In this document: positions 1-51,153 of the stretch, piece by piece | Layout: every line of letters begins with the position of its first letter | Position numbering within the stretch: position 1 is the stretch's first letter | Assembly: GCA_001465025.1 (NCBI GenBank) | Contig: LNDO01000044.1 | Coordinates: 1 to 51,153, forward strand | DNA: 51,153 nt | DNA from: Pseudomonas sp. Ga0074129 | GTDB taxonomy: Bacteria > Pseudomonadota > Gammaproteobacteria > Pseudomonadales > Pseudomonadaceae | Reading direction: 5' to 3' | The notes under the pieces: model-generated | Told to the model about the DNA's origin: nothing | What the model saw: only the letters and a program-made list of their open reading frames with translations | The model's database searches: none | Made by a program: the position numbers and the translations under genes

Positions 1-99
1 CGGTGTCCGGATGCTCGTGGAATGAGTGTCCGGATCAGCGTGGAATCACTGTCCGGATGTGCGTGGAATGGGTGTCCGAGTCAGCGTGGAATCCGCACA
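1..99. mobile_element. End of an IS21-family-like insertion sequence (terminal repeats only)
   Basis: Four tandem copies of a 23-bp unit are visible, with GTCC cores at about 5, 28, 51 and 74 and consensus GTGTCCGGAT followed by CAGCGTGGAATCA. The array stops at a CA dinucleotide at 98-99 (or 96-97), and host coding sequence begins immediately after it. Multiple short terminal repeats ending in CA are typical of IS21-family ends, and I recall very similar repeats from Pseudomonas IS21 elements. The transposase genes lie outside the window. The exact end base and the target duplication cannot be fixed from one side. Confidence 0.7.
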
Positions 100-523
100 C
101 GGTAATACCAAGCGTCGCGCGGCTCATCTTTTTAACGCGTTTGAGAATGCCCTTAGCCTGGTAATAGGTGAGGGTTTTTTCGGAGACAAAGAAGCTGGTG
201 ACCGTGCCGTAATGTTCCTGCACTTCGCGCAGGTAGCGAGTGATCTGTTCGGCATCCTGCTCTCCGGCGATCACCCAGTCACGTACGTAGGTATCACGCG
301 ACATCATTGACGAAATCAGGATGGGGCGAACCAGGTCTTTCTGGATTTCCGAGTAGACATTGTCCGAAGTAAGCGGCAATTCGGTATTGATGATGCCGTC
401 GCGGATTGAGTTCAGAGCCGTGTAATAACTGACCAAGGATGTAGCCAAAAAGCCACAGCTAAGCAAAACCAGCAGCACGACGATCAGCGATCGTTGATGC
501 TTCATAGGCGACGACTGAGGCAT
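100..523 (-). pseudogene. N-terminal fragment of a membrane sensor gene, probably a diguanylate cyclase, truncated by the IS
   Basis: The fragment begins with one hydrophobic segment (about residues 8-30 counted from the ATG at 505). An extracytoplasmic sensor region follows, including the stretches TSDNVYSEIQKDLVRPILIS and YGTVTSFFVSEKTLTYYQAK. I associate this pattern with the double-Cache-like sensor of Pseudomonas membrane diguanylate cyclases. The frame runs into the IS end at about 100, so the rest of the sensor and the output domain are missing here. No start has a good ribosome-binding site; candidates are ATGs at 592, 523 and 505. The output domain is inferred, not seen, and a chemoreceptor or kinase is also possible. 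Confidence 0.6.
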
Positions 524-625
524 GCAGGGCTCGGATGATTGGAATAATAGACGCAGTGTAGCGTTCAGCTTACAGCGGCGCTGCTGAAACATCTTGACGT
601 TGGTTATTTGACGCTCAGGTTGTCC

Positions 626-874
626 TCAACGGTCGGCGTCTTCAAGGGCGTCGAGCCATTCCTTGGGTACGTCGCGCTTGAGGGCCAACTGGCATTGCTG
701 GCTGTCGGCATCAAACACAATCACTGCCTGACCATTGCCGAGGGCTTTGCGCACGCGCTCAATGCGTATCTGCAAGGGCGTTTCATCACCATTATCAGTG
801 CCGTCGCGGGTGACGAAATCTTCAATCAGGCGAGTGAGGGTGTCAGCTTCCAGCAAGTCATAGGGTATCAGCAC
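626..874 (-). CDS. yheU: YheU-family small protein (UPF0270)
   Basis: This 82-residue cytoplasmic protein matches the YheU/UPF0270 family along its whole length: it opens MLIPYDLLEADTLTRLIEDF, has the central DGTDNGDETPLQIRIERV, and ends with a QCQLALKRDVPKEW-like tail. The biochemical role of the family is not established. The start is GTG at 874, with GGAG eight bases upstream; no in-frame ATG would give the conserved N terminus. It lies 61 bp downstream of the hybrid kinase gene on the same strand, so the two may be cotranscribed. I recall the same pairing in P. aeruginosa. Confidence 0.9.
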   Translation of the reverse strand: MLIPYDLLEADTLTRLIEDFVTRDGTDNGDETPLQIRIERVRKALGNGQAVIVFDADSQQCQLALKRDVPKEWLDALEDADR

Positions 875-935
875 GGCAGGTACTCCAAAGTTCAGCGGCG
901 ATGCTAACGCGCACTGAGCCGGCTGGCCATGTGTC

Positions 936-3677
936 TTATGGCCTGGCTGTTAGGTACTTTTCCAGGGTGCTGTAGAGCATGTTGCTGTCCAGCGGTTTGC
1001 CGAGGAAGTCATTCATGCCGGCTTGTGCACCGTGTTGCCGATGCTCATCGAGGATGTGCGCCGTAAGCGCGATGATGGGCACGGCTGCAAGGTTATGTTC
1101 TCGCTCCAGGCGACGGATCTGGCGTGTGGCTTCGAAGCCGTCCATTTCCGGCATTTCACAGTCCATCAGGATCAGCTGTGTGGCGCTCGGGTCGCGTTGG
1201 TATTCAGTCAGCGCTGCCAGCCCGTTAGTGACGAGGCGCACGTTATAGCCGCGTTTTTTTAGAAAGCCCTGCACCACTAGCTGGTTAACCGTGTTGTCTT
1301 CGGCCACGAGAATGCATGGCGTGCGTGCTGCGTACTTGAGCGGCAGTGCGACGGGCTCAATGGTGCTGCTGCGTGGCTCTGTGTAAAGCTCTAGCAAGGC
1401 GTCACGTAAGGCATTGATGGCCAGAGGTTGAGGTAGGCCGAGCACGCGCAGATGTTCCGGGTTGGGCAGTTGCCGGCATTGTTCGGGCGCACAAAGCAAC
1501 AATACGCGCTGGCCGGGTTGCAGCAGTGGCTGCAGGGAATCAAGCCAGTGCTGAATGCTGCCCGGCCATGGAGCCATGAGTACGAGCAATGGCGGTGAAG
1601 CGAATTCTTGCAGGTAGCTGTGCAGGGTTTCCGGATTCTGACAGCGCTCGGTGCGCATGCCCCAGCGGCCCAGCGTTCGACTCAACGCATCGAGGCCCAG
1701 CCCGTCTAGGGAGGTGAGCAGCGCTGTGCGGCCTTTGAGCAATTCGTAGAGTGGGTCAGCGGCAATGGCTACGTCTTTGAGTGGCACATCGAAGGCAAAC
1801 CGCGTGCCTTGGCCCAATGTGCTTTGCACTTCGATGCGCCCCCCCATCATTTCCACCAACTCCTTGCTGATGACCAAGCCCAGACCGCTGCCGCCGTAGC
1901 GGCGGGTGGTGCTTGAGTCGCCTTGGGCGAAGGACTCAAACAGCTGGCTAAGCGCTTGATCACTGATGCCGATGCCACTGTCGCTGATGGCAAAAATCAG
2001 GTGCGCATTGCCTTGCGAATCATTGCGGCGGCTGACGTTCAACGCCACATGACCTTCATCGGTGAATTTGAGGGCATTGCTGAGCAGGTTCATCAGCACT
2101 TGCTTGAGCCGGGTTGGATCTCCGGTGGTGCGCCGAGGTATGCCGTTTTCCAGGCTCACATACAATCGCAGGCGTTTATCCAAGGCTTGGCCAGTAAACA
2201 GACTGAGGGTTTCTGAAATCAGTTCTTCAAGATCAAATTCAATGTCTTCCAGGTTGAGCTTGCCGGACTCGATGCGCGCGTAGTCGAGGATGTCGTTGAT
2301 CACGGCCATCAGCGAGCTGCCGGAGCTGGAGATGGTGTCGACATAGAATCGCTGGCTGCGATCCAGTGAGGTTTCCTTGAGCAGTTGCAGCATGCCCAGC
2401 ACGCCATTGAGTGGGGTGCGGATTTCATGGCTCATCTTCGCTAGAAAGCGACTCTTGGCCTGATTCTCGATACCTGCTTGCTCGGCCGCACGACGCGACT
2501 GGAAGCCTTCTTCTTTGAGCAGGTTGATGCGGTCGGCCAAGCCAATCGACAGGGTGATCAACTCGATGGTGACGCCGACTTTGACCACCGCTGAGCCATA
2601 CAGACCAAACAGTTCAACACCCAGTGAGCCGGATGTGGCGACAATAAACGAAGCCAGCAGCACGCCCCAAGCGAGGATGTAATAGGAGCCGTAACGCAGC
2701 CCCTTGCGCCAGACGTAGGCACCGCTGAGCAGCAACACCAGCGATACGGCCAGCACCGTCAGGCTGGCGAGAATATTCCATGCTTGCAGGCCAATCAGTG
2801 GCACCGACAGCAAGCAGCCGGCCACCAGCAACATGAACAGCTTCAGGCCCATATCCAAACGTGGGAAATATTGAGTGGTGTGGAGGAAGTGGCGGCTGAA
2901 CTGGGTGGCCGTCAAGCAGTGAATAAACATCAGGATGTAGATGCTCACCGACTGCATGCCGACGTGCTCCGGCAGCAGCTTGAACAACATGCCGTCAAAA
3001 CTGGCGGCGAAGAGCACCATATTCAGGTTGTAAATCAGGTACCAGAAGTACGCGGCTTCACGCAGGGAAATAAACAGGAACAGGTTGTAGCAGAACATCG
3101 CAAACAGCACGCCGTAGAACGCGCCGTTGATGCCCATGAGGTTTTCCTGGGCCACAGCGCTGGCCTGGTAGGTGCTGAAATACAGCGGCAGGTAGATCGT
3201 GCTGGTGGTGTTGACCCTGACCAGCAGGGTGCTCTCGCCCGGGGCCAATTCCAGCGGGAACCAGAAGTTACGGACCTTGACCGGGCGTTGAGAAAACGCG
3301 TATTGGTCGCCGCTCTCCTGCATGTAATAAGCGCCATCAGCACCAAGCAGAAACACTTGCAGGTGGTCGAGCAGCGGGTAGTTGGCCTCCAGGTAGCCGG
3401 CCAGTGGGCGGTTGAGGGTGTTGTTGAGCTGAACTTTGAACCACCAGACGGATTCATTTTTGCCCAAATTGGCATGTTCGCCGTTGACTGGGGTGAAGCG
3501 TTGATCGTCCATCTCGCGGACCTCTTCAACGCTCAATTCACCTCTGGGGTCTTCGAGATAGGCCATCGCAGGGCCGAGTGACAGGTGCAAGTCGCTGCTG
3601 TCCAGCGTTGCGGGCTGTAAGGCCCACGCCGGTCCAATTAAGCAGAAGAGCATCACCGCGAGGTATAGCCGAGGCAT
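936..3677 (-). CDS. Hybrid sensor histidine kinase/response regulator with 7TMR-DISM sensor
   Basis: This 913-residue inner-membrane kinase has a signal peptide (about 1-19), a periplasmic DISMED2-type domain (about 30-160), seven transmembrane helices (about 180-385), a HisKA domain with phospho-acceptor His near 415 in [12 protein letters not shown], and a HATPase domain (about 515-635) with N box [11 protein letters not shown] and G boxes DSGIGIS and GGSGLGL. A receiver-like segment without a recognisable acceptor Asp follows (about 640-760). A C-terminal receiver has its acceptor Asp near 838 in [11 protein letters not shown] and a conserved Lys in FLGKPLD. The layout resembles the RetS/LadS group, whose periplasmic domains bind carbohydrate-like ligands, but the ligand here is unknown. 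No HPt domain or response regulator gene is adjacent, so phosphotransfer must go elsewhere. GAGAG precedes the ATG. Confidence 0.9.
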
Positions 3678-3883
3678 TTCGCACTCTCATTATTCTTATC
3701 CGGAGCCCAACCATGCTCCGTGTTCTTCTGCCACTTTGCCCTGATGCACGCCGCCCTTCAAGCCTGCTCTTGCAACAGGCCTGTTGGCGCTTATTGCTCT
3801 TCTATCTGGAGCGTCGCCCTCGCTTAAACTTGTTGCTCAGCCGATGCAGCATGGCCTGTTGTTGAACTGAGGGCGGCGAAGAA

Positions 3884-3904
3884 GCGGCGTCATGCAGACG
3901 CCGC
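3884..3904 (-). terminator. Hairpin downstream of dacB
   Basis: A perfect 8-bp stem (GCGGCGTC/GACGCCGC) with a 5-nt loop lies 10 bp past the dacB stop. On the minus strand it is followed by TTCTTC, not a full T-tract, so it is a weak intrinsic terminator candidate. The rest of the 237-bp gap to the hybrid kinase shows no gene. Confidence 0.4.
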
Positions 3905-3914
3905 GGCGGGTGAC

Positions 3915-5369
3915 TCAGCGCTGGGCGCTGAGTTTTGGTTTTGGCTGGCGGTAGAGGTCGATCAGTACCTGATCAAGAATCGACGAAGCTCCCCATGGAC
4001 GTGGGTCGTTGAGGATGGCCACCACGGCCCAACTGTTGCCGTTGCTGTCGCGGCTGTAACCGGCGATGGCGCGCACGTTGTTGAGCGTGCCGGTTTTGAT
4101 CCGTGCTTCACCAACCAAGGGGGTGCGGTGCAGGCGTTTGCGCATCGTGCCGTCCATTGCTACCAGCGGCAGTGAAGCCATGAACTCGGCGGCATAGGGA
4201 CTCTTCCAAGCTGCCTGCAACATGGCAGCCATTTCTCGTGCGCTGACGCGTTCGTCGCGAGACAGACCTGAACCGTTCTCAATCACCAGATGGGGAGCAG
4301 TAATACCCTTGCGTGCCAGCCAACTGCGGATTACGCGCTGCGCGGCCTTGCTGTCATCCTGGTCAGCGGAGTTACGGAACTGCGCGCCCAGGCTCAGGTA
4401 AAGCTGACGCGCCATGGTGTTGTTACTGAATTTATTGATGTCGCGGATGATTTCGGTCAGATCCGGAGAAAAGGCCCGTGCCAGTAAACGCGCATTCTCC
4501 GGCACCGGTGCCAGACGGTCTTTGCCCATGATGCTGCCGCCCAACTCCTGCCAGATTGCGCGAATGGCACCGGCCGCGTAACCCGGGTGGTCGAGCAAGG
4601 AGAGGTAGGTTTGCGCACTGCAACCATTGGGCAGTTGCCCGGTGACGATCACCGTAGTGCCGTCAAACTCAGTAACCGGGTTATAACGCACGTCCGGCCA
4701 GCCTGGGCATTTGGCGGCAGGCAGGACTTTGAGGCGGTTGTCGATGCGAATGCTGGCAATCGGTGGCTCAATCGCAATAAAGGCTTTGCCGCCTTCGGTG
4801 CGGGCGATAAAACGCAACGCCTTGAGGTTGACCAGTAGGGAGTCGGGCGTGACCAGAAACGGCTTGTTGGCATCGCCACCGTCATCGTTGAACTCGGGCA
4901 ATTGCGGTTGCACGAAGTGACTGCGGTCCAACACCAGATCGCCGTTAACCTGCAGCACACCATTAGCGCGCAGGTCGCGCATCATCAGCCACAGGCGCTC
5001 CATGTTCAGCTTGGGATCACCGCCGCCTTTAAGGTAAAGATTACCGTTTAGCACGCCGTCTTTTAGCTGGCCGTCGGTAAAGAACTCGGTTTTCCATTTA
5101 TGCGTGGGGCCGAGCAATTCCAGTGCCGCGTAGGTGGTGACCAGCTTCATGGTTGAGGCTGGGTTAACGGAAATATCGGCATTCACAAAGTTGCTATTTC
5201 CGGGACCATTGAGCGGCACCAAGGCGACAGCCAAGGATTGACTGCTGATCTTGTTGGCTTTCAGTGATTGCTGAACTTTGTTGGATAACACGCCATTGGC
5301 TGCTGCCAGAGGTAAACACACCGGTAACAAGAGACTGGCCAGTGCCAGGCGACGCAATGATTTGATCAT
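3915..5369 (-). CDS. dacB: D-alanyl-D-alanine carboxypeptidase/endopeptidase, PBP4 type (peptidase S13)
   Basis: This periplasmic penicillin-binding protein trims the terminal D-Ala of peptidoglycan stem peptides and cleaves D-Ala-meso-DAP cross-links during wall recycling. In some pseudomonads its loss activates AmpC beta-lactamase expression. The 484-residue product has a signal peptide (about 1-24) and all three active-site motifs: SxxK at Ser72-Lys75 (STMK), SxN in FSNNTM, and KTG in IKTGTLNN. The long insertion between SxxK and SxN is typical of S13 enzymes. The start is ATG at 5369, because AGGAGG lies 10 bases upstream and the signal peptide begins there; a longer reading to 5414 is unlikely. 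A Fur-box-like sequence lies about 60-78 bp upstream of the start. Confidence 0.93.
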   Translation of the reverse strand: MIKSLRRLALASLLLPVCLPLAAANGVLSNKVQQSLKANKISSQSLAVALVPLNGPGNSNFVNADISVNPASTMKLVTTYAALELLGPTHKWKTEFFTDGQLKDGVLNGNLYLKGGGDPKLNMERLWLMMRDLRANGVLQVNGDLVLDRSHFVQPQLPEFNDDGGDANKPFLVTPDSLLVNLKALRFIARTEGGKAFIAIEPPIASIRIDNRLKVLPAAKCPGWPDVRYNPVTEFDGTTVIVTGQLPNGCSAQTYLSLLDHPGYAAGAIRAIWQELGGSIMGKDRLAPVPENARLLARAFSPDLTEIIRDINKFSNNTMARQLYLSLGAQFRNSADQDDSKAAQRVIRSWLARKGITAPHLVIENGSGLSRDERVSAREMAAMLQAAWKSPYAAEFMASLPLVAMDGTMRKRLHRTPLVGEARIKTGTLNNVRAIAGYSRDSNGNSWAVVAILNDPRPWGASSILDQVLIDLYRQPKPKLSAQR

Positions 5370-5742
5370 GGGTAGATACCCTCCTGTTGAGGGGAAATAG
5401 ACAGTGCGAAGCAAAATTCGCAGATTTAGATTATGAGAATGATTATGCCCCAGGATGGCCCTGGCTGAGCGCCCAGATTCTTGATTAACAGGACTTTAAT
5501 TGCAGCTATGCCCGATTGGCTGAGGCGCGGCGATAGTTTCTGCTGTTGTGCTGGCCACGATGAGCGAAACAAGCGGTAGTTTAATGGGCTTCGCTGAACA
5601 CGCGTCCAACTAAAAGGCGCGCGCAGTTCAAACAATATGGCTTGGATGAAGACGAAGATGACGCACCTGTCGTCTTCCAGGCAGGCACTTGGGCGCTGAA
5701 ACTGCTAAAGTGCCGCGCGTAATTACTTTTGAGGATTGTCCC
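5370..5742. other. Divergent intergenic region dacB/yggL
   Basis: This 373-bp region should hold the promoters of dacB (leftward) and yggL (rightward). Besides the Fur-like box at 5429-5447, it contains an open plus-strand frame without a standard start from 5585 to the stop at 5720-5722. The frame encodes an acidic stretch, LDEDEDDAPVVFQAGTWALK, with coding-like composition. It could be the tail of a lost gene or chance; I see no RBS or ATG for it. I saw no further gene or repeat. Confidence 0.5.
5429..5447. promoter_or_regulatory. Fur-box-like sequence upstream of dacB
   Basis: GATTATGAGAATGATTATG matches the classical 19-bp Fur consensus (GATAATGATAATCATTATC) at 15 of 19 positions, and can be read as three successive hexamers GATTAT, GAGAAT and GATTAT. 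It lies 60-78 bp upstream of the dacB ATG, where a repressor could cover the promoter. Iron control of dacB is an inference from this match. Confidence 0.5.
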
Positions 5743-6084
5743 ATGGCTACTAACCGTTCCCGCCGTCTGCGCAAAAAACTCTGCGTGGATGAATTCCAGG
5801 AGCTGGGTTTTGAGCTGAACCTGAACTTCAAGCAAGACCTGGCTGATGAAGCCATCGACAGCTTTCTTGAGCAGTTCCTGAGTGAAGCAATGACCGCTAA
5901 CGGCCTTGGCTATGTTGGCGGTGATGACTTCGGTCTGGTATGCCTGTCCAAGCGTGGTTCGGTCAGCGCTGAGCAGCGCGCCGCTGTTGAAGCCTGGCTC
6001 AAGGGCCGTGACGAGCTGGTGGATTTCACTGTCAGCCCGCTGATTGACGTCTGGTACCCGGATACTCCGATTCCCCAGGCTTAA
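5743..6084 (+). CDS. YggL-family protein (DUF469, 50S-associated)
   Basis: This 113-residue protein opens MATNRSRRLRKKLCVDEFQE, then has the conserved GFELNLNF, LGYVGGDDFGLVCLSKRGS and DVWYPD segments of the YggL/DUF469 family. Members have been reported to associate with the 50S ribosomal subunit, and their molecular function is poorly known. The ATG at 5743 is preferred over an upstream in-frame ATG at 5689 because GAGGA lies seven bases before it and the family N terminus starts there. It is transcribed divergently from dacB. I recall this pairing in other Pseudomonas genomes. Confidence 0.9.
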   Translation: MATNRSRRLRKKLCVDEFQELGFELNLNFKQDLADEAIDSFLEQFLSEAMTANGLGYVGGDDFGLVCLSKRGSVSAEQRAAVEAWLKGRDELVDFTVSPLIDVWYPDTPIPQA

Positions 6085-6097
6085 TCGCTACAACTCT

Positions 6098-6134
6098 TTC
6101 CCGTGTTGTCGGCAGCGCGCTGATAACACGGGAA
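6098..6134. terminator. Inverted repeat between yggL and the HD-GYP gene
   Basis: Ten-bp arms TTCCCGTGTT and AACACGGGAA are separated by 17 nt, 13 bp past the yggL stop. The T-tract is poor. The repeat sits between convergent genes and may terminate both. Confidence 0.45.
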
Positions 6135-6185
6135 TAGCCTCAGTTCCTTCTCTACCCGCACTAATCCCTTCTGCGTAGCGGCCAT

Positions 6186-9152
6186 TCAAATTAATCCCGC
6201 CTTGGCCAGTAATGCCGCTTGATCGATGTGATCGATCTGTTCCTTGTGTAAGAACAACTCGGCATATTTCTGATAGATCCGCTCGCGAATAAACAGCTCA
6301 AACAACTCGGGGTCGATGTGTGCGCCTTTGCACATGCTTGCCATGATGGCGAGCGATTCGGAGAGTAATTTGCCTTTCTTATAGGGACGGTCAGCCGCCG
6401 TGAGCGCCTCGAAAATATCGGCTATGGCCATCATCCGGGCCGGCAAACTCATGTCCTCACGCTTGAGGCGTTTCGGGTAGCCGGTGCCGTCCATTTTCTC
6501 GTGATGACCACCGGCAATTTCAGCGACGTTAGCCAGGTGCGGCGGGAAGGGCAGGTGGCTGAGCATGCGGATGGTCTGCACCATGTGGCCGTTAATGATG
6601 AAGCGCTCTTCTTCGGTCAGCGTGCCGCGGCTAATACTCAAGTTGTACAACTCGCCACGGTTGTATTTATAGGTGGGCACGTCGAGCTTGAAGCCCCAAG
6701 GATTGTCCTCAGCGATTCGCTCAGTGTCAGGCCGTTCGATCAAGTGCTCCGCTTTGTCGCTAAGCAATGTTTCCTGCACAGGCAGTGGCTGCGCAGGCTG
6801 ACGTGTCTGTCGCAGGTTTTCTTCCCACGATACGCCCAGGCGATCGTCCAATGTGCGTGTCCAAGTGCGTGCGCCAATCTCCCGCAGGCGTTGCAAGTCG
6901 GCCTCGGCCATGGCTTCGCCACCCAGATTGCAACGGGCAATAAAGGCAAACTCTTCATCCAGCGCCGCCAATAATGCATCGCGCTCCTGGCTCAGGCGCT
7001 CGGTATCACCGCCTTGGCTCACGTGCTGCCAATAGAGAATCCAGGCATCACGCTTGAGCACTTCGAAACGCATACGCACCTCATGGATACGGTCGCATAG
7101 GGTTTCCAGTTTGGTGGCTTTGTCCACCACATATTCCGGCACGGTGACCTTGCCACAGTCATGCAGCCAGGCCGCGATATGCAGGGCCTCCCATTCTTGT
7201 TCGGTGGGTTGATAAGTATTGAAGGGCGCTTGGGTGCTGTCGGCAGCGGCGCGGGCGAGCATCAGCGTGATGGCGGGTACGCGCTGGCAATGGCCACCGG
7301 TGTAAGGGCTTTTGGCGTCGATGGCCCCCGCGATGAGCTGAATAAATGCGTCCAGCAGTTTTTTCTGTTGATCGAGCAGGCGCTGGCTTTCGATGCACAG
7401 CGCTGCAACGCCTGATACCGCCTCCACAAAGGCAATGCGTTCAGGGCGTAGCATGGCCAGCCGAGTTTCATCGCCGGTGTCGCGGTGCAGGAGTACCAGC
7501 ACGCCCAAGGTTTGCCCCTGACGATTATGCAGGCCCGTACAAACCAAGTGAGCGCGTGGGCTTTCGAGCGCATGCAGCAGGCTTTGGAAGCTTTGCGCAT
7601 GCTCAAAGCCAAGGGCCACCGTGACACTGTCGCCGCCATTGGCAACCTGCGCGAGCCAATCCGGTAGTTGCGCGTCTGCCTGCTCGAACACGGGAATAAC
7701 GTGACTGAGTAAGCTTTGCGGCTCTTGATCGATCAAAAGTTCGTAAGGTTCTAGCCGGCCGGTGTTCATGTCGCGTAGGTAAAGTAAACCGCCACTGGCT
7801 TCGCTCAAACCGACGGTTTCACGCAGCACGCGATGCAGCAGTGCATCAAAGCGGGTTTCGGCGGACAGGCTGGCGGTAATGTCGAGAAAGCTGGCGATGG
7901 TGTCTTTCATGTGTTTCATCGCCACAGCCAGTTGATCGACTTCCTTGACCATGGAGCGTCCGCTGGCCGGGTGGTCGAAATCAAAACGGCGTATCGCTTC
8001 GGATTCACCCACAAGCACGCGCAGTGGTTTGACCAAGATGGTCGAGAACACCCAGCCCAGCGGAATGCACAGCAACAAGATGCTCAGGGTCAGAACGGCA
8101 CCTTGCCAGCGAATGCGGTAGGCGTCGGCCAGCAGTTCCTGTTCGGGCGCCATCAAGGCCAAGTGCAAGCCCTGCGGGCCACCTTCGCTTAACCGGCTGT
8201 AGGATACGTGCCAGCGTTGTTGGTTAAGCATCAACACGCCTTGGTGGTCTTGCTGCAGATTCAGCGCGCGGAACGCTGCCAAAACGGGGCTGAGGGTGTG
8301 TAGCGGAGCCAACTGCAGGGTCTGGCCGGGGATAACCAAGCGTGAACTGTCGGGATAGGCGACCGCGCTACCATCGCTGCTGTAGAGCACCACTTCGGTT
8401 GATGGCGTGAGTTGATGAGCCGCGAGCGTCGCAGAAAGATCATCCAAAGTAAGGTCTGCACCTATCACTGTTTCAGCACTGCTTTTACGCGCGATGGTGG
8501 TGCCGATCTCACTGCTGGAGAAAAACACATAAGGTGCGGTGGTGAAATGCGCCTCACTGTCCAGCGCCCCGTGATACCAAGCGCGGCTGCGCGGATCGAA
8601 AGTTTCACGGAGGTTTTGCCGACGGTTGAGCGGTTTTAACTGCGCATCGAAAAACTGATGTTCCGAGTCGGCCTGCTGCGTGCTGATGCGGTCGATGCTC
8701 CACACTTGAAACGCCGCATTAGGGGGCGCATAAAAAATATCGCGCAGTTTTTGGCTGCGCAGTGGGCGCACCATAAAGAAATCACCATTGCCATAGCCGA
8801 TGTAGATCGATGCCAGCTTAGGGTTGTCGCGCAGGGCTTGAGCAAAAATGGGCAACATGACCATGCGGTCATGGCGGTCGCGACCGTTGACCTGCTCGTT
8901 ACGCGCCAGCAAGTTGATCATGGCGTTAATGGGTTGGTAGGTGTTGCGCAGATCCGCTTTGACTTCCTGGCGCATCTGGGAAAACAACTGGTTGCTGCTG
9001 CTGAGGATGATGTCGCTGGTTTGCTGGTAGTTAAACAGCCCGAGCAGCGCGCCCGAACTGAGCAGCAAAAAGGTAAAGAGTGCACTGATATGAATGTGCA
9101 GCGGAAAGCGCCTTGCGCGCATTCCTGTTTTGCCCCGTGCGTGCTCTTGCAT
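6186..9152 (-). CDS. Membrane Cache-HAMP-GAF-HD-GYP protein, probable c-di-GMP phosphodiesterase
   Basis: This 988-residue protein has a first membrane helix (about 18-41), a large periplasmic Cache-type sensor (about 45-345), a second helix (about 350-373), HAMP (about 375-425), a GAF-like domain (about 440-590) and a C-terminal HD-GYP domain. The metal-site motif HDCGK lies near 664. The GYP signature HHEKMDGTGYP lies near 889, followed by ADIFEALTAADRPYK. HD-GYP enzymes hydrolyse c-di-GMP to GMP or pGpG. The HD and GYP parts are about 225 residues apart, far more than in compact members, implying an insertion of about 160 residues. The start is ATG at 9152 (AAGGAAAGG upstream); 9191 lacks an RBS and 9122 is too close to its purine run. 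Substrate and ligand are inferred. Confidence 0.88.
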   Translation of the reverse strand: MQEHARGKTGMRARRFPLHIHISALFTFLLLSSGALLGLFNYQQTSDIILSSSNQLFSQMRQEVKADLRNTYQPINAMINLLARNEQVNGRDRHDRMVMLPIFAQALRDNPKLASIYIGYGNGDFFMVRPLRSQKLRDIFYAPPNAAFQVWSIDRISTQQADSEHQFFDAQLKPLNRRQNLRETFDPRSRAWYHGALDSEAHFTTAPYVFFSSSEIGTTIARKSSAETVIGADLTLDDLSATLAAHQLTPSTEVVLYSSDGSAVAYPDSSRLVIPGQTLQLAPLHTLSPVLAAFRALNLQQDHQGVLMLNQQRWHVSYSRLSEGGPQGLHLALMAPEQELLADAYRIRWQGAVLTLSILLLCIPLGWVFSTILVKPLRVLVGESEAIRRFDFDHPASGRSMVKEVDQLAVAMKHMKDTIASFLDITASLSAETRFDALLHRVLRETVGLSEASGGLLYLRDMNTGRLEPYELLIDQEPQSLLSHVIPVFEQADAQLPDWLAQVANGGDSVTVALGFEHAQSFQSLLHALESPRAHLVCTGLHNRQGQTLGVLVLLHRDTGDETRLAMLRPERIAFVEAVSGVAALCIESQRLLDQQKKLLDAFIQLIAGAIDAKSPYTGGHCQRVPAITLMLARAAADSTQAPFNTYQPTEQEWEALHIAAWLHDCGKVTVPEYVVDKATKLETLCDRIHEVRMRFEVLKRDAWILYWQHVSQGGDTERLSQERDALLAALDEEFAFIARCNLGGEAMAEADLQRLREIGARTWTRTLDDRLGVSWEENLRQTRQPAQPLPVQETLLSDKAEHLIERPDTERIAEDNPWGFKLDVPTYKYNRGELYNLSISRGTLTEEERFIINGHMVQTIRMLSHLPFPPHLANVAEIAGGHHEKMDGTGYPKRLKREDMSLPARMMAIADIFEALTAADRPYKKGKLLSESLAIMASMCKGAHIDPELFELFIRERIYQKYAELFLHKEQIDHIDQAALLAKAGLI

Positions 9153-9247
9153 CCTGCCTTTCCTTGCTCGCGCCGACCGATTGTCAAGCATAGTGAAGCT
9201 TGGCCGGCTTTGCCCGGATTCGCTTCACGGTTTAACCGCGGCCATAA

Positions 9248-10297
9248 CTACTTAGCAGTGGTGCGCCAGTGGTTGTTTAGCCAACGCTCAAGCCCGTAAA
9301 TCAACAAGGCGACCAACAGGGCCAGCGCAACGCCCAGCAGGCTGTTGAACAAACGTACCTCTGGCAGGTGCCAGTCATGCGCCAGGCTTTCGGCCAGCAG
9401 CACAAAGCACACGCTGGTTTGCAGCACGAACAGACCGTAATGTTTGGCTTGTAATGCCCGACTCAGCACGATCAGCGGAAGTAGTGTGGCGACCATCATG
9501 CTCGGGTCTTGCAGGCTATGCCCTAGCAGTATCAGCAACCCCGCCGCGCCGAGGCTGGCCATTGTTGCCTGCACTGCGCGCACCAGACTGGCCTGAAAGT
9601 TGAGCTGTAAGGTGGAAATGACAGTCAGCGTCAACCAGTACCCCCGGTGCAAGTCGGCCAGGTTGACGATTAGCCCTGAGAGTGCGAATGCCAGGGTGCA
9701 GCCGAGCGCATGCAGCCGCCATTTTTGTTGTGGTAGACGTTTGGCGTGGCGCTTGAGGACTTTGAGAATGCTGATAAAACGCGGCATGTGGGGCCACATG
9801 CGCAAGCCATGTAAGCCCCGGTAACCAAAGGCCAGCAGCATGACCCAGAGCCCACCGAGGATAAACAGGGTGGCGATGGCGTAGGGGTTATTCAGCGTTC
9901 CCATGCCGTACTGGCCTTGACCCAAGCACAAGCAGATGGCCAAGCCGATGCCCAGCTTGCCGGCTTCACTGCCAAAACGTTGCAGCCAGGCGAGCAGGAA
10001 ACCGAACAAGGCAAAAATTAGCAGGCTTGCATCCGGGTGACTGCCCGCCCAAAAGCCAACGCCTGCGCTGCAGGCGCCTAGACCACAGAGCATCAACATG
10101 CGCAGCATGCCAAGGCGATGCAGCGGATTAGCCTGCGCCGCCTGGAATGCTCCCACCGAGGCCCAGATAAACCCCGGATGGCCACTGAACAAACCAAGTA
10201 GCAACGGCAAGGCGCAGCCCAAACCCGCGATCACAGCCGGCCCCCAGGCGATTGGTCCGGGGTGCCAGCTGAAGCTTTCTCGCAAGACGTTATTCAT
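9248..10297 (-). CDS. FUSC-family inner-membrane protein
   Basis: This 349-residue polytopic protein has about ten hydrophobic segments in two sets, split by a basic cytoplasmic stretch (about 170-195, LKVLKRHAKRLPQQKWR). The pattern fits the FUSC/aromatic-acid exporter superfamily, which includes fusaric acid resistance proteins and p-hydroxybenzoate efflux (AaeB). This protein is shorter than AaeB and lacks a large soluble domain, so the substrate is unknown. It starts 3 bp after the dgt stop codon on the same strand, so translation is probably coupled to dgt. Confidence 0.75.
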   Translation of the reverse strand: MNNVLRESFSWHPGPIAWGPAVIAGLGCALPLLLGLFSGHPGFIWASVGAFQAAQANPLHRLGMLRMLMLCGLGACSAGVGFWAGSHPDASLLIFALFGFLLAWLQRFGSEAGKLGIGLAICLCLGQGQYGMGTLNNPYAIATLFILGGLWVMLLAFGYRGLHGLRMWPHMPRFISILKVLKRHAKRLPQQKWRLHALGCTLAFALSGLIVNLADLHRGYWLTLTVISTLQLNFQASLVRAVQATMASLGAAGLLILLGHSLQDPSMMVATLLPLIVLSRALQAKHYGLFVLQTSVCFVLLAESLAHDWHLPEVRLFNSLLGVALALLVALLIYGLERWLNNHWRTTAK

Positions 10298-10300
10298 GGC

Positions 10301-11632
10301 TTATACCGGACTGGAGCGGCCTGTCATTTCGCGCGCCATTTCGGTGGCATAGCTGTCGGTCATGCCGGCAATAAAGTCGATCATGCGCAGAAATGAGCGG
10401 TACAACGGCCAGTTGGGATCCGGCGCATTATTGCCGAGCAGATCAAGAATGCGGCGGTTTTTAAAGGAGGGCGTGCGCCCGCCATGTTGCTCCAGAGCAG
10501 CCCCGCAGAAGGCGTTTAGGAGGATTTCCAAGGTGGTATACGCGCCGATCTCATGCAGCGTTTTGCGTTTGTCGTGGAAGATCTTCTGCCGGGCCATGTC
10601 CTTGGCACTCTGCACGCAACGCTTGGCCGTGCCGTGCATGTGCTCGACCAAGTCGCCCTGCAGGGTTCCGGCAAGCAGGGCGTCTTGCTGTTCAACAAAG
10701 GCTTCGGCGGCGGCATTGGTTAGGTGTTCGATAGCTTTGCCGCGCAGAATCGCTAGCTTGCGCCGGCGTGAGTCGTCCGGACCGAGTTGGCGGTAGGTTT
10801 CCGGCAAATCATCACCCACCAGATCCAGCAGCAGCGCTTCGACCTCACAGTAGTCGAGCAACTCCATTTCCAGGCCGTCTTCGAGATCAATCAAGCCGTA
10901 GCAAATGTCGTCGGCAGCTTCCATCAGGTACACCAGCGGGTGGCGTGCCCAGCGCTGATCATCCAGTTGCGGCAGGCCGAGTTTGCCAGCGATTTGCTCG
11001 AGCAGCGGTAACTCGCTCTGGTAGCAGCCGAACTTGTGTTTTTTGTAGCCGAGGGCTTCGGCGTGTCGCGCCGTCCAGGGGTATTTCAGGTAGGTGCCGA
11101 GGGTGGCGTAGGTCAGCCGTGTGCCACCGTCGAACTGGTGATATTCCAGCTGAGTCAGTACGCGAAAGCCCTGGGCGTTGCCCTCAAAGCTAAGGAAATC
11201 TCCACGTTCGGCGCTGCTCATGGAATCCAACCAGCCGCGTCCAGCCGCCTGCTGAAACCAGTGGCGGATGGCGTCTTCGCCAGAATGGCCGAACGGTGGA
11301 TTGCCGATGTCGTGGGCCAGGCAGGCGGACTGCACCACCATGCCCAAATCACTGGGTTCGCACCAGTCAGGCAAGGCGTCGCGGATCATCTCGCCAACGC
11401 GCATGCCCAGCGAGCGGCCCACGCAGCTGACTTCCAGCGAATGGGTCAGGCGTGTGTGGATATGGTCGTTACTCGACACGGGGTGCACTTGGGTTTTGCG
11501 CCCCAGGCGGCGGAAGGCCCCGGAGAAGATGATGCGGTCGTGGTCTTTGTGAAACGGCGTACGACCCAGTTCGGCAACGCTGTGTGTCGGTTTGCCGAGT
11601 CGTTCGCGGGTGAGCAGGGTTTGCCAATCCAA
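10301..11632 (-). CDS. dgt: Deoxyguanosinetriphosphate triphosphohydrolase-like protein (dGTPase)
   Basis: This 443-residue cytoplasmic HD-superfamily enzyme converts dNTPs (classically dGTP) to the deoxynucleoside and triphosphate. Metal-site motifs are visible: THSLEV after HTRL (about 59-67), [14 protein letters not shown] (about 110-122), and a [19 protein letters not shown] segment carrying the later Asp. The family N terminus [15 protein letters not shown] begins at a TTG codon (11632), with GAGGA six bases upstream. No ATG fits, so TTG is the likely start. It is the first gene of a two-gene unit with the FUSC protein. Confidence 0.92.
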
Positions 11633-11703
11633 GGGATGTCCTCGCCGTTGCCTGTGCCGGCTAGCTTCAAGCTTCTAAGCCGTTGATGCAAGGCGAGGTT
11701 CGG

Positions 11704-11949
11704 TTAAAAACCGGCGGCGTCGATGTCGATGAGCAAGAGCCGCTTGCCGTTGTCGATAAATTGTCCGGCTGTCAGGCAGTACTGGTTGGTGGTGGCGTCG
11801 CGGTAGGTGCTGGAGAGAATCAGTCGGCGTTCTTCCCAGCCTTCGGCCAACAGCTGGTAGAAGTACGGTCGCCAGGACCAGTTGTGGCCGATGTAGCGGC
11901 TGTCGCTGTGCCAGGTCTGTTCGCGCCATTCCAGGTTGGCAGTCAGTTG
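11704..11949 (-). pseudogene. Displaced 3' part of the EAL-protein gene
   Basis: The minus-strand frame from 11949 to the TAA at 11704-11706 encodes 81 residues, including NLEWREQTWHSDSRYIGHNW, SWRPYFYQLLAEGWEERR and QYCLTAGQFIDNGKRLLLID. It has no start codon or RBS of its own. Joining it at the CAACT target duplication to the upstream EAL gene gives one continuous frame of about 387 residues, so it is the original C terminus. The residues resemble a Cache-like sensor domain, which I recall at the C terminus of some Pseudomonas EAL proteins. It is probably untranslated after the insertion at 11950-12045. Confidence 0.85.
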
Positions 11950-12050
11950 TGGGATGAAAATAAAGTGTCATCCGTATAAATAAAGTTTCATCCTTTCGCC
12001 GATTGAGCAGCCATCTGCATGTAAAAAGCTGGAATCTGCGAGGCAAGTTG
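11945..12050. repeat. 5-bp target-site duplication AGTTG flanking the insert
   Basis: AGTTG occurs at 11945-11949 and 12046-12050, directly abutting the TG and CA ends of the inserted sequence. Removing the insert and one copy restores the reading frame (codons GGC ACC CAA CTG ACT). This defines the insertion to the base. Confidence 0.85.
11950..12045. mobile_element. 96-bp TG...CA element (solo end or internally deleted transposable element)
   Basis: The insert begins TGGGATGAAAAT and ends GCGAGGCA, with a perfect 5-bp duplication outside. Inside it are two direct repeats, AATAAAGTGTCATCC (11959-11973) and AATAAAGTTTCATCC (11979-11993), 14 of 15 identical with a 20-bp period, like transposase-binding sites at one end. 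The other end shows no such repeat. TG...CA termini and a 5-bp duplication occur in IS21-like and Tn7/Mu-type elements; I cannot assign the family. It has no coding capacity, so it would need a transposase supplied in trans. It differs in sequence from the IS end at 1-99. Confidence 0.75.
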
Positions 12051-12968
12051 GGTGCCATGGCGGTCGCATTGGTAAATGCGCAGCAGCCAGGGGTGGGCGT
12101 GCGGATGGGGTAATTGTTCGGCGTGTTCGCCCGCACTGATCCAGGTTTTGAAGCTGTTCATCAGCTCGCCTAGTTGCTGGCGCAGCGTCATCAGGCGTGC
12201 GCGCTCGGCGAGTTTTTGTTGCACATAATGGTCGCGTAGTTGAGCAAAGCGTTTAACAAAGGCCTGGCTGCTGAAAAAGGCTTCTTCAGGTTTAGCAAAC
12301 AGATAGCCCTGCACATAGCGCGCGCCGCATTCGAGGGCAAAATCCAGCTCTGCTTCGGTTTCGACTCCCTCGGCAATGATCCAGCAGCCGGTTTTTTCCG
12401 CCATCTGTGCCAGCGCTTTCACCACCTCGCTGCTGGGGCCGCCACGCGCAGCTTGTTGAAATAGGCGCATGTCGAGTTTGAGTATGTCCGGTTGCAAAGC
12501 CAGCACGCGGTCGAGCTGCGAATAGCCTGCGCCAAAATCGTCGATGGCGATTCTCGCCCCCGCTTGGCGGTAAGACGCCACTACGCCGGGCAAACGGCTG
12601 CTCGCACCACCCAGTTCGGTGATTTCAAACACAATCCGTGCCGGGTCAATGCCACTGTGTCCCAGTTGTTTAAGGCTGGGCAGAGGCTGCGCTGGACGAA
12701 GGCGGCTGATCCAGCGCGGTGAGATATTTAAACTGAGGAACCAGTCCGAAGGCGCCTCATGAAAGCGACTTAGCGCCTGGCGGCGGATTTCACGATCTAG
12801 GCGGCGTAGAGCGGCCGGCGGTGTTTTGGGGTCGCTGAACAATGGACCCGCCGAGTGCAATCGCCCGTCATCGCTGCGCAGCCGCGCCAGTGCTTCAACA
12901 CCGGCAATACGCCCGGTGGCGGTATCGATGAAGGGTTGGAAAACAGCAAGCGGTTGTCCATTGAACAC
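11988..12968 (-). CDS. EAL-domain protein, probable c-di-GMP phosphodiesterase, C-terminally truncated
   Basis: This 326-residue product consists of an N-terminal EAL domain (about 1-240) and a partial C-terminal domain. Catalytic motifs look intact: EALARL, LSLNIS, FEITEL, DDFGAGYS, LKLD, AEGVET and VQGYLF. EAL enzymes linearise c-di-GMP to pGpG. The frame leaves native sequence after GTQL (residue about 308) and picks up about 18 foreign residues from the 96-bp insert before TGA, losing the last 80 or so residues of the sensory domain. The start is GTG at 12968 with AAGGA eight bases upstream. The enzyme may still be active but uncoupled from its signal. Confidence 0.88.
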   Translation of the reverse strand: MFNGQPLAVFQPFIDTATGRIAGVEALARLRSDDGRLHSAGPLFSDPKTPPAALRRLDREIRRQALSRFHEAPSDWFLSLNISPRWISRLRPAQPLPSLKQLGHSGIDPARIVFEITELGGASSRLPGVVASYRQAGARIAIDDFGAGYSQLDRVLALQPDILKLDMRLFQQAARGGPSSEVVKALAQMAEKTGCWIIAEGVETEAELDFALECGARYVQGYLFAKPEEAFFSSQAFVKRFAQLRDHYVQQKLAERARLMTLRQQLGELMNSFKTWISAGEHAEQLPHPHAHPWLLRIYQCDRHGTQLASQIPAFYMQMAAQSAKG

Positions 12969-13041
12969 GGTCGGCTTCCTTAAGCAGGCGCTGCGCCTTG
13001 TGGGCGATTAAGCCTGGGGTTAAAGCAAGATCGTGGCCAGA

Positions 13042-13386
13042 TTAATCCCCTGATGAAACATCTTTAGTCGGGTCGCTTGCTTGGCGCGGTGGATTGCGCC
13101 GCAACAAGGGAAAAGCAATCAGAGCAATACGCAGCCAGCGCCGCCAATGGCCTTTGCCCAACCCCAAGGTGGCTAACAGCAACGCGCCCGAAGCGACCCA
13201 AACTGGTGCGCCACCGTTTAATTCGTCTCGCCAATACCGCTTTAGCTGTTGCGCTTGGCGCAACGGTTGCAGCATTACCAAGGTCTCGTGGCGTAATTCC
13301 TGGCGGTGCATTTCCAAACGCATGCGCAGCAGGGTTTTACGCAGTTCACGGCGTGAAGCATTGGCAGGCAGTTCGGGCATCGTCAT
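13042..13386 (-). CDS. YqjK-like small protein
   Basis: This 114-residue basic protein has a helical N-terminal half rich in Arg, Glu and Leu (RELRKTLLRMRLEMHRQEL), one hydrophobic segment (about 65-80), and a charged tail. It is the third gene of an operon whose first two members are DUF883 and a YqjE-like holin-fold protein, which corresponds to the yqjD-yqjE-yqjK arrangement of enterobacteria. Its ATG overlaps the stop of the preceding gene (ATGA at 13383-13386), so translation is coupled. Family assignment rests mostly on position and size; the function is unknown. Confidence 0.65.
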   Translation of the reverse strand: MTMPELPANASRRELRKTLLRMRLEMHRQELRHETLVMLQPLRQAQQLKRYWRDELNGGAPVWVASGALLLATLGLGKGHWRRWLRIALIAFPLLRRNPPRQASDPTKDVSSGD

Positions 13387-13766
13387 GGCAGCAGTTGCTC
13401 ACGGTCACGGGCCAGTTCTTCAAGGCTGGCGCTAAACGGGGCAGGGGCATCACGCAGGCGCAGCAGCAGGGTCACTAATGCGCACAAAAAGCCCGCGGCG
13501 TAAGTGGCGCAGAGGGCTGTGATGACCAGCAGTTTATGGCTGTCCCAGAAGGCAATTAGCAACGCCGCAGATAAGCCAATAATCAGCAGGAAACCGAACA
13601 CCACGCTTAGGCTGGCCAATACCAGCAAGCTAAGCGTGTGCTGCTGCTGCTCTTTGAACTCTTCGGCAAGCAACGCGAGATGACCGTGCAGCAAGCCGAG
13701 CAAAGCACTGGCAAAGCGACGTGGCGATTGTCCGCTGCTGGGCGGCGTAGAAGGTGTTGCATCCAT
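13383..13766 (-). CDS. Phage-holin-like family protein (YqjE type)
   Basis: This 127-residue protein has a soluble helical N terminus and two closely spaced membrane helices (about 47-70 and 78-102) followed by a short acidic-basic tail. That is the pattern of the Phage_holin_3_6/YqjE family of inner-membrane proteins. Despite the name, no phage context is present; the gene lies between DUF883 and the YqjK-like gene. In enterobacteria the equivalent genes respond to stationary phase and associate with membrane-bound ribosomes. Whether that applies here is unknown. Confidence 0.8.
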   Translation of the reverse strand: MDATPSTPPSSGQSPRRFASALLGLLHGHLALLAEEFKEQQQHTLSLLVLASLSVVFGFLLIIGLSAALLIAFWDSHKLLVITALCATYAAGFLCALVTLLLRLRDAPAPFSASLEELARDREQLLP

Positions 13767-13779
13767 AGACGGGTTCTCG

Positions 13780-14097
13780 TTAGCGCCGTGAAATCAACAT
13801 GCCCAGCAGCAGACCGATGGCCGCTGCAATACCCAGGGTTTGCCAAGGATGGCTTTGCACATAGTCCTCTGTCGCGTCCAGCGCTGCCTTGCCGCGCACC
13901 TGAAGGGCGTCTTCGGCGTTATGCAAGGTGCTTCGCGCGCGGCCTAAGCTGCTGCGAATTTGCTCGCGCAGTGCTTCAGCCTGGTCGCCCGCGAGGCTGG
14001 CGGATTGGTGCAGCAAGCGCTCGGTGTCGCTAACCAGCGCCTGAAACTCTTCAAGCAGTTGGTCTTGGCTAGCGGACACAGGGTTTTTACGGGCCAT
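13780..14097 (-). CDS. DUF883 membrane-anchored protein (YqjD/ElaB type)
   Basis: This 105-residue protein has a long amphipathic helix (SQDQLLEEFQALVSDTERLL) and a C-terminal membrane anchor with the glycine pattern LGIAAAIGLLLGMLISRR. Both are hallmarks of DUF883 proteins such as E. coli YqjD and ElaB, which are tail-anchored inner-membrane proteins that bind ribosomes in stationary phase. The ATG at 14097 has TAGGAGA upstream and gives the conserved short N terminus MARKNPVSASQ; a longer reading to 14199 lacks support. It is the first gene of the operon. Confidence 0.88.
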   Translation of the reverse strand: MARKNPVSASQDQLLEEFQALVSDTERLLHQSASLAGDQAEALREQIRSSLGRARSTLHNAEDALQVRGKAALDATEDYVQSHPWQTLGIAAAIGLLLGMLISRR

Positions 14098-14485
14098 GGT
14101 GTTTCTCCTAAGCGTAACGGTGTGAGTGTATGCGTTCGAGTCCTGAGCTGGACAGGGGTTCCTTTTTTCTCGGTCATCTATCCGTATTACCCCATGCACC
14201 CAAGTTTACGGGTGGTACAGCGCTTGCATTGTGCTGGTGCGCTCCTTTGCTTATGCGCTCTTTAATGGGGCTGCAAAGGTTTTGGCCTGGACGCCGTGGT
14301 GCATCACTAACTCATTAATAACTATGGAATTAGTGCCACGCTATGAATCTCTAAAAGCACTGGTTTGGTGCTTTAAGAGGTTGATTGCGGTGAGATGACA
14401 ATGGAGAAATGCTGCACTCTGGTGCGTATTTTTACCTTTGTGATCTTCTTTGGTGCTTTTCCTCGCGACGGAGTTTTCTTCGCAG
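14098..14485. other. Divergent intergenic region between the DUF883 operon and amt
   Basis: This 388-bp region contains the promoters of the leftward yqj-like operon and the rightward ammonium transporter. The clearest element is the palindrome at 14351-14377. I could not find a convincing sigma-54 -24/-12 pair with correct GG-to-GC spacing downstream of it. No small gene or RNA was recognised. Confidence 0.5.
14351..14377. promoter_or_regulatory. NtrC-like palindrome upstream of the ammonium transporter
   Basis: AAAGCAC-TGGTTTG-GTGCTTT (14354-14374) is a perfect 7-bp dyad, extending to 9 of 10 bp. Its GCAC-N7-GTGC core agrees with NtrC enhancer sites (GCAC...GGTGC), and it lies about 110 bp upstream of the transporter start. 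NtrC control of amt genes under nitrogen limitation is common, so this is a plausible enhancer. It could also bind another dyad-recognising regulator. Confidence 0.55.
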
Positions 14486-15694
14486 ATGGACAACATCAAC
14501 AGTGCTGTGGAAACACTGATTCACGGCTCCAATACCCTGTTTATCCTTTTGGGCGCTGTCATGGTTCTGGCGATGCACGCCGGTTTTGCCTTCCTTGAAG
14601 TGGGCACCGTGCGGCAGAAGAATCAGGTTAATGCCTTGTCGAAAATCATTTCTGACTTTGCCGTATCGGCTCTGGCCTATTTCTTTGTCGGATATTGGAT
14701 CGCCTACGGCGTGACCTTCCTTGAACCGGCCAGTGTGCTGACCGAGGGCAACGGTTATGCCTTGGTGAAGTTCTTCTTCCTGCTGACCTTTGCGGCCGCC
14801 ATCCCGGCGATCATTTCTGGCGGCATTGCTGAGCGCGCCAAATTCGGTCCGCAGTTGTGTGCCACGGTGTTGATCGTGGCCTTTATCTACCCCTTCTTCG
14901 AAGGGATGATCTGGAACGGCAACTACGGTTTTCAGGCGTGGCTGGGGGCGCAGTTCGGCGCCACCTTCCATGACTTCGCTGGTTCGGTGGTGGTCCACGC
15001 CATGGGCGGCTGGCTGGCTTTTGGCGCGGTGATTTTGCTGGGTCGTCGTAATGGACGTTACCGCGATGGACGTCTGGTGGCATTTGCCCCCTCGAATATC
15101 CCGTTTCTGGCGCTGGGCTCGTGGATTCTGATCATCGGCTGGTTCGGCTTTAACGTGATGAGCGCACAAACCCTGGGCAGCGTCAGCGGCCTGGTGGCGG
15201 TCAACACCCTGATGGCGATGGTCGGCGGAACAGTAGCGGCCTTGCTGGTCGGCCGTAATGACCCGGGCTTCCTGCACAACGGCCCGCTGGCTGGTTTGGT
15301 CGCGGTGTGCGCCGGTTCTGACTTGATGCACCCGGTCGGGGCGTTGGCCACTGGTGCGATTGCTGGCGCGCTGTTCGTCTGGGCGTTTACCGCCACCCAA
15401 GTGAAATGGAAGATCGACGACGTGCTTGGCGTGTGGCCACTGCATGGCTTGTGCGGCGTGTGGGGCGGGATTGCCTGCGGTATCTTCGGTCAGGAGATGC
15501 TGGGTGGACTGGGCGGCGTTAGCCTCGCCAGCCAGTTCATCGGCACCGCGCTAGGTGTCGTGGTGGCCTTGATCGGCGGTGTGCTGGTGTACGGCGTACT
15601 GAAAGCCACCGTGGGTATTCGCCTGAGCCAGGAGGAGGAGTACTACGGTGCCGACCTTTCGGTGCATAAGATCGGTGCCGTAAGCCAGGACTGA
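14486..15694 (+). CDS. amtB: Ammonium transporter (Amt/MEP family)
   Basis: This inner-membrane channel for NH4+/NH3 has 402 residues and about eleven membrane helices. Visible family features are LEVGTVRQKNQVNALSKI in the first helices, the HDFAGSVVVHAMGGW segment carrying the first pore His, and WPLHGLCGVWGGIACGIFGQ carrying the second. The ATG at 14486 follows GGAG with 12-base spacing and begins MDNINSAVETL without a signal peptide, unlike many AmtB proteins. No glnK lies beside it, so it is a stand-alone Amt. An NtrC-like site lies upstream and a strong bidirectional terminator follows. Confidence 0.92.
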   Translation: MDNINSAVETLIHGSNTLFILLGAVMVLAMHAGFAFLEVGTVRQKNQVNALSKIISDFAVSALAYFFVGYWIAYGVTFLEPASVLTEGNGYALVKFFFLLTFAAAIPAIISGGIAERAKFGPQLCATVLIVAFIYPFFEGMIWNGNYGFQAWLGAQFGATFHDFAGSVVVHAMGGWLAFGAVILLGRRNGRYRDGRLVAFAPSNIPFLALGSWILIIGWFGFNVMSAQTLGSVSGLVAVNTLMAMVGGTVAALLVGRNDPGFLHNGPLAGLVAVCAGSDLMHPVGALATGAIAGALFVWAFTATQVKWKIDDVLGVWPLHGLCGVWGGIACGIFGQEMLGGLGGVSLASQFIGTALGVVVALIGGVLVYGVLKATVGIRLSQEEEYYGADLSVHKIGAVSQD

Positions 15695-15711
15695 TGGCTA
15701 CACGTAATGCA

Positions 15712-15740
15712 AAAGGCCCGGACAGTGTCCGGGCCTTTCT
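15712..15740. terminator. Bidirectional terminator between amt and the porin gene
   Basis: A 27-nt nearly perfect palindrome is flanked by AAAA on the left and TTTCTATTT on the right. It lies 17 bp past the amt stop and 20 bp past the porin stop on the other strand, so it can serve both convergent genes. Confidence 0.9.
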
Positions 15741-15760
15741 ATTTCAGCCTGCTGAAAGCG

Positions 15761-17035
15761 TTAAAGCAGCGGCAGGGTGTAGCTGACGATCAGACGGTTT
15801 TCGTCGATATCATTGGCAAAGTTCGAGCGCACAGACGCATTGCGCCAGCGCACGCCAAGGTTTTTCAAAGCACCTTCCTGGAACACATACATCAATTCGG
15901 TGTTGCGTTCCCATTCCTTGCCTTCGGAACGGTTAGCACCCAACTCGACGTTGTCACCGGTCAGGTAGCGGGTCATGAAGGTCAAACCCGGAATGCCGAT
16001 GCTGGCGAAGTTGAAGTCATAACGCGCTTGCCAGGACTTTTCATCCTTGTTGGCAAAGTCGCCGATCTGCACGTAGTTAACCAAGAACGGATCGGTACCG
16101 TTGATGTAAGCGAAACCTGTGTCACCACTCATTTTCTGGTAACCCAAACCCAAACTATGGCCTTGAATACCATAGGTAATCATCGCGCCAAGGGCTTTGT
16201 TGTCGATATTGCTACGGCCTTCGTCAGTCGATCGGGCATAGCGCAGATCGGTCTTCAGGGTCTGTTTGTCGGCTAGCGGCAGCACGTGTACCAGACTGAA
16301 CGAGTTCTGTTTGTACATATCCTCCAGCTTGGAGTGGTAGTAGCCGGCCGTCAGGTCAGAGGTGACCTTGTAACTGCCGCCTAAAAAGCTGAATGAGTCA
16401 GTGGCATTGGTACCTGTGACTGTGATGCCGCGACGACCGCCGGTGGTCAGTGAGATGTCTTGGTAGTCATTAGAGTTGCGGTCGTTCATCTCACGGACAT
16501 GGCCCATGTCCAGCGTGAGGCCTTCAATTTCCTGAGAAACCAAATGCCCTGCCTGGAAAATTTGCGGCAGGAGGCGTAAGTCGCTAGAGGAGATCGCCTG
16601 GTTTTTGAACTGCATGGCACCTACGCGTAGCGTGCTCTTGGACACTTTAACCTTGGCCGCTAACGCCAGATCTGAGTGGTTGTCCTGAGACCCGCCCGAT
16701 TTATCAGGAACCAACAAGCCGCTACCTGATGTGCCGTCGCCGGAGTCAAGTTTGAAACCGAAGGTGCCAATCGCATCAGCACCAAAACCTACTGTGCCTT
16801 CAGTGAAGCCCGAATCTAAACGCAGAATAAACCCTTGAGCCCATTCGTCTTGTTTGGACTGGCCGTTGGCGAGACTGCCGCCATCCTGACGAAAGTCGCG
16901 GTTGAAATAGAAGTTACGTGCTTCGATGGTGGCTTTGCTGTCCTTGATAAATTCAGCTTGAGCCAGCGATGGCAGTGTGAGGCAGGAACCCAGCGCGGCG
17001 AGAGCCACGGCGCGGGCGAGGGGAGATTGACTCAT
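15761..17035 (-). CDS. OprD-family outer-membrane porin
   Basis: This 424-residue protein has a signal peptide cleaved near residue 27 (SLAQA-EF) and a long beta-strand-rich region ending in an aromatic-rich strand (RLIVSYTLPLL). The motifs EFIKDSKATIEARNFYFNRDF and EWAQGFILRLDSGFTEGTVG at the N terminus are characteristic of OprD/Occ 18-strand porins, which take up basic amino acids or carboxylates depending on subfamily. The subfamily cannot be set by eye; by neighbourhood it could be an OpdQ-like member. GAGGAG lies nine bases upstream of the ATG. It is monocistronic. Confidence 0.93.
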   Translation of the reverse strand: MSQSPLARAVALAALGSCLTLPSLAQAEFIKDSKATIEARNFYFNRDFRQDGGSLANGQSKQDEWAQGFILRLDSGFTEGTVGFGADAIGTFGFKLDSGDGTSGSGLLVPDKSGGSQDNHSDLALAAKVKVSKSTLRVGAMQFKNQAISSSDLRLLPQIFQAGHLVSQEIEGLTLDMGHVREMNDRNSNDYQDISLTTGGRRGITVTGTNATDSFSFLGGSYKVTSDLTAGYYHSKLEDMYKQNSFSLVHVLPLADKQTLKTDLRYARSTDEGRSNIDNKALGAMITYGIQGHSLGLGYQKMSGDTGFAYINGTDPFLVNYVQIGDFANKDEKSWQARYDFNFASIGIPGLTFMTRYLTGDNVELGANRSEGKEWERNTELMYVFQEGALKNLGVRWRNASVRSNFANDIDENRLIVSYTLPLL

Positions 17036-17295
17036 TATTGTTAGCTCCTCGTGTGTGCGGGTCGGTTTATGGCCGATCTGTTACAGCGAGTGGCAATAAA
17101 ACATGCTCGGCGTTGCTTGGCCCTTAGACTTTGGTCGCCCAATGACAGGCCATGGCAATCAAATAACCGCTCACACTATTTGATAAATGGCTCTAAACGG
17201 GCAGCCTGACCGTTTATCGTGTTAAGCGGTTGAGGGCTTAAGTTTTTCCATTTATGGCCGTCAACCGATAAGATAGATTGCCCAGGTAAACCGTT

Positions 17296-18453
17296 ATGAA
17301 TCCTCTGGCCTCGCTTATATCCTCCTCATCGCGTCCTGCAACGGCGCTTACTCCCTCCGCTGCGCGCTCTCCAGCCTTTGATGCGCAAGCCACGCTGGCG
17401 AATCGTCTGGCTGAGCGTTTGGGTTTTGAACCGGGCGCGTTAGCGGGTAAAACCAATGACTACACCCCAGAGAAAGTTGCCGGGCGAATTCTGGGTTTTA
17501 TCGAACAGCGCTTGCAGACTGAGCAAGCCGCCGGAGCCGATCCGGCCAAATTACAAAGCCTCTTGGAGCAGGCTCGCAGCGGTGTTGAAAAGGGCTTTGC
17601 CGAAGCACGCAAGATTCTCGACGGCATGGGCGTGCTGCAGGGCAAGGTAGCGAGCGACATCGACGACACCTACCAGAAAATCCAGGACGGTTTTAGCGAG
17701 TTGGACCAACGCTTTAATCCGCCTGCATCGGCCAGTAATAGCAATGTTTCCGCAGCTGCTTACAGCGAGCGCTTTGCCGCGCAGGCCGAAACCTTCGACA
17801 TGCAAGTGACTACCCGTGACGGTGATCGTTTACGCATTTCCATCGCCCAAGCCTCGGCCAACTGGTCGCAAAGCCCTGTGGCGGCGAGCAGTAATGGCAA
17901 CGCCAGCGCTCTAGTTGCCAGCACTCAGTCCGGCAGTATGCAGATCGGTGCTTGGCAGGTCAGCGTTGAAGGCGAGTTGGATGCAGACGAACTGGGCGCG
18001 CTGGAGAAGCTGTTCAGTCAGGTGCAGGAGTTATCCAACAGCTTTTATGCCGGAGACATGGCCGGCGCATTTGACCGTGCCATGGCCTTGGAAATGGACG
18101 GTGAACAATTGGCCTCACTGTCACTCAACCTGACGCAAACCAGCGTAAGGCAGGCCACTGATGCCTACAGCGCTGTGGCGCAGAGTGGTGGGCAGGCAGC
18201 CAGCGCGGTCAATAATTCGCTGATTGAATACGCTCAGGGGTTGCTGGAGGCGCTGCGTAGCACCAGTCAGGTGGCCGAGGAAAGCAGCGCTAAAGGCAGT
18301 CTGCTCGATCTGCTTAAGGGCGGCTTCGCCTTGGATGAGCGCTTTGACAGTGCGCGGCTGGATAAGGCGGAGCAACTCAACAGCCGCTTGCTTGATGGTC
18401 TGCAAAAGCAGCTCAATCCGGCGCTGGATAGCAACCCTGCCAGCGACGAATAA
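17296..18453 (+). CDS. DUF5610 domain-containing protein
   Basis: This 385-residue soluble protein is rich in Ala, Ser, Gln and Leu. The N-terminal region (about 25-140: RLAERLGFEPGALAGKTNDY, then EKVAGRILGFIEQRLQ) fits the DUF5610 family. A variable Ser/Asn-rich linker (about 140-150) and a long helical C terminus follow. There is no signal peptide or membrane segment, and the function is unknown. It stands alone after the divergent porin and 50 bp before the glutaredoxin-like gene on the same strand. Confidence 0.75.
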   Translation: MNPLASLISSSSRPATALTPSAARSPAFDAQATLANRLAERLGFEPGALAGKTNDYTPEKVAGRILGFIEQRLQTEQAAGADPAKLQSLLEQARSGVEKGFAEARKILDGMGVLQGKVASDIDDTYQKIQDGFSELDQRFNPPASASNSNVSAAAYSERFAAQAETFDMQVTTRDGDRLRISIAQASANWSQSPVAASSNGNASALVASTQSGSMQIGAWQVSVEGELDADELGALEKLFSQVQELSNSFYAGDMAGAFDRAMALEMDGEQLASLSLNLTQTSVRQATDAYSAVAQSGGQAASAVNNSLIEYAQGLLEALRSTSQVAEESSAKGSLLDLLKGGFALDERFDSARLDKAEQLNSRLLDGLQKQLNPALDSNPASDE

Positions 18454-18473
18454 GTCAGTCGTAATGCTAAACT

Positions 18474-18499
18474 GCGCCTCCATTTCTAACTGGAGGCGC
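18474..18499 (+). promoter_or_regulatory. Hairpin that pairs the Shine-Dalgarno sequence of the glutaredoxin-like gene
   Basis: GCGCCTCCA (18474-18482) is perfectly complementary to TGGAGGCGC (18491-18499), with an 8-nt loop. The GGAGG in the right arm (18492-18496) is the ribosome-binding site, seven bases from the ATG at 18504. When folded, it would hide the RBS completely. It may be a translational switch, a processing site or an attenuator; there is no T-tract, so a terminator is unlikely. Confidence 0.6.
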
Positions 18500-18503
18500 G
18501 AAC

Positions 18504-18746
18504 ATGCTCCCGGAATGTCAGTTGCTGGGCACCCTTGGCTGCCACCTGTGCGAAGTCGCCGAAGCGCTGCTGATGCCTTTTGTTGAACACGGCTTATTGG
18601 TTGAGTTGATCGACATCGCTGACGATGAGCAGTGGGTCGAACAATACGGTTTGCGCATTCCTGTGTTGAGGCGTATCGATAGCGGGGCAGAGTTGAACTG
18701 GCCATTCGAAGCGGAGCAGGTCGCTGCATTTATTAGTGCAGCCTGA
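18504..18746 (+). CDS. Glutaredoxin-like thiol protein (DUF836 type)
   Basis: This 80-residue cytoplasmic protein has a thioredoxin-fold pattern. A CxxC motif (CHLC, about 13-16) follows the first strand LLGTLG, and a cis-Pro region IPVLRRIDSG (about 52-61) precedes a short C-terminal helix. The family is annotated as glutaredoxin-like; its redox partner is unknown. The ATG follows a strong GGAGG that lies in a hairpin. A bidirectional terminator lies 50 bp downstream. Confidence 0.85.
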   Translation: MLPECQLLGTLGCHLCEVAEALLMPFVEHGLLVELIDIADDEQWVEQYGLRIPVLRRIDSGAELNWPFEAEQVAAFISAA

Positions 18747-18796
18747 GTTCCCCATCATCGGCAGCTATGCTGCTGCGCCTTACAAATCCTAGGCAC

Positions 18797-18830
18797 AAAA
18801 AAGCCCGCATCTGTTGATGCGGGCTTTTTG
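18797..18830. terminator. Strong bidirectional terminator
   Basis: AAAAAGCCCGCATC and GATGCGGGCTTTTT flank a 4-nt loop. A-rich and T-rich flanks on both sides fit termination of the plus-strand glutaredoxin gene and of the minus-strand tRNA. Confidence 0.92.
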
Positions 18831-18834
18831 ATTT

Positions 18835-18911
18835 TGGTCGGAGAGGCAGGATTCGAACCTGCGACCTTCTCGTCCCGAACGAGACGCGCTACCAAGCTGC
18901 GCTACACTCCG
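18835..18911 (-). tRNA. tRNA-Pro (anticodon CGG)
   Basis: The 77-nt cloverleaf includes an encoded CCA. On the minus strand it starts CGGAGTG, has a GCGC D stem, an anticodon stem TCTCG/CGAGA around loop TTCGGGA (anticodon CGG, decoding CCG), a T arm GCAGG-TTCGAAT-CCTGC, and acceptor 3' side CTCTCCG-A-CCA. Acceptor pair 6:67 is T-T in the gene (U-U in the RNA), not Watson-Crick. All other stems pair well. Confidence 0.95.
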
Positions 18912-19005
18912 ATGGCCGAGATTCTACTGAAAAAGTTTTACGGTACAAGGGGTTAGCGTTTAATTTTTTCTATCGGCGTAGTTCGTAAAAAGCGTCCATG
19001 CCGTA

Positions 19006-19030
19006 CTGGGCGATGCGTAGCATCGCCCAG
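19006..19030. terminator. Hairpin downstream of the DUF903 lipoprotein gene
   Basis: Perfect 10-bp arms CTGGGCGATG and CATCGCCCAG flank a 5-nt loop, 8 bp past the lipoprotein stop. There is no T-tract on the minus strand, so the terminator role is likely but not certain. Confidence 0.5.
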
Positions 19031-19038
19031 CTTGAGTC

Positions 19039-19260
19039 CTAAAGTTCTTTGAGCGTACGCACTTGGTCTTTGTTCACCTTGGCGCGCTTGCCATCCAGTT
19101 GCTCGAACTCGTAAAAGCCCGTTTCTTCATCAAACTCTGGCTCGTCAGTGGTCTGAATCTCACGGCCATCGTTGAGGGTGATCACGCTAGGCGAGGCGCA
19201 GCCAGCAAGCGTGGCCAAGCCCAGTGTCAGCAGCAGTGCTGCAGTGATCCGTTGAGTCAT
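19039..19260 (-). CDS. YgdI/YgdR-family lipoprotein (DUF903)
   Basis: This 73-residue envelope lipoprotein has a signal peptide and lipobox LAGC (Cys about 21), followed by the small beta-rich DUF903 domain with VITLNDGREIQTTDEPEFDE and a YEFEQLDGKRAKVNKDQV tail. YgdI/YgdR proteins are small SH3-like lipoproteins of unknown function. The start is ATG at 19260 with AAAGGAGA upstream. It lies near mobA on the same strand, with 73 bp between them. Confidence 0.9.
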   Translation of the reverse strand: MTQRITAALLLTLGLATLAGCASPSVITLNDGREIQTTDEPEFDEETGFYEFEQLDGKRAKVNKDQVRTLKEL

Positions 19261-19333
19261 AACAATCTCCTTTGTGATTTAAAGCGGCTTTAGGTACGAC
19301 GAAATTTTGCCCGCCAAGTTCCCCGGCAGCGCT

Positions 19334-19915
19334 TTATCGGGCTGTGACGAGTGTGTCTGGCGTGTTGAAGTTTGCCAAACGAGGGTCGGCGAGCGCGCAG
19401 TCGATTGTCAACGGGTCGAGGCTGCGCAGCCAGCGTTGCGGACTGCGTTCGCCGGCTTGCCAGGCCTGTTCAAGATCAGCCAGTAATGCACAAGGAATCA
19501 GGCTAAACAGCGGCTCGTAATAGTCGCCACGACGCAGTACCACGGCACGTTCACCCGCCTGATCCAGCAGCGTGTGCAGCAACGCGTTATCAAGCCGGGG
19601 CGCATCACAGGGCAACAATAAAAGATGCGCGTGCTGCGCTACCCGCAGTCCTGCGCGGATTCCGGCCAGTGGGCCTTGGAAGTCCTTGTCATCATCATGC
19701 ACCAGGCGATCGGCAAAGCAGGCATAGCGGTCACTGTTGCGGTTGCAGGAGATGATTAAATCGTCCGTCAGCGGTCGAACCAGATCATGCAGCCAGGCAA
19801 TCAGGGGGCGGCCTTGCCACTCCAAGAGGCCCTTGTCGGCACCGCCCATGCGCTGTCCGCGTCCGCCAGCGAGCAGTAACACCGAGCATGTGGATGGGGT
19901 ATTTGTGCCAGGCAT
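19334..19915 (-). CDS. mobA: Molybdenum cofactor guanylyltransferase MobA
   Basis: The enzyme transfers GMP from GTP to molybdenum-molybdopterin to make the bis-MGD cofactor of enzymes such as nitrate reductase. The 193-residue product has the nucleotidyltransferase signature [20 protein letters not shown] (about 12-31), a GPLAGI segment, and the metal-binding PCDAPRL motif (about 96-102). The ATG at 19915 is chosen because the Rossmann-like strand follows directly; upstream in-frame ATGs would add non-family sequence overlapping the moaB region. It diverges from moaB with 67 bp between starts. Confidence 0.93.
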
Positions 19916-19982
19916 AAACGGTCTCCGAAAACAGCCCTGTGATATAACGGCGGGCATTATTGCCCATAACCGGAAGCCTGCC

Positions 19983-20522
19983 ATGAGCCATAAGGCCGAC
20001 GCACCTTTTGTGCCCCTGAACATTGCCGTTTTGACGGTGAGCGACACCCGCACCCTGGACACCGATACCTCTGGTCAACTGCTGGTTGATCGTTTGCAGG
20101 CAGCGGGCCATCAATTGGCCGCGCGGGTACTGCTCAAGGACGACCTGTACAAAATCCGCGCTCAGGTGGCGACCTGGATTGCTGAAGATGAAGCGCAAGT
20201 GGTGCTGATCACAGGCGGCACAGGTTTCACCGGCCGCGACAGCACGCCGGAAGCGGTGACCTGCCTGCTGGACAAGCAAGTAGATGGTTTCGGTGAGCTG
20301 TTCCGACAGATTTCCGTAGCTGACATCGGCACCTCAACCATTCAGTCCCGCGCCTTGGCCGGGCTGGCCAATGGCACGCTGGTGTGCTGCCTGCCGGGGT
20401 CGACCAACGCCTGTCGTACAGCGTGGGACGGCATCCTCGCCGAGCAGTTGGACAACCGTCACCGCCCGTGCAATTTCGTCGCGCATTTGAAAGCCGCAGC
20501 GCCCTGCGAGAGCCGTGGATGA
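19983..20522 (+). CDS. moaB: Molybdenum cofactor biosynthesis protein B
   Basis: MoaB belongs to the MogA/MoaB molybdopterin-binding family and in many bacteria adenylylates molybdopterin before molybdenum insertion by MoeA. The 179-residue protein has the MPT-binding signature [14 protein letters not shown] (about 78-91) and a LPGSTNACR motif (about 139-147). The ATG at 19983 follows an unconvincing RBS; an upstream in-frame ATG at 19737 would overlap mobA on the other strand and is rejected. Its stop overlaps the moeA start in an ATGA, so the two are translationally coupled. Confidence 0.93.
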
Positions 20523-21733
20523 GCGGCTGTGATATGCCGGGGCTGATGCCCGTTGAAGTGGCGTTGGCGCGTTTGCTGGCGCAGGCTGAAGCCAGTGCGA
20601 TTGAAGAGATCGAGCACGTCAGTCTCCACGCAGCCGCAGGCCGGGTATTAGCTGAACCACTGGTTGCCACCTTGGATTTACCGCCTTGGGCCAATAGCGC
20701 CATGGACGGTTATGCCTTGCGTTTGAGTGACTGGACGGGCGAACCGCTGCACGTCAGTCAGCGGATTCAGGCTGGCAGCGCCCCAGCACCCTTGCAGCCT
20801 GGCACCTGCGCGCGGATTTTTACCGGCGCGCCCATGCCGGCCGGTGCCGATACTGTGGAAATGCAGGAGAACGCCGTGCTGCAAGCCGATGGCCGGGTGC
20901 TGTTTAGCCAGCCATTGAAGCTCAACCAGAATGTCCGCCCCCAAGGGCAGGAAGCGCGGCAGGGTGACTGTGTGTTGCCCGCAGGCACGCGCCTTGGGCC
21001 TATCGAATTGGGTTTGGCTGCATCGCTGGGCTGCGCGGTGTTGCGCGTACGTCGGCGGCCGCGTGTGGCGGTTTTATCCACCGGCGATGAGCTGGTCGAG
21101 CCTGGCCAACCTTTAGGTCTCGGGCAGATCTACAACAGCAATCGACCTTTGCTGATTGCCTGGCTGGAGCGTTTGGGTTGTGAGGTAGTCGACGGCGGCA
21201 TCTTACCTGATGACCTCGCACTGACCCGTGCGGCCCTGACTGCATTGAGCGGTGTTGATCTGATTCTCTCTACCGGCGGCGTGTCGGTGGGCGAAGCGGA
21301 TTATCTCGGTATGGCCCTGCGTGAAGAGGGTGAACTGGCACTATGGAAGCTGGCGATCAAACCAGGAAAACCGCTGACCTGCGGGCAGTTTCGCGGTGTG
21401 CCGGTGATCGGTTTGCCGGGCAATCCGGCTTCGACCCTGGTGACCTTTGGCCTACTTGCCCGACCTTACTTACTTCGCCGCTTGGGCGTTCAGCGGGTCG
21501 AGCCGCTGGGCTTTGCTATGCCGGCAGGTTTTGCTTGGAGCAAACCGGGCAAGCGCCGTGAATACCTGCGCGCGCGTCTGGAGAATGGTCGGGTGGTGCC
21601 TTATGCGAATCAGAGTTCCGGTGTGCTGCGCAGCGCAGCCTGGGCCGATGGATTTGCCGAAGTGCTGGAAGACACGACGCTGGCAGAAGGCGATAGCCTG
21701 CGGTTTATTCCACTTAGCGAGCTGCTTGGATAA
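20519..21733 (+). CDS. moeA: Molybdopterin molybdenumtransferase MoeA
   Basis: MoeA inserts molybdate into adenylylated molybdopterin. This 404-residue protein has the N-terminal MoeA domain with PPWANSAMDGYALR (about 58-71) and RIFTGAPMPAGAD, a MoCF-binding domain with STGDELVEPGQ and STGGVSVGEADY (about 258-269), GLPGNPAST, and the C-terminal domain IV. The ATG at 20519 overlaps the moaB stop by 4 bp and gives the family start. An upstream extension inside moaB is not supported. Pseudomonads often have two moeA genes; this would be the moaB-linked copy. Confidence 0.94.
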   Translation: MSGCDMPGLMPVEVALARLLAQAEASAIEEIEHVSLHAAAGRVLAEPLVATLDLPPWANSAMDGYALRLSDWTGEPLHVSQRIQAGSAPAPLQPGTCARIFTGAPMPAGADTVEMQENAVLQADGRVLFSQPLKLNQNVRPQGQEARQGDCVLPAGTRLGPIELGLAASLGCAVLRVRRRPRVAVLSTGDELVEPGQPLGLGQIYNSNRPLLIAWLERLGCEVVDGGILPDDLALTRAALTALSGVDLILSTGGVSVGEADYLGMALREEGELALWKLAIKPGKPLTCGQFRGVPVIGLPGNPASTLVTFGLLARPYLLRRLGVQRVEPLGFAMPAGFAWSKPGKRREYLRARLENGRVVPYANQSSGVLRSAAWADGFAEVLEDTTLAEGDSLRFIPLSELLG

Positions 21734-21873
21734 GCCGTCCCCACTTTTCTCTGAAAGCCCTTGCTAGCGGCAGCGGTTAAACCAATGGCAAAACTCCAGC
21801 AAGGTTTAGCTGCAAGACTCACTGCGCGGTAGACGTTGGTTTAGATTTGAAATTGCAGGTGGCCACGTCGCAA

Positions 21874-21906
21874 GCCTTCACGCCGCTTTCTAAGCTGCGT
21901 GAAGGC
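21874..21906. terminator. Inverted repeat between moeA and the lysR gene
   Basis: Perfect 10-bp arms GCCTTCACGC and GCGTGAAGGC have a 13-nt spacer in the 204-bp gap between convergent genes. There is no T-tract, but the position fits a shared terminator. Confidence 0.5.
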
Positions 21907-21937
21907 GCTGATAAGGACTCTCTGCGCCAAGCGGGGC

Positions 21938-22861
21938 TTATTGCTGTTCTGCTTTTTCCCGCGCGCACACCAGCTGGCACAGCTCAATAATTTGCTCGCG
22001 CATCCAGCGGTTGGCCGGGTCTTGGTCGGTGCTTTCGTGCCAGTACAAATGCGTTTCCAGCGGCATCATGTCTTTGATGGGCAATTCGAAAAACTGCAGG
22101 TCATTGCGTTTGGCGAAACGCTCCGGCACGGTCATGGCCATATCGGTGGTCTGCAGTACGGTGGTGGCCATTAGGTAATGTTGTGAACGCAAGGCAATTT
22201 TGCGCTGCATGCCTTGTCGCCCCAATGCCAGATCGACATGCCCCAAACCGCTGCGGCGACTGGAAATGTGAATGTGGGTCAGAGCCATGTAGTCATCCAG
22301 GCTGATTTTGTCTTTGTTCAGCGGGTGGCCACGGCGCATGGCGCAGACGTAGCGATCTTCCATCAGTTTGACGTGACGCACCTGCGGGTCGGTATTGAGC
22401 GGGGCGTCTACGGCAAAGTCCAAGCGGCCAGCGGCCAGTTCCTTGGTGGTTTCGCGGCGACGAGCCAGCATGCTCTCGATATTGACATTGGGGGCCATGC
22501 GTCGCAGTCGCTGAAACAACGGCGGCAGGATGAGCGCCTCAGTGAGGTCAGTCATGCTGATGCGAAAGGTTTTGTTGGCCTGCGCCGGATTGAAAATGCG
22601 ACTTTCCTGTACCGAGATCCGCAGTTGCTGCAGGGCATTTCGCACCGGGCCGATGATGTTCTGAGCCATCGGCGTAGGCACCATGCCCTGTGCGGTGCGC
22701 ACAAACAGCGGGTCATTGAAGGTTTCACGCAGGCGCGCCAGCGCATTGGAAACTGCTGGCTGAGTGATGCCGACAATCTGCCCGGCGCGCGTCAGGTTGG
22801 CCTCGGTGTAGATGGCATCGAAGACGACAAACAGGTTGAGGTCGACCTTGTTCAAATTCAT
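21938..22861 (-). CDS. LysR-family transcriptional regulator
   Basis: This 307-residue DNA-binding regulator has an N-terminal winged helix-turn-helix (about 5-62: LNLFVVFDAIYTEANLTRAG then ITQPAVSNALARLRETFNDP) and a C-terminal effector-binding domain (about 90-295). The ATG at 22861 is preferred to a GTG at 22870 that lies on top of the GGAG ribosome-binding site. It is divergent from the acyl-CoA dehydrogenase gene with 157 bp between starts. By the usual LysR layout it probably controls that gene and itself. The effector is unknown. Confidence 0.92.
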   Translation of the reverse strand: MNLNKVDLNLFVVFDAIYTEANLTRAGQIVGITQPAVSNALARLRETFNDPLFVRTAQGMVPTPMAQNIIGPVRNALQQLRISVQESRIFNPAQANKTFRISMTDLTEALILPPLFQRLRRMAPNVNIESMLARRRETTKELAAGRLDFAVDAPLNTDPQVRHVKLMEDRYVCAMRRGHPLNKDKISLDDYMALTHIHISSRRSGLGHVDLALGRQGMQRKIALRSQHYLMATTVLQTTDMAMTVPERFAKRNDLQFFELPIKDMMPLETHLYWHESTDQDPANRWMREQIIELCQLVCAREKAEQQ

Positions 22862-23018
22862 TTCACGCACGCTCCGCAGGTTGTCGGCATCAGTGGATCA
22901 TATATCGGTGATGAATGTTTATACACGGCGAGAATAGATTAGGTAAATCCAAAGTCCTGTTCTAGCATCATTTTAATTCACCGAATTTCCTCACAATCAG
23001 CGTCAGAAGGTAGCCCCC

Positions 23019-24248
23019 ATGGATTTCGCCTACTCCCCCAAGGTTCAGGAACTGCGTGAACGCGTCACCGCGTTTATGGAGACCCATGTCTATCCAGCCG
23101 AAGCCATCTTTGAGCAGCAAGTCAACGAGGGCGATCGTTGGCAGCCAACGGCCATCATGGAAGAACTGAAAGCCAAGGCTAAAGCCGAAGGTTTGTGGAA
23201 CCTGTTTCTGCCCGACTCTGAACTGGGCGCCGGCCTGACCAACACCGAATACGCGCCGTTGGCTGAAATCATGGGCAGCTCACTGATTGGAGCCGAGCCG
23301 TTCAACTGCGCCGCACCTGACACCGGCAACATGGAAGTGTTGGTGCGTTATGCCAACGAAGCACAGAAAGAACAGTGGCTGAAGCCGCTGCTGGACGGCA
23401 CCATCCGTTCCGCATTTGCAATGACAGAGCCGGCGGTGGCGTCCTCCGATGCCACCAACATGCAGGCCCGTGCGGTGCGTGAGGGTGATGAGTGGGTAAT
23501 CAACGGCCGCAAGTGGTGGACTTCAGGTGCCTGTGATCCGCGCTGCAAGATCATGATTTTCATGGGCCTGACTAACCCGGACGGCCCGCGCCACCAGCAA
23601 CACTCGATGATTCTAGTGCCGATGGATGCCCCTGGGGTGAAAGTGCTGCGTCCGCTGCCGGTGTTTGGCTACGACGACGCCCCGCATGGCCACGCCGAAG
23701 TGCTGTTCGAGAACGTGCGCGTGCCCTATGAAAACGTGCTGTTGGGTGAAGGTCGTGGCTTCGAAATCGCCCAGGGTCGCCTTGGCCCAGGCCGTATCCA
23801 CCACTGCATGCGCTCCATCGGTATGGCTGAGCGTGCGCTGAAACTGATGTGCGAGCGTTCCATCAGTCGCACCGCTTTCGGCAAACCACTGGCTCGGCTG
23901 GGCGGCAACATTGACCACATCGCCGACTCGCGTATGGAAATCAACATGGCGCGCCTGCTGACCTTGAATGCGGCCTACATGATGGACACCGTGGGCAACA
24001 AGATTGCCGCCAGTGAAATCGCTCAGATCAAAGTCGTGGCACCGAATGTGGCGCTGAAGGTGATTGACCGTGCGATCCAGATCCACGGTGGTGCTGGGGT
24101 GTCCAACGACTTCCCGCTGGCCTACTGGTACGCCATGCAGCGCACCTTGCGTCTGGCCGATGGCCCGGACGAAGTGCACCGTGCGGCGATTGGTAAGTTC
24201 GAGATTGGCAAGTACGTGTCGAAAGACTTGATGAAAGCCAGCCGCTAA
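23019..24248 (+). CDS. Acyl-CoA dehydrogenase (ACAD10/11-like)
   Basis: This 409-residue FAD enzyme catalyses alpha,beta-desaturation of an acyl-CoA. It has the N-terminal helical domain, a FAD/substrate strand region with [16 protein letters not shown] (about 130-145), WWTSGA, and a C-terminal region with [19 protein letters not shown] and [13 protein letters not shown]. The last motifs are typical of the ACAD10/11 group, not of the medium- or long-chain enzymes, so the chain specificity is unknown. GAAGG precedes the ATG at 23019. It is single-gene, divergent from the LysR gene, and ends before a strong terminator. Confidence 0.93.
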
Positions 24249-24262
24249 GGCTGAGCGTTAAA

Positions 24263-24296
24263 CAAGAGGCCCGCGAATGCGGGCCTCTTGCGTTTT
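24263..24296. terminator. Terminator after the acyl-CoA dehydrogenase gene
   Basis: Perfect 12-bp arms CAAGAGGCCCGC and GCGGGCCTCTTG flank a GAAT loop and are followed by CGTTTT. It lies 14 bp past the stop and also faces the convergent fusion gene. Confidence 0.88.
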
Positions 24297-24341
24297 ACTG
24301 TTTAGAAACCGTCTCGGCAGCGAGAAAAGGTCAGTAACCGG

Positions 24342-25724
24342 TTAATAGACCCAGACCTCTACGCGGCGGTTCTTGATGCGGCCGTCATCGGCGGTGTTGG
24401 CGGCCACCGGCAGTTCGTCACCCATGCCGATAATGTCGCGGAAAATAACCCCTTCTTTGTTTAGCTCACGCCTTACCGCCATTGCCCGCAGCTTGGACAG
24501 CAATTCGGCGCGGGCCGGGTCGGCTTTTGCGTCACCGAAACCAACCAGCACTACTTTATCGCGCAGCTTGTCGTGGTCACGCAGGTACTTAATCAGCCGG
24601 TTGAGATCACGCAAGGCTTTATTGTCGAGGTTGGCGCTGCCTTCCTGAAAACGAAAGTTAACCGAGAGGCGCTGTGCATTTTGCGCCAATGCCTGGTAGC
24701 TGGCTGGCATTTGCGTATGCGCCGGAATTTTCACGGCCTGCACGGTTTGCGCAATAAAGCCGCTTTGCTCAACGATGGCCTGGCCCCTTGGGCTGTGGGC
24801 GAATTGCACCAGTGCCTGGGTCCAAGGGTTGTTTGTATCGGGGGCGTTATACAAAAACAGGCGGCGTGAGAGTGGGTAATCCTCTGTGGCGATCAGGGTC
24901 AAACTGGGCAGCATCGGCTGTGAGTCACCGGAGGCAATGGCCACGGCTTTGGCCTGGCGAATGTAGGGCAGGCCGATAAAACCAATGCCGTTGCGATCCT
25001 GGCTGACGGCATCCGACAGTTGCTCACTCGACTCAAAGCGCTTTGCCTTTGCTGCCAGAGCTTTGCTGTTGGCGCTCAGCACCAGTTCTTTGAAGGTGTC
25101 GAAGGTGCCGGATTTATCGTCGCGGGCATACAGGGTGATGGCCCCGGCCGGTGCGCCCAATTGCGCCCAGTCCGTGATTTCACCAGCAAAAATTTGCGCC
25201 AGTTGCACGGTGCTCAATGCCGCGAGTGGGTTACTGGGATGCAGGATGATAGCCAGGCCATCCAGGGCAATGATTTGCTCGGCACTGGCGCTGTTCATAT
25301 CACCCAAGGCGAGCAGGCTCTGGGCTTCACTGTCTTTAATCGGGCGTGAAGAGGCAGCCAGATCAGCAGTGGCAGCGGCCAGGGAGGTAAACCCGGTGCC
25401 TGAACCATGGGCAGCCACATCCAGAACGACACTGCGGCCATCATCGGTTTTGGCCAGCACGCGTTGTTCGTTTTCTGCCATACCGGGCTCAATGCGAATG
25501 GCCTTCAAACCTTGCTCTTCGAGCAGGCCCTTCGCCAGTGCCGGGCCCAGTCGGGCGCCAATGGTGTTGGAACCCTGTATGCGCAGCACGCTGCTGTTAT
25601 CGCTAGGGATGGGCAGGGCCGCAAAGACTGACCAAGGCAGTGCATAACAGATACAGCCGAGCACCAGAAAACTGATAGTGCGTGGCCAAGTTTCTTGATC
25701 GGCAGCAGAGAGGGTGCGCGGCAT
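24342..25724 (-). CDS. Phosphate-type substrate-binding protein fused to an OmpA peptidoglycan-binding domain
   Basis: This 460-residue envelope protein has a hydrophobic N-terminal segment (about 17-36) acting as signal or anchor. A PstS-like periplasmic-binding domain follows (about 45-330) with LRIQGSNTIG, HGSGTGF, IFAGEITDW and the RDDKSGTFDTF phosphate-loop-like motif. The C-terminal OmpA-like domain (about 345-460) has VVLVGFGDAKADPARAELLS and the NRRVEVWVY ending that binds peptidoglycan. No pst transporter genes are adjacent. The fusion suggests a wall-anchored ligand-binding protein rather than a normal transporter component. AAGGTG precedes the ATG. Confidence 0.88.
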   Translation of the reverse strand: MPRTLSAADQETWPRTISFLVLGCICYALPWSVFAALPIPSDNSSVLRIQGSNTIGARLGPALAKGLLEEQGLKAIRIEPGMAENEQRVLAKTDDGRSVVLDVAAHGSGTGFTSLAAATADLAASSRPIKDSEAQSLLALGDMNSASAEQIIALDGLAIILHPSNPLAALSTVQLAQIFAGEITDWAQLGAPAGAITLYARDDKSGTFDTFKELVLSANSKALAAKAKRFESSEQLSDAVSQDRNGIGFIGLPYIRQAKAVAIASGDSQPMLPSLTLIATEDYPLSRRLFLYNAPDTNNPWTQALVQFAHSPRGQAIVEQSGFIAQTVQAVKIPAHTQMPASYQALAQNAQRLSVNFRFQEGSANLDNKALRDLNRLIKYLRDHDKLRDKVVLVGFGDAKADPARAELLSKLRAMAVRRELNKEGVIFRDIIGMGDELPVAANTADDGRIKNRRVEVWVY

Positions 25725-25825
25725 GCGGCAATCACCTTATGTGGTGGCTGAAAGTGCCGCGACGATAAGACAAATAAGTGACTGAAATATGACAGCCACT
25801 TATCGGGCAGCCGCTCTGGGCCGGC

Positions 25826-26641
25826 TTATTCGGCCAGTTTTAACCAGATAGGTGCGTGATCGGAGGGCTTCTCCATGCCGCGCAGGTCATAGTCGATACC
25901 GGCATCTTCGATGCGTGCCTGCAAGGCCTGAGACGCCAAAATCACATCAATGCGCAGGCCGCGTTTAGGCTCATCCTCAAAACCCCGGCTGCGGTAGTCG
26001 AACCAACTGAAGCGATCATTCACCGCTGGGTTGAGGTGGCGGAAGCTATCGACCAAACCCCAGTTTTTCAGGGTGGCTAACCACTCGCGCTCCTCGGGCA
26101 GAAAGCTGCATTTGCCACTTTTAAGCCAGCGCAGGCGATTGGGTTCACCGATACCAATGTCGCAATCTTCAGGCGAGATATTGATATCGCCCATCACGAC
26201 CAACGCTTGTTCCGGGTTGAATTGATTGACCAGCAGGTGCTGCAAGTCGGCGTAAAAGCGTTGCTTGGCCGGGAACTTGGTCGGGTGATCACGGCTCTCA
26301 CCTTGCGGAAAGTAGCCATTCATCACCGTCACCGGATTGCCTTGTGCGTCGGCAAAGGTGCCGTAGATAAAACGCCGCTGCGCGTCCTCGGCATCACCAG
26401 GAAAGCCCTTATGCACGCTCAGCGGTTCTTTACGTGACAGCAGGGCGACGCCGTAGTGGCCTTTTTGCCCGTGATAATGCACGTGGTAACCCAACTGGCG
26501 GATATGCGCCTCGGGGAACTGTTCGTCGGCGACTTTGGTTTCCTGCAGGCCGATGACATCGGGCTGGTGCTTCTCAATCAGCGCTTCGAGTTGATGCGGC
26601 CGTGCACGCAGGCCGTTGATATTGAAGGAGACAATCTTCAT
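25826..26641 (-). CDS. xthA: Exodeoxyribonuclease III
   Basis: XthA is a 3'-5' exonuclease and AP endonuclease in base-excision repair. The 271-residue product shows the complete fold: [13 protein letters not shown] (with the N of the active site), LQETKV (metal-binding Glu), [33 protein letters not shown] (catalytic Asp/Asn), [10 protein letters not shown], and the C-terminal SDHAPIW (catalytic His). Length is typical. It diverges from the acetyltransferase gene with 143 bp between starts. I recall the same neighbourhood with tamA-tamB in P. aeruginosa. Confidence 0.96.
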
Positions 26642-26784
26642 GGGCTGCAGTCCTGGATGTCGCTGTGGAAAGCGCGCGATGCTATCCGATTAACCGTGCA
26701 CACGGCCAGTCTATGGCGGTGGCGGATGGGCGGTGCTAACGTGCCAAAAGGCCCGTAAATCAAGAACAACATGAGGTCACGCCG

Positions 26785-27426
26785 ATGCCCAATAGTCTCG
26801 CCGAAATTCGTATGCTCGATAGCGGCTATGCCCGTGAAGCACGCTCGCTGCTCTATCACGCTTACCGCCATGACCCGACGTTCGCTTACTTGTTTGAAGC
26901 CGAGCGCCCTGGCTATGACCAGCGCGTACGCGCCACGGTGCGTGAATTGGTGCAGCAGCATTTTGTTGAAGACCTGCCGGCCATTGGCTTGCTGATTGAT
27001 GACCGTTTGATTGGCATGGCGCTTATCGCGCCGCCACAACGACGCATGGACATCACCGAAAGTTGGTCTTGGCGCATGCGCATGTTGCTCAGCACCGGGT
27101 TTCGCTGCACCAAGCGCTACCTTGAATACCATGAGGCGGTGATCACCTGTTTGCCGCCGGGGCCTTATCACGTCTTGCCGCTGCTGGGGGTGCATCCGCA
27201 ATACCAGGGCCAGCAGTTGGGTGAGCAGTTATTGGAAGCCCTGCATAACTGGTGCGCCGAAGACGCCAGCTCGCAAGGCGTGGTGCTGGATACCGGTAAC
27301 CCGCATTACCTCGCGTTCTATCAACGTCAGGGTTACGAGGAAATCGGTCAAGTAGCCATTGGCCCGATTATCGAGCACGTGTTCTTTCATCCAAGCCCGC
27401 AGTTGGCAGTTAAAGCCAGCGCCTGA
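26785..27426 (+). CDS. GNAT-family N-acetyltransferase
   Basis: This 213-residue cytoplasmic protein has an acetyl-CoA-binding motif A in VLPLLGVHPQYQGQQLGEQL (about 132-151; consensus Q/R-x-x-G-x-G/A with Gln-Gly) and a C-terminal FYQRQGYEEIG typical of GNAT motif B. The acceptor is unknown. GAGGT lies eight bases upstream of the ATG. It stands between xthA and tamA. Confidence 0.88.
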   Translation: MPNSLAEIRMLDSGYAREARSLLYHAYRHDPTFAYLFEAERPGYDQRVRATVRELVQQHFVEDLPAIGLLIDDRLIGMALIAPPQRRMDITESWSWRMRMLLSTGFRCTKRYLEYHEAVITCLPPGPYHVLPLLGVHPQYQGQQLGEQLLEALHNWCAEDASSQGVVLDTGNPHYLAFYQRQGYEEIGQVAIGPIIEHVFFHPSPQLAVKASA

Positions 27427-27429
27427 TGG

Positions 27430-27465
27430 GTTGCGACGCGGTGCAGAATGGCGGCGCGTCGCAAC
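27430..27465 (+). terminator. Inverted repeat after the acetyltransferase gene
   Basis: Eleven-bp arms GTTGCGACGCG and CGCGTCGCAAC with a 14-nt spacer begin 3 bp past the stop. The T-tract is poor, so intrinsic termination is uncertain. Confidence 0.5.
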
Positions 27466-27520
27466 TATTGTCCGTTACTGAGGCTCTAAATCGGCCATTG
27501 GCTCGTGCTAGCATCGCTTC

Positions 27521-29248
27521 ATGCGTGTTTTTCTCACTCTCATAATTGGTCTTTTGTGCCTGCCGTTCAGCGCTCTGGCTCTGGCTGAAGCTCAACTGCG
27601 TGTGCGGATTGAGCCGGCCAATACCGCGCTGAAAAGCAATGTTGAAGCCTATATCGGCAATCTGGGTGAGCGTGATGCCGAGGCGCTGCAGCGCTTTCGT
27701 CGCGTGGCTGAAAGCTCGGCGCTCAAGGCGGTGCAAACCTTGGGTTATTACCAAGCGCAGATCAGCAGCGAAGTCAGTGACGGCGAAAAGCCGCGCTTAA
27801 CCCTAGTGGTTGTAGCCGGTGAACCCGTGCGTTTGCGTGAGGTGCAGGTGCGCGTCGAGGGGCCGGCCAGTGAGCTGCGCGCTTTTCGGCAACCCGCCAA
27901 TTCGTCGCTGCGGCCAGGCGCTCAACTCAATCACGGGCATTACGATGCCGCCAAACGTGACATTCAAAATCAGGCGTCGCGTTATGGTTTCTTTGCCGGG
28001 CGCTTCACGCAGCAACGCTTACTGATTGATCCTGATGCGGGTGTTGCGGACATCGAACTAATCTACAACAGCGGCCCGCGCTATCAAATGGGTGCGGTGA
28101 ATTTTAACGGTGACGCGCCGTTCGATGATCAACTGCTGCAGCGCATGGTGCCGTTTACCGCACCAACCCCGTATGACTCGGCATTGATTGCCGAGCTTTA
28201 TCAGGCGTTGCGTTCCAGTGGTTATTTTGAATCGGTGCAGGTGGACGCCAACCCAGCGATGGCGCAGGGCGAGCAGATTCCGGTGCAGGTTGAGCTGCAA
28301 GTGCGCAAGCCGCGCAGCATGGGCTTGGGGCTGGGCTTTTCGACTGACGTGGGGCCGCGCGGGCGCGCCAACTGGACGCGTCACTGGGCCAATACTCAGG
28401 GGCACAGCTACGGAGCGGAGCTTGAGCTGTCCGCCCCACGGCAAAACGTCGGCCTGTGGTATGACGTGCCGCTCGACCCGCCACTGACCGACAAATTGCG
28501 CGTGGCCGGCGGTTATCAGGCCGAAGACCTGGCCAACACCGACAGCCGCAGCCGCTTGCTGACCTTCGGCCCGGAATGGCACAGCCAGCTCGACAGCGGT
28601 TGGCAGCGCGTGCTGTCGCTGAAAGCACAGCATGAGGAATATGACCTGGGCGACGAGGCTGGGATCAGCACCTTATTGATGCCCGGCATCAGTTATTCGT
28701 TGTTGCGCAGCGATAACCAAGTGGACCCCAACCAGGGCTATCGCTTGCAGTTTGATCTGTCCGGTGCCGCCAAAGGGCTGTTGTCGGATGCCAACGTGTT
28801 GCACGGCAATATTCAGCTCAAGGGCCTTACTACGCTGTTTCAGCGCCACCGTGTACTCGGTCGGGTGCAGGTGGGTGGCACGGAATCAGACGGTTTTGCC
28901 AAGGTGCCGCCCTCGCTACGCTTTTTTGCCGGTGGCGATCAAAGCGTGCGTGGCTATGACTATCAAAGCCTGTCACCGCAGAACCGCGCGGGGGATAAAA
29001 TAGGCGGGCGCTACCTGTTTACCACCAGTGCTGAATATCAATTCAGCTTGACCGAGCGCTGGCGCTTGGCGAGCTTTTTTGATCAGGGCAATACCTTCGA
29101 TTCGCTCGCGCTGCCATCACTAAAAAGCGCGGTTGGCGTGGGGGTGCGTTGGGTCTCACCGCTAGGGCCATTGCGCCTCGATCTGGCCCATCCGCTGGAT
29201 GATCAGGGCGGCGTGCGCCTGCACTTTTCCATGGGGCCGGAGCTGTGA
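27521..29248 (+). CDS. tamA: Translocation and assembly module outer-membrane protein TamA
   Basis: TamA is an Omp85-family outer-membrane protein that works with TamB in envelope assembly: insertion of some autotransporters and outer-membrane proteins, and inter-membrane phospholipid movement. The 575-residue product has a signal peptide (about 1-22), three POTRA-like domains (about 23-270) and a C-terminal 16-strand barrel with FRFFAGGDQSVRGYDY-like lid-lock residues (about 465-480) and VGVGVRWVSPLGPLRLDLAH near the end. Its stop overlaps the tamB start (TGATG). Confidence 0.93.
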   Translation: MRVFLTLIIGLLCLPFSALALAEAQLRVRIEPANTALKSNVEAYIGNLGERDAEALQRFRRVAESSALKAVQTLGYYQAQISSEVSDGEKPRLTLVVVAGEPVRLREVQVRVEGPASELRAFRQPANSSLRPGAQLNHGHYDAAKRDIQNQASRYGFFAGRFTQQRLLIDPDAGVADIELIYNSGPRYQMGAVNFNGDAPFDDQLLQRMVPFTAPTPYDSALIAELYQALRSSGYFESVQVDANPAMAQGEQIPVQVELQVRKPRSMGLGLGFSTDVGPRGRANWTRHWANTQGHSYGAELELSAPRQNVGLWYDVPLDPPLTDKLRVAGGYQAEDLANTDSRSRLLTFGPEWHSQLDSGWQRVLSLKAQHEEYDLGDEAGISTLLMPGISYSLLRSDNQVDPNQGYRLQFDLSGAAKGLLSDANVLHGNIQLKGLTTLFQRHRVLGRVQVGGTESDGFAKVPPSLRFFAGGDQSVRGYDYQSLSPQNRAGDKIGGRYLFTTSAEYQFSLTERWRLASFFDQGNTFDSLALPSLKSAVGVGVRWVSPLGPLRLDLAHPLDDQGGVRLHFSMGPEL

Positions 29249-32200
29249 TGCGTCCTATACGCCAAGGCCTCTTTGGGCTCGCCGCGCTGCTATTGGTTTT
29301 GCTCGTGAGCCTCGTTGCGCTGGTGGGCACGCAAGCGGGCAGCCGTTGGTTGCTGGCGCAGGTGCCGGGTTTGCAGGTGGACGGTTTTCAGGGGCGCTTG
29401 GCGGGGAGCTGGCAGGCGGCGCAACTGAGCTGGCAACAAGGCGATACCCGCGCGCAGGTGCTCACCCCCCGTTTGCGTGCATCGCCCAGTTGCCTGCTGC
29501 GCATGACGCTGTGCATTGAACAGCTGCACAGCGGGCCGGTGCAGCTGTTTTACCCAGAAGCACAAAGCCCGAGCAGCGAGCCTCTCGTGCTGCCCGCGCT
29601 GCGCCTGCCACTGACCCTGCACCTGGACGATGTGCAGATCGAACGCCTGCAACTTAACGGCGTAGAGCAGCTACAGACGCTGCAACTGGCGGCGCGTTGG
29701 GATGCACAGGGCGTACAGATCGACCGCCTTAGCCTCAAGCGTGACGATCTGCACCTGGCACTCAGTGGCCAACTGCAAACGCAAGGCGACTGGCCGGTAA
29801 ACCTTAACGCCCACGTGCAGTTACCGGCACCGGATAAACAGGCCTGGCCTTTAACACTGCAACTTACGGGTGCGCTGGGCGAACGCTTGCTACTGAACGG
29901 TAACAGTCAGGGTTACTTAAATGCGGTATTGAGCGGCTGGTTACAGCCTTTGGACTCACACCTGCCGGCCGAATTACAGGCCAAGGTGGAGTCCTTTAAA
30001 GCCAGCGCTGAACTGCCAAACAGCCTGACACTTGAGCAGGTGTTGATCACTGCCCGTGGTGATTTGGCCGCTGGTTATCAACTCGACGGCTCGGCTTCGC
30101 TGCCTGCCGCCGATGCCCCTATGGCCTTAACGCTGAGCGCCTTGCTAAGTGCCGAGGGCGCGCAGATCAAGCACCTTAATCTCGACGCCGATGCCGAGCA
30201 GCAGGTGCACCTCAGTGGTGAGGTCAACTGGCAGCAAGGACTGAGCCTCGACACTCGATTTGCTTGGCAGCAGTTTCCCTGGCAACGCTTGTATCCCCTG
30301 GCAGAAGCACCTCCGGTGGCGCTGCGTAGCCTGAATGGCGAACTGGCATATCAGGATGGCCACTACCTGGGCCATTTCGTCGCTGAGCTGGACGGCCCGG
30401 CAGGGGCATTCAGCCTGCAAAGCCCTCTGAGTGGTGACTTCAATAATCTCTATTTGCCCGAACTACGCCTGCACGCGGGGCAGGGCAAGGCGGAAGGCCA
30501 AGCTTCCCTCGGGTTTGCCGGGCCATTGCGCTGGGATGTGCGCCTGCAACTGAGCCAATTAAACCCGGCGTACTGGCTGGCCGAGTTGCCGGGCGCGCTG
30601 GCGGGGCCGCTCAACAGTGCCGGTAGCCTGGACGATGGGCAGCTCAAGCTCAGCGCAGATATCGACCTGAGCGGACGGTTGCGTGGCCAGCCGGCAAAGT
30701 TGCTGGCGCAATTTTCCGGTGGTCTCGATCAAGGCGAACTGAGCGCCTTGGACGTGCGCTTGGGGGATAACCGCCTCAGTGGCCAGGCGGCCTTGCAACA
30801 GCAACTCAGCGGCCAATTGCAGCTAAACATGCCGCGTTTGGCGCAGTTATGGCCAGGCCTGCAAGGGCAACTGAGCGGGGCGCTGAGATTGGCGGGCACC
30901 CTGCAAACGCCACAAGGGCAGTTACAACTGCAAGGCCAGCGCCTGAGCTATGCCGACCAGCAAGTGCGGCAACTTGATCTGAATGCGACGCTCAATGCCC
31001 AGCAAAAGGCTCAACTCAGTGTGCAGGCGCAAGGCCTTGAGCTGAATCAACAGGATCTCGGCAGCCTGAATTTGGACGCCTCAGGTGATGTGCGTCAGCA
31101 ACGTCTGGCGCTGAGCCTGCAAGGGCCGCAGCTGCACAGCGAACTGGTCTTGGTTGGGCAGTGGGACAAAGGCAACTGGCGCGGTAGCCTGAGCCGTGGT
31201 GAGTTAACCAGCAGCGGGCAGCGCTGGCAGTTGCAGCAACCGGCGCGGGTGCAACGCCTGGCTAACGGTCAGCTGAGCCTGGGCGCGCATTGTTGGCAGT
31301 CTGCCGCCGCCAGCCTCTGCGCAACCGAGCAGCAACTGTTGCCCACCCCCAAGTTGGACTATCAACTGCGCCAGTTGCCCATGAGCAGCCTGGCCGCGTT
31401 GTGGCCAGCGGATTTCAGCTGGCAGGGCGAACTCAATGGTCGCTTGCAACTGAACATCACCCCGAGCGGCCCGGTCGGCACTCTGGAGCTGGATGCTGGC
31501 CGCGGCTTCTGGCGCATCCGTGAGCAAGAACAGTGGCTGGACTTTGCCTACGACAGCCTGCGCCTGAGTTCGCAGTTACGCCCGCAGCGCATCGACAATC
31601 AACTTGAGCTGCGCGGCCCAGCCATTGGTGCATTGGCGCTGCAAGCCCAGCTAGACCCGCGTCCAGCGAACAAACCGTTGTCCGGCAGCTTCCGCCTTGA
31701 TGGCCTGGATCTAGCGCTGCTGCGTCCGTTTGTGCCCATGGTTGAACGTCTCGCGGGGCAGATAAACGGCCGCGGCACGCTTTCAGGCTCGCTGTTATCG
31801 CCACAGATCAACGGCAACCTGCGCGTGGATAATGGCGAGGTGAGCGGCGCTGAACTGCCCATGAGCATCGAAGCCCTGCAGGTGCGTGCGCAGATCGATG
31901 GTGATCAGCTGCAGCTGAATGGCGATTGGCGTAGCGGTGAAAGTGGGAAGGGCACACTGGCTGGGCAAATGAGCTGGGATGCAGGTTTGGCCATGGAGTT
32001 GCACGTCACCGGCACACAATTGCCGGTGACGGTAGAACCTTACGCCGCGTTGCTCGTTGAACCGGATTTGCGCCTGCGTTTGCGTGATGACCAGCTCTCG
32101 CTTGCCGGTAAGTTGCTGATCCCCAGCGGGCAGATTGAGGTGCGAGAATTGCCGCCCTCTACCGTGCAGTTGTCCCGCGACGCCTTGGTGTTGGGTAGCG

Positions 32201-32913
32201 CCGACGGTTCTTCCGCCAGCACAGCCATTGCCATGGATATCGACGTTGACGTCGGCCAGCAGCGCTTGAGTTTCAAAGGATTCGGGCTGACTGCTGACTT
32301 GCTCGGGCGCGTGCACATTGGCAACGACCTGGACACCCGTGGCGAGTTGAGCCTGAACAAGGGGAATTTTCGTGCCTATGGCCAACGCCTCACAGTGCGC
32401 CGTGCGCGGTTGCTGTTTGCTGGGCCGATTGATCAGCCGTTCCTCGACATTGAAGCGGTGCGTAAAGTTAACGACGTCACCGCCGGCCTGCGCCTGAGTG
32501 GCAATGCCGCGCAACCCACCAGCACGGTGTTTTCTGAACCGGCCATGAGCCAGGAGCAGGCCTTGTCTTATCTGGTCATGGGGCGGCCATTGGGGCAGGG
32601 TGGTGGAGATAACACCATGCTCGCCCAAGCCGCACTGGCACTGGGTATGGCCAGCAGCGCCACGGTGGTCAACAGCCTGGCGCAGGGGTTGGGCATCAGT
32701 GATTTTCAGCTCGACACTCAGGGCACCGGGCTAACCACCAGCGTGGTGGCCAGCGGCAACCTGTCCGAACGCTTGAGCCTGCGGTATGGCATGGGTGTGT
32801 TCGAGCCTGCGAACACCATTGCCTTACGCTTTGAGCTAAGCCGCAAGCTCTATCTCGAGGCTGCCAGCGGGTTGGCCAGTTCACTCGATTTATTCTACCG
32901 GCGTGATTTTTAG
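29248..32913 (+). CDS. tamB: Translocation and assembly module protein TamB
   Basis: TamB is an AsmA/VPS13-like protein anchored in the inner membrane. It spans the periplasm as a beta-taco groove that carries hydrophobic cargo and contacts TamA. The 1221-residue product has one N-terminal helix (about 8-30), a long repetitive beta-strand region rich in Leu, Gln and Gly, and the conserved C-terminal DUF490 region (about 960-1221) with FRAYGQRLTVRRARLLFAGP and AVRKV. The ATG at 29248 overlaps the tamA stop by one base; a GTG three bases earlier is possible. The two genes form an operon. Confidence 0.93.
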   Translation: MRPIRQGLFGLAALLLVLLVSLVALVGTQAGSRWLLAQVPGLQVDGFQGRLAGSWQAAQLSWQQGDTRAQVLTPRLRASPSCLLRMTLCIEQLHSGPVQLFYPEAQSPSSEPLVLPALRLPLTLHLDDVQIERLQLNGVEQLQTLQLAARWDAQGVQIDRLSLKRDDLHLALSGQLQTQGDWPVNLNAHVQLPAPDKQAWPLTLQLTGALGERLLLNGNSQGYLNAVLSGWLQPLDSHLPAELQAKVESFKASAELPNSLTLEQVLITARGDLAAGYQLDGSASLPAADAPMALTLSALLSAEGAQIKHLNLDADAEQQVHLSGEVNWQQGLSLDTRFAWQQFPWQRLYPLAEAPPVALRSLNGELAYQDGHYLGHFVAELDGPAGAFSLQSPLSGDFNNLYLPELRLHAGQGKAEGQASLGFAGPLRWDVRLQLSQLNPAYWLAELPGALAGPLNSAGSLDDGQLKLSADIDLSGRLRGQPAKLLAQFSGGLDQGELSALDVRLGDNRLSGQAALQQQLSGQLQLNMPRLAQLWPGLQGQLSGALRLAGTLQTPQGQLQLQGQRLSYADQQVRQLDLNATLNAQQKAQLSVQAQGLELNQQDLGSLNLDASGDVRQQRLALSLQGPQLHSELVLVGQWDKGNWRGSLSRGELTSSGQRWQLQQPARVQRLANGQLSLGAHCWQSAAASLCATEQQLLPTPKLDYQLRQLPMSSLAALWPADFSWQGELNGRLQLNITPSGPVGTLELDAGRGFWRIREQEQWLDFAYDSLRLSSQLRPQRIDNQLELRGPAIGALALQAQLDPRPANKPLSGSFRLDGLDLALLRPFVPMVERLAGQINGRGTLSGSLLSPQINGNLRVDNGEVSGAELPMSIEALQVRAQIDGDQLQLNGDWRSGESGKGTLAGQMSWDAGLAMELHVTGTQLPVTVEPYAALLVEPDLRLRLRDDQLSLAGKLLIPSGQIEVRELPPSTVQLSRDALVLGSADGSSASTAIAMDIDVDVGQQRLSFKGFGLTADLLGRVHIGNDLDTRGELSLNKGNFRAYGQRLTVRRARLLFAGPIDQPFLDIEAVRKVNDVTAGLRLSGNAAQPTSTVFSEPAMSQEQALSYLVMGRPLGQGGGDNTMLAQAALALGMASSATVVNSLAQGLGISDFQLDTQGTGLTTSVVASGNLSERLSLRYGMGVFEPANTIALRFELSRKLYLEAASGLASSLDLFYRRDF

Positions 32914-33203
32914 CCGTTGTTTATCCGGGGTTAAGCTGGATTAAGCGTGTTAAATCGCGTTTAAATTGCGCCCCTCGCTCAAAACGTCTGAGCGTTGAAA
33001 TCTAAACAGTGAATCCCCCTATCAGACTCTTCATATACTGGCCGCCGCTTGAAACTGGCCAGTCTTGATGCTGACTGATAGAGCCCGATCCGTTGCCGAC
33101 ACGCCTGCCAAACACAATGTGCGTGCTTGTAACGATGCCTACCCGGCCATCGGAGAAGCGCAGGTTACCCCCTCGCGTTCACTACAAAAATAAGGAAATG
33201 AGC
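32914..33203. other. Intergenic region tamB/alanine symporter
   Basis: This 290-bp gap has no recognisable gene. At 32931-32964 TTAA occurs four times at roughly 10-bp spacing, which would put the sites on one face of the helix. Further on, ACTGGCC is repeated (about 33048 and 33055). No riboswitch fold was recognised. The symporter promoter should lie here. Confidence 0.45.
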
Positions 33204-34547
33204 ATGGAATTTATCAACACCCTGGTTAATCAACTCAACGGCGTGGTGTGGGGCCCGCCCATGCTGGTGATGATTCTCGGCACCGGCCTGTTCCTCATGC
33301 TGCGCCTCAACTTTATGCCGTTGAGCAAGATTGGCGCAGGCTTCAAATTAATGTGGCAAGGGCGTCAGAAAGGCGACGCCGAAAGTGGCGAAATCAGCCC
33401 CTTCCAAGCCTTGATGACCTGCCTGGCGGCTACCGTGGGTACCGGCAACATCGCCGGTGTGGCCACCGCGATTTTCCTGGGCGGCCCTGGCGCGCTGTTT
33501 TGGATGTGGTGCACCGCGCTGGTGGGCATGGCCACTAAATACAGCGAAGTGGTGCTGGCTGTGCATTACCGCGAAAAAGACAAAAACGGTGAGCACGTCG
33601 GCGGGCCGATGTACGCAATCAAAAACGGCCTGGGCAAAAAATGGCTGTGGTTGGGCACTGCGTTTGCCATCTTTGGCGGCCTGGCTGGTTTTGGTATCGG
33701 CAACATGGTGCAGGTCAACAGCATGGCCTCTGCGCTGCACACCACCTTCAATATCCCACTGTGGGTCACCGGCGTGGTGACCATGTTGTTTGTCGGCATG
33801 GTGATTCTGGGCGGTATCAAACGCATTGGTAAGGTTGCTGCGACCCTGGTGCCGTTTATGTGCGTGGCCTACATCATCGCTTCCTTGGTGGTGCTGGTGG
33901 TCAATGCGGCTGAAATTCCAGCCGCGTTTGAGATGATCTTCACTTACGCCTTTACCCCCATTGCTGCGACGGGTGGTTTTGCCGGTGCGGCGGTGATGGC
34001 GGCCATCCGCTTTGGCGTGGCGCGCGGTATTTTTTCCAACGAGGCTGGCTTGGGCACTGCTGGTATCGCGCAAGCGGCTGGTACCACCAGCAGCCCGGTG
34101 CGTTCGGGGATGATCGGCATGCTCGGGACGTTTATCGACACCATCATCATCTGCTCGATGACCGGTCTGGCCATCATCACCTCGGGCGTATGGACCAGCG
34201 GTGCCAGCGGTGCAGCCTTGTCGGCGGCAGCCTTTGAGCAGGCTATGCCAGGCGTTGGCGGTTACATCCTGACGCTGGCCCTGGTGGTGTTTGCCTTCAC
34301 CACCATCCTGGGTTGGAGCTACTTCGGCGAGAAATGCTGGGAGTACATGGTCGGCACCCAAGCCATTCTGCCGTTCCGGATTCTCTGGGTGGTGGCGGTG
34401 CCGTTCGGTGCAATTGCCCAACTCGATTTTGCCTGGCTGGTGGCCGACACCCTCAATGGCTTGATGGCCATCCCCAACCTGCTGTCGTTGCTGCTGCTCA
34501 GCCCGATTGTGGTGAAACTGACCAAAGAGCATTTCGCAAAAAATTAA
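33204..34547 (+). CDS. Alanine/glycine:cation symporter (AGCS family)
   Basis: This 447-residue inner-membrane protein of about eleven helices couples alanine or glycine uptake to sodium or protons. Visible AGCS features are the early segment MILGTGLFLMLRLNF, the signature TCLAATVGTGNIAGVATAIF (about 71-90), GGPMYAIKNGLG, RGIFSNEAGLGTAGIAQAAG and GWSYFGEKCWEY near the C terminus. The ATG at 33204 has AAGGA at seven-base spacing; a second ATG six bases earlier sits too close to it. Further upstream extension is not supported. Confidence 0.92.
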   Translation: MEFINTLVNQLNGVVWGPPMLVMILGTGLFLMLRLNFMPLSKIGAGFKLMWQGRQKGDAESGEISPFQALMTCLAATVGTGNIAGVATAIFLGGPGALFWMWCTALVGMATKYSEVVLAVHYREKDKNGEHVGGPMYAIKNGLGKKWLWLGTAFAIFGGLAGFGIGNMVQVNSMASALHTTFNIPLWVTGVVTMLFVGMVILGGIKRIGKVAATLVPFMCVAYIIASLVVLVVNAAEIPAAFEMIFTYAFTPIAATGGFAGAAVMAAIRFGVARGIFSNEAGLGTAGIAQAAGTTSSPVRSGMIGMLGTFIDTIIICSMTGLAIITSGVWTSGASGAALSAAAFEQAMPGVGGYILTLALVVFAFTTILGWSYFGEKCWEYMVGTQAILPFRILWVVAVPFGAIAQLDFAWLVADTLNGLMAIPNLLSLLLLSPIVVKLTKEHFAKN

Positions 34548-34571
34548 TGTAGGGAATGGGCGAGCAGGGTA

Positions 34572-34650
34572 GGCTGACCCACTGGTCAGCCTTGCTCGCT
34601 GTATCACCGGGCGCGAGCATGCTGCTAGCAGGTTCGCGCCCTTATTTTTT
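34572..34650 (+). terminator. Two tandem hairpins, the second a strong terminator
   Basis: The first hairpin is GGCTGACC/GGTCAGCC around CACT (34572-34591), extended by outer CGAGCA/TGCTCG arms. The second has GGGCGCGA/TCGCGCCC arms (34609-34616 and 34634-34641) followed by TTATTTTTT. The second is a canonical terminator for the symporter gene. Confidence 0.88.
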
Positions 34651-34676
34651 AATCAGCATAAGAAAGGATTAACTCC

Positions 34677-35177
34677 ATGGCACACGTCACCCTCAAAGGT
34701 TCTCCGGTTGAAGTCGCCGGTCAATTGCCCCAGGTCGGTCAACAAGCTCCAGCCTTCAGCCTGGTGGCAGGCGATCTGAGTGATGTCAGCCTGGCCAGCC
34801 TGGCCGGCAAGCGTAAAGTCCTGAACATTTTCCCAAGCGTGGACACGCCGACCTGCGCCACCTCGGTGCGCACTTTCAACACCCGTGCCAGTCAGTTGGA
34901 TAACACCGTTGTGCTGTGCATCTCCACCGATTTGCCGTTCGCTCAGGCGCGTTTCTGCGGTGCAGAAGGCCTGCAAAACGTGGTCAACCTATCGACCATG
35001 CGCGGTGCTGACTTCCTGCAGAACTACGGCGTAGCCATTGCCAGCGGCCCGCTGGTTGGCGTGGCAGCCCGTGCCGTTGTGGTGCTGGATGAACACGACA
35101 AGGTGCTGCACAGCGAATTGGTTGGCGAGATTGCCGACGAGCCGGACTATGAGGCAGCCCTGGCGGCGCTCAAGTAG
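34677..35177 (+). CDS. tpx: Thiol peroxidase (atypical 2-Cys peroxiredoxin)
   Basis: Tpx reduces hydrogen peroxide and organic peroxides using thioredoxin. The 166-residue protein has the peroxidatic Cys60 in [14 protein letters not shown] and the resolving Cys94 in [10 protein letters not shown], the spacing of E. coli Tpx, plus the conserved R in TMRGADF. The ATG at 34677 has AAAGGA upstream. It is a monocistronic gene between two strong terminators. Confidence 0.96.
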
Positions 35178-35199
35178 CACCGCGACTCACTCGGTTCAG

Positions 35200-35227
35200 A
35201 CGGCCTGCTTGCAGGCCGTTTTTGTTT
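35200..35227 (+). terminator. tpx terminator
   Basis: ACGGCCTGC-TT-GCAGGCCGT is followed by TTTTGTTT, 22 bp past the tpx stop. It is a compact canonical intrinsic terminator that insulates tpx from the efflux operon. Confidence 0.93.
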
Positions 35228-35344
35228 GCGCAAAACGGTACTGGGCGGCGCAGTGCAGGTTGGGTTTTTACAGCCAGTTCAGACATTTAGTTACGTAAGT
35301 GAAAGGTAAATAGGCGGTAAAGAGGCTTTGCATCCTGCCTGATA

Positions 35345-35359
35345 GTGAATATCGTTCAC
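35345..35359. promoter_or_regulatory. Palindrome upstream of muxA (candidate operator)
   Basis: GTGAATATCGTTCAC has perfect 5-bp arms with a 5-bp centre and lies 26 bp upstream of the muxA ATG. Its size and position suit a repressor site, for example of the TetR type, but no regulator gene is adjacent. Confidence 0.4.
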
Positions 35360-35384
35360 GCTCCCCAAGACAGTGACCCTCGCC

Positions 35385-36626
35385 ATGCCTGATACACAGT
35401 TCACCGCCCGTTCCAAACACGCGTCTCGCCAATGGCTGATCGGCGCGCTCTCATTGGCCGTTCTGGTGGCGGGGTTATGGTGGTTCTGGCCCAGCAAACC
35501 CGATGCGCCCAAACGTGGCGGCCCTTGGGGCGACGGGGGTGCGGTGCCGGTGCGCGTGGCCAGCGTTACGCAGGGGGATTTTCCGGTCATCCTCAAAGCC
35601 TTGGGCACCGTCACGGCTTACAACACGGTGAATGTGCGTGGCCGGGTGGATGGCGAATTGGTCAAATTGCTGTTCAAAGACGGGCAACAGGTCAAGGCAG
35701 GGGATTTGCTCGCCGTGATTGACCCGCGCCCTTACGAGATTGCCTTGCAGCAAGCGCAAGGTGCGCTGCAAGAGCGTCAGGCACAGTTGCGCAATGCGGA
35801 ACTGGACTTGGCCCGTTATCAGGGTCTCTACGCTGAACAATCCATTGCCAAGCAGACCCTCGACACCCAGCAAGCCCTGGTTGAACAGTATCGCGGTGGT
35901 CTCAAGAGCCTGCAGGCGGACGTGGCCACGGCCAAACTCAACCTTGACTTCACCCAGGTGCGCGCACCGATCAGCGGGCGTTTGGGGATTCGTCAGGCGG
36001 ATATCGGCAACCTGGTCGGCGCGGGCGATGCGTTGCCGCTGGTGGTGATCACCCAGACCCTACCCATTTCCGTGATGTTCACCTTGCCCGAAGCGGAGCT
36101 GCCCGCCGTGGCGCAACAACTGCGCAGTGGGCAAACCCTGACAGTGGAAGCCTGGGACCGCAGCGAGCGGCAGAAGTTGGCAGAAGGCGAACTGGAAAGC
36201 GTCGACAACCTCATCGACACCGCCACCGGCACGATCAAGCTCAAAGCGCGCTTCGCCAATGCTGATGAAATGCTCTTCCCCAATCAATTCGTCAACGTGC
36301 GCCTGCGCGTGAAAACCCTGAGCAACGCTACGCTACTGCCAGCGGCGGCGTTGCAATTTGGGGCCGGCGGTACCTTTGCCTATGTGGTGGATGAGGCCGA
36401 CAAAGTGCACCTGACCCCGATCACCGTCGGAGCCAGTGATGGCCAAGTCAGCGTGGTCGAGCAGGGGCTACAACCTGGCGCGCGCGTGGTGCTGGAAGGC
36501 ACTGACAGTTTGCGCACGGGTAATCAGGTTGAAGTAATCGACGACAACGCAGCCAAACCGGCGACCGCTGCGCCTGCTGCCGAACAGCCGCCACGCGAGC
36601 GCCAGGGAGCGCCGCGCGCCCAATGA
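35385..36626 (+). CDS. muxA: RND efflux periplasmic adaptor MuxA
   Basis: MuxA is the membrane-fusion subunit that links the MuxB/MuxC permeases to the OpmB channel. The 413-residue protein has an N-terminal anchor (about 17-35), a lipoyl/barrel-sandwich region with [20 protein letters not shown] (about 82-101), a helical hairpin (about 115-180, [20 protein letters not shown]), a beta-barrel domain, and a disordered Pro/Ala-rich tail. It fits the MdtA/MuxA family. The ATG at 35385 gives the expected N terminus; the GTG at 35373 also lacks a good RBS. Its stop overlaps muxB by 4 bp. Confidence 0.92.
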
Positions 36627-39600
36627 ACATCTCTCGCCTGTTTATCCTGCGCCCGGTCGCCACCACGCTGATCATGCTGGCGATTTTCTTCAGTGGCGTG
36701 CTGGCGTATCGCCTGTTGCCGGTGTCGGCCCTGCCGGAAGTGGATTACCCGACTATTCGCGTCATGACCCTGTATCCCGGTGCCAGCCCGGACGTGATGA
36801 CCAGCGCGGTGACCGCGCCGCTGGAGCGCCAATTCGGCCAGATGGCCGGGCTCAAGCAGATGTCCTCGACCAGCTCGGGCGGCGCGTCGGTGATCACCCT
36901 GCGCTTTAACCTCGACGTACGCCTGGATGTGGCGGAGCAGGAAGTGCAGGCCGCGATCAACGGGGCGAGCAACCTGCTGCCCAACGACCTGCCGGCACCG
37001 CCGGTGTACAACAAGGTCAACCCGGCCGATACCCCGGTGCTGACGTTGGCCATCACCTCCAGCAGCATGCCGCTGCCGCAGGTGTTTGATTTGGTGGATA
37101 CGCGCCTGGCACAGAAGCTGGCGCAAACCACCGGCGTAGGGCTGGTAACCCTGGCTGGCGGGCAAAAGCCGGCAGTGCGCTTGCAGGTCAATCCGCAAGC
37201 CTTGGCGGCCTACGGCCTGAACCTCAGCGACGTACGTACGCTGATCACCGCCAGCAATGTCAACCAGCCCAAAGGCAATTTCGATGGGCCGACGCGGGTG
37301 TCGCAACTGGATGCCAACGATCAGTTGAAGTCCGTTGAGGAGTATCGCGAGCTGATTCTCGGCTATCAGGATGGCGCGGTGCTGCGCCTCAAAGATGTCG
37401 CCGAAATCGTCGACGGCGCGGAAAACCAGCGTCTGGCGGCCTGGGCCAACCGCAGTGAAGCGGTGCTGGTGAATGTCCAGCGCCAACCGGGTGCCAACGT
37501 GATTGATGTGGTCGACCGCATTCAAGCCATGCTGCCCGGCCTGACCCAAGGCTTGCCAGCCAGCGTTGAAGTGCAGGTACTCACCGACCGCACCGAAACC
37601 ATCCGCGCCGCCGTCAAAGGCGTACAACATGAATTGCTGCTGGCCATCACCCTTGTGGTGCTGGTGACCTTCCTGTTCCTGCGTAAGCTCTCAGCCACCC
37701 TGATTCCATCGATTGTCGTGCCGTTGTCATTGATCGGCACCTTTGCCGTGATGTACCTCGCCGGTTTTACCCTCAACAACCTGACGTTGATGGCCCTGAC
37801 CATTGCCACCGGTTTTGTTGTGGACGATGCCATCGTCATGCTGGAAAACATCGCCCGCCATCTGGAAGAAGGCGAAACCCCGTTCAATGCCGCGCTCAAA
37901 GGTGCCAAACAGATCGGTTTCACCCTGGTTTCGCTGACCCTATCGCTGATTGCCGTGTTGATCCCGCTGCTGTTTATGGCCGATGTGGTCGGGCGCTTGT
38001 TTCGCGAGTTCGCCATCACCCTGGCCGTGGCCATTCTGATCTCGCTGGTGGTGTCGCTGACCCTGACCCCAATGATGTGCGCCCGTTTGCTTAAAGCGGA
38101 AAAGCCCGAGACAGAAGGGCGTTTCTACCACGCTGCAGGTGCGGTGATTGACGGCATGATTGCCCGCTACAGCATTGGCCTGACCTGGGTGCTCAAGCAT
38201 CAGCCGCTGACCCTGCTGGTGGCCATCGGCACGATGGTGCTGACCGTGGTGCTGTACTTAGCCGTGCCCAAGGGCTTCTTCCCGGTGCAGGACACTGGGG
38301 TGATTCAGGGCATTTCCGAAGCACCGCAGTCGATTTCCTTCAAGGCCATGAGTGAACGCCAGCAGCGCTTGGCTGAGGTGATCCTGCAAGATCCGGCCGT
38401 GGCCAGCCTGTCGTCCTACATTGGTGTGGACGGCGACAACCCAACGCTCAACAGTGGCCGTTTGCTGATCAACCTGCTGCCCCGCGCTGAGCGTGATGTC
38501 AGCGCTAGCGAGGTGATCGAGCGCTTGCGCCCGGCGCTGGCGCGTATCCCCGGTATCGAACTGTACTTGCAGCCAGTGCAGGATTTGTCCATCGAAGACC
38601 GCGTCAGCCGCACGCAGTTTCAGTTCAGCATGGAGTCACCGGATATCCGCCTGCTGGAAGAGTGGGTGCCCAAGCTGGTCAGTGCGCTGCGCGAACAACC
38701 CGCGCTTACTGATGTGGCCAGTGACCTGCAAAACCGTGGCCTGCAAGTGTTCTTGCAGATCGACCGCGACCTCGCCGGGCGCTTAGGCGTAAGCGTGGCC
38801 GATATTGATAACGCCCTGTACGACGCCTTTGGCCAACGGCAGATTTCCACCATTTACACCCAGTCCAGCCAATACCGCGTGGTGCTGGAAAGCGCCAACG
38901 CCGGCAGCATTGGCCCAGCAGCGCTGCGCGAGATTCACGTGCGCGCGGCGGATGGCCAGCAGGTGGCGTTATCGACCTTGGCACAGGTGGAGGAGCGCGC
39001 CGCCAGCCTGTTGATTAATCACATTGGCCAGTTTCCGGCGGCGACCTTGTCCTTCAACCTGGCCAGCGGTGTATCGCTGGGTGAGGCCGTGGACGTAATC
39101 GAGGCGGTTAAGCAGCAGATCGGCATTCCGCCAGCCGTGCAGACGCATTTCCAGGGCGCTGCCGAGGCCTTCCGCGCCTCGTTGTCGAGCACCTTGCTGC
39201 TAATTTTGGCGGCCATCGTCACCATGTACATCGTGCTGGGGGTGCTTTACGAGAGCTATATCCACCCCATCACCATCCTCTCCACCTTGCCTTCAGCCGG
39301 GGTGGGCGCGCTGCTGGCGTTGCTGATCAGCGGTAATGAGCTTGGTCTTATCGCGATCATCGGCATCATTCTGCTGATCGGCATCGTCAAAAAGAACGCG
39401 ATCATGATGATCGACTTCGCCCTCGACGCTGAACGCAATCAGGGCATGACGCCCGAAGCTGCCATTTACCAAGCGGCGCTGCTGCGCTTTCGGCCGATTT
39501 TAATGACCACCATGGCGGCGCTGTTTGGTGCCATTCCGCTGATGTTGGCCACCGGCTCAGGCGCAGAACTGCGTCAGCCGCTGGGTTTGGTGATGGTCGG

Positions 39601-39715
39601 CGGGCTGCTGCTCAGCCAGGTGCTGACGTTGTTCACCACGCCGGTGATTTACCTGTACTTCGATCGCCTGTCGCGGCGCATCAGTGGCCGCAGTGCGGCC
39701 GGGGTGGCGGTGTGA
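36623..39715 (+). CDS. muxB: RND efflux permease MuxB
   Basis: This 1030-residue inner-membrane proton/drug antiporter is one of two permeases that act together in MuxABC (MdtBC-like heterotrimer). It has twelve membrane helices and two large periplasmic loops. It opens [20 protein letters not shown]. The proton-relay Asp pair is in [14 protein letters not shown], the conserved Pro is present in [13 protein letters not shown], and the relay Lys in [12 protein letters not shown]. Known Mux substrates in P. aeruginosa include aztreonam, macrolides and novobiocin; that is family knowledge. The start overlaps the muxA stop (ATGA). Confidence 0.94.
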
Positions 39716-39745
39716 ATACGCATAGAAAAGACCGAGCGTCCACGC

Positions 39746-39812
39746 GTAGCCCGGATAAAATCCGGGAGCGGTATCAGCCGTTAGACCTTCTCCCGGATTT
39801 CATCCGGGCTAC
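39746..39812. repeat. Inverted pair of REP-like palindromes between muxB and muxC
   Basis: Two 23-bp imperfect palindromes (39746-39768 and 39790-39812) are inverted copies of each other around a 21-bp spacer, differing only in the 3-bp loops. Each is of the GTAGCCCGGAT-nnn-ATCCGGGAG type, the REP/BIME style common in pseudomonads. The pair could fold into one long hairpin in the mux mRNA, or into two short ones. It sits inside an otherwise tightly overlapping operon. Confidence 0.85.
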
Positions 39813-39872
39813 AAACTGCGGGGTTTCTGCTTCTCGCGTGCGGCTTGCCACTTGCCGCTTGTGGCTGCTGCC

Positions 39873-42800
39873 ATGAACCTCTCCGCGCCTTTTATCCGTC
39901 GCCCGGTCGCCACTTTGCTGCTGAGCCTGGCCATTCTGCTGCTGGGTGGCGTGAGCTTTGGCTTGTTGCCTGTCGCGCCGCTGCCGCAGATGGATTTTCC
40001 CACCATCACCGTGCAGGCCAGCCTGCCGGGGGCAAGCCCACAGATTATGGCGTCCAGCGTGGCCACGCCGCTGGAACGCTCGCTCGGCACCATCGCTGGC
40101 ATCAGCCAGATGAACAGCCGCAGCAGCCAGGGCAGCACGCGGATCATGATCCAGTTTGATCTGGACCGTGACATCAACGCCGCCGCCCGTGAAGTGCAGG
40201 CGGCGATCAATGCCTCGCGGCAGTTGTTACCCAGCGGTATGCGCAGCATGCCCACTTACGCCAAGGTCAATCCGTCGCAAGCACCGATCATGGTCTTGTC
40301 GCTGACCAGTGAGGTGCTCGATAAAGGTCAGTTGTACGACGTGGCCTCCACTGTGCTGGCGCAAAAGCTGGCACAAGTCACCGGCGTGGGCGAGGTGCAG
40401 ATTGGCGGCAGTTCCTTGCCCGCCGTGCGCGTGGCTTTAGAACCGCGCCTGCTCGATCACTACGGCATTGCCTTGGATGAAGTGCGCCAGAGCATCACCG
40501 CAGCGAATGCCAAACGCCCCAAAGGCGCGGTGGAAGATGCCGACCGCCACTGGCAAGTGCAGGCCAGCGATCAATTGGATAAAGCCGCTGACTACCTGCC
40601 CATGATCATCCGCTACCAGAACGGCGCTGCCGTGCGCCTGGGCGATGTGGCAACCGTCACCGACGGCGTAGAAAACCGCTACAACAGCGGCTTTTTCAAT
40701 GACCAGGAAGCGGTATTGCTGGTTATCAACCGGCAAACCGGAGCCAACATCATCGAAACCATTGCCGGCATCCGTGAACAGTTGCCGACCTTGCGCGCAG
40801 TGATTCCCGCCAACATTGAGTTGCAAGTGGCCATGGACCGTTCGCCGGTGATTCGCGCCACGCTGCGTGAAGCCGAACACACCCTGTTGATCGCTACCGG
40901 CTTGGTGATTCTGGTGGTGTTTGCCTTTCTCGGGCGCTGGCGGGCCGCGCTTATCCCGGCGCTGGCCGTACCGGTGTCGCTGGTTGGCACCTTTGCCGTG
41001 ATGTATTTGCTGGATTTTTCCCTGAACAACCTTTCGCTGATGGCTTTGATCATCGCCACCGGCTTGGTGGTAGACGACGCCATTGTGGTGTTGGAGAACA
41101 TCTCACGGCACATCGAAGCCGGCGAGACGCCCATGGCCGCGGCCTTTAAAGGCGCGCGCGAAGTGGGCTTTACCTTGCTGGCAATGAACCTGTCGTTGGT
41201 GGCCGTGTTTATCTCGATTCTGTTTATGGGCGGTATCGTCGAGCGGCTGTTCCGTGAGTTTTCCATCACCTTGGCCGTGGCCATTGTGATCTCCCTGTTG
41301 GTGTCACTGACGCTGACGCCCATGCTCTGCGCACGCTGGCTCAAGGCTGAACGTGCCGAGCAATCGCCCAGTGCAATGCAGCGCTGGGGCGCGGTCGTGC
41401 AGCAGCGGGTCTTAGCGTTTTACCAACGCAGCCTGGATTGGGCACTGCGCCATTCACTCTTGATGCTGTTCAGCTTGTTGGCGACTATCGCGCTGAACAT
41501 CTTCCTGTTTGTCAGCGTGCCGAAAACCTTTCTGCCGCAGCAGGACACCGGCCAGTTGATGGGCATGATTCGCGGCGATGACGGCCTGTCGTTTCAGGTG
41601 ATGCAGCCGAAAATGGAAATCTATCGCCGCGCCATCCTGGCCGATCCTGCGGTGGAAAGTGTGGCGGGGTTTATTGGCGGCAGTGGCGGCATCAACAACG
41701 CCTTTATCATCGTGCGGCTCAAACCCATCAACGAACGCAACGCCAGCTCGCAAGAGGTGATCAACCGGCTGCGCAAAACCGTGCCCAAGGTACCGGGCGG
41801 ACGAATGTTCCTCATGCCTGATCAAGACCTGCAAGTAGGCGGGCGAGAAGGGCGCAGCTCGGAAACCGAGTACATGTTGCTGTCCGGTGATTTGGATTTG
41901 CTGCGCACCTGGTTGCCGCCGGTGCGTGAAGCCCTGCGTGCGTTGCCAGAGTTGACCGATATCGATGCCAAGGAAGCCGAGGGCACCCAGCAGATCCGCC
42001 TGATTGTCGACCGCGACACGGCCAAGCGCCTGGGCGTGGACATGAACATGATCACCGCCGTGCTCAACAATGCCTTCAGCCAGCGTCAGGTATCGACTAT
42101 ATACGACAGCCTGAACCAGTACAGCGTGGTCATGGAGATCAACCCACAATTCGCTCAATACCCGGAAACCCTCGACCAGATCCAGCTGATCACTGGCGAG
42201 GGTACGCGCGTCGCGCTCTCCAGCTTTGCTCGCTGGGAACGCAGCATTGAAGAAGATCGCGTGCATCACCAAGGCCAGTTTGCCGCCGAAAACATCGGCT
42301 TTGCCTTGGCTGATGGCGTCAGCATGGATGAGGCCAACATCGCCATCGATAACGCCATTGCCCGCGTAGGTTTACCCACTGAGGTACAGGGCATGATGGG
42401 CGGCACGGGCGGTGCGTTCCAACAGACCCAGCAGAACCAGCCCTGGATGATTCTGCTGGCCTTGGTTGTGGTGTATGTCGTGCTAGGCGTGCTTTATGAA
42501 AGTTACGTACACCCGCTGACCATTCTGTCCACCTTGCCCTCAGCCGGGGTCGGTGCGCTGTTAGCGCTGCAGCTGATGAGCATCGAATTCAGCCTGATCT
42601 CGCTGCTGGGGCTGTTCTTGCTGATCGGCATCGTCAAGAAAAACGCCATCTTGATGATAGACCTGGCCCTGCAACTGGAACGCCAGCAGCACCTAAGCCC
42701 TGAAGCCTCGATTCGGCAGGCCTGTTTGCTGCGTTTTCGCCCGATCATGATGACCACACTGGCGGCCATCCTCGGTGCGCTGCCGCTGATGCTCAGCAGT

Positions 42801-42980
42801 GCTGAAGGCTCGGAAATGCGCCAGCCACTGGGCATCACCATTGTCGGCGGGCTGGTGTTGAGCCAATTACTGACGCTGTACACCACGCCTGTGGTGTACC
42901 TGTATTTCGATCGTCTGCGCCACCGGGTCAACCGCTGGCGTGGTGTGCGTACTGACGCTGCTTTGGAAACCCCGTTATGA
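39873..42980 (+). CDS. muxC: RND efflux permease MuxC
   Basis: MuxC is the second permease of the Mux system, 1035 residues, with the same topology as MuxB and clear paralogy to it. It opens MNLSAPFIRRPVATLLLSLA, then shows GLVVDDAIVVLENIS (proton-relay Asp pair), SLTLTPMLCARWLKAE (conserved Pro) and [14 protein letters not shown] (relay Lys). The ATG at 39873 gives the family N terminus but has no clear Shine-Dalgarno; a TTG at 39852 is possible. It follows muxB after a 157-bp gap holding the REP-like pair, so it lacks the translational overlap seen at the other mux junctions. It overlaps opmB by 4 bp. Confidence 0.94.
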   Translation: MNLSAPFIRRPVATLLLSLAILLLGGVSFGLLPVAPLPQMDFPTITVQASLPGASPQIMASSVATPLERSLGTIAGISQMNSRSSQGSTRIMIQFDLDRDINAAAREVQAAINASRQLLPSGMRSMPTYAKVNPSQAPIMVLSLTSEVLDKGQLYDVASTVLAQKLAQVTGVGEVQIGGSSLPAVRVALEPRLLDHYGIALDEVRQSITAANAKRPKGAVEDADRHWQVQASDQLDKAADYLPMIIRYQNGAAVRLGDVATVTDGVENRYNSGFFNDQEAVLLVINRQTGANIIETIAGIREQLPTLRAVIPANIELQVAMDRSPVIRATLREAEHTLLIATGLVILVVFAFLGRWRAALIPALAVPVSLVGTFAVMYLLDFSLNNLSLMALIIATGLVVDDAIVVLENISRHIEAGETPMAAAFKGAREVGFTLLAMNLSLVAVFISILFMGGIVERLFREFSITLAVAIVISLLVSLTLTPMLCARWLKAERAEQSPSAMQRWGAVVQQRVLAFYQRSLDWALRHSLLMLFSLLATIALNIFLFVSVPKTFLPQQDTGQLMGMIRGDDGLSFQVMQPKMEIYRRAILADPAVESVAGFIGGSGGINNAFIIVRLKPINERNASSQEVINRLRKTVPKVPGGRMFLMPDQDLQVGGREGRSSETEYMLLSGDLDLLRTWLPPVREALRALPELTDIDAKEAEGTQQIRLIVDRDTAKRLGVDMNMITAVLNNAFSQRQVSTIYDSLNQYSVVMEINPQFAQYPETLDQIQLITGEGTRVALSSFARWERSIEEDRVHHQGQFAAENIGFALADGVSMDEANIAIDNAIARVGLPTEVQGMMGGTGGAFQQTQQNQPWMILLALVVVYVVLGVLYESYVHPLTILSTLPSAGVGALLALQLMSIEFSLISLLGLFLLIGIVKKNAILMIDLALQLERQQHLSPEASIRQACLLRFRPIMMTTLAAILGALPLMLSSAEGSEMRQPLGITIVGGLVLSQLLTLYTTPVVYLYFDRLRHRVNRWRGVRTDAALETPL

Positions 42981-44476
42981 CTCTGCTGCCAACACCCGTA
43001 GGCGCGCGCCATGCTCGCGAAACCTTTTCTGTTACCAAACCGGTCCGCTCCTATTTAGGGCTGCTGACGCTCAGCTTGCTGCTCAGCGGCTGCATGCTCG
43101 GCCCCGACTATCAACGCCCGGCGCTGGAAACCCCGGTACAGTTCAAGCAGATTGAAGGCTGGACCCTAGCCAAGCCCGGCGATGAACTGGCGCGCGGCCA
43201 GTGGTGGCAGCTGTATAACGATGCCGAACTTAACGCGCTGGTTGAACGCCTGAATGTGTCCAACCAGAACCTGGCCGCCAGCGAAGCGCAATTTCGTCAG
43301 GCGCGCGCCTTGGTGCAGGGCGCTCGGTCAGCGTTTATGCCCACATTGTCCGGCAGTGCTGGGGCCACTCGTGGCAGTCAGGCCAGCGGCAGTAGTACAG
43401 CCAGCAGCAGTGGCGTCACCCGCAGCTACGACCTGAGCCTCAACGCGGCGTGGGAGCTGGACATCTGGGGCAAGTTGCGCCGCTCGCTGGAATCCAACCG
43501 CGCCGGTTTTGAGGCCAGCGCGGCTGATTTGGCGGCGGTCAAACTCAGCCTGCAAACCGAACTGGTGCAAAACTACCTGCAACTGCGTGTGCTGGATGAT
43601 CAGCAACGTCTGCTGGATGCCACGGTGGCCGCCTATGCGCGCTCACTAAAGCTGACCGAAAACCAATACAACGCCGGTATCGTGCCGCGCTCTGATGTCA
43701 GCCAAGCGCTGACCCAACTGAAAAGCACCCAGGCGCAAGCCATCGACCTGAAATGGCAGCGCGCGCAGTTGGAACATGCCATCGCGGTGCTGATCGGCGT
43801 GCCGCCCAGTGAACTGAGCATTGCCGCGCGCGAACAGTTGCCCACGTTGCCCGTGATTCCCTTGGCCGTGCCGTCGCAATTGTTGGAGCGGCGACCGGAT
43901 GTTGCCGCCGCTGAGCGCCGGGTCATGGCCGCCAATGCCGAAATCGGGGTCGCCGAAGCCGCTTGGTTTCCAGACCTGAATATTTCAGCCAGCGGTGGTT
44001 ACCGGGGCAGCAGCTTTGCCAACTGGATTGATTTACCCAATCGCGTGTGGTCGCTTGGCCCACAGTTGGCCTTGACCCTGTTTGACGGTGGCGCACGTCA
44101 GGCCGAGCGTGAACGCAGTGAAGCGGCCTACGACCAGACCGTGGCGCAATACCGCCAGGCCGTGCTCGACAGCTTCCGCGAGGTGGAAGACGCGCTGGTG
44201 CAACTGCGTGTGCTGGAAGAAGAAGCGGGGGTTCAGCAAGAGGCGCTGGCAGCGGCGCGTGAGTCGTTGCGCCTGATCGAAAACCAATACCGCGCCGGTT
44301 CAGTGGACTTCAACAGCGTGGTCAACGTGCAGGCCACCGCGTTGAGTAACGAGCGCAATAACTTGAGCCTGCTGGGCACGCGCCTGACCACCAGCGTGCA
44401 GTTGATCGCGGCGCTGGGCGGCGGTTGGCAAAGCGAAGTGCTCAGCGAATTACCGAGCGAATCGCCAGCACCTTAG
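42977..44476 (+). CDS. opmB: RND efflux outer-membrane lipoprotein channel OpmB
   Basis: OpmB is the TolC-like trimeric exit channel of the Mux system. The 499-residue precursor has an unusual N-terminal extension (about 24 residues), then a lipoprotein signal with lipobox LLSGC (Cys39) and the family start GPDYQRPALETP. Two OEP repeats follow, with AAWELDIWGKLRRSLES, VLIGVPPSELS, LLERRPDVAAAERRVMAANA and FREVEDALVQL. The ATG overlaps the muxC stop (ATGA). Internal starts closer to the signal peptide may be used instead. Confidence 0.93.
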   Translation: MTLLPTPVGARHARETFSVTKPVRSYLGLLTLSLLLSGCMLGPDYQRPALETPVQFKQIEGWTLAKPGDELARGQWWQLYNDAELNALVERLNVSNQNLAASEAQFRQARALVQGARSAFMPTLSGSAGATRGSQASGSSTASSSGVTRSYDLSLNAAWELDIWGKLRRSLESNRAGFEASAADLAAVKLSLQTELVQNYLQLRVLDDQQRLLDATVAAYARSLKLTENQYNAGIVPRSDVSQALTQLKSTQAQAIDLKWQRAQLEHAIAVLIGVPPSELSIAAREQLPTLPVIPLAVPSQLLERRPDVAAAERRVMAANAEIGVAEAAWFPDLNISASGGYRGSSFANWIDLPNRVWSLGPQLALTLFDGGARQAERERSEAAYDQTVAQYRQAVLDSFREVEDALVQLRVLEEEAGVQQEALAAARESLRLIENQYRAGSVDFNSVVNVQATALSNERNNLSLLGTRLTTSVQLIAALGGGWQSEVLSELPSESPAP

Positions 44477-44521
44477 GCGCAGTTGCCGCGTAGAGCTGGG
44501 GCACGAATGATGCGAAACATA

Positions 44522-44550
44522 GCCGGCGCTGCATGCTCAGCGGCGCCGGC
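44522..44550. terminator. Hairpin between opmB and the TRAP binding-protein gene
   Basis: GCCGGCGC and GCGCCGGC arms flank a 13-nt spacer with an internal CGCTG/CAGCG pairing option. It is GC-rich, between convergent genes, and has no clear T-tract on either side. Confidence 0.55.
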
Positions 44551-44556
44551 AAGGGT

Positions 44557-45639
<1,083 letters not shown>

Positions 45640-45728
45640 TCAGCATGGTCGTTACCCGCTGATCTAGCCAGTTTGTATGGCAATGCACATGCCACTTCAG
45701 TTAAACCACTGCACCGAGCATAACGCCA

Positions 45729-45757
45729 TAAAAGCACCGTGACAGACCGCACGGTGC
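45729..45757 (-). terminator. Terminator candidate downstream of dsbB
   Basis: GCACCGT and ACGGTGC arms have a 10-nt loop and are followed on the minus strand by TTTTATGG. It lies about 90 bp past the dsbB stop and separates dsbB from the downstream TRAP gene. Confidence 0.6.
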
Positions 45758-45769
45758 GCGGCGGATAAT

Positions 45770-45824
45770 CGCCAAAATGAATAAAGTATCGGCAAAAAAT
45801 CGCTTATTCATGAGTTTTATGGCG
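45770..45824. repeat. Inverted repeat ATGAATAA/TTATTCAT with outer CGCCA/TGGCG arms
   Basis: ATGAATAA at 45777-45784 is complementary to TTATTCAT at 45804-45811, and CGCCA at 45770-45774 to TGGCG at 45820-45824. The structure lies in the 280-bp gap between the dsbB stop and the TRAP gene start, about 200 bp upstream of the latter. It could be an operator or part of a terminator; I cannot decide. Confidence 0.45.
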
Positions 45825-45844
45825 AAAAACCGCCTGAAAAATAC

Positions 45845-46345
45845 TCAGCGCCGTATAGCCCGCCAAGCGCTGTAAAGGCACAACGACAGCAAAAGGCTTA
45901 CGCCGAGCAGGGTCCACAAGGTAAAGGGGAAGCCCAGCACGTTGTAGTCGTTCTGTCCGCATACACCAGCGCTCATAAACACGTTGGGCATCCATTCATG
46001 CAACGGCAGGTAGAAGGCATAAAACGGGAAGGGCGAACAACTGGTGCTCTCCAGTACGCCTGTTTCGATCAACACCAAGTGGGTGTTGTCGTACACCGCC
46101 ATGCTTGCCGCAGCAAGCAGCAAAGGCCATAACAACAGGTTCAACACACGCCACCCGAGCGTCTCCAGCAAGCACATCAGCAGGCTGATCACGCCACCAC
46201 ACAGCAGCCACAGGCGAATTTGGATGCACAAGGTGCAGGGCTCCCAGCCCCACATGTGTTGCAGCATCAACGCCGCGCCAAGCATGGCAAAACAAGCAAG
46301 GGCTATCAGGGCAAACAACGCTTTAAGCGGGGTAGCGGGTGGCAT
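45845..46345 (-). CDS. dsbB: Disulfide bond formation protein B
   Basis: DsbB is an inner-membrane protein that reoxidises DsbA and passes electrons to quinone. The 166-residue product has four membrane helices, the first periplasmic Cys pair in EPCTLC (Cys37, Cys40) followed by the IQIRLW quinone-site Arg, and the second pair Cys103 (TSCSPFPFY) and Cys129 (AGVCGQ). The ATG at 46345 has GGAGA upstream; the longer frame to 46441 adds non-family sequence. It is about the usual family length. Confidence 0.94.
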   Translation of the reverse strand: MPPATPLKALFALIALACFAMLGAALMLQHMWGWEPCTLCIQIRLWLLCGGVISLLMCLLETLGWRVLNLLLWPLLLAAASMAVYDNTHLVLIETGVLESTSCSPFPFYAFYLPLHEWMPNVFMSAGVCGQNDYNVLGFPFTLWTLLGVSLLLSLCLYSAWRAIRR

Positions 46346-46635
46346 CTGAGTCTCCGAAAGGCCGCATGCGGCCGTTAACAAACGAGGTGTACAGCGTGCT
46401 GTGTGACGCCTGCGAAGGCTTGAAGTTGCTTTATCAAGCAAACAAACGTTAGCGGCAGTGCAGCAAGGATGATGCTCATAGCCACGGCAAACAACCCCTA
46501 GGTAGAAGCAGGGGCATTCATCGGCGGGTCATTGTGAGGGCATCACGTTCACCAACAAGCGCAGCAGCCAGTTCAGTTTCAATTCAGGCTACTTATTTAT
46601 AATCAGGTCACGTTTTTGCTTTCAGGAGTTTCTTC

Positions 46636-47178
46636 ATGCCCTCAGTAATCGTCACTGCCCTTAAACCGTTAACGGTCGCCTTCACAGTGTGCGGCGCATT
46701 GTTCAGCGGCAGTGCGACAGCCAATCAACCTCAAATTTATGGCCTGCATGAGCATGTATTGCTTAATGAATTGGACCTCAAACTGCCTGCCAAACTCGAC
46801 ACGGGCGCTGAAACCGCCTCGCTCAGCGCGAAGAACATTCATGTGTTTAAACGCGATGGCGGTGAGTGGGTACGTTTTCAGCTGGGTGTGCAATCTGTTG
46901 AACAGGCTCCAGTTATCGAGAAGCCACTGGCGCGTATGAGTTACATCAAAAGGCGTGCCGATGATCGCCAACCCGGTGACAAACAGCTCTACAGCGCACG
47001 TCCAGTGGTGAATATGGAGATCTGCGTGGGCGATGAGTTGAAGAGTATCGAGGTGAACCTGACCGACCGCAGTGCCTTCGATTTTCCGCTGCTTATTGGT
47101 TCTACGGCGCTGAAAAAACTCAACGCGGCGGTCAGCCCAAGCCTGCGCTATTCGGCTGGGCAGCCTAGCTGCGCCTAA
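46636..47178 (+). CDS. Secreted retropepsin-like protein (RimB/'ATP-dependent zinc protease' family)
   Basis: This 180-residue protein has a signal peptide (about 1-29, ending SATA-NQ). It then has the aspartic-protease-like motif PAKLDTGAETASLSAKNI (about 51-68) and the later DFPLLIGSTALKKLNAAV (about 149-166) that form the retropepsin-type site. The family is commonly labelled ATP-dependent zinc protease, but its DTG motif argues for a retropepsin fold. Export is predicted from the N terminus. CAGGAG lies seven to eight bases upstream of the ATG, and a TATAAT box occurs at 46598-46603. The substrate is unknown. Confidence 0.85.
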   Translation: MPSVIVTALKPLTVAFTVCGALFSGSATANQPQIYGLHEHVLLNELDLKLPAKLDTGAETASLSAKNIHVFKRDGGEWVRFQLGVQSVEQAPVIEKPLARMSYIKRRADDRQPGDKQLYSARPVVNMEICVGDELKSIEVNLTDRSAFDFPLLIGSTALKKLNAAVSPSLRYSAGQPSCA

Positions 47179-47233
47179 GCGCTACAGCTGACTTTTGCTA
47201 CCCGCGTATACGCTTATCGCACTCTGCGCTGCA

Positions 47234-47276
47234 TAAAAAACCCCACAGCCAGGAGCAAAAGCTGTGGGGTAAAAAA
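47234..47276. terminator. Strong bidirectional terminator between the retropepsin-like gene and mexF
   Basis: ACCCCACAGC (47240-47249) and GCTGTGGGGT (47261-47270) form the stem, with AAAAAA runs on both outer sides, giving T-tracts in either direction. It ends transcription 28 bp past the mexF stop, so mexF is the last gene of its operon. Confidence 0.93.
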
Positions 47277-47303
47277 TCAGTCATTGGCGCTTAGCCTCGG
47301 CGG

Positions 47304-50300
47304 CTATGTCTGCGGGGTGCGTGCTTTACGCTTCTCGACAAAGGCGCGGATCAACACATAAAACAGCGGTGTCAGCAGCAGACCAAAGAACGTCACCCCG
47401 AGCATGCCGGAAAAGACGGCAACGCCCATGGCATGGCGCATTTCCGCCCCCGCCCCCGACGACAGCACCAAGGGCACCACGCCCATGATGAAGGCGAAGC
47501 TGGTCATCAAAATGGGGCGCAAGCGCAGACGGCAGGCTTGCAGCACTGCGCTGACGCGATCGAGGCCTTCCTCCTGCTGCTCCTTGGCAAATTCGACGAT
47601 CAGAATGGCGTTTTTACAGGCCAATCCCACCAGTACGATCAAGCCGATCTGGGTAAAGATGTTATTGTCGCCTCCCGCCAGAATGACCCCGGTGATGGCC
47701 GACAGCAGCGTCATTGGCACAATCAGAATCACCGCCAGCGGCAGGCTCCAGCTTTCGTACTGAGCTGCCAACACCAGAAAGGCCAGCAGCACACACAGCG
47801 GGAAGACGAACAGCGCGCTGTTGCCCGCCAGAATTTGCTGGAAGGTCAGGTCGGTCCACTCGAAGCTCATGCCGTTGGGCAGTTCATCCTTTAGCAGTTT
47901 GGCAATGGCGGCTTCGGCTTGGCCGGAGCTGTAACCCGGCGCTGCGGCACCGTTGATCTCAGCCGTAAGGAAACCGTTGTAATGCATCACACGGTCAGGA
48001 CCTGCAGTGGCACTGACGTTGATAAAGGCGGCAAGCGGCACCATGTCGCCGCGGTTGTTGCGCACTTTGAGCTGGCCGATTTGCTCGGGCTCCAAACGGA
48101 ACTGTTGCTCGGCCTGCACGTTGACTTGATAGGTGCGGCCAAAGCGGTTGAAGTCATTGGCATACAACGAGCCCAGATAGATTTGCAGGGTGTCGAAGAT
48201 GTCGTTGATGGCCACACCGTGGGTTTTGGCTTTTTCGCGGTCGATGGCCGCATCAATCTGCGGCACATTGACCTGATAACTGCTGAACACCGACATCGGG
48301 TTCAGTTCGGGTAGCTGACGAGCCTTGTTGATGATGTTTTGCGTTTGCACGTACAGCTCGTCGTACCCCAGGTTGGCGCGGTCCTGTACCTGTAAGCGGA
48401 AGCCGCCGATGGTGCCTAAACCCTGCACTGGTGGCGGCGGGAAAATAGCGATGTAGGCGTCCTGAATGTCGCTGAATTGAGCGTTAAGTTCGGCAGCGAT
48501 GGCGCTGGCACTCATGGCCGGATCAGTGCGTTCATCAAAGGGTTTGAGCGGCGTAAAGACGACGCCGCTGTTCGGGCTGTTGGTAAACCCGTTGATCGAC
48601 AAACCTGGGAACGCCACGGTATTGGCCACCCCTGGGTGCTGGCTGGCGATGTCTGACATGCGTTTGATCACCGCTTCGGTGCGTTCCAGTGTCGCCGCAT
48701 CGGGTAACTGGGCAAACGCCACCAGGTACTGTTTGTCCTGCGCCGGGACAAAACCGCTGGGTGTGCTGGCAAAGCCCAAGTACGTCAGGCCCAGCAACCC
48801 GGCGTAAAGCAATAAGGCGATGGAGCTGCTGCGTAGCACGCGCTTCACGGTACCGACATAGGCGTGACTGGCTCGGTCGAACAGGCGGTTGAAGGGCGTG
48901 AATAACCAACTACCAAAACCACGATCCAGCAGCTTGGAGAAGCGGTCTTTCGGCGCGTCGTGGCTTTTCAGCAACACGGCGGCCAGGGCAAGGGACAGGG
49001 TCAGTGAGTTGAATGCGCTGATGACCGTCGATATCGCAATGGTCAGGGCAAATTGTTGATAAAACTGCCCGCTTAGCCCGGATATAAACGCCGTGGGTAT
49101 AAACACCGCGCACAGAACCAGCGCCGTGGCGACAATCGGCCCGGTGACTTCTTTCATCGCTTGGCGCGTAGCGTCGAGGGGCGTTTTGCCCAGTCCAATA
49201 TTGCGCTCGACGTTTTCCACCACAACGATGGCATCGTCAACCACGATGCCGATGGCCAATACCAGGCCGAACAGCGAGAGCGCGTTGAGCGAAAATCCCA
49301 GCATGTGCATCACGGCAAAGGTGCCGATCAGCGACACCGGCACCGCGGCCAGCGGGATGATCGAGGCCCGCCAGGTTTGCAGGAACAGCACCACCACCAG
49401 CACCACCAGCACCACGGCCTCAAGCAGGGTATGAACCACGGCTTCGATGGAACCGCGCACAAAAATGGTCGGGTCGTAGACGATCGCGTAATCCATGCCT
49501 TGCGGGAATTGCTGCTTCAGCTGCGCCATGCGTTCACGCACAGCGTCAGAAATCTCGATGGCATTGGAGCCTGGGCGCTGAAAAATCGGAATAGCGACGG
49601 CGGGTTGATTGTTCAGCAGTGAGCGCAGGGCATATTGGCTGGAGCCGAGTTCAACCCGTGCGATGTCTTTAAGGCGGGTGATCTCACCGTTATCGCCCGC
49701 ACGAATGATGATGTTCTCGAACTCCTCCTCAGTCACCAAACGGCCCTGGGTATTGATCGATAGCTGAAAGCTGTTGCCTGCCGCCGAGGGTGGCGCACCT
49801 AAACTGCCTGCGGCCACCTGACGGTTCTGCTCGCGAATGGCGTTAACCACGTCAGTAGCGGTGAGGTTGCGCGAAGCCACTTTATTGGGGTCAAGCCAGA
49901 CGCGTAGTGAGTAGTTACCCAAGCCGAACAGTTGCACATCGCCAATACCGTCCAAACGCGCCAACTCATCTTTTACGTTCAGCGCGGCATAGTTGGACAG
50001 ATACAGCATGTCGTAGCGATTGTCGGGCGAGGTCAGGTGCACAACCATGGTCAGGTCGGGTGAAGCTTTATCGACGGTGACGCCCAGGCGCTGTACTTCA
50101 CTGGGCAGGCTTGGCTGAGTACGTGTGACGCGGTTTTGCACCTGCACCTGGGCGTTGTCCAGATCGGTGCCCAAGGCAAAGGTGATGGTTAATGTCAGAC
50201 GGCCATCACCGGTGGACTGGGAGGACATATAGAGCATGCCCTCAACGCCGGTAATCGCTTGCTCCAGTGGTGAGGCGACGGTTTCGCCAATGACCTTGGG

Positions 50301-50465
50301 GTTGGCACCGGGGAAGACTGCCCGCACCACAACGGTGGGTGGCACAACTTCCGGGTATTCACTGATAGGCAGTTGAAACAGAGAGATTGAACCGCCAATA
50401 AGGATCAGCAACGACAGCACGGCAGCGAAGATCGGTCGCTGGATAAAAAATTGCGAAAAATTCAT
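47304..50465 (-). CDS. mexF: RND multidrug efflux permease, MexF type
   Basis: This 1053-residue hydrophobe/amphiphile-efflux permease very closely resembles P. aeruginosa MexF as I recall it, from MNFSQFFIQRPIFAAVLSLL onward. MexF exports chloramphenicol, fluoroquinolones and trimethoprim. It has twelve helices, the proton-relay Asp pair in GIVVDDAIVVVENV, and the relay Lys in GLACKNAILIVEFA. At residue 492 (codon at 48990-48992) the motif reads LTLSLALAAVLL with Leu, where MuxB and MuxC in this window have Pro (LTLTP). It starts 12 bp after the mexE stop. There is no oprN gene downstream, and the upstream adaptor gene is cut by a mobile element, so function is doubtful. Confidence 0.9.
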   Translation of the reverse strand: MNFSQFFIQRPIFAAVLSLLILIGGSISLFQLPISEYPEVVPPTVVVRAVFPGANPKVIGETVASPLEQAITGVEGMLYMSSQSTGDGRLTLTITFALGTDLDNAQVQVQNRVTRTQPSLPSEVQRLGVTVDKASPDLTMVVHLTSPDNRYDMLYLSNYAALNVKDELARLDGIGDVQLFGLGNYSLRVWLDPNKVASRNLTATDVVNAIREQNRQVAAGSLGAPPSAAGNSFQLSINTQGRLVTEEEFENIIIRAGDNGEITRLKDIARVELGSSQYALRSLLNNQPAVAIPIFQRPGSNAIEISDAVRERMAQLKQQFPQGMDYAIVYDPTIFVRGSIEAVVHTLLEAVVLVVLVVVLFLQTWRASIIPLAAVPVSLIGTFAVMHMLGFSLNALSLFGLVLAIGIVVDDAIVVVENVERNIGLGKTPLDATRQAMKEVTGPIVATALVLCAVFIPTAFISGLSGQFYQQFALTIAISTVISAFNSLTLSLALAAVLLKSHDAPKDRFSKLLDRGFGSWLFTPFNRLFDRASHAYVGTVKRVLRSSSIALLLYAGLLGLTYLGFASTPSGFVPAQDKQYLVAFAQLPDAATLERTEAVIKRMSDIASQHPGVANTVAFPGLSINGFTNSPNSGVVFTPLKPFDERTDPAMSASAIAAELNAQFSDIQDAYIAIFPPPPVQGLGTIGGFRLQVQDRANLGYDELYVQTQNIINKARQLPELNPMSVFSSYQVNVPQIDAAIDREKAKTHGVAINDIFDTLQIYLGSLYANDFNRFGRTYQVNVQAEQQFRLEPEQIGQLKVRNNRGDMVPLAAFINVSATAGPDRVMHYNGFLTAEINGAAAPGYSSGQAEAAIAKLLKDELPNGMSFEWTDLTFQQILAGNSALFVFPLCVLLAFLVLAAQYESWSLPLAVILIVPMTLLSAITGVILAGGDNNIFTQIGLIVLVGLACKNAILIVEFAKEQQEEGLDRVSAVLQACRLRLRPILMTSFAFIMGVVPLVLSSGAGAEMRHAMGVAVFSGMLGVTFFGLLLTPLFYVLIRAFVEKRKARTPQT

Positions 50466-50477
50466 GCTCGATGTCCG

Positions 50478-51053
50478 TTAGCTGCGTGGCGCGTTGGCTG
50501 ATGGCTGGGTTCGCTCGGCAACCTTGCCGCGACCTTGCCGTTCAAACGCCTGGCGCAGTGAGGTCAGGCGCGCCTGGGTTTGCTCATCGGCCATGGCCAC
50601 CGATTGCGGATCCACCTGGGTGCCTGGAAATGCACGCTGCAAGCCGTTGACCACGATGCGTTCACCCCGGTTTAGGCCGCTGCGCACAATACGCAAACCC
50701 TCAAGCTTTGGCCCCAACTCGACAGCGCGGTACTGCACGGTGTTGTTGCTATCGAGAACCAGGACAAACTTCTTACCCAAATCCGTACCGACAGCTTCAT
50801 CCTTGATCAGCAAAGCCGGGTACTGGCCGCTGCCCACCAGTTTTAGCCGTGCGTACAAGCCCGGAGTAAAGCGCCCATCACGGTTATCAAACACCGCGCG
50901 ACCACGCAGGGTGCCGGTCTGCGGGTTGACCTGATTGTCGAGAAAGTCCAGTTGCCCCAGGTGCGGATGGCCTTCTTCGCTGGACAAGCCCAGGTACACA
51001 GGACTGGTATCACGCGCCTCAGTGCCAGCTTGGCGCGCCAGTTCGAGGTATTT
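50478..51053 (-). pseudogene. mexE: 3' fragment of the RND adaptor gene mexE, interrupted at its upstream side
   Basis: The open minus-strand frame ending at 50478 encodes at least 191 residues of the C-terminal half of a MexE-type membrane-fusion protein: KYLELARQAG near the break, PVYLGLSSEEGHPHLGQLDF, NPQTGTLRGRAVFDN (beta-barrel), GLYARLKLVG and RGERIVVNGLQRAFPG. Family members have a lipoyl/hairpin N-terminal half that is absent. Just upstream the frame runs into foreign DNA with a stop (TAA at about 51072). No promoter or start is visible for the fragment, although the first in-frame ATG could allow an N-terminally truncated product. Confidence 0.85.
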
Positions 51054-51153
51054 AAGAAGGCTCTGTCTGAGTTAACTGTTGCAGTGGTCTAAACTGAATC
51101 GTGACATCTCCGAATACGAGGGATTGATCATGAAGACGATTCAATTTTCACGG
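51054..51153 (+). mobile_element. Left end of an unassigned insertion sequence/transposon with transposase start
   Basis: Sequence unrelated to mexE begins at about 51054-51061 (AAGGCTCTGTCTGAGTTAAC), followed by a possible promoter (TTGCAG near 51080, TAAACT near 51090). A plus-strand start ATG at 51130 has GAGGGA upstream and opens MKTIQFSR, cut by the window edge. The GGCTCTGT-type start resembles IS inverted repeats, and the reading frame is probably a transposase. The family cannot be assigned from eight codons, and the exact end base is uncertain. Confidence 0.6.

What the first reader, a model, noticed from the sequence alone, without database searches (positions are those of the whole stretch)
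11945..12050. 96-bp TG...CA element with perfect 5-bp target duplication splits an EAL phosphodiesterase gene
Seen directly: AGTTG flanks a 96-bp sequence beginning TG and ending CA. Excising it with one AGTTG restores a continuous frame of about 387 codons. The insert carries two 15-bp direct repeats (14 of 15 identical, 20-bp period) at one end only and no coding capacity, so it looks like a non-autonomous or internally deleted element mobilised in trans. It removes about 80 C-terminal residues that resemble a sensory domain while leaving every visible EAL catalytic motif intact. Its repeat sequence differs from the IS end at position 1, so a second element family is or was active. I do not recall a named element of this form.
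Basis: partly seen in the sequence, partly recalled or inferred. Interest (0 to 1): 0.7.

Follow-up and report, generated by a model that had tools for sequence, protein, structure and literature searches.

The report
Half-assembled miniature Tn7-like element
A short piece of mobile DNA that interrupts a signalling gene turns out to be one end of a tiny, gene-less relative of the transposon Tn7, and its odd 98-letter length is probably a genome-assembly error rather than biology.

Summary
The letters are as reported: AGTTG flanks a 96-bp TG...CA stretch, and without it the EAL gene reads 387 codons. The interpretation needs correcting. The insert is the first 98 bp of a 194-bp element found whole, with AGAAC on both sides, on a Pseudomonas veronii plasmid. 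Its end (TGTGGG, then 16-mers 20 bp apart) matches right ends of Tn7-like transposons: in G256 such an end lies between glmS and tnsA-tnsB-tnsC, and that TnsB matches Tn7 TnsB at E=3e-187. So this is a miniature, gene-less Tn7-like derivative. The duplication expected here is TCAGT; 'AGTTG' is AGT plus the element's own TG. The missing right half is probably an assembly error: overhangs of contig ends into other repeats fit a de Bruijn k of 99 (20 of 20; 5 more), and k=99 predicts cuts at 98 bp here and 97 bp in the second copy, as observed. Ten relatives aligned show the uninterrupted gene. By-product: the qnrS2 'mobile insertion cassette', described without a transposase, has ends built the Tn7 way.

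The parts
11948..12045 (+). visible piece (98 bp) of a miniature Tn7-like element: its right-end-like half, starting TGTGGGATG
   Evidence: 97 of 97 identical to C80:33604-33700; 98 bp at 99.0% identity to the first half of the 194-bp element in NZ_CP142043.1
11958..11973 (+). first 16-bp transposase(TnsB)-type site AAATAAAGTGTCATCC
   Evidence: same spacing as right ends beside tnsA; binding not shown
11978..11993 (+). second 16-bp TnsB-type site AAATAAAGTTTCATCC, 20 bp on
   Evidence: binding not shown
11943..11947 (+). TCAGT, the 5 bp outside the element's end; inferred true target duplication
   Evidence: family rule of 5-bp duplications outside TGT(G/T)GG; inference
12046..12048 (+). AGT, remnant of the second copy of TCAGT
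   Evidence: inference
   Evidence: relatives read through without insert
11988..12968 (-). broken EAL-domain gene, 326-codon frame ending inside the insert; EAL domain residues 8-227 present
   Evidence: PF00563, E=7.2e-45
11704..11947 (-). cut-off 3' part of the EAL gene (C-terminal region)
   Evidence: 387-codon frame without the insert; the five relatives printed have a similar tail

Best explanation
A miniature, gene-less derivative of a Tn7-like transposon (about 194 bp: a right-end-like half with two transposase sites 20 bp apart and a left-end-like half with two widely spaced sites) was inserted into an EAL gene by a TnsA/TnsB/TnsC-type transposase acting in trans, duplicating TCAGT and cutting off the protein's C-terminal part. 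The window shows only the first 98 bp because the short-read assembly could not cross this multi-copy repeat and the contig was joined wrongly at its k-mer limit. Shown: ends, family, complete relative elsewhere, empty site, k-mer fit. Inferred: the trans-acting transposase, the missing right half here, and the effect on the protein.
For: Ends: first 46 bp are 40-42 of 46 identical to five right ends that precede tnsA-like frames or annotated tnsA (G270, G256, G258, L151, L153). tnsA, tnsB, tnsC and glmS identified by profile in G256, tnsA and tnsB by solved Tn7 proteins too. Complete 194-bp relative with AGAAC on both sides; two own copies with both ends and 5-bp duplications GCGTG and TCGCA. 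Own genome: 15 places match the first 26 bp with up to 3 mismatches, 0 for the reversed control. Assembly: k=99 fits 9 of 9, 6 of 6 and 5 of 5 contig-end overhangs, 2 of 2 more, and 3 of 3 more once two diverged copies are left out (2 of 3 with them in). Four identical copies would give 98 here and 97 at C80 (seen 98, 97) and 97 at C41 (seen 97). Empty site: 10 of 10 loci aligned.
Against: Of the eight element sides predicted for four identical copies, three fit exactly; C94's left-type side is 96 against 98, the right-type sides of C94 and C41 are 34 and 33 against 98 and 97, and the left-type sides of the window copy and C80 are absent. C80 has no duplication, and about 70 bp present beside the site in G014 (hairpin-like and REP-like by eye) are missing there; a simple join does not explain that. 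C41 and C94 are continuous 130-bp forms with perfect duplications, so shorter real derivatives may exist. No matching tnsB was found in this assembly (one hit, 28% identity, on C34). No reads were available.
Confidence: 0.82

Rival explanations
1. The assembly is right: this and C80 are real remnants of the 194-bp element that lost their right halves (and 2 bp of the duplication here, more DNA at C80).
For: The contig runs through without a break; a shared stretch of 97 bp is just short enough for k=99 to cross (reasoning). C80 lacks flanking DNA, as an old deletion would.
Against: Two loci would have to break at the same base, which is also the k-mer limit inferred from other contig ends.
Confidence: 0.14
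2. A separate 96-98-bp mobile family with its own right end (...GCGAGGCA) that makes AGTTG-type duplications, as first proposed.
For: Two loci share the same 97 bp.
Against: C80 has no matching duplication. In five elements with both ends the boundary is TGTGGG/TGTTGG with 5 bp outside it. The same 97 bp continues into a longer element in NZ_CP142043.1.
Confidence: 0.02
3. The ends belong to an IS21-type insertion sequence (tandem end repeats, TG...CA).
For: General likeness (recalled); my first reading.
Against: The end in G256 is followed by tnsA/tnsB/tnsC; its TnsB matches Tn7 TnsB 7pik at E=3e-187. The only Mu-transpos_C_2 hit in the own genome is on C116, and no end of this family was found in the 7,753-bp stretch around it.
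Confidence: 0.02

Closest known systems
Tn7-like transposons of the tnsABCDE type, on plasmids (e.g. p201330-IMP) and beside glmS
   Same: TGTGGG ends, 16-mers spaced 20 bp at the tnsA-side end, widely spaced sites at the other end, 5-bp duplications
   Different: the element here has no genes, is about 194 bp and sits at ordinary sites, not beside glmS
mic-qnrS2, the 'mobile insertion cassette' of Aeromonas plasmids (PMC2600179 and PMC5444012, passages)
   Same: no transposase gene; ends with tandem sites on one side and spaced sites on the other; 5-bp duplication CCTCC in pAC3, CGAAG in NZ_CP075565.1
   Different: its 22-bp ends differ from the window family's consensus at 4 and 5 positions and most of its sites end ATAC, not ATCC, so it is a sister type; it carries a passenger gene and is 1,370 bp in NZ_CP075565.1
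MITEs and TIMEs (Tn3-derived miniature elements, PMC4133298, passages)
   Same: short, no transposase gene, inverted ends, thought to move in trans
   Different: TIMEs derive from Tn3; here the ends are the asymmetric multi-site Tn7 type
the MITE inside the pAC3 cassette (PMC5444012, passages)
   Same: miniature element in the same plasmid context as mic-qnrS2
   Different: 75-bp core, 17-bp inverted repeats and 4-bp repeats, by that paper; not the window's element

Membership tests
Tn7-like transposon (autonomous) | encodes TnsA, TnsB, TnsC | tested here: not met
   98 bp cannot hold them; a TnsB of this kind is absent from the assembly
Tn7-like transposon ends | asymmetric arrays of TnsB sites (three left and four right in Tn7; PMC8649781 passages) | tested here: met
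   L063: sites at 11 and 31 on one end, 11 and 68 on the other; larger relatives 11/31/51 and 11/135/190. In the window only the right-type array is present. TnsB binding is not shown
Tn7-like transposon ends | 5-bp target duplication directly outside the ends | tested here: inconclusive
   met for L063, C94, C41, the outer element of L065, L064 and three own contig-end pairs; not met for L066 and L061; in the window only AGT of TCAGT remains
Tn7-like transposon | insertion just downstream of glmS (attTn7) | tested here: not met
   in G256, G270, G258 and G356 the end lies 28-29 bp past a glmS frame (glmS confirmed by profile in G256 only); the window copy, C80 and L063 lie elsewhere
MITE | short, inverted ends, no coding capacity, duplication, several copies | tested here: met
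   L063 (194 bp) and C94/C41 (130 bp) meet it; the window copy shows one end only
IS21 family | istA/istB between the ends | tested here: not met
   the G256 end is followed by tnsABC; no complete element with both ends and istAB was seen

The most novel reading that the evidence does not exclude
Tn7-like TnsABC machineries support a largely unnoticed class of miniature elements, from gene-less ones under 200 bp with only two sites per end to passenger-carrying 'mobile insertion cassettes' such as mic-qnrS2, which jump to ordinary sites away from glmS.
Probability: 0.6. Interest if true: 0.55.

Novelty: new variant of a known kind. Interest (0 to 1): 0.4.

Why it matters
It suggests a mobilising system for an orphan cassette described without a transposase in 2008 (PMC2600179, passages), and shows that natural Tn7-like ends can be very small: two sites per end, where one CRISPR-associated relative needs three on the left and two on the right for efficient integration (PMC10201428, passages). 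It also shows how a k-mer limit can create a convincing but false small element, and how contig-end overhangs alone can reveal it.

Tried and rejected
IS21 family was my first reading; dropped when tnsABC and glmS appeared beside the end in G256. A separate 98-bp family was dropped. Viral contigs: 0 matches to two internal words. Phage records: no match to the 194-bp element. Order: 6 of 390 genomes match the 194-bp element, this genome included; the five others match 27-48 bases a piece. Genus: 15 of 398 match the 98 bp, this genome included; the others match at most 49 bases a piece. Exact 26-base word in genome contigs: 3 stretches, scanned for ends only; L061 holds two opposed ends 295 bp apart without matching flanks. 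A gapped pattern in the own genome was badly written and found nothing; not used. Rfam: one tRNA in the window, nothing at the insert. The body of the larger collapsed element was sought by its TnsB and by left-end interior DNA and not found. No single trimming rule that I tried explains all four own copies. On re-checking I corrected an error of my own: I had taken the 2,371-bp element with CGAGG duplication in NZ_CP075565.1 for mic-qnrS2; it is an outer element of the window's family with the true cassette (1,370 bp, CGAAG) nested in it.

Full report
Observation. The sequence is as described. AGTTG stands at 11945-11949 and 12046-12050 around 96 bp that begin TG and end CA. The minus-strand EAL frame from 12968 runs 326 codons with the insert and 387 without it. 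The EAL domain, residues 8-227 of the broken frame, is present. One search found matches in 28 of 57 genomes (this one included) and brought 29 loci besides the window's own; ten of these were aligned to the joined flanks and all ten read through the site without an insert.

Family. The own genome (4.02 Mb, 124 contigs) holds the same 97 bp at C80, and 15 places that match the first 26 bp with at most 3 mismatches, against 0 for the reversed control. Of 72,556 plasmid records 78 match, and one covers the whole 98 bp, at 99.0% identity: Pseudomonas veronii NZ_CP142043.1. There the sequence runs on to a complete 194-bp element, TGTGGG...CCAACA, with AGAAC on both sides. Two own copies, C94 and C41, have both ends, 130 bp in all, and duplications GCGTG and TCGCA.

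Which transposon. Ends with the same 16-mers at 20-bp spacing lie 28-29 bp past a glmS frame in G256, G270, G258 and G356. In G256 and G258 frames of TnsA, TnsB and TnsC size follow; in G270 the first two follow before the fetched stretch ends; in G356 no frame of 150 aa follows that looks like them. In G256 they are TnsA (PF08722, PF08721), a TnsB with Mu-transpos_C, and a TnsC-like TniB/AAA protein, and the neighbour is glmS (TIGR01135). The TnsB matches solved Tn7 TnsB (7pik) over residues 4-691 at E=3e-187; TnsA matches Tn7 TnsA (1f1z, 1t0f) at about 2e-60. On plasmid p201330-IMP a right end identical over 98 bp to the own-genome end on C105 starts a set annotated TnsA, Mu-type transposase, ATP-binding protein, TnsD and TnsE. 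The opposite end of the family has three spaced sites at 11, 135 and 190 in G057 and pCTX-M3. Such asymmetric site arrays are reported for Tn7 and its relatives (PMC8649781, passages). The insert's first 46 bp agree with these right ends at 40-42 positions. So the insert is the right-end-like half of a miniature Tn7-like element. That a Tns transposase moves it is inference.

Boundaries. In L063, C94, C41, L064 and the outer element of L065 a 5-bp duplication lies directly outside the ends; L066 and L061 have none. Three pairs of own contig ends of the larger element fit the rule, three further ends have no partner in view. By this rule the element starts at 11948 and the duplicated bases are TCAGT; only AGT is left on the right. 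AGTTG is AGT plus TG, which the element supplies on one side and the gene on the other.

Why 98 bp. Contigs of this assembly end 94-98 bp inside collapsed repeats. If a contig stops where its flank no longer distinguishes the copies, the overhang is k minus the number of flank bases needed. For k=99 this fits 9 of 9 ends of the larger Tn7-like element (three unseen partners inferred from the duplications) and 0 of 9 for each other k from 95 to 104. Of the 19 places that match the repeat at window position 1, 6 of 6 in its own group fit, 5 of 5 in a second group and 2 of 2 in a third. In a fourth group 2 of 3 fit when all five flanks are counted and 3 of 3 when the two copies that differ inside the repeat are left out. 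The remaining three places, C18, C35 and C29, are not contig-end overhangs of this kind and were not counted. If all four own copies of the miniature element are identical 194-bp elements, k=99 predicts 98 bp here, 97 at C80, 97 at C41 (left-type side) and 98 at C94 (left-type side); seen are 98, 97, 97 and 96. The four other sides do not fit: 34 and 33 against 98 and 97 at C94 and C41, and nothing visible on the left-type side here and at C80. I take the 98-bp length as a wrong join at a collapsed repeat, with about 85% confidence; the misfits, the bases missing at C80 against G014 and the clean 130-bp forms are not explained.

Effect. With the assembled insert or with a whole element the EAL frame closes soon after the site (326 codons; 317), so the C-terminal region is lost and the EAL domain kept. 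Loss of function is inference.

By-product. In NZ_CP075565.1 an outer element of the window's family (2,371 bp, duplication CGAGG) holds a nested 1,370-bp element with qnrS2, duplication CGAAG. I take the nested one to be the published mobile insertion cassette: its two 22-bp ends differ from each other at 4 positions, and in pAC3 they are flanked by CCTCC, as PMC2600179 states (passages; it gives 1,375 bp). Its ends differ from the window family's 22-bp consensus at 4 and 5 positions (0 of 200,000 random 22-mers of that composition came within 5) and carry sites at 11, 32, 52 and at 11, 77, 132, the Tn7 layout. I read it as a miniature element of a sister Tn7-like family.

Literature. On the qnrS2 cassette I saw passages of PMC2600179, PMC5444012 and PMC4444841; no transposase is named for it in those passages and the word Tn7 does not occur in the papers' main text. 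Searches: Tn7-like, MITE and non-autonomous (1 paper); Tn7, miniature inverted-repeat transposable and TnsB; Tn7-like transposon and miniature (35, of which 20 listings seen); mobile insertion cassette and Tn7 (5); Tn7, nonautonomous and TnsB; qnrS2 and Tn7-like; qnrS2 and tnsB (0). Passages opened in PMC7043111, PMC3281130, PMC4133298, PMC8905914 and PMC9603283 describe no miniature Tn7-like element; the other papers in these lists were seen as listings only. The library lacks most subscription journals, so this is no proof of novelty.

Verdict. A real mobile insertion, read with wrong boundaries because the assembly is probably incomplete there. It is a new miniature variant of the Tn7-like kind, rare in the genomes searched (15 of 398 in the genus, 6 of 390 in the order have any match, outside this genome only short pieces).

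Noticed in passing
L065 (NZ_CP075565.1) locus 4841-6210, and L185 (pAC3) locus 1242-2724: The qnrS2 mobile insertion cassette has Tn7-style end arrays (11/32/52 and 11/77/132, read in L065) and 5-bp duplications; probably a miniature element of a sister Tn7-like family.
   Followed up: partly
L065 locus 4001-6371: An outer element of the window's own family (duplication CGAGG) with small hypothetical genes, into which the qnrS2 cassette is nested.
   Followed up: partly
L064 (pRA1) locus 4001-4928: A further element of about 0.9 kb with the same ends and a TCTAA duplication, holding one hypothetical gene.
   Followed up: partly
L149 6001-6097, L150 5001-5097: The left end of the larger own-genome element is present at 95-100% identity in 644 of 72,556 plasmid records; in the two opened aac(3)-IId lies within about 5 kb, and ISCfr1 is annotated beside it in one.
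   Followed up: partly
ends of own contigs C96, C9, C103, C105, C108, C91, C16, C109: A second, larger Tn7-like element shows six different flanking 5-mers, so at least six copies at ordinary sites (GCTGG, ATATC and CGAGT seen on both sides); its body is not in the assembly.
   Followed up: partly
L148 (own C34) 5292-9039: An unrelated set of a Mu-type transposase, TniB and TniQ, without ends of this family in the 11-kb stretch.
   Followed up: partly
L060 5504-5529 (Oceanisphaera arctica): A lone end of this family next to DNA that reads like another EAL gene; judged by eye only.
   Followed up: no
window 1-97: The contig starts inside the tandem-repeat end of a different multi-copy element; its overhang fits k=99.
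   Followed up: partly
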